Assembly (NCBI GenBank): GCA_022704525.1
Contig: JAKJGF010000009.1
Coordinates: 1 to 41,955 of the forward strand
Direction: 5' to 3'
From: Bacillota bacterium
GTDB lineage: Bacteria > Vulcanimicrobiota > SpSt-956 > JAKJGF01
Length of the DNA stretch: 41,955 nucleotides
Shown here: piece after piece, positions 1 to 41,955 of the stretch
How positions within the stretch are numbered: position 1 is the first letter of the stretch
Layout of the letters: each line of letters starts with the position of its first letter
Position numbers and translations under genes: made by a program
The notes under the pieces: model-generated
The model's database searches: none
Seen by the model: only the letters and a program-made list of their open reading frames with translations
Told to the model about the DNA's origin: nothing

Positions 1-178
1 TTTTTGTTCCAGAGTGAGTAGATTGAAAAACCAGAAGAAGGAGTTACCTTTATGTTTTATTAATTGAGCGTAACAGTACCTTCATAGATAGAAATTTAGT
101 ATATTCAGGAAGGCTTTTTGGATAGATTTTAAGAATATTACTGAAGTTTCTTTAAAAATTTCTCTCTCATCGATTTTT
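1..178. other. Intergenic edge with an orphan leader sequence
   Basis: No gene is visible here apart from the 3' neighbour on the minus strand. A Shine-Dalgarno block (AACCAGAAGAAGGAGTT, about 28-46) precedes an ATG at 52 that meets a stop after three codons. The same block, base for base, precedes the uridine phosphorylase start at 28990. I read it as a copied or decayed gene start, with low confidence. Confidence 0.3.
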
Positions 179-1399
179 TTACAGAGGGAATAGTTTATTG
201 TCAAGAGATGGGACAGACTCGCTCAGAAGTGTATTTCTCAATCTCAGGAAATATAAAAGAGAAAATCCTGAAAAAAGAACAAGTAAACTTACAAGGGGAA
301 GATGCTTTATACCGACATATTTTACGGTTGCACCGGCTATGAGAGGGGCAAAGATTCTGCCAAAAGCATAGGCACCTTCAAGGGCACCGAGGCCCATACT
401 TCTTTCATTTTCTTTCGTAATTTCCGCTATATATTTTCCGGTGGCGATATTTACTGCAGGATAGAAAGGAAGAGAATAATATATTGCAATTACAAGGGGA
501 TTTTTTATAAAGATAAAGGTTAAAAAGAGAGATAAATAGCTACAGGCTGCTCCATATACAAGATAAAGAGGGTTAACTCTGTCGGCTATTTTTCCGTATA
601 TATAATAGGCAATAGCTCCGGTAAAACATGCCACACTCATAGAAATGCCAAGAAGCCATTTTGGTGCCCCTATATAATCACAGAAAAATATGGAAAACAT
701 GGAGAAAAAGATAATATTGGGGATGGAGATTGATAAAATTATTAAAGCCCCTGTCTGAATACCTCTGTTTATATAAATCAACGATAATTTGTTTATCAAA
801 TTTTCCTGACCTTCTCTTTTTACTATGAAAGAAGTTTCTTTAAAGAAAAATATTATTATAAAGAAAAGTCCTGCCGATATATAAAGAAGTATCTGAAAAA
901 GAAGATATATCTGATTTATATCATTTTTATGAAAAAAAAGTAATATACTCAGTGTGGCACCTATAGCCCATCCAAAAGAATCAAAAGATGAAAGCTCTCC
1001 TAAGGCCTGACCTTTTTTCTTCGGATTGAGTATTGTTGTATAAGCTTTAACTGAAGGTATCATAGCTACATGAAAAAGTGAGAAGATTCCAAGACTTATA
1101 AGGAGCAGTATATAGTTTTTAAATATAAAAACAGAAAGAAAAAAAAGTATATATGAAAGGATAGTTGTGAGGAGAAAAATCTTAACTTTTCCCGTAATGT
1201 CTGCGAGAAATCCCCAGAGATTTTGAGCAAAAAAGGATGTAATGGCCGGAAGGGTGAAAATCATTGAAACTGCCAGATAGCTTCTGTTAAAATGGAATAT
1301 ATAAATGGGAAGGTAAAGCATTATGATGGATGTAGAAAAACCGGCAACCATATAACAGAGTTTTGCTATGAATAGATTCGTCCTGTCAGTATTTCTCAT
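179..1399 (-). CDS. Major facilitator superfamily transporter
   Basis: A 406-residue, highly hydrophobic protein with about 12 predicted membrane helices in two halves. They are separated by a charged cytoplasmic loop near residues 190-205 (ETSFIVKREGQENL). The N-terminal half carries the loop FLADITGKVK, which matches the MFS motif A position (G-x-x-x-D-R/K-x-G-R/K), and the second half repeats it as GKIADRVNP. It should be an inner-membrane secondary transporter, but the substrate cannot be told; the general shape resembles the MFS_1-like/nucleoside-permease group. The start ATG has a good ribosome binding site (CAGGAGTAATATAATATT upstream). A sigma-70-like promoter lies at 1433-1461. It is a single gene, divergent from the DJ-1 operon. 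Confidence 0.8.
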   Translation of the reverse strand: MRNTDRTNLFIAKLCYMVAGFSTSIIMLYLPIYIFHFNRSYLAVSMIFTLPAITSFFAQNLWGFLADITGKVKIFLLTTILSYILFFLSVFIFKNYILLLISLGIFSLFHVAMIPSVKAYTTILNPKKKGQALGELSSFDSFGWAIGATLSILLFFHKNDINQIYLLFQILLYISAGLFFIIIFFFKETSFIVKREGQENLINKLSLIYINRGIQTGALIILSISIPNIIFFSMFSIFFCDYIGAPKWLLGISMSVACFTGAIAYYIYGKIADRVNPLYLVYGAACSYLSLFLTFIFIKNPLVIAIYYSLPFYPAVNIATGKYIAEITKENERSMGLGALEGAYAFGRIFAPLIAGATVKYVGIKHLPLVSLLVLFSGFSLLYFLRLRNTLLSESVPSLDNKLFPL

Positions 1400-1432
1400 T
1401 AATATTATATTACTCCTGATTATTGAATAAGA

Positions 1433-1461
1433 AGATTACTCTATTTTCAAATATTTGTCAA
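1433..1461 (-). promoter_or_regulatory. Sigma-70-like promoter for the MFS gene
   Basis: On the minus strand TTGACA (1456-1461) is followed after 17 bases by TAATCT (1433-1438), about 35 bases upstream of the ATG at 1399. Confidence 0.5.
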
Positions 1462-1510
1462 TAACAGGAGGAAGCAGGGTAATAACAACACAGCCATAAT
1501 TATTTATTAT

Positions 1511-1556
1511 ACAGAAGTCAGGAGTCAGAATAAACTGTAAAACTCCTGACTTCTGT
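1511..1556. repeat. Perfect 15-bp inverted repeat hairpin
   Basis: ACAGAAGTCAGGAGT at 1511-1525 is mirrored exactly by its complement at 1542-1556 with a 16-base loop. There is no T-run behind it, so it is not a clear terminator. The AGTCAGGAGTCAGAA wording is of the same degenerate heptamer type seen elsewhere in the window. Confidence 0.7.
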
Positions 1557-1880
1557 ATTCTGAAAGCTTAACTTTTCAATTTTCAGAAAGGGTAATGTCT
1601 GATTAAAATAAAAAAATTTCTTTAATTAATGAGAAAGAACTAAAAAATTTGACATAAATTTCGAATTAATATAATATCATAATAAATTACCTTAACTTTC
1701 GTAAAAAATTTACAAAAAACATCAAAATTAGGCATGGTTCAACATTGACTAAAAAATCTCCTTTTACAAAATAAAAAAGAGGAAAAAAGAAAAAATCCTT
1801 AATCTTTTAAGAAAATTTAGAAGGATAAGATAACTATACTTTCGCATTTTTTAAATAAAAATTTATCTTAAAATATATTA

Positions 1881-1989
1881 TAACTATACTTTTGCAGAAT
1901 TTTGAAAAATTGTTGTCCCGTAAGGACATCCCTCGCGGAGGTCCTGCAAGGTAGAATAAGGCTTTGTTTAAAAAGTGCAAAAGTATAGA
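1881..1989. mobile_element. MITE-like family B element, copy 1
   Basis: The element begins TAACTATACTTTTGCA and ends TGCAAAAGTATAG, giving a terminal inverted repeat of about 13-16 bp. The outer shell matches copy 2 (14284-14394) closely, but the palindromic core differs (AGGACATCCCTCGCGGAGGT). It has no coding capacity. An isolated extra terminus lies at 1831-1846. It sits just upstream of the DJ-1 gene; the end runs into GTATAATAAATATT, which resembles a -10 box. Confidence 0.75.
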
Positions 1990-2025
1990 AAAGTATAATA
2001 AATATTTTATTCGGGAGGTATTTTT

Positions 2026-2580
2026 ATGAAAAAAGTAATCGTACCTCTGGCAGATGGCGCAGAGGAAATGGAAGCTGTCATAATTATAGATACTCTTAGA
2101 AGAGCTTCATGGGAAGTCATTGTGGCAGGTCTGAAAGAAGGCCCTGTTACTGCATCACGGGGAGTAAAAATATTCCCTGATACCACCATTGATAGACTGA
2201 ACATAAAAGACTTCGATATGATTGTCCTCCCCGGAGGTGGTGCTGGAACGGAGAATCTACGAAAGAATGAAAGAGTTCTTGAGATCGTAAGAGAATTTTA
2301 TCAAAAGAGGAAAATTGTTGCTGCTGTATGTGCGGGACCTCTTGTACTTCAATCTGCAGGTATACTGAAAGGACATAAGGTTACCTGTCATCCTGCCGTT
2401 AAAGATCAGCTTACAGAAGCAGAAAGACTGGAAGAAAAAGTGGTAATAGACAGAAATATAATTACCAGTCAGGGGCCGGGAACAAGTTTTCTCTTTGCCC
2501 TTTCGATTATTGAACTCATAGAAGGCAAAGAAAAGGCAGATTCTCTTGCCGGTGCTATGATTGTAAAGAGGCAGGAATAG
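2026..2580 (+). CDS. DJ-1/PfpI family protein
   Basis: A 184-residue protein of the DJ-1 (PARK7/YajL/ThiJ) family, at the family's usual length. The nucleophile elbow is AAVCAGP with Cys102, and the conserved acidic residues lie in DGAEEMEAV (residues 10-18). MIVLPGGG at about 65-72 is the family's glycine-rich loop. Members act as glyoxalase/deglycase or redox-sensing chaperone proteins in the cytoplasm; the sequence does not decide which. The start has a clear ribosome binding site (CGGGAGGTATTTTT). It is followed after three bases by the polyferredoxin gene, so the two are probably cotranscribed, which would fit a redox or stress-related role. Confidence 0.88.
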   Translation: MKKVIVPLADGAEEMEAVIIIDTLRRASWEVIVAGLKEGPVTASRGVKIFPDTTIDRLNIKDFDMIVLPGGGAGTENLRKNERVLEIVREFYQKRKIVAAVCAGPLVLQSAGILKGHKVTCHPAVKDQLTEAERLEEKVVIDRNIITSQGPGTSFLFALSIIELIEGKEKADSLAGAMIVKRQE

Positions 2581-2583
2581 AAC

Positions 2584-3444
2584 TTGAAATCAATCAGAAA
2601 AAAGCTTTTATGGATTTTAGCATATATTTCTACTGGAGTTGCTTTAATTTTACCTTTTATATCCATAACTTCATGGGAATTCTGGACTATAGATTTTAAG
2701 TTATTTCTCTCTGTAAATCTTTTTATTCCTCCCCTTCTACTTTATAAAAAAACACGTTACATAAGACCGGTAATAATGCTTATGTGCCTTACACTGTTTG
2801 GTTTTCTCCAGATGGCCTGTCCGAGATTACCGGGGGCAATTGAATTATTTGTTTTAAATCTTACATCAGGAAAAGCTTTTTTACAATTTGGCATAAAAAT
2901 TGCAATTATAGTAATTATGACTTTACTCTTCTCCCGTTATTACTGCGGGTGGATCTGTCCTAAAGGAACAGTTCAGGAAATGGTATATCAATCCAGATTT
3001 AATACTACTATGCCACTGTGGATAGACAGAAAACTGAAATATTTAAAATATATAATGCTCGGTCTTTTAATACTCTGTCCACTGATTTTTCAATACCGTT
3101 TATATGAACATATTGGCCCCTTCAGAGTTATCTTTAATCTTGGAGGTTCTCCTTTACTGGTTCTTCATTTTGCTTTCTGGATTATTCTTTCAGTCTTTGT
3201 TGAAAGAGCTTATTGTCGGTATTTCTGTCCTGAAGGGGCACTTCTTGCCCTTATAAATAAAATCAGTATCTTTAGAATAAGGATAGATAGCAAGTGTACT
3301 TCCTGCAGACAGTGTGAAGAGATATGTCCTGTTGACGCAATAAATATAAAAGATAGGAAGGTCTTATCCATCTGTAAAGAGGAATGTATAGTCTGTAAAG
3401 AATGTGAGGCTAAATGCCGGAAAAATATGATTAATTTTTTATAA
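2584..3444 (+). CDS. NapH/MauN-like 4Fe-4S membrane protein
   Basis: A 286-residue membrane polyferredoxin. It has about five hydrophobic helices, two C-x3-CP motifs at helix ends (Cys121/Cys125 in CGWICPKG and Cys211/Cys215 in CRYFCPEG), and a C-terminal pair of ferredoxin-type clusters (Cys238, 241, 244, 248 and Cys264, 268, 271, 274, 278). This is the architecture of NapH, MauN, CcoG and NosR C-termini, which pass electrons across or along the membrane. The start is taken as TTG, three bases after the DJ-1 stop, with AGGCAGG as ribosome binding site. The electron donor and acceptor are unknown. The next gene encodes a Cys-rich exported protein that might be its partner (inference). Confidence 0.85.
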   Translation: MKSIRKKLLWILAYISTGVALILPFISITSWEFWTIDFKLFLSVNLFIPPLLLYKKTRYIRPVIMLMCLTLFGFLQMACPRLPGAIELFVLNLTSGKAFLQFGIKIAIIVIMTLLFSRYYCGWICPKGTVQEMVYQSRFNTTMPLWIDRKLKYLKYIMLGLLILCPLIFQYRLYEHIGPFRVIFNLGGSPLLVLHFAFWIILSVFVERAYCRYFCPEGALLALINKISIFRIRIDSKCTSCRQCEEICPVDAINIKDRKVLSICKEECIVCKECEAKCRKNMINFL

Positions 3445-3463
3445 ACTGATGGAGGGGATAATT

Positions 3464-3817
3464 GTGTTTAAAAAAACTATTCTGATTTTTTCTTTATTTA
3501 TCTTTACTACTGTAAGTGTCCTTGCATGTAAATTCACTTTCATCCCATCTACTGTTAAAGTAAATAGTAATGGGAAGGCCACAGTTAAAATTTCTGTAAC
3601 ATGTGAACATAGAACCTGTCAGATGGGATGTAAAGATATAACTATTGACTGTAAGGGAGTAAAAATACTAAAAAACAGTGGATGGATAGAAACAGAAAAG
3701 AAGATTTTTCAGAATACCCTGGAGATTCAACTTACTGAAACCAGTGGCACCATAAGGGTATGGCGTGAATGCAGTAAACATGGAATTTCTGAAAATACTG
3801 TTAAGGTTGTGAAATGA
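3464..3817 (+). CDS. Small Cys-rich exported protein of unknown function
   Basis: About 117 residues, starting with a lysine pair and a hydrophobic stretch ending VSVLAC. This may be a signal peptide cleaved before Cys or a weak lipobox. The mature part has six further cysteines (CEHRTCQMGC, DC, EC) and beta-rich wording that recalls an immunoglobulin-like or DUF2271-type fold; I do not recognise the family. I chose GTG at 3464 over the ATG at 3449 because GGAGG (3451-3455) is then a well-spaced ribosome binding site. It lies directly behind the polyferredoxin gene and is probably in the same operon. A redox or metal-related function is only a guess from the neighbours. Confidence 0.65.
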   Translation: MFKKTILIFSLFIFTTVSVLACKFTFIPSTVKVNSNGKATVKISVTCEHRTCQMGCKDITIDCKGVKILKNSGWIETEKKIFQNTLEIQLTETSGTIRVWRECSKHGISENTVKVVK

Positions 3818-3825
3818 AAAATTAC

Positions 3826-4055
3826 TAAGTACCGCAGCAGGCAGGTTAGTATTCATCTCACAAGTCTGTCCCTGTCCGGGCTCTTACGCAAAATCTATGA
3901 TCCTGTTACAATGAAATCTGTTATTACAGAATATACAGTTTTGTATTTATTTAAATTATAACTTTCTCCTTTGACTGCATATCTTTTGCTCCAGAGCCCC
4001 GACAAGGACAGGTGTATATGTTTTTTGGATACTTTTTTACCTGTTGCAGTACTAA
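3826..4055. mobile_element. MITE-like family A element, copy 1
   Basis: About 230 bases bounded by AGTACCGCAGCAGG (left) and its near-complement ending GCAGTACT (right). A second inverted pair lies inside (CTGTCCCTGTCCGGGCTC and CCCCGACAAGGACAG). It has no coding capacity. It begins 9 bases after the stop of the Cys-rich gene and ends some 50 bases before the tgt stop. Other copies lie at 36515-36728, 40582-40815 (inverted), 20648-20739 (half) and 22880-22965 (internal deletion). Confidence 0.8.
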
Positions 4056-4108
4056 GCTTTCAGATATCAGCAGCCAGCATTCATCTTCTCTGGTTACATC
4101 TAACAGGT

Positions 4109-6147
<2,039 letters not shown>

Positions 6148-6183
6148 TGGTTTATGCTTTAGTCAAAGTTCAACATTAAACTC

Positions 6184-7080
6184 TCAACTCTCAACTTTTT
6201 TATTATCTTCAGGGCTTTTTTCGGTCTTCCTGACTTCTTCACAGATCATTATTTCATCTTCCTTAAGGTCTTCCTTTTTTCTCATTAAGTTAACTCTTAC
6301 TGACCCGGTTAATTGATTACTCAGGGCGAGTTTTTTCCCTATTACTATTATGACTATAATTAATAAAAGACTTGTTATCTGTGCCAGGTTTAAATGCATA
6401 ATGGCAGGTATGGAGGAAAACCATTCTCTATAAAATTCGACTATAAATCTGGCTATTGAATAAAGACCTATAAAATAACAGAAGATCTCTCCATGAAATT
6501 TTTTCTTTTTATTTATTAAATTTAGTATATAAAATATTCCTATATCAAGGAGTGCCTCATAAATCTGGGTAGGATGTCTTGATACACCCGGTGGATAAAC
6601 ATCCGGAAATTCTACACCCCAGGGGAGATTTGTTGGTTTACCATAACAACAACCATTCAGGAAACATCCTATTCTTCCTATGGCAAGGCCTAACATTACA
6701 GGGGCAGAACAGATATCTGCCAGTTTCCAGAAAAGGATTCTGGAGATTCTTGCAAAAATTATTCCTCCTATTATTGCTCCGAGGACTGCGCCATACCAGG
6801 CAAGGCCTCCCTCACGAAAATTAATTATTTTTACAGGATCCCTTATACTGTATTCCTGATAATTTATCAATACATGAATGAATCTTGCTCCTATTATACC
6901 TCCGATTAATATACATATACTTAAATCCATTACAGTCTCTGGCTTTACATCCTCTGGTTTTGAATATTTTAATGCCCATGTAAGGCCTATTATGAAGCCA
7001 ATTACAAGTACCACAGCATAGGTATATATATCAAAAGGACCGATAAAGGGAAGATTAAGGGTGAAGAGTACTCTATACAA
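6184..7080 (-). CDS. lgt: Prolipoprotein diacylglyceryl transferase
   Basis: 298 residues with seven or so membrane helices. The Lgt signature GRIGCFLNGCCYGKPT lies at 136-150 (essential Arg137), GGLAWYG is at 91-97 and HPTQIYE at 169-175. It transfers diacylglycerol from phosphatidylglycerol to the lipobox Cys of prolipoproteins in the inner membrane. The C-terminus is about 35 residues longer than usual, hydrophilic and highly charged (KKEDLKEDE, KTEKSPEDNKK). Its last codons and stop (GTT GAG AGT TGA) are written in the heptamer repeat that fills the following spacer. It sits six bases after lspA, so both lipoprotein-maturation enzymes are coexpressed. Confidence 0.97.
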   Translation of the reverse strand: MYRVLFTLNLPFIGPFDIYTYAVVLVIGFIIGLTWALKYSKPEDVKPETVMDLSICILIGGIIGARFIHVLINYQEYSIRDPVKIINFREGGLAWYGAVLGAIIGGIIFARISRILFWKLADICSAPVMLGLAIGRIGCFLNGCCYGKPTNLPWGVEFPDVYPPGVSRHPTQIYEALLDIGIFYILNLINKKKKFHGEIFCYFIGLYSIARFIVEFYREWFSSIPAIMHLNLAQITSLLLIIVIIVIGKKLALSNQLTGSVRVNLMRKKEDLKEDEIMICEEVRKTEKSPEDNKKVES

Positions 7081-7086
7081 GGTTCA

Positions 7087-7596
7087 TCACTCCAAATTTG
7101 AAACAGCAATATCTGTTTTATTTTCAGAAGTTTTTATATTTTTATTTACCACCGGGTTTGAATTAAAAAAGATGTTAAGTATAATCATACCAACACCTGT
7201 TGTAATAACAATATCGGCTATATTAAATACAGGCCAGATTTGAAAGTTTAAGAAATCTATTACATAACCAAATCGGAATCTGTCAATTAAATTACCTACA
7301 GCTCCTCCCAGAATAAAACTGAGACCGTACATAAAAAACGGTTCTTTATATTTACGAATTACATAGTAGGTGAGTAAAGTAAATACAAATATTGTAGACA
7401 CGAGTACTGGCCAGGGAGATGTAATTAGTTGTAAACCAAAAGCTGTACCTTTATTTTTTACAAGGGTTAATGTAAAAAAATCCCCTCCTATTTTTTCCGA
7501 ATAGCCTGCAGGTAAATTAGAAAATTTCTTAAGAATTAAGAATTTTGTTATTTGATCTAAGATAATTGAAAGGATAGCTACAAGATAAAATTTCAT
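7087..7596 (-). CDS. lspA: Lipoprotein signal peptidase (SPase II)
   Basis: 169 residues and four membrane helices, the usual size. Catalytic aspartates lie in VIDFLNF (Asp114) and NIADI (Asp128). Conserved motifs are DQITK (Asp14), NKGTAFGL (48-55) and GGAVGNLIDRFRFG (97-110). It cleaves signal peptides of lipoproteins after Lgt modification in the inner membrane. It lies between a small membrane-protein gene and lgt in the minus-strand operon. Confidence 0.97.
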   Translation of the reverse strand: MKFYLVAILSIILDQITKFLILKKFSNLPAGYSEKIGGDFFTLTLVKNKGTAFGLQLITSPWPVLVSTIFVFTLLTYYVIRKYKEPFFMYGLSFILGGAVGNLIDRFRFGYVIDFLNFQIWPVFNIADIVITTGVGMIILNIFFNSNPVVNKNIKTSENKTDIAVSNLE

Positions 7597-7607
7597 TTAG
7601 GACTCTT

Positions 7608-7847
7608 TTATTTCTCTTCACAGGTTAACTGTACAACTTTTTTAGTAATACTTCCTAAAATTGTTTCTCGTAAAGACTTTTTTGTTTCCTGACTTAATTG
7701 TGTGTAAATGTAATAAAGAGTAACAGAAGATATGGCACCGATTAATGCTACTCCTACCATTGTATTAAAAGAAAAGTCACTTTTTCCTTCCTTATCAATA
7801 TCGGAGGAAAGCTCTTCCTGTATTGTAGATGATTTGTTTTCTGACAT
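7608..7847 (-). CDS. Small single-span membrane protein, unknown
   Basis: 79 residues: an acidic, Ser/Glu-rich N-terminus, one hydrophobic segment (VGVALIGAISSVTLYYIY, about residues 29-46) and a Lys-rich tail. I chose the ATG at 7847 because AAGGAGATCAAT stands directly before it; an upstream in-frame ATG at 7910 lacks a good ribosome binding site. I recognise no family. It occupies the place where rpmA (ribosomal protein L27) normally follows prp, but nothing in it resembles L27. Confidence 0.55.
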   Translation of the reverse strand: MSENKSSTIQEELSSDIDKEGKSDFSFNTMVGVALIGAISSVTLYYIYTQLSQETKKSLRETILGSITKKVVQLTCEEK

Positions 7848-7921
7848 ATTGATCTCCTTTTTAAGCATCAAAGTTAAAATTTCTTCCAGGATTTTTTTTG
7901 ATAAACTCATATATTTGTTAA

Positions 7922-8269
7922 TTAGCTCTCTTTCTCTTTAATGTTAACATGCCTGGGATACTGTTTTTCTATCTCTTTTAAGCCGATTAACATTGTTTCA
8001 AGTATTGTCTGTGATTTTCTTTGAAGTTCTTTTTTTTTTATGGAAGGAAGGATACAACCTAATTTACCTTTAGAAATCTTAACTTCCGGCTTTATGCCAC
8101 AATATTTATCAAGACCAAGAATAGCAACCTGCAACAAGATTGATGCTGCAGAGCAAACTATATCTTTCCCTTCCTCTTCAAACTCACAGTGTCCTGAAGC
8201 ATTATACCCCAGGATTTCCCTTTTCTTATTTCTATAAATATATACCTCTAACACTTTTTCATGCCACAC
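7922..8269 (-). CDS. prp: Ribosomal-processing cysteine protease Prp
   Basis: 115 residues with the Prp catalytic pair: His27 in ASGHCEF and Cys39 in GKDIVCSAAS. In Firmicutes and relatives this cytoplasmic protease removes the N-terminal extension of ribosomal protein L27. The start is taken as GTG at 8269, overlapping the end of rplU by 11 bases, which suggests translational coupling; GTG at 8254 is an alternative. The usual downstream rpmA is missing here. Confidence 0.9.
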   Translation of the reverse strand: MWHEKVLEVYIYRNKKREILGYNASGHCEFEEEGKDIVCSAASILLQVAILGLDKYCGIKPEVKISKGKLGCILPSIKKKELQRKSQTILETMLIGLKEIEKQYPRHVNIKEKES

Positions 8270-8582
8270 TGCATTCTTCTATTTTTACTCTTGTGTAATA
8301 CTGACGATGCCCTTGTTTTTTTCTATATCTCTTTTTGGGTTTATACTTAAATACTATAACTTTTTTATCTCTGAATTGTTCAACTACTTCTCCTTTTACA
8401 GAAACATTTTCTAAATAAGGTTTGCCTATTATATGTTCATTATTTTTTGCATAGAAGAGAACCTTATCAAAAGTTACCTTTTCTCCCTTTTGTTTTTCTA
8501 ATTTTTCTATATTAATAAAATCTCCAGGCTGTACTTTATACTGTTTTCCACCTGTTTCTATTAAGGCGTATTCCACTTTCAT
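8259..8582 (-). CDS. rplU: 50S ribosomal protein L21
   Basis: 107 residues, the usual length. Typical features are the start YALIETGGKQYKVQPGD, the middle KVLF and the C-terminal basic KPKKRYRKKQGHRQYYTRVKIEEC. It binds 23S rRNA. The start is marked by GGAGGAA before the ATG. A promoter overlapping the end of the RNase gene (8619-8648) would give a leader of only about 30 bases, too short for an obvious autoregulatory structure. Confidence 0.97.
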   Translation of the reverse strand: MKVEYALIETGGKQYKVQPGDFINIEKLEKQKGEKVTFDKVLFYAKNNEHIIGKPYLENVSVKGEVVEQFRDKKVIVFKYKPKKRYRKKQGHRQYYTRVKIEECSVA

Positions 8583-8618
8583 TTCCTCCGATCATTTATC
8601 CATAACAATTAGATTATG

Positions 8619-8648
8619 ATAATATCATATTATTATTAAACTTGTCAA
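8619..8648 (-). promoter_or_regulatory. Promoter of rplU-prp
   Basis: Minus strand TTGACA (8643-8648), 18 bases, TATTAT (8619-8624). The -35 box overlaps the last codons of the RNase gene. The predicted transcript starts near 8612. Confidence 0.65.
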
Positions 8649-10324
8649 GATAAAACTGCTTTTGAGAAGTATGGATATACTTTATTTATCCTTATTCTCA
8701 CCTTTTTCCCTTTCAGATTCCCCCCACCTGTTACCTGTATCATATGACCCTTTGACCAGGTTATACCATCCTGAAAGTTTAACATATATGTATCATATAT
8801 TTCCAATTCTAATTCGTCTCCTTCTTTTAAATATTTAAATTCTTCTTCCATTTTTTCTATAGTGCTAAATTGTATTTGATATTTTTTGGGCAGTTGATAT
8901 TCATTTATATATAAATATAATTTTTTATCTAATTCTTTTTGCAATTCTCTTATTTTTTCTCCGTCCCATCCTATTAATAATATTGCAATTTCAGGATGAA
9001 CTATTAATTTAATAGCATCACCACGATTTTCTATATTTTGTTTTTTTATATCTCTTTCAATTTTTATGCTTATACTTTTAAGAGAAAGTACATTCCCATC
9101 ACCTTTACAGTACGGGCATGGTTCTTTTAATACTTCGTCCAGGTCATGGGAAATTCTCTTTCTTGTAATTTCCACCAGGCCCAGACCTGTCATATCCACT
9201 ATGTTGGTTCTTGTTCTATCTTTTTTAAATGCTTCTGCTAGTTCCTTTAATATAAGACTTCTATGAGAGAGATCCTCCATATCTATAAAATCAATTATTA
9301 TAATTCCTCCTATATCTCTTAATCGTATTTCCCTTGCAATTCTGTTTACTGCTTCCAGATTGGTTTTTAATATAGTATCTTCAAGGCTTTTTGAACCGAC
9401 AAATTTTCCTGTATTTACATCTATTACTGTTAGGGCTTCAGTTTTTTCTATTATTAAATATCCTCCTGATTCAAGCCATATTTTACTTTTTGTAGCATCT
9501 TCTATTTTCTTTTCCAGACCGTATAAATCAAATATGGATCTCTTTCCTGAATATAATTTTATTTTAGAAGTTAGATTCGGTGATATTACTTCTACCAATT
9601 CTTTGACTTTTTTATATTCTTCTTTTGAATCTATTATAAAACGATCAACACTCATATCCAGGACATCTCTTATAATTTTATAGACAAGACTCAGGTCCTG
9701 ATGTATACAGGTTGGTGAAGATATTTTATTATCTTTTTCCTGTATCTTTTTCCATAATTTTATGAGAAAATCGAGATCTCTCTGAAAATCTTCTTCTTTT
9801 TTCCCTTCTCCTACTGTTCTTATTATAACACCCAGGTTATCAGGTTTTATCTTTGTTACAATTTGTTTGAGCCTTTCTCTTTCCTCGTAACCTTCTATTC
9901 TCCTTGAAACTCCTATGTAATTTGCCATGGGTAGAAGAACTAAAAATCTTCCCGGAAGTGTTATATGGGTAGATACTCTGGCACCTTTTGAACCTATAGG
10001 TTCTTTAATTATCTGTACCAGTATTTCCTGATTTATTTTTAATACATCTTTAATAGAAATTTCTTTTGCTTCTTCTAAGAGGTCTTCATCATCATGACTT
10101 ACATTTACTATGGCGTCATTTAAGCAAAGGAAAGCATTTTTTTCTAACCCTATATCTACAAAGGCTGCCTGCATTCCCTGTAGTACATTTGTTACCCTTC
10201 CTTTATATATACTTCCAATAACTCTCTCATCTCTTGCTATATGAATTTCAGCTAATTCTCCATCTTCAAGAATGACTACTCTATTCTCCAGTTTATCTAT
10301 ATTAACCAGTATTTCTTTTGTCAT
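8645..10324 (-). CDS. Ribonuclease E/G family endoribonuclease
   Basis: 559 residues. An S1 domain lies at about 36-120 (GSIYKGRVTNVLQGMQAAFVDIG), followed by the catalytic core with metal-binding Asp302 (VIDVNTGKFVG) and Asp345 (IIIIDFIDME). The Zn-link is Cys402/Cys405 (PCPYCKGDG). A C-terminal extension of some 60 residues (485-559) ends in a TRAM-like beta segment (GHMIQVTGGGNLKGKKVRIRINKV). It lacks the long degradosome scaffold of E. coli RNase E, so it is RNase G-like in size. It processes rRNA and mRNA 5' monophosphate ends in the cytoplasm. The position before rplU is conserved in many bacteria. Confidence 0.95.
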   Translation of the reverse strand: MTKEILVNIDKLENRVVILEDGELAEIHIARDERVIGSIYKGRVTNVLQGMQAAFVDIGLEKNAFLCLNDAIVNVSHDDEDLLEEAKEISIKDVLKINQEILVQIIKEPIGSKGARVSTHITLPGRFLVLLPMANYIGVSRRIEGYEERERLKQIVTKIKPDNLGVIIRTVGEGKKEEDFQRDLDFLIKLWKKIQEKDNKISSPTCIHQDLSLVYKIIRDVLDMSVDRFIIDSKEEYKKVKELVEVISPNLTSKIKLYSGKRSIFDLYGLEKKIEDATKSKIWLESGGYLIIEKTEALTVIDVNTGKFVGSKSLEDTILKTNLEAVNRIAREIRLRDIGGIIIIDFIDMEDLSHRSLILKELAEAFKKDRTRTNIVDMTGLGLVEITRKRISHDLDEVLKEPCPYCKGDGNVLSLKSISIKIERDIKKQNIENRGDAIKLIVHPEIAILLIGWDGEKIRELQKELDKKLYLYINEYQLPKKYQIQFSTIEKMEEEFKYLKEGDELELEIYDTYMLNFQDGITWSKGHMIQVTGGGNLKGKKVRIRINKVYPYFSKAVLS

Positions 10325-10421
10325 TTCATAAATGCCTTTGATTTTATATTTGCTTCTATATTGATTTTATAATATTTCTAAATTAGACAATAAAATTCCT
10401 TCTTGTGATAAATTGCTTATG

Positions 10422-11561
10422 CTAAAGCATATTTTTCCTCCACAATATAATTATTCCTATTATTGACAATACCAGAGAACCTATTATGATTATTATAAAT
10501 CCATGGGGATGTGTCGGCAAAGGAACCACTACATTCATTCCAAAAAAACTGGAAATCATCGTTGGAATTGCCAGTATAATGGTAATAGCAGCTAAAAATT
10601 TCATAACTACATTAAGATTATTGGAAATCATTGAAGCGTAGGCGTCTCTTGTACTGCGCAGTATATTGGTATATATCTTTGTCATATCAATAGCCTGTTT
10701 TGTTTCTGTAATAACGTCTTCTAATAAATCTGTATCATCAGGATACATTTTTATATGAGAGAATTTAAATTTTAGAATTTTTCCTAAGACAATTTCATTA
10801 CCTTTCAGGGAAGTTGAAAAGTATACAAGTGTTTTTTCCAGACCAAAGAGTTCTATTAATTCCTGATTTCTTAAAGATTTGTGTAATTCTTTTTCGATTT
10901 TATCACTGATTTTATCAATATTTCTTAAATACTGTAGATAATATATTGAAATTTTATATAAGAGCTGAAATAAAAAGCGGGTTTTTTTAAAGGTATAAAA
11001 AGTTTTTACTTTTCCTTCAATAAAATTCCTGATTATGGAATTATCCTGAAGGCATATAGTTATTATATTCTGTTCACTTATAAGAATACCCAGTGGAATT
11101 GTTTTATAAATCTCAGGATCTTTTGTGGAATTTTCTACAGGTATATGGATTAATATAAGAGAATATCCGTTTTCTGAGTCTATCCTGGGTCTTTCTTCTT
11201 CATCCAGAGTAGATTTTATAAATTCAATGCTCAGGTTTGTATAATGAGAGAGACGGATAATTTCTTGTTCAGTGGGATTAAATATATTTATCCATGAACC
11301 ATATGTAAAATCTTTGAGTTTTAAGAAACGGGTTCCTATGTCATCTTTAATTATAGCAGATTCTAAAGATCTGCACATGTGTACAGAGAAAATGTGTTGA
11401 AGAGCAGTTAAAAAGTTTACTGCTAATAGATGTTCTCCTTCAATATAAAAGATCTGTCCGAAAAAAGTTGAATGAATTTTTCCCCTCTTCCAAGTTTTAG
11501 CCAGTATTTCTTCTATAAATTGTGAGTGCCTTCCCTGAATTGTCTTATAAATTTCAAGCAT
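10422..11561 (-). CDS. corA: CorA-family magnesium transporter
   Basis: 379 residues. A long N-terminal cytoplasmic domain is followed by two C-terminal membrane helices, and the first ends in the selectivity motif GMN (FFGMNVVVP). The loop is LPTHPHG, close to the usual MPE-type loop but not identical, and the short basic tail is LWRKNML. The first 50-60 residues (up to about LTALQHIF) are not typical. It forms a pentameric channel for Mg2+ (or Co2+/Ni2+) in the inner membrane. It is an unusual guest between the radical SAM gene and the RNase gene, which normally are adjacent; the spacers of about 60 and 97 bases suggest separate control. Confidence 0.92.
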   Translation of the reverse strand: MLEIYKTIQGRHSQFIEEILAKTWKRGKIHSTFFGQIFYIEGEHLLAVNFLTALQHIFSVHMCRSLESAIIKDDIGTRFLKLKDFTYGSWINIFNPTEQEIIRLSHYTNLSIEFIKSTLDEEERPRIDSENGYSLILIHIPVENSTKDPEIYKTIPLGILISEQNIITICLQDNSIIRNFIEGKVKTFYTFKKTRFLFQLLYKISIYYLQYLRNIDKISDKIEKELHKSLRNQELIELFGLEKTLVYFSTSLKGNEIVLGKILKFKFSHIKMYPDDTDLLEDVITETKQAIDMTKIYTNILRSTRDAYASMISNNLNVVMKFLAAITIILAIPTMISSFFGMNVVVPLPTHPHGFIIIIIGSLVLSIIGIIILWRKNML

Positions 11562-11620
11562 ATAATAGACTTTTCTTTCTTAATTCTAAAATTTATCTGT
11601 CCTATATTGTATCACTTTGT

Positions 11621-14221
11621 TTATAAATTACCAGTAGGAAAAAAATCTGATATTGGAAGTTTACCTTCCTCAGTTAGTAAATTAATACGACTTATCTTAT
11701 TTATATTTAAATCGATACCCGACGTATTCATTTCTTCTATTAATTCCTGTGGTTTTATAGTTCCACCTTTTTCCATTTTTATAGAGACTTCCAATGAAAT
11801 TTTGTCTTTCTCTAAAGAGATAATTTCTAATGTCTTTATAAGAGGTTTTATGTCTATAATTCTGGTACTTTTCTTCCTTACTTTTTTAAATAATATTTTC
11901 TCCTGTTTTAGAAAGTCTTCTATTTTATTTTTATTAATTTGTTTATTTGAAAGAGCATCTATTCTGTAAATACTTATTTTAATAATGGCATTAAGAGCCG
12001 GTGAATTTAATGGTATAACACAGGCTTTCAGAACTTTCATTCCCCGGGGAAGAAATTTATTTATTTCTCTTTGGAATATTTCTATATCTACCGATTCTTT
12101 CATTATTATATCTACCCATTCTGAGTAGCTTTCTAAGCCTGATGAAAGAGGTGGCCCCATGGCAATTTTTGGCTTTGGGTTAAAACCTTCGGAGAAGGCT
12201 ACAGGAAATCCTGTAAATCTTACAGCTCTTTCTATGATTCTAATAAGGCCTAAATGAGAGATGAATTTTGTTTTACCGATTTTTTTAAATACCATACGTA
12301 TTTTTATTTTTTCAGGGATCTTTCTAGCAGATATTTTTGTTTCTTCCCTTTCTGACATAGAAATTCCATCTGATTCAGGGTAGAGTTTATTTTTTGCTTC
12401 TAATTTCTGACAGACACCACAGAGACTGCATGGACTGAAACGACAGTCTCCTGTTTCTTTACCTTCAAAAGCTCTTTCTTTTTCTTCCAGTAAGAATTTT
12501 CGACTAACTCCTGATGATATATGGTCCCAGGGGAATATTTCTTTTTCTTCTCTTTTTCTGTTAGCATAAAAAGATGGAGAAATATTTGAATTTCTGAAGG
12601 ATTCTTTCCAGAGATCAAATCTGAAGTAATCTGACCAGTTATCAAAACGACATCCCGCTTCCCAGGCTTTTTTTAAGACTTCTCCCAGTCTTCTGTCTCC
12701 CCTTGCAAATACTGCTTCTATGAGACTTTGTTCTGTATTATGAAAACTTATAAAGAGTTTTTTTTCTTTTTTTCTTCCCTTTAAGTTTTTAAATAACCAG
12801 TTCTGTTTTTCTTTGAGTATTTCCAGGGTATCCTGACTTTCCCACTGAAATGGAGTATGAGGTTTTGGAATAAAGGAAGCAAAAGATACAGACAATCTGG
12901 CAATTTTGTAATTTTCTCCAAGAGTCATAACTTTTTTAATGAGTCTTATTATTTCTTCAAGGTCATCATAAGTCTCCGAAGGAAGCCCTATCATAAAGTA
13001 AAGTTTTAATTTTTCCCATCCCATAGAAAGGGCAGTTTCTACGCTTTTAATCAGGTCTTCTTCAGTAACCTGTTTATTTATAACCCTTCTTAATCGTTCG
13101 CTTCCTGCCTCAGGAGCAAAAGTAAAACCGGTTTTTCTTACTTTCTGAACTTCTGCTGCAAGGTCAGCAGAAAATGTATCGATCCTCATAGAGGGAATTG
13201 AAAGGGCAATTTTTTCCTTCTCTGTATCTTCAATAAGAAGTCTTACCAGTTTTTCTATATTTGAGTAATCAGTTGTACTGAGTGATGAGAGAGATAGATC
13301 TGAATAACCCGTATTATGGAGTAAATTTTTTGCCTGCTCCATACAGGTGGAAAGTGTTCTTTCCCTTACAGGTCGATAGATATATCCTGCCTGACAGAAT
13401 CGACATCCCCTGGTGCACCCTCTGAATAATTCTATTACTGCACGGTCATGAATAACCTCCATAAGGGGAGTGAGTATTTCTTGCGGATAGAAAGCTTTGT
13501 CCAGATCTTTTACCAGTCTTTTTTCTATTTTCAAAGGAGCCTCTTCTGACATAATTTCTGTAATTTCTCCTGAAGGGCCACAGGTAATTTTATAAAAGGC
13601 GGGAACATAAACACCACCTATGTAAGTTAATTTTTTTAACAGTTCGATTTTTGAGAGTTTTTTAATGAATTTCCACATATAGACTTCTTCAAGTATTTCC
13701 AGGAGAACTTCTTCTCCATCTCCTATTACAAAGAGATCTATGAAATCATCCAGAGGGGCAGGGTTAAATGTACCGGGTCCACCGGCTATGATAAGGGGCA
13801 TGTTTTCTTCCCTTTCTGAACTTAATAAAGGAAGACCTCCCATGTTGATCATATTAATTATATTGGTATAACCAAGTTCATGTTGTAATGAAAAACCAAT
13901 TATGTCAAATTCAGAAACAGGTGTCCAGGACTCGACTGTAATGAGAGGTATGCTTTCTTTACGCATAAGCTCTTCACAGTCAAACCAGGGAGCATATACT
14001 CTTTCTGCTAAAAATTTTTCCTCTTTATTTATCATATGGTAGAGTATTTTAAGCCCCAGATTTGAGAAACCCACTTCATATACATCCGGGAAAGCCAGTG
14101 CTATACTTACTTTTTCTTCTCTCTTCCGAAGAGAAGAATGAAGTTCTTCTCCTATATATCGTTCAGGTTTTTCCACGAAAGGGAGGAGGTGTTTTTCTAT
14201 TTTTTCTTTAATTGTGTTCAT
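11621..14221 (-). CDS. Fused radical SAM (TIGR03960) and DUF2344 (TIGR03936) protein
   Basis: 866 residues. Residues 1-190 form a B12-binding-like N-domain. The radical SAM core follows, with the cluster ligands Cys269, Cys273 and Cys276 (RGCTRGCRFCQAG). Then come the TIGR03960 C-terminal part with a Cys cluster (CRFSPCSLCGVC, about 600) and a DUF2344 domain from about 640 (MVFKKIGKTKFISHLGL, GFNPKPKIAMGPPLSSG). In many genomes the two halves are separate adjacent genes lying between rodA and RNase G; here they are one polypeptide. The exact modification is unknown to me; association with tRNA/rRNA modification is inferred from the conserved neighbourhood. The start has GGGAG seven to nine bases upstream. 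Confidence 0.9.
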   Translation of the reverse strand: MNTIKEKIEKHLLPFVEKPERYIGEELHSSLRKREEKVSIALAFPDVYEVGFSNLGLKILYHMINKEEKFLAERVYAPWFDCEELMRKESIPLITVESWTPVSEFDIIGFSLQHELGYTNIINMINMGGLPLLSSEREENMPLIIAGGPGTFNPAPLDDFIDLFVIGDGEEVLLEILEEVYMWKFIKKLSKIELLKKLTYIGGVYVPAFYKITCGPSGEITEIMSEEAPLKIEKRLVKDLDKAFYPQEILTPLMEVIHDRAVIELFRGCTRGCRFCQAGYIYRPVRERTLSTCMEQAKNLLHNTGYSDLSLSSLSTTDYSNIEKLVRLLIEDTEKEKIALSIPSMRIDTFSADLAAEVQKVRKTGFTFAPEAGSERLRRVINKQVTEEDLIKSVETALSMGWEKLKLYFMIGLPSETYDDLEEIIRLIKKVMTLGENYKIARLSVSFASFIPKPHTPFQWESQDTLEILKEKQNWLFKNLKGRKKEKKLFISFHNTEQSLIEAVFARGDRRLGEVLKKAWEAGCRFDNWSDYFRFDLWKESFRNSNISPSFYANRKREEKEIFPWDHISSGVSRKFLLEEKERAFEGKETGDCRFSPCSLCGVCQKLEAKNKLYPESDGISMSEREETKISARKIPEKIKIRMVFKKIGKTKFISHLGLIRIIERAVRFTGFPVAFSEGFNPKPKIAMGPPLSSGLESYSEWVDIIMKESVDIEIFQREINKFLPRGMKVLKACVIPLNSPALNAIIKISIYRIDALSNKQINKNKIEDFLKQEKILFKKVRKKSTRIIDIKPLIKTLEIISLEKDKISLEVSIKMEKGGTIKPQELIEEMNTSGIDLNINKISRINLLTEEGKLPISDFFPTGNL

Positions 14222-14283
14222 AAATTTTTATCTCCCTTCTTCAGATAGAACGAAAAGATTATAGCAAAAAATAATAATAATTG

Positions 14284-14394
14284 TAACTATACTTTTGCAG
14301 AATCTTGAAAAATCGTTATCCTGTAGGGGTGCAAAGCCTTGCGCCCCTACAAAGTGGAATAAGGCTTTGTTTAAAAAGTGCAAAAGTATAGTTA
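14284..14394. mobile_element. MITE-like family B element, copy 2
   Basis: 111 bases with perfect 16-bp terminal inverted repeats (TAACTATACTTTTGCA / TGCAAAAGTATAGTTA). The shell matches copy 1 (1881-1989). The core is a different palindrome (GTAGGGGTGC...GCGCCCCTAC). It fills most of the rodA - radical SAM spacer and has no coding capacity. Confidence 0.85.
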
Positions 14395-14437
14395 CTGAAA
14401 GAAATTATTCGTTTCACCTTTTACCTTTCAAATCTCA

Positions 14438-15520
14438 TTAGAACAACGTTCTCTGGGATTTCGATTTTATATTTAACAATAACCCTATAGCCATCATATT
14501 TGTTATGAGAGAACTTCCGCCAACACTGACAAAGGGCAGAGGTATACCTGTAATTGGCATAATACCTATATTCATACCTATATTTTCTAATATGTGAGAC
14601 ATGAACATAGCTATAATTCCGATTGCCATAAGAGTGCTGAAGGTATCTTTAGCTGTTCTTGCAATATTTATTCCTTTCCATATAATCAAGAAATAACCTC
14701 CCAGTAAAAGGGTGCAACCTATGAAACCAAATTCTTCACCTATTACAGAAAATATAAAATCTGTTGTGTTTTCAGGAACAAAATTTAGATGACTCTGTGT
14801 GCCGGCAAGATATCCTTTCCCCAGTATTTGCCCTGAACCTACTGCTATTTGAGATTGAATTATATTCCATCCTGCTCCTGTAGGGTCCTGATGAGCATTA
14901 ATAAATACTGTTAATCTCTTCCATTGATATTCTTTGAGAAAGAAAGGCATAATTCCCCCACTCAGAATTATTACACCCATTAAATACAGAGGATTTACTC
15001 CTGTGCAAAATAACATTGTAAAAACTATTGTAATAAGTACAAGTGATGTCCCCATATCTGGCTGAAGAATAATCAGTAATATTGGAATACCCACATGTAG
15101 TCCTATTTTAATAACTACATTGATTTTATTTATTTTTTCTTCATTCAGGGATAAGGTTTTTGCAAGAGTTATTATAATAGCAAGTTTGGCAAGTTCTGAA
15201 GGCTGAAATCTTCCAAGGCTTCCAAGTGTAATCCAGCTCTGGGCACCTCTTATATTATCACCTTTTAAAAGTACGAATATAAGCAGTAGAATGGTAAAAA
15301 TATAGATGTGCCATCTTGATTTACCCCAGAAATCATAATCTATAGTTATCATAAAAGACATGGATATTATGCCTATAAAGAAAAAAATTATCTGTCTTCT
15401 TACTTCAGTAGGTATACCTTCTCCTTTGAAACTTGCACTATAAATCATAATTATACCAAAAATTATTATACTCAGAACAGTTATTATAAGTATGAAATCA
15501 ATATTTTTTAATTTATTCAT
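14438..15520 (-). CDS. rodA: Rod shape-determining glycosyltransferase RodA
   Basis: 360 residues with about ten membrane helices, SEDS family. Recognisable parts are the GSLGRFQPSELAKLAIII segment (about 100-118), the QPDMGTSL motif (about 155-162, with the SEDS catalytic-loop Asp-type residues) and the C-terminal GIPLPFVSVGGSSLITNM. It polymerises lipid II during cell elongation together with the class B PBP encoded just upstream; the two genes overlap by 8 bases. Confidence 0.96.
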   Translation of the reverse strand: MNKLKNIDFILIITVLSIIIFGIIMIYSASFKGEGIPTEVRRQIIFFFIGIISMSFMITIDYDFWGKSRWHIYIFTILLLIFVLLKGDNIRGAQSWITLGSLGRFQPSELAKLAIIITLAKTLSLNEEKINKINVVIKIGLHVGIPILLIILQPDMGTSLVLITIVFTMLFCTGVNPLYLMGVIILSGGIMPFFLKEYQWKRLTVFINAHQDPTGAGWNIIQSQIAVGSGQILGKGYLAGTQSHLNFVPENTTDFIFSVIGEEFGFIGCTLLLGGYFLIIWKGINIARTAKDTFSTLMAIGIIAMFMSHILENIGMNIGIMPITGIPLPFVSVGGSSLITNMMAIGLLLNIKSKSQRTLF

Positions 15521-17321
15521 GTCTTTGTTGTTTTTTTATATTAAAATAGTTTTTTATTATTTCAGTTCCCAGTGGTACAGCAGTCTTACCCGCATATCCT
15601 CCTGCCTGTTCCAGGAATACTGCTATGGCTATTTCAGGATCATCTGAAGGAGCATAGGTTACAAACCAGGTATGATTTTCTCCTGTGGGATTTTCAGGTG
15701 TAGCTACATTTTCTGCTGTTCCAGTTTTCCCGGCTATTGCTATTTCCGGTATATTTGCTGCAGTTGATGTCCCTTTAGTTACTGCAAGACGCATACCTTT
15801 TTTTATTACTTCCAGATTGGCCGTGTCTACCTGGATATGACGTATATTCTCGGGTTTATATTCAAATATTATATCCCCCTGTTCGGATTCTATTTTTTTT
15901 ACAAGGTGGGGAGGATTATAAATTCCTCCATTCGCGAGAATTGCTGTGGCTACTGCCATTTGAAGTGGGGTTGTCAATAAATATCCCTGTCCTATAGAAA
16001 GGTTTACTGTATCACCTACATACCATTTTTCTCCTATTGTTTTTTCTTTCCATTCACTTGTAGGTAGAAGACCTGCACTCTCTCCAGGTAATTCTATTCC
16101 TGTGAGGAGGCCAATATTAAATTCTCTGGCATAAGTCTGAATTTTTTTAAGGCCTAATTCCAGGCCAAGCTGATAATAAACAATATCACAGGATTCTGCT
16201 ATAGAGTTTGTGAAATCTATTTTCCCATGGCCTGTTCTGAGATCACAGTTAAAAATTTTGTCTTCTACTTTTATGTAGCCTGAGCAATAAAAAGGTGTCC
16301 ATGGACTTGTCCTGTGTTCCTGAAGTGCTGCAGAGGCAGTTATGATTTTAAATGTTGAAGCAGGAGGATAAAGGCCTGCTATAGAACGATTAAATAGAGG
16401 ATGCCATGGATTTTTTATGAGTTCTTTGTAATCTTTTTCCGATATACCTGTGGAAAATAGATTTGGATTAAAATCAGGTTTACTGCACATTGCCAGTAAT
16501 TCTCCTGTTTTGACAGAAAGAACCACGACTGCACCGGCTTTAGTTTTACCCTGTTCTCCTGCAAGTTTCTTGAGTATAAGGTCAAGTTCATTCTCACATA
16601 TCCTCTGAATATCTATGTCCAGGGTAATATATATATTATTACCTGAAATAGGTATGGTCTCTCCTATAATCTTTACCAGATTTCCATTAGCATTTACTTC
16701 TATTTCTTTGATGCCTTCTTTACCTCTAAGAGTAGAATTATAGTAAAGTTCAAGTCCATCTTTACCTATTATTTCCCAGGGTTGATAATTTTCATCTTTA
16801 AGTTTCTCCAGTTCTTTATCAGTTACCAGACCCACATAGCCGAGAATATGAGATGCAAGATTTTTTTGTGGATAATTTCTTATTGGTTCTGTTTCTATAT
16901 ATACTCCAGGGATTTCTGCGAGAATTTCAGAAATTTCTGCTACTGTTTGAATACTGAGGTCATGTTTTATTTCCATCGGGGTAAACATTGGATAGGGTGA
17001 ACATTCTATTTTTTCTTTTATTTCCTTTCTACTCATAGAGAGAGCCTTCTCAAGTATTGAAAGGGTTTTTTCTTCATTTTTTAATTCTGCAGGGTTTATT
17101 GTAAGCATGAAAGAAGCTCTGTTATTAATTAATATTTTGCCATTACGATCATATATTATTCCCCGGGAAGCTCTTGTAAAGGTTCTTCTCAGAATATTTT
17201 TTTCGGATTTTTCGAGGAATTTCTGCCCCTTCAGTATTTGAAGCTGAAAAAGTCTTACAGAAAGGCCTATAAAAATTACTATTACTATTATTTTGAAGAT
17301 AATTTCATTTCTTTTACTCAT
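15513..17321 (-). CDS. mrdA: Penicillin-binding protein 2 (elongation transpeptidase)
   Basis: 602 residues. One N-terminal membrane helix (9-27) leads to the PBP dimerisation region (RGIIYDRNGKIL at 53-64) and a transpeptidase domain. That domain carries SxxK at Ser322-Lys325 (STFK), SxD at Ser377-Asp379 (SCD) and KTGT at 532-535. It cross-links peptidoglycan on the outer face of the inner membrane as partner of RodA. It overlaps mreD and rodA by 8 bases on each side, a tightly coupled mreBCD-mrdA-rodA order. Confidence 0.97.
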   Translation of the reverse strand: MSKRNEIIFKIIVIVIFIGLSVRLFQLQILKGQKFLEKSEKNILRRTFTRASRGIIYDRNGKILINNRASFMLTINPAELKNEEKTLSILEKALSMSRKEIKEKIECSPYPMFTPMEIKHDLSIQTVAEISEILAEIPGVYIETEPIRNYPQKNLASHILGYVGLVTDKELEKLKDENYQPWEIIGKDGLELYYNSTLRGKEGIKEIEVNANGNLVKIIGETIPISGNNIYITLDIDIQRICENELDLILKKLAGEQGKTKAGAVVVLSVKTGELLAMCSKPDFNPNLFSTGISEKDYKELIKNPWHPLFNRSIAGLYPPASTFKIITASAALQEHRTSPWTPFYCSGYIKVEDKIFNCDLRTGHGKIDFTNSIAESCDIVYYQLGLELGLKKIQTYAREFNIGLLTGIELPGESAGLLPTSEWKEKTIGEKWYVGDTVNLSIGQGYLLTTPLQMAVATAILANGGIYNPPHLVKKIESEQGDIIFEYKPENIRHIQVDTANLEVIKKGMRLAVTKGTSTAANIPEIAIAGKTGTAENVATPENPTGENHTWFVTYAPSDDPEIAIAVFLEQAGGYAGKTAVPLGTEIIKNYFNIKKQQRHE

Positions 17322-17823
17322 AACTGTAGCGATTTTTCCCTGGATTGAAGATACGCCACAACCTGACGAAAAATATTAAAAATAAAGGTGTAAAGATCAT
17401 ATTAACAAATATCTGAAGAGCTATTTTGCTAATAAAATTTGGAGGTAAGACTCTTTGGGTACTCAGGGCAAAATAAAAGAGCAGATGTCCTGCTTCATTT
17501 ATTAATGTGTTTGCAAATATAAGAGAGAGAACCAATAAAAAACCTGAATCCCGGAAGGTTTCTTTGAATGTACCTGTTAAAAATCCTGCAGAGGTTTTAC
17601 TTATAGAAGATATACCCATACTTTTAAATGATAGGAGATCTTGAATTATGCCAGCTATAAAACCAAAGCCAGTACCACTTAATTCCCCTGCTTTCAGGCT
17701 AAAACAGGTTACAACTATAAGGTTGAGATCAGGAATGACACCCCATAAAGGCCATCTGGGCAGAAAAGTCGTCTGTATAATATTACATAAAACCAGAACT
17801 GAAAGACTTATAAATAAAAACAT
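17314..17823 (-). CDS. mreD: Rod shape-determining protein MreD
   Basis: 169 residues and about five to six membrane helices, normal for MreD. The middle segment LKAGELSGTGFGFIAGIIQDLLS fits the family pattern (G-x-x-x-G-F-x-x-G-x-x-x-D). It is part of the elongasome in the inner membrane. It starts four bases after mreC and overlaps mrdA. Confidence 0.93.
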   Translation of the reverse strand: MFLFISLSVLVLCNIIQTTFLPRWPLWGVIPDLNLIVVTCFSLKAGELSGTGFGFIAGIIQDLLSFKSMGISSISKTSAGFLTGTFKETFRDSGFLLVLSLIFANTLINEAGHLLFYFALSTQRVLPPNFISKIALQIFVNMIFTPLFLIFFVRLWRIFNPGKNRYSYE

Positions 17824-17827
17824 AATT

Positions 17828-18679
17828 TCAGATTCCTCCCCGGGAATTTTCTATAAGAGGATCTTCGGGTTTTATAATTAGAATATTTTCCAGTGCCCCA
17901 ATTTTTACTGATAGAGCTATCTCGGCTGTTTGAAACAATTTATCATTGCTTGGATATATATTAATAATCTTACCTATTACAAGCCCTTTAGGATATATCA
18001 TACCCATGCCAGAAGTAATTACTGTATAACCTGTCTTTATTTCCGAATCGGAAGTTATATATTTCATTTCACAGGTATTCCCTGTTCCATAGACAATTCC
18101 ATTATCTCTTGTTTCTCTTATAGTGGCAGGCACAGCACTTTCGGAATCTGTAATCAACATGACTTTTGATTTATGTGGTGAAACAACAGCTACCTTCCCT
18201 ATGAGTCCTCTGTCATCAAGGACAATCATATTTTTACTTATTCCTTCTATATAACCTTTGTCTATTGTAATAGATTTAAACCAGCTATTAGGTTCTCTTC
18301 CGATTACCAGAGCCGGCAGAGTATCCATTTGAAGAGTATTCTTAAGGTCAAGTAAGCTCTTAAATTGTTTATTTTCTTCAAAGGCTTCCTTTAAAATTTG
18401 ATTTTCTCTTGTTAATTTCCCTATTTCTTCTTTGAGTTTTCTATTTTCTTCAATAGTTTCTTTTGATTTTCTCAGTGATGAGATAAAGGTTACTTTTTCT
18501 GCAAGTTTATTTACTTTTCTCTGAAGAGGTAAGGTTAGAGACGCGAAAATACCTTCCCCTGGATTGCTTTTTCCCTGTTCTATGGATTTATTTTTATAAA
18601 AAACGACTACCAGGGAAAATATTATACATAAAAGAAAAATACTCAGAGCTCTTGTTTTACGTCTGGATCTATATCTCAT
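17828..18679 (-). CDS. mreC: Rod shape-determining protein MreC
   Basis: 283 residues. A basic N-terminus and one membrane helix (about 12-29) are followed by a coiled-coil segment (about 55-105, SLRKSKETIEENRKLKEEIGKL) and the periplasmic beta domain with the conserved VIGREPNSWFKSITIDKG and GLIGKVAVVSPHKSKVMLITD segments. It scaffolds the elongasome outside the inner membrane. The spacer of about 150 bases after mreB holds degenerate repeats. Confidence 0.95.
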   Translation of the reverse strand: MRYRSRRKTRALSIFLLCIIFSLVVVFYKNKSIEQGKSNPGEGIFASLTLPLQRKVNKLAEKVTFISSLRKSKETIEENRKLKEEIGKLTRENQILKEAFEENKQFKSLLDLKNTLQMDTLPALVIGREPNSWFKSITIDKGYIEGISKNMIVLDDRGLIGKVAVVSPHKSKVMLITDSESAVPATIRETRDNGIVYGTGNTCEMKYITSDSEIKTGYTVITSGMGMIYPKGLVIGKIINIYPSNDKLFQTAEIALSVKIGALENILIIKPEDPLIENSRGGI

Positions 18680-18826
18680 TAATTGTTACCTTTATAGCAA
18701 TCAACGGTCAGGGCAGCTCTTAACTATAAGAACTAGAGAGGATAGTAATAAATAAATTATAACACTATTTATCAGTTACTTTCCACTATTCAAAAGCTGA
18801 CTACTCATAACTGAAAGCTAATCTAC

Positions 18827-19885
18827 TTAAATCTGATATCTTATTTGTTTTTTCTCCTTCATTACCTGTCTGAAGAGTTCATAATTTAAAAAGAGTTCTC
18901 CCAGTCCAATTGCCACAGTGGAAATAGGATCTCTTGGAATTCTTACAGTAAGTCCTGTAGTTTCCTCTATTAATTTATCAATGCCTTTTAAGAGAGAGCT
19001 ACCGCCTGTTAAGACTATTCCGTGTTCCTGGATATCACTCATAAGGTCGGGTGGAGTTTTTTCTATGCCGATTTTTATTATATCCAGCATTTCTCTCAGT
19101 GTTTCACTCAAAATTTCTCTGATTTCACCTTCCTGAATTTTTACAGTTTTAGGTAAACCTGTTATGACATCACTGCCTTTAACTCTCATTGACATTTCAT
19201 CAGGATGAGGATAGGCAGAACCAAGAAATATTTTAATTTCTTCTGCTGTATTGTTTCCTATAGCAATATTATACTGCTGTCTCATAAAATCTATAATTTT
19301 CTCTGTGAGTCTATCTCCCGCTACCTTCAGCTTTTCATTTACAATACTTCCACCCATAGAGATTACAGCTATTTGAGTGGTTCCTCCTCCTATATCTATT
19401 ATCATATTACCTGTAGGATCAAGTACGTGAAGGCCAGAACCTATTGCAGCAGCAAGTGGTTGTTCCAGAGTATATACTTCTCTTGCTCCTGACTGGCTTA
19501 ATGCTTCAATTACTGCTTTTTCTTCCACAGGACTTGATCTGGAGGGAAGACCTATTATAACTTTAGGGCCTATAAGTGAATTTTTTCTGTCCAATCTTCT
19601 CAGGATAAGGCTGAGCATTTCTGTTGTGGCCTCAAAATCACATATAACTCCTTCTTTTAAAGGCCTTATAATATCTATATGTGGAGGCACTCTTCCTTCC
19701 ATATGTTTTGCTTCATAACCTATAGCCAGTATCTTCTCTTCCTGTCTGTCTATCGCTATGTAAGTAGGTTCACATAGCTTTATACCCTTTCCTTTAATAT
19801 ATATGGGGGTATTGGCTGTACCGAGATCAATAGCAATATTATTGGAGAAAAAATCTACTATATCATTAATAAAGGAAAGATTCAT
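18827..19885 (-). CDS. mreB: Rod shape-determining protein MreB
   Basis: 352 residues of the actin fold. Phosphate loop 1 is AIDLGTANT (18-26), phosphate loop 2 is MIIDIGGGTTQIAVIS (about 157-172) and the adenosine motif is GIVLTGGSSLLKGID (about 287-301). The N-terminus is slightly longer than usual (MNLSFINDIVDFFSN), which may serve as a membrane-binding amphipathic helix. It is the cytoskeletal organiser of lateral wall synthesis. It follows maf with a gap of only four bases. Confidence 0.97.
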   Translation of the reverse strand: MNLSFINDIVDFFSNNIAIDLGTANTPIYIKGKGIKLCEPTYIAIDRQEEKILAIGYEAKHMEGRVPPHIDIIRPLKEGVICDFEATTEMLSLILRRLDRKNSLIGPKVIIGLPSRSSPVEEKAVIEALSQSGAREVYTLEQPLAAAIGSGLHVLDPTGNMIIDIGGGTTQIAVISMGGSIVNEKLKVAGDRLTEKIIDFMRQQYNIAIGNNTAEEIKIFLGSAYPHPDEMSMRVKGSDVITGLPKTVKIQEGEIREILSETLREMLDIIKIGIEKTPPDLMSDIQEHGIVLTGGSSLLKGIDKLIEETTGLTVRIPRDPISTVAIGLGELFLNYELFRQVMKEKKQIRYQI

Positions 19886-19889
19886 GTGA

Positions 19890-20489
19890 TCAACCCCAAA
19901 GACCCAGTTCTATCAGTATACTATAAAGTGTTACCAGGGGTAATCCTACTACATTATAGTAACAACCATCAATTTTTTCAATCAGCAGAGCACCCCGTCC
20001 CTGTATCCCGTAAGATCCTGCTTTATCCAGGGGTTCTCCTGTTTCTACATACCACTCTATTTCCAGGGAAGATAAATCCCTGAATTGTACACTTGTTTCT
20101 ACACATCTGGTGATTTTTTTCTGTGATTTATTGTCTATAACTGATAGGCCACTGCAGACAGTATGTGTTTTTCCACTCAACCGGGAAAGCATATCTTTTG
20201 CATCTTCTTTTGAAGATGGCTTTCCCAGAATATATTTATCCACAACTACTATAGTGTCACAACCGATAACAATACAGTCTTCTTCAGGAGATAATGTAAT
20301 TGATTTTGCTTTCTCTGTAGCATTATAACAGCATAATTCCCGGGGGTCAAGTAGGGGCACAGGGCACTGTGCCACTACTTTTTGTTCAATCTCAGTCCAT
20401 GAACTGACCCGGACTTCAAAGTTTATACCGATAAGTTTTAAAAGTTCCTGTCTTCTCGGTGAACCGGACGCAAGTATTATCCTCTTCAA
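19890..20489 (-). CDS. maf: Maf-family nucleotide pyrophosphatase
   Basis: 199 residues. The nucleotide-binding start is ILASGSPRRQELL (5-17), followed by IVIGCDTIVV with the catalytic Asp near residue 75, GKPSSKEDAKDML, and DKAGSYGIQGRGALLIEKIDGCYYNVVGLPL. It hydrolyses non-canonical nucleoside triphosphates (dTTP/UTP or m7GTP type) in the cytoplasm. Compared with B. subtilis Maf from memory, it has about eight extra residues near 40-50 (VVAQCPVPL). These are encoded by a 30-base palindrome at 20350-20379. Position before mreB is the common arrangement. The predicted start ATG at 20489 has only a weak AGAGAG-type ribosome binding site. Confidence 0.93.
   Translation of the reverse strand: MKRIILASGSPRRQELLKLIGINFEVRVSSWTEIEQKVVAQCPVPLLDPRELCCYNATEKAKSITLSPEEDCIVIGCDTIVVVDKYILGKPSSKEDAKDMLSRLSGKTHTVCSGLSVIDNKSQKKITRCVETSVQFRDLSSLEIEWYVETGEPLDKAGSYGIQGRGALLIEKIDGCYYNVVGLPLVTLYSILIELGLWG
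20350..20379. repeat. REP-like palindrome inside maf
   Basis: A 30-base imperfect palindrome (arms AGTAG-GGCACAG with one internal mismatch, then a small loop) lies in frame inside maf. It resembles the GTAGGGG...CCCTAC core of family B element copy 2. Confidence 0.7.
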
Positions 20490-20735
20490 GGTTTTTACTC
20501 TCTGAATAAATAAGATATAATTAGAAGTTCTAAAAAAGTTATGTCCGAAAGCTTCACTATATGGGAAATATGCAACAAAATCCCTGTGAAGCAGGAAAAT
20601 AAGTTACACTAATTGTTGTCTCTTTTCCGGGTACCTTCTTCTGCAATTCACATTTGACGGCATATCTTTTGCTCCAGAGCCCGGACAGGGACAGGTGTAT
20701 ATGTTTTTTGGATACTTATTTACCTGTCTCGGTAC
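20490..20735. other. Spacer between the amidohydrolase and maf with half of a family A element
   Basis: The left 150 bases hold nothing I recognise. The right part, 20648-20739, is the right half of family A (GACGGCATATCTTTTGCTCC, GCCCGGACAGGGACAG, GGATAC, GGTACTTA). The stop codon TAA of the amidohydrolase (20736-20738, minus strand) lies in the outermost bases of that element. Confidence 0.65.
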
Positions 20736-21953
20736 TTAGACTATGTATTTTCTCATAGCTTCTTTATCAATAAGTTTTCCATGGCTTATGATATGTAAAG
20801 GTTCTCTGTGATACATAATAGCTTCATAAATACTCTTTGCATCGAGTATTACAAGATGTGCTGCATTGCCTTCCTTAAGACCGAAGTCCTTTACATTCAT
20901 AGCTTTTCCGGCATCTATTGTAACCATATCGTAAATCTTTTCCATTTCCTTATAGGTTGTCATCCAGAGGAGATGGACATTTAAAAAAGCTACTTCCAGC
21001 ATATTGTTCTGTCCGAAGGGATAATAGGCATCTACAATATCATCCTGCCCCAGGATAACAAGACATTTTTCTTCAAGGAGTTCTTTTACCTTTGCATGAA
21101 GGGGCCCTGTATGGGGATCACTTACAACGCCCATTCCAGCCTGTTTAAGTAGAGCAGCTATTTTCTTGAAATATGGGCCCGGATAGAGTGCCATAGCTCT
21201 TGCATGGTGGGCAAGGGATCGGCCGAAACGTTTTTCTTTTATAGTGGCTACAGCGAGTTTTTCAAGGGTTCTAAGCCCCGGATCTCCTGCATCATCTACG
21301 AGCATGGATATATCTTTATCATATTTTTTAGCTATTTTCATCATAGCGTCAATGTGGGACTGTTCATCTGCTTCTGTAAATTCTATCCAGGGAATACCTC
21401 CCACTACATCTGCTCCCATTTTCATGGCCTGGTCTATTAATTTTTCCGTTCCCGGTTCTCTTACGACTCCATCCTGAGGAAAAGCCACTACCTGAATATC
21501 CACAATATCTTTAAATTCCTTCTTTGCCTGAAGAAGTGCTTCTATACCTATGAGTTTTGCTTTTGAATCCACATCGGCAAAGGCCCGGATATGAGTATTT
21601 CCGTTAAGAGCTGCCAATGCAAGGGCTTTTCTTACATTTTTAATAATCCAGTCTACTGCATATTTTTCCTTCACTCTTGCTGCAAGTTCAATTGCTGTCA
21701 TAGCTGCCCCCATATCTGAACCGTGATAGGATTTCAGTGCTTCTTCATCCATCATCTGAAGGGTATATACTTTACAGAGATGAAGATGAGCATTACAGAA
21801 AGATTCTGTTACCAGTTTTCCATCTGCCTCTATTTCTTTTTTTGTTTTGTCTTTAATGTTTTTCTTGATTTTTTGAATTTTACCGTCTTTAATTCCTATA
21901 TCCTGTGTTTCCTTATTGCCTCTCAAGAGTGCATTCCTGATTATGAGATCCAT
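20736..21953 (-). CDS. Cytosine-deaminase-like amidohydrolase, divergent
   Basis: 405 residues, amidohydrolase superfamily, nearest in layout to CodA/AtzC-type proteins. The metal HxH is His56/His58 (NAHLHL). The ILGQDDIVDAYYPFGQNNML segment (300-319) matches the CodA FGHDDVFDPWYPLG region, with Asp304 at the metal position. AHH at 248-250 matches the second-sphere His region. At the place of the CodA metal ligand His in HCDE, this protein has MLVDDAGD with Leu218, and the general-base Glu seems replaced by Asp. It may therefore be mononuclear in another way or act on another substrate. It stands next to the HD and oxamate-type genes, so nitrogen-heterocycle or ureide breakdown is plausible. 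Promoter at 21990-22017. Confidence 0.8.
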   Translation of the reverse strand: MDLIIRNALLRGNKETQDIGIKDGKIQKIKKNIKDKTKKEIEADGKLVTESFCNAHLHLCKVYTLQMMDEEALKSYHGSDMGAAMTAIELAARVKEKYAVDWIIKNVRKALALAALNGNTHIRAFADVDSKAKLIGIEALLQAKKEFKDIVDIQVVAFPQDGVVREPGTEKLIDQAMKMGADVVGGIPWIEFTEADEQSHIDAMMKIAKKYDKDISMLVDDAGDPGLRTLEKLAVATIKEKRFGRSLAHHARAMALYPGPYFKKIAALLKQAGMGVVSDPHTGPLHAKVKELLEEKCLVILGQDDIVDAYYPFGQNNMLEVAFLNVHLLWMTTYKEMEKIYDMVTIDAGKAMNVKDFGLKEGNAAHLVILDAKSIYEAIMYHREPLHIISHGKLIDKEAMRKYIV

Positions 21954-21989
21954 AAAAATAATTCCTCCTTATGCTTAATTTGTCAATTA

Positions 21990-22017
21990 ATAATATCAGA
22001 TTTTTTATCTCTGTCAA
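21990..22017 (-). promoter_or_regulatory. Promoter of the amidohydrolase gene
   Basis: Minus strand TTGACA (22012-22017), 16 bases, TATTAT (21990-21995). The predicted start near 21983 gives a 30-base leader containing AAGGAGGAATT before the ATG. Confidence 0.65.
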
Positions 22018-22205
22018 TATAGATTGTATTTTTTAAACCCCCATCATACTTTATTATGAAAAAGAACAAATTAACTTTTCTTGTTTCGCCGTAATATCTT
22101 TTCTCCAGATTACCAGACAGACAATTTACTACAGGGGATGATTGAATGGTATTAATAGTGATTATAACAGTATAAGATAGGAAAAGCAATATAAGAGTTT
22201 TGAGA

Positions 22206-22234
22206 TTGCAATTTCGCAAATGCTGAATTATAAT
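22206..22234 (+). promoter_or_regulatory. Promoter of the HD-domain gene and allHFG
   Basis: TTGCAA (22206-22211), 17 bases, TATAAT (22229-22234), 54 bases before the ATG at 22289. Confidence 0.65.
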
Positions 22235-22288
22235 ATGTAAGAGGTTAGAAGAAGTATAGGATGACAGGTGATAGGAGAGGAGATTGTT

Positions 22289-22843
22289 ATGGAGAGAGAT
22301 GAAGCCTATAAATTACTTTTAGAATATGTAAAAACAGATTATCTTGTAAAACATTGTCTGGCTACAGAAGCTATAATGAGAGCCCTTGCTGAGAAATTTG
22401 GTGAAGATGTTGAAAAATGGGGTATTGCCGGCTTGCTTCATGATTTGGATTTTGACCTTACTGAACATGAGCCTTCTAAACATACCATTATTACTGAAGA
22501 ATTACTGCAGGCAAGAGGCTTTGATGAGGAGAGTATAAATGCCATAAAAGCTCATAATGCAGAAGAAACAGGTTCTGAAAGAAAAAGTGTTTTTGATCAT
22601 GCTTTAACTGCTGCAGAATCTGTTACGGGTCTTATAGTTGCTACTGCTCTCGTCCAGCCTGATAAGAAGCTTTCCAGTGTAAAGCCGGAATCTGTAATAA
22701 AGAGAATGAAGAAAAAGGATTTTGCAAGAAAGGTCAGCAGGGAAAGAATACAGGACTGTCAGGGGACAGGACTGTCGCTTGAAGAATTTGTAGAATTGTC
22801 GGTCCAAGCTATGCAGAAGATCAGCAATGAACTGGGGCTTTAA
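22289..22843 (+). CDS. HD/HDIG-domain hydrolase
   Basis: 184 residues. The HD pattern is VKHCLATEAIMRALAEKFG (His about residue 21), GLLHDLDFD (His-Asp doublet near 47-48), KAHN (near 90) and DHALTAAESVTG (Asp near 107). These are the His/Asp metal ligands of an HDIG-type phosphohydrolase fold. The substrate is unknown. The start at 22289 is preferred over GTG 22268 because GGAGAGGAGATTGTT forms its ribosome binding site. Proteins of this small HD class often accompany purine/ureide catabolic genes; here it precedes allH by about 200 bases. Confidence 0.85.
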   Translation: MERDEAYKLLLEYVKTDYLVKHCLATEAIMRALAEKFGEDVEKWGIAGLLHDLDFDLTEHEPSKHTIITEELLQARGFDEESINAIKAHNAEETGSERKSVFDHALTAAESVTGLIVATALVQPDKKLSSVKPESVIKRMKKKDFARKVSRERIQDCQGTGLSLEEFVELSVQAMQKISNELGL

Positions 22844-22879
22844 TTGAACTCCTCTGAAGTAAAACATTCTTCGCACTGT

Positions 22880-22965
22880 AACAGGTGAAAAAGTATCCAT
22901 ATGGGTATGTGTAATGTTTTAAGTTTTTGGGAGACTCCTTTACCTGGAGCGGTACTGAGTAAAAG
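22880..22965. mobile_element. Deleted remnant of family A
   Basis: Both ends recall family A (ACAGGTGAAAAAGTATCCATATG on the left; CTCCTTTACCTGGAGCGGTACT on the right) but the middle is missing. The rest of the spacer up to 23041 shows nothing else. Confidence 0.45.
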
Positions 22966-23041
22966 TTTATTATGAAGGGATAGAGCCCGTTCCGAAGAAT
23001 TTATGAAGGGTAATCGACTATCAGGTACTTTGTAAATTCTT

Positions 23042-23947
23042 ATGTATTCACAAATGAAAGCCCTGTCTATAGATAAAAAATTAAGTAACTTATTAATCTC
23101 CAGCCAGATAGAAGGCATTCTTTACAGTGTTTTTGAGAGAGCTATTAATTTAAAAACTTCTTCCGGGGAACTTATATCGGTAGTTTCACGGGAGAATTTT
23201 AATGGTCCCAATACTGTTGTGGTATCAGAAAGGTTTAATCTCTCAGAATTATTCCTCAATCCTGGAAGTTCAGTTATTTCCTCTAAAAATGGACTATATT
23301 TCGAAGAAGGTCTTTTTATAGGCTTTGATTGTGCTATTCCCTGGGAATATAGTCTTTCACAGATAGAAATAAATCCCTTACAGCTAAGGAAAAATCTTCT
23401 TTATTTTGCATCTTTTTTCCCAGGGAATAATCTTTTATGTCCTGAAGAATTTATAAGAGATAATTTTTTATCTTTTCAAAATCTTGCCTCTGCCTCTTTC
23501 TTATCGGAAAATGTTATCGCATTTTTTAACGCTATAAAGGATAATAACAGAGGAAGGATAAAAACTTCCCTTGGTAGAATTATAGGTTCAGGGGAAGGGC
23601 TTACACCGGCAGGTGATGATTTTATAGTTGGTCTTCTGGGAGTCCTTTATTCTTTCAGTATATGGAATGAATTTAAAGATAAAGCAAATAATATACTCTC
23701 AGTGATAAAAGAAGAGATAGATATAGAAAGAACAAATTTTATCAGTTCTCGCTTTCTTTCTTTTTCTCTGGAAGGTAGATTTTCACAACCTGTTTTTGAG
23801 TTTCTGGATCTTTTGTTTTCGTGTGACGACTTCAGAGATGATAGATCTTTAAGAAATATTTTATCGTACGGTGCAAGTTCGGGTAATGTTATAGCCCTTG
23901 GGATATTATCCGGTTCCTGGTTATTATTGATGAATAGCGAGCAGTGA
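23042..23947 (+). CDS. allH: DUF2877 protein, AllH-like subunit of oxamate carbamoyltransferase
   Basis: 301 residues with the DUF2877 hallmark GSGEGLTPAGDDFIVGLLG (about 189-207) and the family-like N-terminal half. E. coli YlbF/AllH, AllF (FdrA) and AllG (YlbE) together form oxamate carbamoyltransferase, which phosphorolyses oxalurate from allantoin breakdown to oxamate and carbamoyl phosphate. The function here is inferred from the family and the adjacent allF-allG. The ATG at 23042 follows an in-frame stop at 23033 but has no good ribosome binding site, so the 5' end may have been disturbed by the family A remnant just upstream. Confidence 0.82.
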   Translation: MYSQMKALSIDKKLSNLLISSQIEGILYSVFERAINLKTSSGELISVVSRENFNGPNTVVVSERFNLSELFLNPGSSVISSKNGLYFEEGLFIGFDCAIPWEYSLSQIEINPLQLRKNLLYFASFFPGNNLLCPEEFIRDNFLSFQNLASASFLSENVIAFFNAIKDNNRGRIKTSLGRIIGSGEGLTPAGDDFIVGLLGVLYSFSIWNEFKDKANNILSVIKEEIDIERTNFISSRFLSFSLEGRFSQPVFEFLDLLFSCDDFRDDRSLRNILSYGASSGNVIALGILSGSWLLLMNSEQ

Positions 23948-23998
23948 TTGGCGGTAATCTTCTCTCATCTCTCATCTATTTTAGAAAGGAGTAATTTT

Positions 23999-25558
23999 AT
24001 GGCTGTAAAAAATATCGTAAAAAAGAACAGATATCTTGATTCTGTCCTTTTAATGCTGATTTCAAATCAGATTAAAGAACTTGATGGCATAGTGAAGGCT
24101 TCTGTTATGATGGGTACAGATAATAACAGGGCATTACTGGAAGGAGACGGATTGCTTCTCAGTGAAGGGAAAGAGGCAGGAGCTAATGATCTCTTAATTG
24201 CTTTATTAGTTAAAGATAATGCAGACCTGGAGGTAATTCTGGAGGAAATAGAAAAACTTCTTTCTCAGAAAAAAAAGGTTTCAGAAGAAAAAGGTTCTCT
24301 TATTCCGAAATCTATGGAATCTGCTCTGAGTATAATGTCAGAGGCCAATATGGTCGTTATTTCTCTTCCCGGCGATTATGCCAGATGGGAAGCGGAAAAA
24401 GCCCTCATGAAGGGGCTTCATGTTATGCTTTTCAGTGATAATGTATCTGTGGAAGACGAGATTGAACTTAAGACCCTTGCAAGAGAAAAAGGGCTTCTCC
24501 TTATGGGGCCTGACTGTGGAACATCCATTATAAATAATGTGGCTCTCGGATTTGCAAATATCGTTAATAAAGGCAATATTGGAATTGTGGGCGCTTCAGG
24601 AACGGGCATTCAGGAAGTAACATCTCTTATAACCAATGCCGGTTGCGGTATAACCCAGGCAATAGGAACAGGAGGAAGGGATCTCTCTGCCAGAGTGGGA
24701 GGTCTTACCATGACAGGTGCTTTAGAAGCCCTCATAGAAGATAAAAAAACAGAGATAATATTATTGATTTCAAAACCACCCTCTCCTCAGGTGGAAGATA
24801 AGATTTTAGATATTCTGGAAGGCTGTCCCAAACCTTTTATAATAAATTTCCTGGGAGGGGATGTGGAAAAAAGTAAAAGAAGAGGTTATAAGGTGGCAAA
24901 AACTCTTGAAGAAGCCGCCTATATGGCAGTGGCTTTCGTAAAGAAAGAAGATTATAAAAAGATAGAATTTAATTATCCTCTTCATGAGATAAAATCTCTG
25001 GTAGAAAAAGAATGGAGTAAATTTTCAAAGGATCAGAAATATATAAGAGGACTTTATTCTGGTGGTTCAGTCTGTGAAGAAGCCAATATAGTCCTTGATG
25101 ACCTGGGTATACTGATAAATTCCAATGCACCCATAAGAGAGGAATTAAAATTAAAGAACAGTAAGAAAAGTGTGGAACATAGCTTTGTAGATATGGGAGA
25201 TGATGAATTTACAAGGGGTGTACCTCATCCCATGATAGATTTTACACTGAGGAAGGAACGTATAATAGAGGAAGCAAAAGATCCGGAATGTGCTGTAATA
25301 CTTATGGATGTAGTTCTGGGACTGGGTGTTCATGAGAACCCTGCAGAAGAAATTGCTTCTGCCGTGGTGAAAGCTAAAAAGATTGCAGAAGAAGAGGGAA
25401 GATATCTGTCTGTGGTAGTTTCTATTACGGGCACATCAAAAGATCCTCAGAATAGAGATAGACAGAAGAAGATTCTCCATGAGGCCGGTGTAATTGTTAT
25501 GCCCACAAATGCCCAGGCAGCGAGGTTTTCTGCACTGGTAGTCAGACGTGAATCGTGA
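23999..25558 (+). CDS. fdrA: FdrA-family protein, AllF subunit of oxamate carbamoyltransferase
   Basis: 519 residues, acyl-CoA synthetase/succinyl-CoA synthetase-like fold. An N-terminal small domain (1-110) is followed by a CoA-binding-like domain with GLLLMGPDCGTSIIN (about 158-172) and GIVGASGTGIQEVTSLI (about 193-209). The GTGGRDLSARVGGLTM segment (about 223-238) is characteristic of FdrA. The C-terminal part includes DMGDDEFTRGVPHPMID (about 395-411). The ATG at 23999 with AAAGGAG is chosen; the longer reading frame starts at a TTG without a ribosome binding site. The stop TGA and what follows (25556-25606) are a repeat-derived hairpin. It works with AllG and AllH (established for the E. 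coli family). Confidence 0.88.
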   Translation: MAVKNIVKKNRYLDSVLLMLISNQIKELDGIVKASVMMGTDNNRALLEGDGLLLSEGKEAGANDLLIALLVKDNADLEVILEEIEKLLSQKKKVSEEKGSLIPKSMESALSIMSEANMVVISLPGDYARWEAEKALMKGLHVMLFSDNVSVEDEIELKTLAREKGLLLMGPDCGTSIINNVALGFANIVNKGNIGIVGASGTGIQEVTSLITNAGCGITQAIGTGGRDLSARVGGLTMTGALEALIEDKKTEIILLISKPPSPQVEDKILDILEGCPKPFIINFLGGDVEKSKRRGYKVAKTLEEAAYMAVAFVKKEDYKKIEFNYPLHEIKSLVEKEWSKFSKDQKYIRGLYSGGSVCEEANIVLDDLGILINSNAPIREELKLKNSKKSVEHSFVDMGDDEFTRGVPHPMIDFTLRKERIIEEAKDPECAVILMDVVLGLGVHENPAEEIASAVVKAKKIAEEEGRYLSVVVSITGTSKDPQNRDRQKKILHEAGVIVMPTNAQAARFSALVVRRES

Positions 25559-25606
25559 AATATGAGACGATGCCACGTCTCACGTCTCACGTCTCACGAT
25601 TTTATA
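25556..25606. repeat. Inverted and tandem GTCTCAC repeat
   Basis: ATCGTGA...GAGACG faces CGTCTCACGTCTCACGTCTCACGAT, which is a tandem heptamer. It contains the TGA stop of the FdrA gene and fills the space to the DUF1116 gene. Confidence 0.7.
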
Positions 25607-25624
25607 AATGGAAGGTGATACAAA

Positions 25625-26973
25625 ATGTCAAAAATCAGTGATATCTTTGAAAAAGAAATGAAAGTTATTAATATGGGGCTTGAAAGTTTCCGTTCTTCCA
25701 TGGAACATCAGCATGTAAAGGTACTGCAGGTGGACTGGAAACCTCCTGCAGGAGGTAATAAAAAATTAATTTCCGCTCTTTTGAAATTGAAAAAAATATC
25801 GGAAGAAGCCAACAAAGAAGGTGTTGAAAGGATAATAAATTCTCAACCGGTTCTTATGGATGTAAAGAAGGCAATTGATGTTATTCCCGGTATGCATAAG
25901 AAGATGCTTCTTCATGCAGGTCCTCCAATAACATGGGAGAGGATGTGCGGACCTGTAAGGGGGGCCTGTATGGGTGCGCTTATTTATGAAGAAATAGCTG
26001 AGAATCCAGAGAAAGCGGAAAGAATACTCTCGAGAGGAGAAATAGAATTTTCCCCCTGTCATCATCACAGTGCAGTGGGACCTATGGCAGGTATTGTTTC
26101 GTCATCTATGTATGTTTACTGTATAGAGAATAAGACCTTTAAAAACAAGTCCTATTCAACCCTTAATGAAGGTCTCGGAAAGGCTTTGAGGTTTGGTTCC
26201 TATGATAAAGACGTTATAGAAAGGCTTAAATGGATGGAACAGGTTCTTGGCCCTGCTTTACAGAAAGCAGTGAGACTTTCAGGAGGAATAAATGTAAAAA
26301 ATCTCACTGCCCAGGCACTTCAGATGGGTGATGAGTGTCATAACAGAAATATAGCAGCAAGTAATCTGTTTTTAAAAGAACTTACTCCTTATCTTCTTAA
26401 AACAGATCTTTCTAAAGAAATTATACTGAAAGTTTTCCAGTTTATAACGGGAAATGTTCATAGTTTTCTCAATATGTCTATGGCGGCATGTAAATCTTCA
26501 ACAGATACAATACTGGGGCTTAAAAATAGTACCCTTTTATCTGCTATGGCACGAAACGGGACAGATATAGGAATACGTATAGCAGGACTTGGAGAACGAT
26601 GGTTTACTGCTCCTGCAGGGGAACCGAAGGGACTTTATTTCCCGGGTTATACGAGGGTGGATTTGCTATGGCTGCAGCACCTGCCATAGTAAAATTTGTG
26701 GGAGGTTCCCCTTCTGATGCCATCAAATTTACCAGTGAAATGTATGAAATAACTGTAGCAGAACACAGAGATTATCAGATACCGGGACTGGACTTCCGTG
26801 GAACCCCTGTGGGAGTTGACCTCTGTAAAGTGATAGAAAAAGGTATAACACCTATTATAAATACAGGTATAGCTCATAAGAATCCCGGAGTGGGACAGGT
26901 GGGAGCAGGAATATTATATGCTCCTGTGAAGTGTTTTGAAGATGCTATGGAAGCGTTTATGAGTGAGAAGTGA
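25625..26973 (+). pseudogene. Frame-disrupted DUF1116 gene (AllG-like)
   Basis: The first frame (25625-26689, ATG with GGAAGGTGAT) encodes the DUF1116 N-terminal 340 residues up to GERWFTAPAGEPKGLYFPGYT. From 26656 the family continues in another frame (GGFAMAAAPAIVKFVGG to GVGQVGAGILYAPVKCFE, stop at 26973). From memory, homologues have roughly 19-20 conserved residues (of the DANPDIGDS type) between PGYT and GGFAM. These are absent, and two bases (26654-26655) are left, so about 55 bases seem lost. Either the oxamate carbamoyltransferase AllG subunit is broken in this genome or this is an assembly fault. The last codons (MSEK, TGA) are part of the GTGAGAA repeat that follows. Confidence 0.8.
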
Positions 26974-27095
26974 GAAGTGAGAAGTGAGCAGTGTAAAGAA
27001 GTGAAAAGTGAAAAGCATGGTTCATGTAATTTAATTACTATTACATTATCGTTTCACGCTTCACGTTTCACCTCTAACCTCTCATCTCTCACTAT
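26960..27095. repeat. Heptamer repeat with inverted counterpart
   Basis: GTGAGAAGTGAGAAGTGAGA tandem heptamers at 26961-27018 face pyrimidine-rich counterparts (TTTCACGCTTCACGTTTCAC, 27052-27071, then CTCATCTCTCACT). Together they could fold into a long imperfect hairpin between allG and the kinase gene. Confidence 0.7.
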
Positions 27096-27112
27096 AAAGG
27101 AGAGACCGGATT

Positions 27113-28873
27113 ATGCCCTTAGAAGCGGGTACCAAACTGGCAGGTCGTTATGAAATACAGCAAACTCTGGGGCAGGGTGGAATGGGTTCAGTTTATCTGG
27201 TGAAGGATCTCAAGTTCTCAGAAAAATACTGGGCTATTAAAGAACTTTATAATCCTTTTCAGGATCCTGTTTCCAGAGAAAATGCTGTAAAACAATTTGA
27301 ACATGAAGCTAATTTACTCGCATCTCTTAAACATCCCGGACTTCCTGTTGTAAGTGATTATTTTGAAGAAGGTGGTAATTATTATTTAATTATGGAATAT
27401 ATAGAGGGGACTTCACTCCTGGATGAAAGTATGAAGGAAATATTTCCTATTACAAAAATTCTGAATATTGCATTAAGGATATGTGATGTTCTTGATTATT
27501 TACATACCAGAACACCTGATCCTGTGGTTTTCAGAGATTTAAAACCGGATAATATTATGCTTGCTTCTACCGGTGAGGTAAATTTAATTGATTTCGGTAT
27601 ATCCAAGATTTTTCAGGAAGATACCAGAACAGGTACTTTTATTCAGGGAGCAGGCACTTCCGGCTATGCTCCCCCTGAACAGTATACATCCGGCACAGAT
27701 TGCCGTACTGATATATATTCTTTAGGTGCCACTCTTTATGCTCTCATTACGGGACAGGTACCTCCTGATGCTATGAGTATGCTTCTTTCCGGAGAGAGGT
27801 TAGTTCTGCCTACAGAACTGAATATGGAAGTTACTCTGGAACTGGAAGGTATACTCTTAAAGTCTATGAACCTTAAAAAAGAAAAGCGTTATAATGATAT
27901 AAAAGAGATGAGGGAAGCACTGCGAATATGCCTTGAAAATTATAAAGGTTCAGGTGGAGAAGGAAGTACAAAAAAAATATTAAATCCCACCTCTTTTTTA
28001 ACAGCAAAAACTCTCATCAGTTTTTCTTCAAGACTTACAAAAAAAATCACAGATCTTAGAGATTTTCTTGAACACCCGGATAGAGGTGGATTAAGAAGAG
28101 AGTTTTTATTTATTTTTTTTATTATTCTTCTGACAGTTTCACTGGGAGTATATCTTTTATATATTAATTCCTTTTCAAAGAAGCCTCTGGAAGTAGCTCC
28201 ATCTGAAATGGTTTATGTGCCTGAAGGAAAATTTTTTATGGGTAAAGAGAAAAAGGAAGTTTTTGTTTCTGCTTTTTATATAGATAAATTTGAAGTCTCC
28301 AATAGAGATTATAAAAAGTTCTTAGATGTTACAGGATACAATGAACCCTTACTATCTGATAAAATGGCAAAAGAATATAATACCTGGAGTGAAGAACAGA
28401 AGGAAATTGCAAAAAAATATATCTGGATGAATGGTAACTTTCCTGAAGGAAGAGAGGATTATCCTGTAGTTCTGGTAGGCTGGGAAGATGCCAGAACTTA
28501 TGCCAGATGGGCCGGTAAACGCCTTCCTACAGAAGCTGAATGGGAAAAGGCCTGTCGTGGTACTGATGGTAGACTATGGCCATGGGGTAATAAGTGGGAT
28601 GAAAAAAAATGTAATACTGCTTATGGAAACATAAATGATCTGATCCCGGTAGATAGCTATCCATATGGTATCAGTCCCTATGGAATAATTAATATGATAG
28701 GAAATGTATGGGAGTGGACAGATGATTTCACCACTGATGGCGTTATAGTAAAAGGAGGAGCCTGGACTGCTCCGGCTGATCAATTAGATGTTTATTCTTA
28801 TACTCAAAGAAAACTCAATCCCCTTGAAAAAACTTTTCATTTAGGTTTTAGATGTTGTAAATCTATAGAGTGA
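27113..28873 (+). CDS. Ser/Thr protein kinase fused to formylglycine-generating-enzyme-like domain
   Basis: 586 residues. The kinase domain spans about 12-275, with Gly-rich GQGGMGSVY (20-28), Lys43 (AIKE), catalytic Asp142 (FRDLKPDN, with Phe in place of the HRD His), DFG Asp160, and APPEQY. A Lys-rich linker follows, then one membrane helix (about 330-350), then a C-terminal SUMF1/FGE-sulfatase-type domain (about 362-586: MVYVPEGKFFMG, RLPTEAEWEKACRG, GNVWEWTDDF, LGFRCC). The FGE active-site Cys pair is absent (the region reads SYTQRKLNPLEKTFHLGFRCC), so this domain is more likely a binding or C-lectin-like sensor than a sulfatase activator. Predicted topology is kinase inside, FGE-like domain outside: a receptor kinase. 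Start with AAAGGAGAGACCGG. Confidence 0.9.
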   Translation: MPLEAGTKLAGRYEIQQTLGQGGMGSVYLVKDLKFSEKYWAIKELYNPFQDPVSRENAVKQFEHEANLLASLKHPGLPVVSDYFEEGGNYYLIMEYIEGTSLLDESMKEIFPITKILNIALRICDVLDYLHTRTPDPVVFRDLKPDNIMLASTGEVNLIDFGISKIFQEDTRTGTFIQGAGTSGYAPPEQYTSGTDCRTDIYSLGATLYALITGQVPPDAMSMLLSGERLVLPTELNMEVTLELEGILLKSMNLKKEKRYNDIKEMREALRICLENYKGSGGEGSTKKILNPTSFLTAKTLISFSSRLTKKITDLRDFLEHPDRGGLRREFLFIFFIILLTVSLGVYLLYINSFSKKPLEVAPSEMVYVPEGKFFMGKEKKEVFVSAFYIDKFEVSNRDYKKFLDVTGYNEPLLSDKMAKEYNTWSEEQKEIAKKYIWMNGNFPEGREDYPVVLVGWEDARTYARWAGKRLPTEAEWEKACRGTDGRLWPWGNKWDEKKCNTAYGNINDLIPVDSYPYGISPYGIINMIGNVWEWTDDFTTDGVIVKGGAWTAPADQLDVYSYTQRKLNPLEKTFHLGFRCCKSIE

Positions 28874-28890
28874 TTTTTTATTTTTTTGTA

Positions 28891-28950
28891 GGAGTTTCTA
28901 TTAAATCGTCGAATTTTATAGGAGTTTCTATTAAATCGTCGAATTTAGAA
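28891..28950. repeat. Two-copy 30-bp tandem direct repeat
   Basis: The unit GGAGTTTCTATTAAATCGTC plus GAATTT begins at 28891 and again at 28921, 26 bases identical. It lies between the kinase stop and the uridine phosphorylase start. Confidence 0.8.
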
Positions 28951-28989
28951 ATTCTCTTTTATTTATGAACCAGAAGAAGGAGTTGTTCT

Positions 28990-29769
28990 ATGCAGGAGAT
29001 TCAATATCATATCTCCTTAAAGAAGGGTGATATAGGTCCTTATGTCATTCTTACAGGAGATCCCGGGAGAGTACCTTTTATTGCTAAATATTTTGATCAT
29101 GCTGAAAAAGTAGCTCAAAATCGTGAATATGTTACTTATACCGGTACTGTAGGGGGTATAAAAATTTCAGCTGTATCTACTGGAATAGGCTGTCCTTCCA
29201 CTGCTATTTGTATTGAAGAATTGTCCAGGATAGGAGCAAATACTTTTATAAGGGTAGGTACTGCAGGATCTCTTCAGGAAAGTGTAAAATATGGTGATCT
29301 GGTAATTTCAACAGGCACCGTAAGGGAGGAAGGTACCACAAGACAGTATATACCAGTTAATTATCCAGCTGTTCCCGATTATGAAACCTTGTCAGCACTT
29401 GTAGAATCTACAAAAAAGCTGGGATATAGTTATCATTACGGTATTACTCATTGTAAGGATGCTTTTTATTCTGAAATTAATCAGGGACTTCCTATGGATG
29501 AAGAAAATAGTAAAATATGGACTTACTGGAGAAAATCAAATGTCCTTGCCACATCTATGGAAGCTGCTGCTATTTTTGTTCTTGCTTCTCTTAAAAAGCT
29601 TCGGTCCGGTGAAGTACTTGCAGTGATAGGACTTACTTATGATGAAAAACCTGTTTCAAATATTTTACAGAAAGATGTTGTTGTTGAGCATGCTATTAAA
29701 ACTGCTATAGAAGCCATTAAACTTTTACATCTTAAAGATACAAAAAAGATTACAAAAAACCATAATTAA
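28990..29769 (+). CDS. udp: Uridine phosphorylase
   Basis: 259 residues, close to E. coli Udp (253). The phosphate-binding segment is LTGDPGRVPFIAKYF (17-31). RVGTAGSL (about 91-98) and SMEAAAIFVLA (about 192-202, with the ribose-binding Met-Glu) place it in the nucleoside phosphorylase-I family. The FDHAEKVAQNREYVTYTG start and the missing purine Asp support uridine over purine nucleosides, but substrate choice is an inference. It cleaves uridine to uracil and ribose-1-phosphate in the cytoplasm. The start has AAGAAGGAGTTGTTCT. It may belong to nucleoside/nitrogen salvage with the amidohydrolase cluster. Confidence 0.9.
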   Translation: MQEIQYHISLKKGDIGPYVILTGDPGRVPFIAKYFDHAEKVAQNREYVTYTGTVGGIKISAVSTGIGCPSTAICIEELSRIGANTFIRVGTAGSLQESVKYGDLVISTGTVREEGTTRQYIPVNYPAVPDYETLSALVESTKKLGYSYHYGITHCKDAFYSEINQGLPMDEENSKIWTYWRKSNVLATSMEAAAIFVLASLKKLRSGEVLAVIGLTYDEKPVSNILQKDVVVEHAIKTAIEAIKLLHLKDTKKITKNHN

Positions 29770-29793
29770 ATGAGTTTGTTGTTAGTTCGCTTA

Positions 29794-29821
29794 TTGACTA
29801 ATAAATTTTTTTTGATATAAT
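29794..29821 (+). promoter_or_regulatory. Strong promoter of a structured leader RNA
   Basis: TTGACT (29794-29799), 16 bases, TATAAT (29816-29821); predicted start at A29828. It is one of the best promoters in the window. Confidence 0.75.
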
Positions 29822-29827
29822 ATTCTT

Positions 29828-30078
29828 ACCAGACCAGGGTTGTAATCTGCGGGTAATAAGTCCCGGAAGGCCCCCACTATATATTTAGTGGAAGTTTATT
29901 ATTCAGTGCTTGGGTGTCGCTTTTTTCTTTTTATTGTAAGATTACGAGAGAGGTAAAGTCTGAGGGAACCCTGTATTTTACAATAAATTAGGATTGCCAC
30001 TTTTAAACTCTCTTTATTTGCCAGGAAAAAGGAGATCCATTAAGCACAGTAGTCCAGGAAAAAGGAGGGAAATTAAAG
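29828..30078 (+). ncRNA. Structured leader or small RNA of unknown class
   Basis: The transcript from 29828 can form a closing helix (CAGGGTT 29835-29841 with AACCCTG 29967-29973; GTAATCT 29842-29848 with AGATTAC 29939-29945). The helix encloses two hairpins (CGGG/CCCG, 29850-29865; CCACTA/TAGTGG, 29874-29891). A competing 10-bp pairing (29930-29939 with 29978-29987) crosses the first and would make a pseudoknot or a switch. No known riboswitch, T-box, SRP, RNase P or tmRNA consensus is visible. A 6S-like role is possible given the long open helix, but I cannot support it. The 3' end holds two identical copies of CCAGGAAAAAGGAG (30021 and 30054), the second being the ribosome binding site of the next gene. 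Confidence 0.5.
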
Positions 30079-30372
30079 GTGGACAAGACTAAAGATTTTG
30101 TTGATAGGACTTTAGTCTGCAAGGATTGTAAGGTTGATTTTGTGTTTACTTCAGGTGAACAGAGGTTTTATTCTGAAAAAGGATTTGAGAATGAACCGGG
30201 TCGTTGCCCTGACTGCCGCCTTGCCAGAAAAAGAAAAGGTTCTAAAAAAGAGCTTCACAGCACAACCTGTGCACAGTGTGGAGTTGAAACCCAGGTACCT
30301 TTTGAACCCAAGGAGGGTCGTCCTGTTTATTGCAGGGAATGCTATAAGGAACATGCTAAAAAAGCAGGCTAA
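30079..30372 (+). CDS. Zinc-ribbon protein (zf-trcl type)
   Basis: 97 residues. The N-terminal half is the probable zinc-binding zf-trcl domain: VCKDCKVDFVFTSGEQRFYSEKGF, then CPDCR. The C-terminal half is a second two-CxxC zinc site, CAQCGVETQVPFEPKEGRPVYCRECY. GTG at 30079 with AAAGGAGGG is the start. Such small basic zinc proteins are probably nucleic-acid or ribosome associated, but no function is established. It is the only gene behind the structured leader and is closed by two terminators, so it is a self-contained unit. Confidence 0.88.
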   Translation: MDKTKDFVDRTLVCKDCKVDFVFTSGEQRFYSEKGFENEPGRCPDCRLARKRKGSKKELHSTTCAQCGVETQVPFEPKEGRPVYCRECYKEHAKKAG

Positions 30373-30392
30373 TCCTTATTAAATAAAGGTAG

Positions 30393-30424
30393 AAAGAGTC
30401 TGGAATTTTCCAGACTCTTTTAGT
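30393..30424 (+). terminator. Rho-independent terminator of the zinc-ribbon gene
   Basis: AAAGAGTCTGGAA, small loop, TCCAGACTCTTT, followed by TTA. A 12-13 bp stem lies 21 bases after the stop. Confidence 0.85.
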
Positions 30425-30429
30425 TTTTT

Positions 30430-30464
30430 AAATCAAAAAGTCGGTATACCCGACTTTTTGATTT
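30430..30464. terminator. Bidirectional terminator
   Basis: AAATCAAAAAGTCGG / CCGACTTTTTGATTT, a 15-bp stem with A-rich and T-rich flanks. It lies between the converging zinc-ribbon and beta-barrel genes and can serve both strands. Confidence 0.8.
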
Positions 30465-30474
30465 TATTTGATTT

Positions 30475-31146
30475 TTAGAACTTTACACCACCGAGTATCT
30501 GAACTCCGTGTCTATTTAGACCCGGTATAATTTCCACATTGACACCATTTATATCAATACTTTCTGACTGTTCATGTATCAGAATATAGGATGCTTCGAA
30601 TACAATATGCTCTGTCTGAATACCGGCACCTACTCGGAATATAAAATTGGTATCAGAATCCAGACCTGTTATATTTATCTGCTGTCCATGGCTATCAGTA
30701 TAGACAAAATCACCATAGTAGGTTGTAATTCCACCGGCATGGATACCTATATAAAATTTTTCTTTTGTTGGGAATATATTAACTCCACCCATATAATAGA
30801 GGTTTGTCATTTTTCCGCCTCTGAACTGCTCCACATAGGTGGGTTCTATACCTGTATATGTTTCTTCTGCATTGTAGAAAAATCCAATTACACCGTCTAC
30901 ATCAATATAATCAGTGCTGTATACTACTACATCACCTTCAAGGGTGAAGCCATTTCTACCGGGATAGGTGTATGTTGTATCACCTATTGTGAAATCTTTA
31001 TCGGGTATAATTGTAACACCGGCTTTTATTGAGATTGCTCCAGCTTTTCTACCACCTTTACTACTGCTTTCTTCGGCCATTACTACTGTTGCAAAAAACA
31101 TTGATATTACAAGAATTAAAGCTATTAAAATTGCAAACTTTTTCAT
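30475..31146 (-). CDS. Predicted outer-membrane beta-barrel protein
   Basis: 223 residues. A classical signal peptide (MKKFAILIALILVISMFFATVVMA, cleavage after ATVVMA) is followed by alternating hydrophobic/polar strands (SIKAGVTIIP, TLEGDVVVYS, DVDGVIGFFY, YYMGGVNIF, FYIGIHAGGITTYYGDF, NFIFRVGAGIQTEHIVFEASYIL) and a C-terminal strand ending GGVKF. The terminal aromatic residue is the usual barrel-assembly signal. It is about the size of an 8-10-stranded barrel of the OmpW/OmpA-like or acyloxyacyl hydrolase-like type; no finer call is possible. It is the main evidence for an outer membrane. Start with AAAGGAGTACGATTT. Confidence 0.75.
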   Translation of the reverse strand: MKKFAILIALILVISMFFATVVMAEESSSKGGRKAGAISIKAGVTIIPDKDFTIGDTTYTYPGRNGFTLEGDVVVYSTDYIDVDGVIGFFYNAEETYTGIEPTYVEQFRGGKMTNLYYMGGVNIFPTKEKFYIGIHAGGITTYYGDFVYTDSHGQQINITGLDSDTNFIFRVGAGIQTEHIVFEASYILIHEQSESIDINGVNVEIIPGLNRHGVQILGGVKF

Positions 31147-31370
31147 AAATCGTACTCCTTTTACTAAACTTATATAATTTCCTCCCTATTACAGGGATTT
31201 TTATTTGTTAATGAGGATTAGTCCTCGTAGAAAATATTGTAAGGCTTTCTATATACTTCCCCCTTTCCTTTAAACTTTAACTTCAAGAGCATTCTTCTAA
31301 AATAAAATTCTACAATAATTGATGAATATATTTCAACAAGAGATTTATTACTCCTTCCTGAAAGATAAAA

Positions 31371-32756
31371 TTATTTTATTACTTTTATTGTAATTCTATT
31401 CATAGTTACTCCTGTAATTTCTATTTTTATTCCCTGGATTTTTTGAATTTCATGTACCAGTGCTTCAGATGTTCCATTATATTCTACATCTATTATGGCT
31501 ATTGAATTTTCAAAAGTTCTTGGATATATCTTACCTCCCGCATCAGGAATAGTTTTTAGGAATTCTATTATTTTGTCTCTTTCAGTAAAGGAGCAATTTT
31601 CTACTATTATTTGAGTGGCTCTTCTTCCTTTTTCAGCAGTTATATAACCCATGGGTATTTCCCATATAAGATCATCTGCTATTTTCTTTGATATATTTTC
31701 TATGGCTCTTATTCCCGCTGCCTCCCTGGACAGGCTTGTACCTTCGGCTTTTAATTTCCTGGAGAATAATAATTGAGCCGTATCAGTTACTATGACTTTT
31801 ATATCACACCTGGCTTCACAGACAATCTGGCTATTTTCTCCGCTTTTCTGCTCTGATATAAATATTGTTTCTACTTTACCTGCCACTGTTACATCACAGG
31901 CAAATCTTTTTCCCAGGGTGGCTGCTGCTGCTTCATCGCCGCTTATGGCTTTTTTTGCTTCATCACTTTCTCTTATTGTATCCACCTGGCCCGGATCTAT
32001 AACATGATAATGAGAGTCAGTTAATTGTGTGTTTATCTGACTTTCCATTTCCGATACAAAAGTTGGCTTCTCCAGATTTATTTCTTCTACCAGAACCATT
32101 ATTCTGGGATTACCAAAGTTAATCCAGGATATCTCACTGTCTATCTGTTTCTGGGAAAGCTGTACCGGTTTTGTAGGAGCAGTTTCTTTATAAGCACTGC
32201 TCTGACACTTTGCCGGGACAAGGCTTTTACCATTTTGATTCCCAAATTCTGCTTCTCCACTGATTACAGTAAGAGTTGTATAAAAATTTTCCTTATTATC
32301 TTTATTGACTCTCATGGCAATTTCAGTACCTCTTACAGCACAGGTGCCTGTAGGGCTTTTTACTTCAAATACCGGTGTAGTTCCTTCGTTAGTGGGTCTT
32401 ATTTTAGACCATATGGTTCCTGTTATAAGTTCTATTATTCCTACCTGACTTTTTTGTATTTCCTCTTTCTTATTTATAGCTATAGTTGTAGAAGAGTCTA
32501 ATTTCATCTGAGTACCATCATTGAAGATTATCATAGCTTTCGAGTCTTCAAGGGTTTTAATCTGACTGCCATAATTTAATTCCATACCCTTGTAAGCCTG
32601 TTCCCATTTTCCCTGACTTTTGGCCTGTACATTATTTACTATTGACAGGATTGATGCAGCAGGTTTTTCCTGTGCAGGGATTGACGATGTCATTATTATT
32701 CCTGTTAAACATGCTATTAAAGATATAATTATTATTACAGATTTAACTTTTTTCAT
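31371..32756 (-). CDS. Secreted FecR-domain protein with FlgT/CsgG-like C-terminal part
   Basis: 461 residues. A signal peptide (1-28) is followed by a FecR domain (about 40-185: NVQAKSQGKWEQAYKGMELNYGSQIKTLEDSKAMIIFNDGTQMKLD, VKSPTGTCAVRGTEIAMRV). From about 215 comes a segment NPRIMVLVEEINLEKPTF...ESQINTQLTD...VIDPGQVDTIRESDEAKKAISGDEAAAATLGKRFACDVTVAGKVE. That is the pattern of the FlgT middle domain/CsgG-type nucleotide-free Rossmann-like domain. The last 90 residues form a small alpha/beta domain (ATQIIVENCSFTERDKIIEFLKTIPD). It probably sits in the periplasm and binds an outer-membrane or surface structure. It is divergent from the FlgO-TPR gene with a shared promoter region. Confidence 0.8.
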   Translation of the reverse strand: MKKVKSVIIIISLIACLTGIIMTSSIPAQEKPAASILSIVNNVQAKSQGKWEQAYKGMELNYGSQIKTLEDSKAMIIFNDGTQMKLDSSTTIAINKKEEIQKSQVGIIELITGTIWSKIRPTNEGTTPVFEVKSPTGTCAVRGTEIAMRVNKDNKENFYTTLTVISGEAEFGNQNGKSLVPAKCQSSAYKETAPTKPVQLSQKQIDSEISWINFGNPRIMVLVEEINLEKPTFVSEMESQINTQLTDSHYHVIDPGQVDTIRESDEAKKAISGDEAAAATLGKRFACDVTVAGKVETIFISEQKSGENSQIVCEARCDIKVIVTDTAQLLFSRKLKAEGTSLSREAAGIRAIENISKKIADDLIWEIPMGYITAEKGRRATQIIVENCSFTERDKIIEFLKTIPDAGGKIYPRTFENSIAIIDVEYNGTSEALVHEIQKIQGIKIEITGVTMNRITIKVIK

Positions 32757-32852
32757 GAAAACCTCTCCTTTTTAAGAAATTTTCTTAATACTGAAAAAGA
32801 TATTCTCAAAATAATAAAAAAATCCTTTATTTTTGATAAATTTATAAGTATA

Positions 32853-32881
32853 ATTATAATATAGAGAGGTATTCTTGACAA
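32853..32881 (-). promoter_or_regulatory. Promoter of the FecR-FlgT-like gene
   Basis: Minus strand TTGTCA (32876-32881), 17 bases, TATAAT (32853-32858). Its -35 box is almost the same DNA as the -35 box of the opposite promoter. Confidence 0.7.
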
Positions 32882-32904
32882 AAATAAGAATATTAGCTTA
32901 TATT
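32875..32904 (+). promoter_or_regulatory. Promoter of the FlgO-TPR gene
   Basis: TTGACA (32875-32880), 18 bases, TATATT (32899-32904), 28 bases before the ATG at 32933. The predicted leader is short, with AAGGAG as ribosome binding site. Confidence 0.7.
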
Positions 32905-32932
32905 AGATTTTATCAACATAAGGAGTGCTATT

Positions 32933-34354
32933 ATGAAAAAAAGAAGTATATTTATTTTATCTATGTTGCTTTTACTTCTTCCTTTTGTGTTAAAGAGTGA
33001 ACCGGGACAGGGTGTAGATCTGAGAGTACTTGCCATATCTTCCTTTGATATTATTCCTGATAATTTACAGGAGCGAACTTTTGGTACAGGCTTTGCTGAT
33101 ACAGTTATTACTAAATTATCAACAATAGAAGGCCTTCGTCTTATTGAGAGAACTCAACTTGAAAGAGCAAAAAAGAGACTTGGCCTTGGTTTAGAGGAAG
33201 TGATTACAGAAGAGCTGGCATTCAAGCTTGGTGAGATGCTTGATGCTGATATAGTTATACTGGGAAGTATTCAGACTTCCAGAGATAGATTTAAGGTTTC
33301 TACAAAAACTCTTGATATGGAAACAAAAGAGGTTAAGGTATTTACAAGTGAACCAATTTCTATGGTAGAAGGTATAAAAGGTATAGAAAATGATATAGAA
33401 CCATTGAATATAGTTCACAATCAAATAGCTATGAATATTACAGGTGAAATGGGTGTGAAATTGGATGAGAAACAGGTGGAAATTGTAAAAAAAGATTATA
33501 CTAATTCAGGTTCAGCTTATATATCTTATGCCAGGGGACGAGATTTTTATGTTAAATATACTTTATCTGATAATGATAAGGCCATAGAATTTTTTACAAA
33601 GGCTATAGAGTCTGACCCCAATTATGCCCTGGCTTATGCCAGTCTTGGTGATTCTTATGCTCAGAAAGTAGGACTTTCTCAGGGAAAAAATCTGGATTTT
33701 CTCGAGAAATCTATAGAAGTAAGTGAGAAAGCTCTTGAAGTGGATCCCAAACTTCCCGAAGGATATAAATCCCTTGGTCTGGCTTATACTTATAAAGGTT
33801 TTTTTATGCGTGATGAAGATGCTCTTTCTTCTGCAATAGAACATTATGAAAAAGCACTGCTTTTTAATCCTTATTATGTGGATGTTCATCTTAATCTTGG
33901 GAGGATATATCTGACAAAAGGTAATATTAATAAGGCTTTGTCAATGTGTCAGAGAGCTATTGAACTGGATTATGGCTATTCTCTTGGCCATATTTACATA
34001 GGACTTGTATACAGGGATATGAAAGAATACAAAAAAGCTTTAGGAGAATTTTTGAAAGCTCTAGATATAGAGAAAGAAATGAAAACACCTGAAAGCAGTA
34101 TTGCTTTAAATGCTCATGTTTTAAGTGGTATGACTTATGTTGAATTGAATAATTTTGATAAAGCTTTAGCCGAATATGACCTGGCCATCAAAATAGATCC
34201 GGACTATCCGCCTTCTCATGCCGGACTTGGTGCCTTGTATTATAAAAAAAGAGATAAAACTAAAGCAAAAGAAGAATTCGAACTTTACCTGAAACTGGCT
34301 CCTGATGGAGAATTTGTGGAAAGTGTAAAGAAAATGCTGGATGAGATTGAGTAA
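32933..34354 (+). CDS. Secreted FlgO/CsgG-like protein with TPR repeats
   Basis: 473 residues. A signal peptide (1-22, MKKRSIFILSMLLLLLPFVLKS) leads to a FlgO/CsgG-like domain (about 28-150: LRVLAISSFDIIPDNLQERTFGTGFADTVITKLSTIEGLRLIERTQLERAKKRLG...GEMLDADIVILGSIQ). This is followed by six or seven TPR units (about 185-470, with the W/Y-x2-LG-x3-A and P-x4 pattern: PNYALAYASLGDSYAQ, PYYVDVHLNLGRIYL, PDYPPSHAGLGALYYK). CsgG/FlgO domains occur in secretion and flagellar-ring proteins; together with TPRs they suggest a periplasmic assembly factor. No flagellar gene is in the window, so the target is unknown. Confidence 0.85.
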   Translation: MKKRSIFILSMLLLLLPFVLKSEPGQGVDLRVLAISSFDIIPDNLQERTFGTGFADTVITKLSTIEGLRLIERTQLERAKKRLGLGLEEVITEELAFKLGEMLDADIVILGSIQTSRDRFKVSTKTLDMETKEVKVFTSEPISMVEGIKGIENDIEPLNIVHNQIAMNITGEMGVKLDEKQVEIVKKDYTNSGSAYISYARGRDFYVKYTLSDNDKAIEFFTKAIESDPNYALAYASLGDSYAQKVGLSQGKNLDFLEKSIEVSEKALEVDPKLPEGYKSLGLAYTYKGFFMRDEDALSSAIEHYEKALLFNPYYVDVHLNLGRIYLTKGNINKALSMCQRAIELDYGYSLGHIYIGLVYRDMKEYKKALGEFLKALDIEKEMKTPESSIALNAHVLSGMTYVELNNFDKALAEYDLAIKIDPDYPPSHAGLGALYYKKRDKTKAKEEFELYLKLAPDGEFVESVKKMLDEIE

Positions 34355-34403
34355 TGGGTTTTTTAAAAAAAAGCAGGTATAATAAAAAACAAAACGAATT
34401 ATT

Positions 34404-34437
34404 AGATTTCTTTTATACTGAGAAATCTTATTTTTTT
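34404..34437 (+). terminator. Terminator after the FlgO-TPR gene
   Basis: AGATTTCT (34404-34411) pairs with AGAAATCT (34421-34428) and is followed by TATTTTTTT. Confidence 0.6.
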
Positions 34438-34456
34438 AAGGAAAGGAAGTTAATAT

Positions 34457-35878
34457 ATGATTACCAAAAAAATTAAAACAATGATGTTCATAGATTGGGA
34501 TATGTGGGAGGTTCTTACTGCTTTTATGAATTTTTTAGATTCTCCTATAAAATATAAAGGGCAGGAATATAAGATTGAATTTGGTAAAATTATAGCAAAA
34601 CCTCATTTATGCGGCACAGATGTAAGAGAAGAGGCAGATTTTATAATTGACCGTTGTTCTCATTGGAATGGTTATTACAAGAGCTGGGCCCATACGGCAA
34701 TGAATTCGGGTATACATTTTGTAAATAACAGTCAGACCAATTCAAACCTTGATAAACAAAACTGTTATGATGTTCTTATAAAAGCCATGCATCCCCGGGA
34801 CCGCCATCCTGTTACTGTTTTACTCCCTCAATTCAGACCTTATACGGAGGATCAGGTAAGACAGTACTGGTGGCAGCAGGAACAGTCCTTACTTATTGAT
34901 AATACAAAATATGGTTTTGACCCCCATAGAAGTTATGTAGATTGGGAAAAATTTAATTCTAAAATGAAAAGATCGAAACAGATTTACGATAAGATTACTG
35001 AAATAAGGTCTGCCTTTTATGAACAGGGAAATTATTTAAAAGAAGCTGTAGAGAAATATTTCAATAACAAATTTCCTCTGTATATGAAGAAAGCCTTTGG
35101 CGGTGGAGGAAGCGATGTGTATAAAATTCAGAGTCTTGAAGAACTTTATGAAAAATATGATGAGACAGGTGGTAAAGTGTTTCATCTCCAGGAAGCTATT
35201 GAGAATTACGATATATTTATCCGATGTATGGCAATAGGCCCTCAGGTTCTTCCCATGAAGTACCAACCTGATGCTCCTCTTCATCAACATTATAGTGAAG
35301 AAAAAATCAGGATGGATAAGGAAGTTTTTGAAAGACTTTATAATTATGTAACTTATATAAATTCCTATCATCGCTGGACCTATAATTCTTTTGAATGTTT
35401 GATAAAAGACAACGTAATTCATCCTATAGATTATGCTAATGCCTGTCCGGACAGTTTCTTCACTTCTCTTCATGCTCATTTCCCGTGGCTCATATGTGCT
35501 CTTGTAAGATGGACTACCTTCTGTGCTGTTACTGATGCAGATTTAAGGGTTGATATGGAACAAAAAAGATATCAGAAGGTTCTGAATGATCCTGAGAAAT
35601 CCCTTCAAGAAAAGTATGAATTCTGTGCTGAATTGAGTAAAGAGTATTTCCAGATGGATAAATTTCAGGAATACTGTGAAGAAAACTTTAGAGGACTTGA
35701 GGATAAGATGATAGAGTTTTATGATAGAAATATAGACATTATAATTGCTCGTGCTATTCATTACAGTGATTTTCCAGAGGAAGAACATAAGAATTTTACA
35801 AGATATTATAAGGATCTTATGGAGAAGAATTTTCGGGCAAATGCCAGGGAATATCTTACTTCAGTAATGTTTAAGTGA
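34457..35878 (+). CDS. ATP-grasp-like enzyme of unknown specificity
   Basis: 473 residues. The central part reads YMKKAFGGGGSDVYKIQSLEELYEKYDETGG (about 210-240), matching the glycine-rich loop and following helix of ATP-grasp domains. FHLQEAIENYDIFIRCMAIG (about 242-261) matches the hinge strand (Q/V-E) and the Arg-bearing strand. NSFECLIKDNVIHPIDYANACPDS (about 314-337) matches the metal-binding E-x-x-x-x-D...N end. The N-terminal 190 residues have no recognisable domain; an HPRDRHPVTVLLPQF segment and many Trp and His residues stand out. It likely ligates a carboxylate to an amine or similar in the cytoplasm. It has no biosynthetic neighbours; the leader carries AAGGAAAGGAAGTTAATAT. The stop TGA is embedded in the repeat AAGTGAAAAGTGAGAAGTGA. 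Confidence 0.7.
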   Translation: MITKKIKTMMFIDWDMWEVLTAFMNFLDSPIKYKGQEYKIEFGKIIAKPHLCGTDVREEADFIIDRCSHWNGYYKSWAHTAMNSGIHFVNNSQTNSNLDKQNCYDVLIKAMHPRDRHPVTVLLPQFRPYTEDQVRQYWWQQEQSLLIDNTKYGFDPHRSYVDWEKFNSKMKRSKQIYDKITEIRSAFYEQGNYLKEAVEKYFNNKFPLYMKKAFGGGGSDVYKIQSLEELYEKYDETGGKVFHLQEAIENYDIFIRCMAIGPQVLPMKYQPDAPLHQHYSEEKIRMDKEVFERLYNYVTYINSYHRWTYNSFECLIKDNVIHPIDYANACPDSFFTSLHAHFPWLICALVRWTTFCAVTDADLRVDMEQKRYQKVLNDPEKSLQEKYEFCAELSKEYFQMDKFQEYCEENFRGLEDKMIEFYDRNIDIIIARAIHYSDFPEEEHKNFTRYYKDLMEKNFRANAREYLTSVMFK

Positions 35879-35895
35879 AAAGTGAGAAGTGAAAA
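35870..35895. repeat. AAGTGAA heptamer run
   Basis: AAGTGAAAAGTGAGAAGTGA begins inside the last codon of the ATP-grasp gene and supplies its stop codon. Confidence 0.65.
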
Positions 35896-35927
35896 TACTA
35901 TTACAGTATGATCTTACTAATTTATAT

Positions 35928-36062
35928 GCATAAAAATTTTCATTATTGTTAAATTATTAGCTTCAGTAAACATAAACCTTTTATGTTTAAAGCCCTCAGC
36001 AATCAGCTTAAGGAAAAAGCTGATTGCTGAGGGCTGAAAGCTGAAAGCTAATAATAATTTAA
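35928..36062. mobile_element. MITE-like family C element, copy 1
   Basis: It starts TTATTGTTAAATTATTAG and ends CTAATAATAATTTAA. Inside are the hairpins AACATAAA/TTATGTTT and GCCCTCAGCAATCAGC/GCTGATTGCTGAGGGC (perfect 16-bp stem, 35992-36007 with 36018-36033). It matches copy 2 (37102-37236) over its whole length. No coding capacity. Confidence 0.8.
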
Positions 36063-36072
36063 GGAGAAACCT

Positions 36073-36134
36073 ATGGCTAAAAATGTTTAAATAATACTAA
36101 TCCCTGGACTGAGGAAGAACTTTTAGACTGGTAA
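36073..36134 (+). pseudogene. Tiny decayed reading frame behind family C
   Basis: AAGGAG and an ATG at 36073 start MAKNV and stop at 36088-36090. In another frame the text continues NNTNPWTEEELLDW with a stop at 36132. It looks like the start of a gene with a frameshift, or chance. It overlaps the 3' end of the opposite gene. Confidence 0.3.
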
Positions 36135-36506
36135 AAAACATACTGCCTTTCTTTTTTTAAAAAAATCCATAAAATCTTCTATTGATACACTTTCGAGTCC
36201 TGTGCCTTCTATCACTCTTGGAGGCCCTTTTTTTTCTCCTTCTATAATAGTTCCAGCTGGTATATTTTCTGAATGACCCAGAGGATTATAGAAAACTATT
36301 CTATTTTTTTCATTGATTCCTTGAATAACTACTTTATGCCATTCGTGATATTCTTCATTTTTTTCTTCTTCCCATAGAAGACTCATTATTATATCACTTT
36401 TTCCCTCTTTGAGAGCCTTCAGAATTATTTGTTCATCACTAACTTCCTGTAGTTTTTGTCCGAAAATAGCTTCATGCAGTATATGTAACTCATTATTATT
36501 ATTCAT
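36123..36506 (-). CDS. C39-peptidase-like fragment, unknown function
   Basis: 127 residues from ATG 36506 (ribosome binding site GGGAGGTAAATTT; the longer frame to 36533 runs into family A DNA and is not preferred). The C-terminal half, EWHKVVIQGINEKNRIVFYNPLGHSENIPAG, has the His...Asn-Pro-x-Gly pattern of papain-like C39/NlpC-neighbour peptidases (catalytic His and Asn/Asp). The expected upstream Cys is not seen, so it is truncated, inactive or a different family. The N-terminal part is acidic with a leucine pattern. The start lies within a few bases of a family A element. Confidence 0.5.
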   Translation of the reverse strand: MNNNNELHILHEAIFGQKLQEVSDEQIILKALKEGKSDIIMSLLWEEEKNEEYHEWHKVVIQGINEKNRIVFYNPLGHSENIPAGTIIEGEKKGPPRVIEGTGLESVSIEDFMDFFKKRKAVCFLPV

Positions 36507-36514
36507 AAATTTAC

Positions 36515-36728
36515 CTCCCAAGTTAGTATCCATCTCACAAGCCTGTCCCTGTCCGGGCTCTTACCCAAAATCTATGATCCTGTTACAATGAAATCTGTTA
36601 CTACAGTAATCTACAGTTTTGCATTTATTTAACATTTCTCCTTTGACGGCATATCTTTTGCTCCAGAACCCGAACAGGGACAGATGTATATGTTTTTTGG
36701 ATATCCTTTTACCTGGATCTGTAATAAG
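36515..36728. mobile_element. MITE-like family A element, copy 2
   Basis: It has the same order of boxes as copy 1: GTATCCATCTCACAAG, CTGTCCCTGTCCGGGCTC, AAATCTATGATCCTGTTACA, GACGGCATATCTTTTGCTCC, CCCGAACAGGGACAG, GGATATCC. By eye it is over 85 percent identical to copy 1 in these blocks. Confidence 0.8.
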
Positions 36729-36916
36729 GCAGAGCAGGTAAAGATTTTTTGCTTTTTACCTTTCACGATTCCCATTTTTGGATTATTTTTGATTGATAAT
36801 AAATTATTCTAATAGATTATAGAAATTCCTCTTTTGATTGTTTAAAGCCCTGAAAATTATATAAATTTTACAGGATAATTTTTCTAAAGGTAGAATTTTG
36901 CTTCAGATCTGAGTAT

Positions 36917-36965
36917 TTTGAAAATTATCAAAATTCTTGATAATTCCTTTCAAAGAATGTATAAT
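36917..36965 (+). promoter_or_regulatory. Promoter with overlapping palindromic operator
   Basis: TTGATA (36937-36942), 17 bases, TATAAT (36960-36965). An inverted repeat TTTGAAAATTATCAA (36917-36931) mirrored by TTGATAATTCCTTTCAAA (36937-36954, two unpaired bases) covers the -35 box, as expected for a repressor site. Confidence 0.65.
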
Positions 36966-37101
36966 TGTTTTATAAAATAAAAAAAGAGAAATGTCTTTTT
37001 CTTTATTTATAATATTAGTTTAGAATAAATCAATCTGTCAGGAAAAGGGAAGATAAATAATTTTTCTATATATACTTTATTTATTATGCTATAATAATAT
37101 A

Positions 37102-37236
37102 CATGCACAGGAATTTTTATTATTGTTAAATTATTAGCTTCAGTAAACATAAACCTTTTATGTTTAAAGCTATCAGCAATAAGCTTAAGAAAGCTGAAAG
37201 CTGATGACTGAATGCTGATAGTTAATAATAATTTAA
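37102..37236. mobile_element. MITE-like family C element, copy 2
   Basis: It matches 35928-36062 in the same orientation, including AAACATAAACCTTTTATGTT and the outer AATAATAATTTAA. The internal hairpin is degenerated (TATCAGCAATAAGC ... GCTGATAG). It ends 27 bases before the ATG of the zinc-ribbon/SLH gene. Confidence 0.8.
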
Positions 37237-37263
37237 CTTACGGAGTTAGGAATTATATAGTAT

Positions 37264-39837
37264 ATGGATAGAAGAAATAGTAAATCTATGAAACAATGTC
37301 CTTTTTGTGGTGAATTTATAATGGTAACTGCCATTAAATGTAGATTTTGTCAGAATTTCTTAGATAATATTCCTCCACAGACGAAATCCTGTATGTTTTG
37401 CGGTGAGAACATTGACATTAATGCTTCTATGTGTGAATACTGCGGTGAGTCTTTATTAAAAAAACCTGAATTGAATATCCCCAAAGGTGCAGGTTCCGGC
37501 GGATTGAAATCTTCCGGTGATTTAAGAGCTAACCATATAGATAGCGGGTTTGATACTTTTAGATTACCCGATGATGAATCAATAGATTTTGCAACTCACG
37601 GTGGTTCTGGTATAATACAGAGATGTAATTATTGTGGTGAACAAATATTGAGTTCAGGTGAGGATTCCTGCCCGTTTTGCGGTAATATGTTTGAAGATAA
37701 AGTTAATACTCCTCTTATACCTTCCAGAAAACCATCGAGATATGAGGAAACAGATAGATATTCTATCATAGAATGTCCAGTCTGCGGAGAAGCAAATGAT
37801 ATGTTTGCCAGTAGATGTGTAGCCTGTGATCATATTATAAATGTTCAATTCGGTAAAGGTTTTTCTGATGGGAGTAATTTTTCTCCTGGCCCTGGTAGAA
37901 GCAAATCGGATAATAGTGATATTTCGAGATCTGTAGTTACTCCTGATAATTATAGAGAATGTCTTTTGTGTGGAGAAAAAAACTCTATTGATGCCACTAT
38001 TTGTAAATTATGTCACGAGAGATTTGATTTATCTCAATTTCCTTCTAAATCTGTTAGTCCAAAGAAAGAAGATTTGTTAGAATTTGCCAGAAAAAGGGAT
38101 GGGAGCTCTTTTTCTAATGTTTCCAAAAGAACCAGAGATTTAAAACTTCAGGAAGCGCAAAAAATTTGTCCTCTCTGTGGAGAAAAAAATCCTTTGTCTG
38201 CTACTTATTGTAAATTATGCTGTGAAGAAATTAAAGATACTTCTGTTCAGGATATACCATCTGGCAAGGTACCTGTTAGAAAAATATCTGTTCAAGAAAT
38301 ATCTGCTGAGAAAATGACTGTTGGAGAAAAATTATCGCAGGATCTTCCCAGGATAACCGGTGTATATAGTGATAAAGAAAAGTATATTAAACCAAAAGAA
38401 GTAAAAAAATCTGTATTGACAGGTGACCTTCAGAGAGAATGTCTTTTGTGCGGTGAGAAAAATCCTTCAACAGCATTGAAATGCAGGATATGTAATGAAA
38501 TATTTGAAACTGATGAAGAGGTGCCTTCCAGAAATGTTGCAGAATTAGAAGATGATTATAGGAAAGCTCAGTTGCCGGAGATGTCAAAAATAGAAAAGTC
38601 TGATGTGGATATACCTAAACCTGCCAGGAAAAAGAGCTCCTGGGAAACTTTGTCTCAAATTCCTGGAGAGAATTTTAAAACTACTCCAATGCCGTCGTCA
38701 GTAAAACCTCAGATTAAAGCTAAGGCAGTAAAGTCTCTTCCTGAAACTGATGAGGAGGAAACTATTCCTCCATCTGTTTGTTCAGTATGTGGAATGAAAT
38801 TGTCTTCTCAGGGCGAGTGCCCTGAATGTAAGCGCAGTCAGGTTGAACTGGAGGGTCTGGTAAAAAAAACGAAGCAAAAGCTGAATTTAATACCTGTTTT
38901 TATTACTGTAATAGGTTTATTTTTTATAAGTGTCCTTCTGGGTATTCTGGGAAAATATATGTATCCTATTATAGAAGATGTTTTTCTTACTGCTAAACCT
39001 AAACCCACTCCGGTTATAGTTATTACTAAAGGCCATGAACCCACAGTTTCTGGTGAAACACCAGTAACGAGTCCTGTAGTTGACTTATCTCCCACATCTG
39101 TTGACACACCCGGTTCAACAGTAACAATTAGCCCAACCGAAGTAGCTATTCCAACACCGAAAAATCTTTCAGTAGTTTCTTTTAATGATATTGATAAGAA
39201 TTTTGCAAGAGATTATATAAAAGCTCTTCATAAACTGGGTATATTTAAAGAAATAAGTTCTAATAAATTTGCTCCTTATGAACCAGTTAAAAGAGGTCAA
39301 TATGTTCGCTGGATGGTTGATACAGCAAATCTTTTATTCCCTGAAACAGATCAGGATAATCATATTGATTTATTGAAAATATCTAAAAATTATTTTGAGG
39401 ATGTACCACCGGATTATCCTGATTTTACTTATATTCAGGTTCTACGTGATATAGGTTATATAATAGGTATAGATGGAACTCATTTTTCTCCTGATGAGAA
39501 TCTTACAAGGGAAGAATTAATGATGATAAGATGCAGTCTGGAATATAATATATTACATAATGATCTTAGAGCTCTTGACCCAAATCAGTGCATTAAGAAC
39601 TTAACATCTTATTTAAGAGATGCCTCTGCTATAAATAAACAATATCTTATAGCTTTTTCTAAGGATGAGGATTATAACTTTGTTATCATGAATAGAACTT
39701 TTGGCCAGACAAAGAAAATTTACCCCGGAGCAAAAGTTACCAGAAGCGAAGCGGCTGCCAGTTTAGGAGTAATCAAAGGAAAAAATGTAGAGGAATTGCT
39801 AAAAACACTCTCAACCCAGAAAGATAGTAACAATTAG
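37264..39837 (+). CDS. Eight-zinc-ribbon, single-span, SLH-domain protein
   Basis: 857 residues. Eight two-CxxC zinc ribbons lie in the first 530 residues (CPFCGEFI...CRFC; CMFCGENI...CEYC; CNYCGEQI...CPFC; CPVCGEAN...CVAC; CLLCGEKN...CKLC; CPLCGEKN...CKLC; CLLCGEKN...CRIC; CSVCGMKL...CPEC), separated by Ser/Lys-rich linkers. One membrane helix follows (about 540-565, VFITVIGLFFISVLLGILG). Then come a Pro/Thr/Ser-rich stalk (575-635) and SLH domains (about 640-695 SFNDIDKNFARDYIKALHKLGIFK, 705-760 YFEDVPPDYPDFTYIQVLRDIGYI, and a partial third ending TRSEAAASLGVI). Topology predicts zinc ribbons inside and the SLH part outside, holding wall polymer. I know no characterised protein of this build. 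Confidence 0.9.
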   Translation: MDRRNSKSMKQCPFCGEFIMVTAIKCRFCQNFLDNIPPQTKSCMFCGENIDINASMCEYCGESLLKKPELNIPKGAGSGGLKSSGDLRANHIDSGFDTFRLPDDESIDFATHGGSGIIQRCNYCGEQILSSGEDSCPFCGNMFEDKVNTPLIPSRKPSRYEETDRYSIIECPVCGEANDMFASRCVACDHIINVQFGKGFSDGSNFSPGPGRSKSDNSDISRSVVTPDNYRECLLCGEKNSIDATICKLCHERFDLSQFPSKSVSPKKEDLLEFARKRDGSSFSNVSKRTRDLKLQEAQKICPLCGEKNPLSATYCKLCCEEIKDTSVQDIPSGKVPVRKISVQEISAEKMTVGEKLSQDLPRITGVYSDKEKYIKPKEVKKSVLTGDLQRECLLCGEKNPSTALKCRICNEIFETDEEVPSRNVAELEDDYRKAQLPEMSKIEKSDVDIPKPARKKSSWETLSQIPGENFKTTPMPSSVKPQIKAKAVKSLPETDEEETIPPSVCSVCGMKLSSQGECPECKRSQVELEGLVKKTKQKLNLIPVFITVIGLFFISVLLGILGKYMYPIIEDVFLTAKPKPTPVIVITKGHEPTVSGETPVTSPVVDLSPTSVDTPGSTVTISPTEVAIPTPKNLSVVSFNDIDKNFARDYIKALHKLGIFKEISSNKFAPYEPVKRGQYVRWMVDTANLLFPETDQDNHIDLLKISKNYFEDVPPDYPDFTYIQVLRDIGYIIGIDGTHFSPDENLTREELMMIRCSLEYNILHNDLRALDPNQCIKNLTSYLRDASAINKQYLIAFSKDEDYNFVIMNRTFGQTKKIYPGAKVTRSEAAASLGVIKGKNVEELLKTLSTQKDSNN

Positions 39838-39926
39838 TTATTATACTGCTGTTGATTATACTGAATCATACTGATTTGTTCTATATCTTTAAAAGCGAAT
39901 TTTTGAAAGTTTTTTTATATAACTTT

Positions 39927-39988
39927 ATGTTAACATTTTATTAACATAAAATTAATATTTTGTTAATAAATGTAACATTTTGTTAACA
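39927..39988. promoter_or_regulatory. Five phased TGTTAACA-like boxes
   Basis: Boxes start at 39928 (TGTTAACA), 39940 (ATTAACAT), 39961 (TGTTAATA), 39971 (TGTAACAT) and 39981 (TGTTAACA), spaced 12, 21, 10 and 10 bases, close to whole helical turns. They precede TATAAT at 40009-40014, so a dimeric regulator probably lines one face of the DNA. Confidence 0.55.
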
Positions 39989-40077
39989 ACTTTTTTAATT
40001 TATTATTGTATAATGAGTTTAAAGAATAAGTTATATTAAATAAAATAACAATCAACTTATTCAAAGGTGATAGTGTA

Positions 40078-40446
40078 ATGAGTGATTTTACAAGCTATTA
40101 TGACATAATGGAAAAAGAGGAGAATAAAATTTTAGATAATTATACACTACCATTTAAATTGCTTAAATCTATAGACCTGGAATTAGATACAGTCTCATTA
40201 CCAGGTGGTGTTAATGATATTACTCCTCTGGATCATCTATTTGAAAAGATTTTTTATAGTAACTCTCCCTCTTACTCTTTTCATAAGAACCTGAAAGAAG
40301 CTTCCCAAAAATATCATTATCTTATAAATAAGGCAAGAACAAACTTTAAGAATAAAGAAGAATTATTATTTTTTGATAAGTTAATTAAGGTCTTAATTCT
40401 GGCAAAACTTGCGATTCTGCAACATATTTTCGAGAAAAATAGATAA
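40078..40446 (+). CDS. Small hypothetical protein
   Basis: 122 residues, mostly helical by its leucine/lysine pattern (NLKEASQKYHYLINKARTNF, LLFFDKLIKVLILAKLAILQHIFEKN), without signal peptide or known motif. The start follows AAAGGTGATAGTGT, an acceptable ribosome binding site. Expression is likely governed by the TTAAC boxes upstream. No family recognised. Confidence 0.65.
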   Translation: MSDFTSYYDIMEKEENKILDNYTLPFKLLKSIDLELDTVSLPGGVNDITPLDHLFEKIFYSNSPSYSFHKNLKEASQKYHYLINKARTNFKNKEELLFFDKLIKVLILAKLAILQHIFEKNR

Positions 40447-40581
40447 ACTCTGTTAAGTAAAGAGTGAACAGTTGATAGTACTGCTCAGTTTGTTATTTTA
40501 AATAGGAGCTATTGAAATCATTACAAAGAGGATTTTCCCTTACAGTATAGAAATATAATAAATCATTAAAATTTTAAATCT

Positions 40582-40815
40582 TAGTACTGCTTCAGGTAAA
40601 GGGTATCTAAAAAATTTTAAATATATACACTGTCTCTGTCCGGTCTCTGAAGCAAAAGATATGCCGCCAAAGGAGAAATTTATAATTTAAATAAATGCAA
40701 AACTGTAAATTATTGTAATAATAGATTTCATTGTAATAAGATCATAGATTGTGCTTAAGAGTCCGGACAGGGATGTTTTTGTGAGATGGATACTAACTTA
40801 ACTGTTGTTGTACCG
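40582..40815. mobile_element. MITE-like family A element, copy 3 (inverted)
   Basis: Read on the minus strand it gives GTATCCATCTCACA, CCTGTCCGGACTC, ATCTATGATCTTATTACAATG, GGCGGCATATCTTTTGCT, GACCGGACAGAGACAG. It is the most diverged of the three full copies. Confidence 0.75.
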
Positions 40816-41035
40816 AGTAGTGCTATAATATAAGGGGTCTATTTCCGATTTGAAAGGGCTTGCAAAAAACCTTATAGAATTAAAGAAAAGATTCATACGA
40901 GTTTTTCAGGATAACTTTTCTTTCTTAAAGGACTAATGTCAAATACTATAGAACGTGTATTCGATATATATTTCTCGATATTCCGGGAAGAGGCTCTGAT
41001 ATAAATTATATTCATAACAATCCATAATTAAGCAT

Positions 41036-41185
41036 CCCGTAATACGCAAAGCGTGAAGCGTAATGAGTGAAGATAACCCATTACGCATTATACATTACGA
41101 AGTATTTAATTTTAAAAGTTATGAAATACACTGTAATAACCTCGTAATGCATAAATAAAGCATTACACATAACGAATTATTTAAA
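41036..41185. repeat. CATTACG-type degenerate repeats with hairpin
   Basis: GCGTAATGAGTGAAGATAACCCATTACGC can fold into a hairpin. Related words (CATTACGAAG, CGTAATGCATAA, CATTACACATAACG) recur up to 41185. They are of the same style as the AGTGAGA heptamers. Confidence 0.6.
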
Positions 41186-41228
41186 TTCTAATAATATTAA
41201 AGCAAAAATATAATTCAGAAAGGAATGC

Positions 41229-41955
41229 ATGGTTTTGACACAAAATTTGACAAAAAAATATATAGAAGAAGCTGAAGAATATGTGGCTAATATTTATCAT
41301 CCTCTTCCTGTGGTGCTTTCTAAGGGGGAAGGTGTATGGGTATGGGATATAGAGGGACGAAAATTTCTTGATATGCTGAGTGCTTATTCGGCTTTGAATC
41401 AAGGACACAGGCATCCAAGGATTATTCAGGCCTTAAAAGATCAACTGGAAAAAATTACTCTTACTTCAAGAGCTTTTCATAATGATATTATGGGAAAATT
41501 TTTAGAGAAACTTTGTAAACTTACGGGTAAAGAAAAGGTACTGCCTATGAATACAGGTGCAGAAGCAGTTGAAACTGCTATAAAAGCAGCCCGTAAATGG
41601 GGATATCTCAGAAAAAAAGTAGAGGAAAATAAAGCTGAAATTATTGTATTAGAAAATAATTTCCACGGTCGTACAACTATGATTGTGGGTTTTTCATCAG
41701 ATGAACAATATCGATATGGATTTGGTCCTTTCCCGGAAGGTTTTAAAATTATTCCTTATGATAGTGCTGAAGCTCTGGAAAAATCTATTACCTCGAATAC
41801 AGTTGGGTTTTTATTTGAACCAATTCAGGGTGAAGGAGGAGTTATAATACCTCATGAAGGTTATTTACAGAAGACCTATGAAATCTGTAAAAAACATAAT
41901 GTTCTTTACATGGCTGATGAGATACAGACCGGTCTTGGTAGAACAGGGAAGTTAT
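41229..41955 (+). CDS. rocD: Ornithine aminotransferase (5' part, runs off the window)
   Basis: 242 residues are visible from ATG 41229 (AGAAAGGA five bases upstream). The class-III aminotransferase fold is clear: [43 protein letters not shown] (about 14-56), [19 protein letters not shown] (about 107-125), NNFHGRT (about 141-147), EPIQGEGGV (about 197-205) and [12 protein letters not shown] (about 229-240, with the PLP Asp). The PLP lysine lies beyond the end. The [13 protein letters not shown] wording is typical of ornithine--oxo-acid transaminase (ornithine to glutamate semialdehyde). Confidence 0.92.

Follow-up and report, generated by a model that had tools for sequence, protein, structure and literature searches.

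The leader that precedes the zf_Tbcl gene in the 41,955-nucleotide stretch of DNA analysed here (the window, or 42 kb) probably serves as an on/off element for the translation of that gene, as judged from its predicted folds. We regard it as an element of an ordinary kind but well marked, i.e., a long 5′ leader in which the translation start would be hidden, this sequestration being significant in the computed folds. As computed, its Shine-Dalgarno (SD) sequence and start codon are paired beyond chance, as would be expected of an SD- and start-sequestering leader. A sequence-only reading of the same DNA had proposed a regulatory leader of a class not yet described; this proposal is supported, on account of a hairpin over the SD and start codon and not of the helices it had named, and its further suggestion that the leader senses zinc or a nucleotide found no support.

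The non-coding stretch 29770-30078 is located between a uridine-phosphorylase-like gene (28990-29769; PF01048, the top NCBIfam model TIGR01718 being slightly below its cut-off) and the 97-codon zf_Tbcl gene, which is single copy in the source assembly and encodes a protein with PF13451 and PF23477 domains (82.4 and 67.4 bits, Pfam gathering cut-offs 24 and 27). A TG precedes the -10 element of the zf_Tbcl promoter (Table 1), which ranks best of the six found in 1.7 kb, and we infer a transcription start at about 29828. The near-consensus promoter, the non-coding stretch of some 250 bases, the 97-residue zinc protein and the two terminators of the sequence-only reading are thus all present, and the distal terminator probably also serves the opposite-strand gene. 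No terminator followed by a T tract of good quality was found within the leader (29828-30078), which makes premature termination of transcription an unlikely means of control, and inspection by eye of the short reading frames of the leader gave no convincing SD and start.

Table 1. Positions in the window of the zf_Tbcl gene, its leader and the elements described in the text.
Feature	Position	Strand	Remark
Sigma-70-type promoter, TTGACT-16-TGATATAAT (-10 = TATAAT)	29794..29821	+	11/12 consensus, extended -10
Non-coding leader (5′ UTR) of zf_Tbcl gene, ~250 nt	29828..30078	+	no Rfam match
5′ domain of leader	29835..29973	+	marginal against shuffles
Helix CAGGGTT/AACCCTG	29835-29841/29967-29973	+	in MFE once start codon included
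Alternative abutting helix GTAATCT/AGATTAC	29842-29848/29939-29945	+	
Small hairpin CCACTA-TATATT-TAGTGG	29874..29891	+	pair probability >0.97
Perfect 10-bp inverted repeat TTTATTGTAA/TTACAATAAA	29930-29939/29978-29987	+	
Alternative long rod, GTGCTT/AAGCAC closing	29906..30047	+	would leave SD and start free
Anti-SD/anti-start strand, contains CCACTTTTAA-ACTCTCTTT	29994..30026	+	
SD-block direct repeat D1, CCAGGAAAAAGGAG at 30021-30034 and 30054-30067	30021..30076	+	23 nt, 83%
Paired strand with SD GGAGGG (30064-30069) and GTG start (30079-30081)	30053..30086	+	
zf_Tbcl gene, 97 aa, GTG start	30079..30372	+	two treble-clef zinc-finger domains
Two intrinsic terminators 3′ of zf_Tbcl gene	30392-30421 and 30430-30464	+	

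The region described earlier stops at 30078 and misses, by a single base, the strongest feature of the leader, a hairpin which is seen only when the GTG is included. With the start region present, the hairpin formed by 29994-30026 and 30053-30086 dominates the MFE structure, the start GTG has an unpaired probability of 0.00 in the predicted fold and the segment 29988-30092 reaches an MFE z of -3.4, none of 200 shuffles folding as well. Regarding the accessibility of the start, we computed the free energy required to open positions -16 to +3 around it and compared this cost with that of shuffles keeping the dinucleotide content, in which only the upstream part was shuffled and the SD and start were kept. 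Opening costs 16.2 kcal/mol against 6.5 in the shuffles (z 4.1, 1/1001). This statistic was picked after the hairpin had been seen, and control genes were handled identically: the highest z was 1.03 among the 30 other genes of the window and 2.62 among 60 control genes of relatives, taken from around their zf_Tbcl, 6S or RNase P loci, while the 4.1 of the leader is the highest of 105 zf_Tbcl genes. The possibility that this is an ordinary long 5′ UTR, with a chance structure arising where a duplicated purine-rich SD block meets a pyrimidine-rich stretch, has to be weighed against these values. Blocks of purines and pyrimidines do ease the formation of chance helices and the helices named earlier are marginal; however, the shuffles described above retain the dinucleotides with the SD and start fixed, and similar start hairpins recur in relatives, and we consider a chance origin unlikely.

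One long imperfect helix holding both SD and start is also reminiscent of the ROSE and FourU RNA thermometers, and the many A-U and G-U pairs of the start-blocking hairpin might let it melt with heat. The computed opening cost does decrease from 12.1 kcal/mol at 10 °C to 4.9 at 60 °C; however, it falls gradually, with near 9 kcal/mol left at 37 °C, the leader has no ROSE- or FourU-type match in Rfam and the gene has no known heat-shock function. An RNA thermometer thus appears very unlikely.

Translational control, the reading that we favour, likens this leader to translational riboswitch platforms and autoregulated leaders: the 3′ arm of a stable hairpin contains both SD and start, which would be freed if an upstream fold competed with this hairpin. 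In contrast to these systems, the leader has no known ligand, regulator or Rfam class, and it differs from other sequestering leaders in that the gene downstream has no known function. The competing fold is a long rod which is the MFE structure of transcripts ending from about 30040 to 30080 (folding z -2.6 for the segment 29903-30050) and which occupies the anti-start strand as well as one of the two copies of the SD block. The first CCAGGAAAAAGGAG copy is a decoy-like SD deprived of a start codon, located in the loop region of the hairpin or in the rod. At 37 °C and with the start region present, the start-blocking fold is favoured over the rod by 4.8 kcal/mol, a preference that is not firm given energy-model errors of several kcal/mol. 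As the rod is preferred before the start is transcribed and the start-blocking fold afterwards, the leader could plausibly refold in an ordered way or act as a two-state switch. In the mechanism that we propose, the start-blocking hairpin would keep the full-length mRNA translationally off, or low, by default, while the upstream part of the leader would supply a rod that competes for the anti-start strand and thereby exposes the start. Being the fold favoured before the start region is transcribed, the rod would allow translation early after transcription, or later when a signal shifts the balance toward it. Candidate signals include a protein (e.g., autoregulation by the zinc-finger product), temperature or a metabolite.

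The helices on which the sequence-only reading had relied (the 7+7 bp closing helix, the hairpin CCACTA/TAGTGG and the crossing 10-bp pairing) are exact at the positions it gave, but the fold that they compose is only marginally better than chance. Among 500 dinucleotide shuffles, 5.2% have a perfect helix of at least 10 bp, 3.2% have 7-bp helices that abut and 3.6% have an equally long crossing pair (P ~0.03-0.05 for each feature); these features come together in 0.5% of 3000 shuffles (P 0.005), yet 13 of 662 tiles (2%) of the 42-kb window are alike. Pairing of the TTTATTGTAA/TTACAATAAA repeat would create a pseudoknot with the 5′ domain unless it takes place as a nested alternative, the nested version being 5.6-5.7 kcal/mol above the free ensemble. 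Both this 10-bp helix and GTAATCT/AGATTAC have a pairing probability of 0 in the nested ensemble, as computed by a program that does not score pseudoknots, and a pseudoknot of the 5′ helices is sterically possible. As a whole, the leader (29826-30078) folds unremarkably, with an MFE z of about -1.3 to -1.4 and 21 of 200 shuffles equally good, and a folding z of -2.5 or below was obtained for 48 of 837 windows across the 42 kb.

A possible pseudoknotted domain followed immediately by SD and start sequestration has the architecture of a translational riboswitch, in which 29835-29987 would be a ligand-sensing, pseudoknotted aptamer and the start-blocking hairpin its expression platform. The three 5′ helices are compatible with the start hairpin (clash of at most one base), and their joint pattern is infrequent among shuffles. 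This interpretation is nevertheless weakened by the recurrence of the pattern in the window tiles, by the leader matching none of the riboswitch covariance models in Rfam and by the missing homologs, hence missing covariation; the short leaders of relatives also have no 5′ domain comparable to 29835-29973, and a downstream gene of unknown function provides no hint of a ligand. A riboswitch is, in our opinion, improbable.

Folding elements were also noticed elsewhere in the window. Its strongest folding window (z -9.4) is a near-perfect long inverted repeat at 14282-14394, with GTAACTATACTTTTGCA and TGCAAAAGTATAGTTAC around AGGGGTGCAAAGCCTTGCGCCCCT, which is probably a miniature mobile element. 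Two related long palindromes (35950-36070 and 37115-37235), which have TTATTGTTAAATTATTAGCTTCAGTAAACATAAACCTTTTATGTTTAAAGC in common, resemble copies of a short palindromic element of the MITE or REP kind, and at 26955-27100, just before a protein kinase/FGE-sulfatase gene at 27113, AGTGAGAAGTGAGAAG-type repeats face their complement to give a long imperfect hairpin.

With respect to known RNA classes, a covariance scan of the window against Rfam (cmscan, gathering thresholds) assigned no family over the leader, and a lax scan of the leader returned chance matches only, mostly on the terminators, which bears out the earlier claim that it resembles no known riboswitch or housekeeping RNA. The same cannot be said of the proposed likeness to 6S RNA: although part of the leader (29906-30047) can fold into a rod, it fails the 6S model (RF00013), and a true 6S gene is located on a different contig of the genome (C23:12377-12559). 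RNase P RNA (RF00010) and tmRNA (RF00023) are encoded on contigs C380 and C61, respectively, and the leader matches neither. SRP RNA was suspected as well, since neither RF00169 nor RF01854 was found in the 91%-complete source assembly; the leader has no similarity to either model. Large-form SRP RNA is present in 15 of 18 genomes searched of the phylum, and the SRP RNA gene of the source genome is probably in the missing 9% of the assembly.

The raiA RNA was considered on the basis of a visual likeness (CGAGAG..GGTAAAGTCTGAGG) and rejected with its covariance model: RF03072 (cut-off 101.3 bits) gave no match at E 5 in the leader stretch or at E 1 in the genome, and the conserved raiA blocks GUCUGUGGUUGAAAGUC and ACCAGGUCAG are absent from the leader. 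The raiA/ModT RNA has been described as abundant and acting in trans, with the comFC and raiA genes as its usual neighbours (PMC11706538). Like the leader, it is structured (~210 nt) and is found immediately ahead of zf_Tbcl in Propionispora, Pelosinus, Sporomusa, Lucifera and others (Negativicutes and some Clostridia), at ~40-70 bases from the gene in nine of the loci compared (L057, L058, L063, L065, L077, L086, L098, L114 and L117). A much shortened raiA of ~118 nt was noticed in Tepidanaerobacter (L108, 2836-2953; 38.9 bits, below the family cut-off). This precedent for a non-coding RNA before zf_Tbcl, together with the strong promoter, might suggest an abundant structured small RNA, similar to raiA or 6S, that precedes the gene only incidentally or is transcribed together with it. 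Against it stand the missing Rfam matches to raiA, 6S, RNase P, tmRNA or SRP, the 6S, RNase P and tmRNA genes located on other contigs, the lack of a terminator separating leader and gene, and the overall folding, which is unexceptional for the window. We hence judge a small RNA of this kind to be quite unlikely.

Other structured elements were observed at this position in Clostridia. Upstream of zf_Tbcl, L103 (2897-2962) and L096 (2903-2967) carry tRNA-like sequences which score as tRNA (RF00005) and in which ARAGORN called no tRNA; they have D-like and T-like arms and an apparently degenerate anticodon arm. Similar elements were recognized by eye in L064, L109, L110, L113, L125 and L130. They sit between zf_Tbcl and what appears by eye to be a sigma-factor gene, with a C-terminal SVDNALQRVRRKLK-like motif.

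The relatives available for comparison are no closer to the source assembly than phylum level. BLASTN against 198 genomes, as well as against phages, detected no homolog of the leader, leaving its own base pairs without covariation support, and a single-sequence covariance model of the 5′ domain, run against 148 genomes and selected leaders, retrieved itself and otherwise weak matches (E≥0.015). The zf_Tbcl gene is present in 53 of the 58 genomes searched of the phylum, behind a putative ribH gene on an Eremiobacterota contig (L124) and in several other relatives, an arrangement from which the phylum is probably Eremiobacterota. Ahead of the gene there is often a promoter-like sequence, followed by a leader of some 60-160 nt, as well as a hairpin that covers the start. 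An opening z of at least 2 was obtained for 8 of 46 zf_Tbcl genes of the phylum versus 4 of 90 control genes (Fisher P 0.016), the remaining 38 being below this value. Without the leader studied here the enrichment persists (7/45 versus 4/90, P 0.03), and it is not significant when Bacillota are included (11/105 versus 4/90, P 0.09); the enrichment of start-blocking hairpins at zf_Tbcl genes of the phylum is modest. In two Bacillota, L075 and L095, SD-blocking hairpins were noticed just upstream of zf_Tbcl (opening z 3.8 and 2.5), with different outer pairs (CTCCTTTGTTAG/CTAACAAAGGAG and CTCCTTTGTTTGG/CCAAAACAAAGGAG).

Within the phylum, groups of leaders were compared with one another. In the f11/f15 family group, two pairs of the SD helix AGCCTC/GAGGCT and its flanking pairs have changed on both sides; 96% of the alignment cells are paired versus 35-59% when the helix is slid, and the covariation score was reached by 8 of 500 shuffles. 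A second group of eight leaders (alignment A2) has the start-pairing helix CTCGA/TCGAG-GTG, with 86% of cells paired versus 29-43% slid, and its changes are one-sided only, none being on both sides. In genus g26, four species (L023, L029, L150 and L153) share a leader with 95% identity over the ~100 nt between promoter and start, whereas identity drops to 16% in the 125 nt preceding it; this leader is a candidate for study as a structured RNA. The conservation in g26, the compensatory changes and the enrichment at z≥2 indicate that the zf_Tbcl leaders of the phylum are under selection, and the same data imply that at least part of this selection goes with start blocking. One could thus envision an undescribed class of start-blocking leaders at zf_Tbcl genes across the phylum, of which the present leader would be a lineage-specific member with a pseudoknotted sensor domain responding to the zinc-finger protein or to a metabolite, a proposal that we regard as rather doubtful.

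Finally, zf_Tbcl proteins are widespread, and a literature search by the Pfam names of the family retrieved no paper on it. Structured RNAs repeatedly precede their genes, namely raiA in Negativicutes, tRNA-like elements in Clostridia and start-blocking leaders in the source phylum, which suggests that zf_Tbcl is worth studying as an RNA-linked protein. If the start-blocking leader is indeed conserved, the amount of zf_Tbcl protein would be tightly controlled after transcription, and the signal that opens the leader would then provide a handle on the function of this protein.
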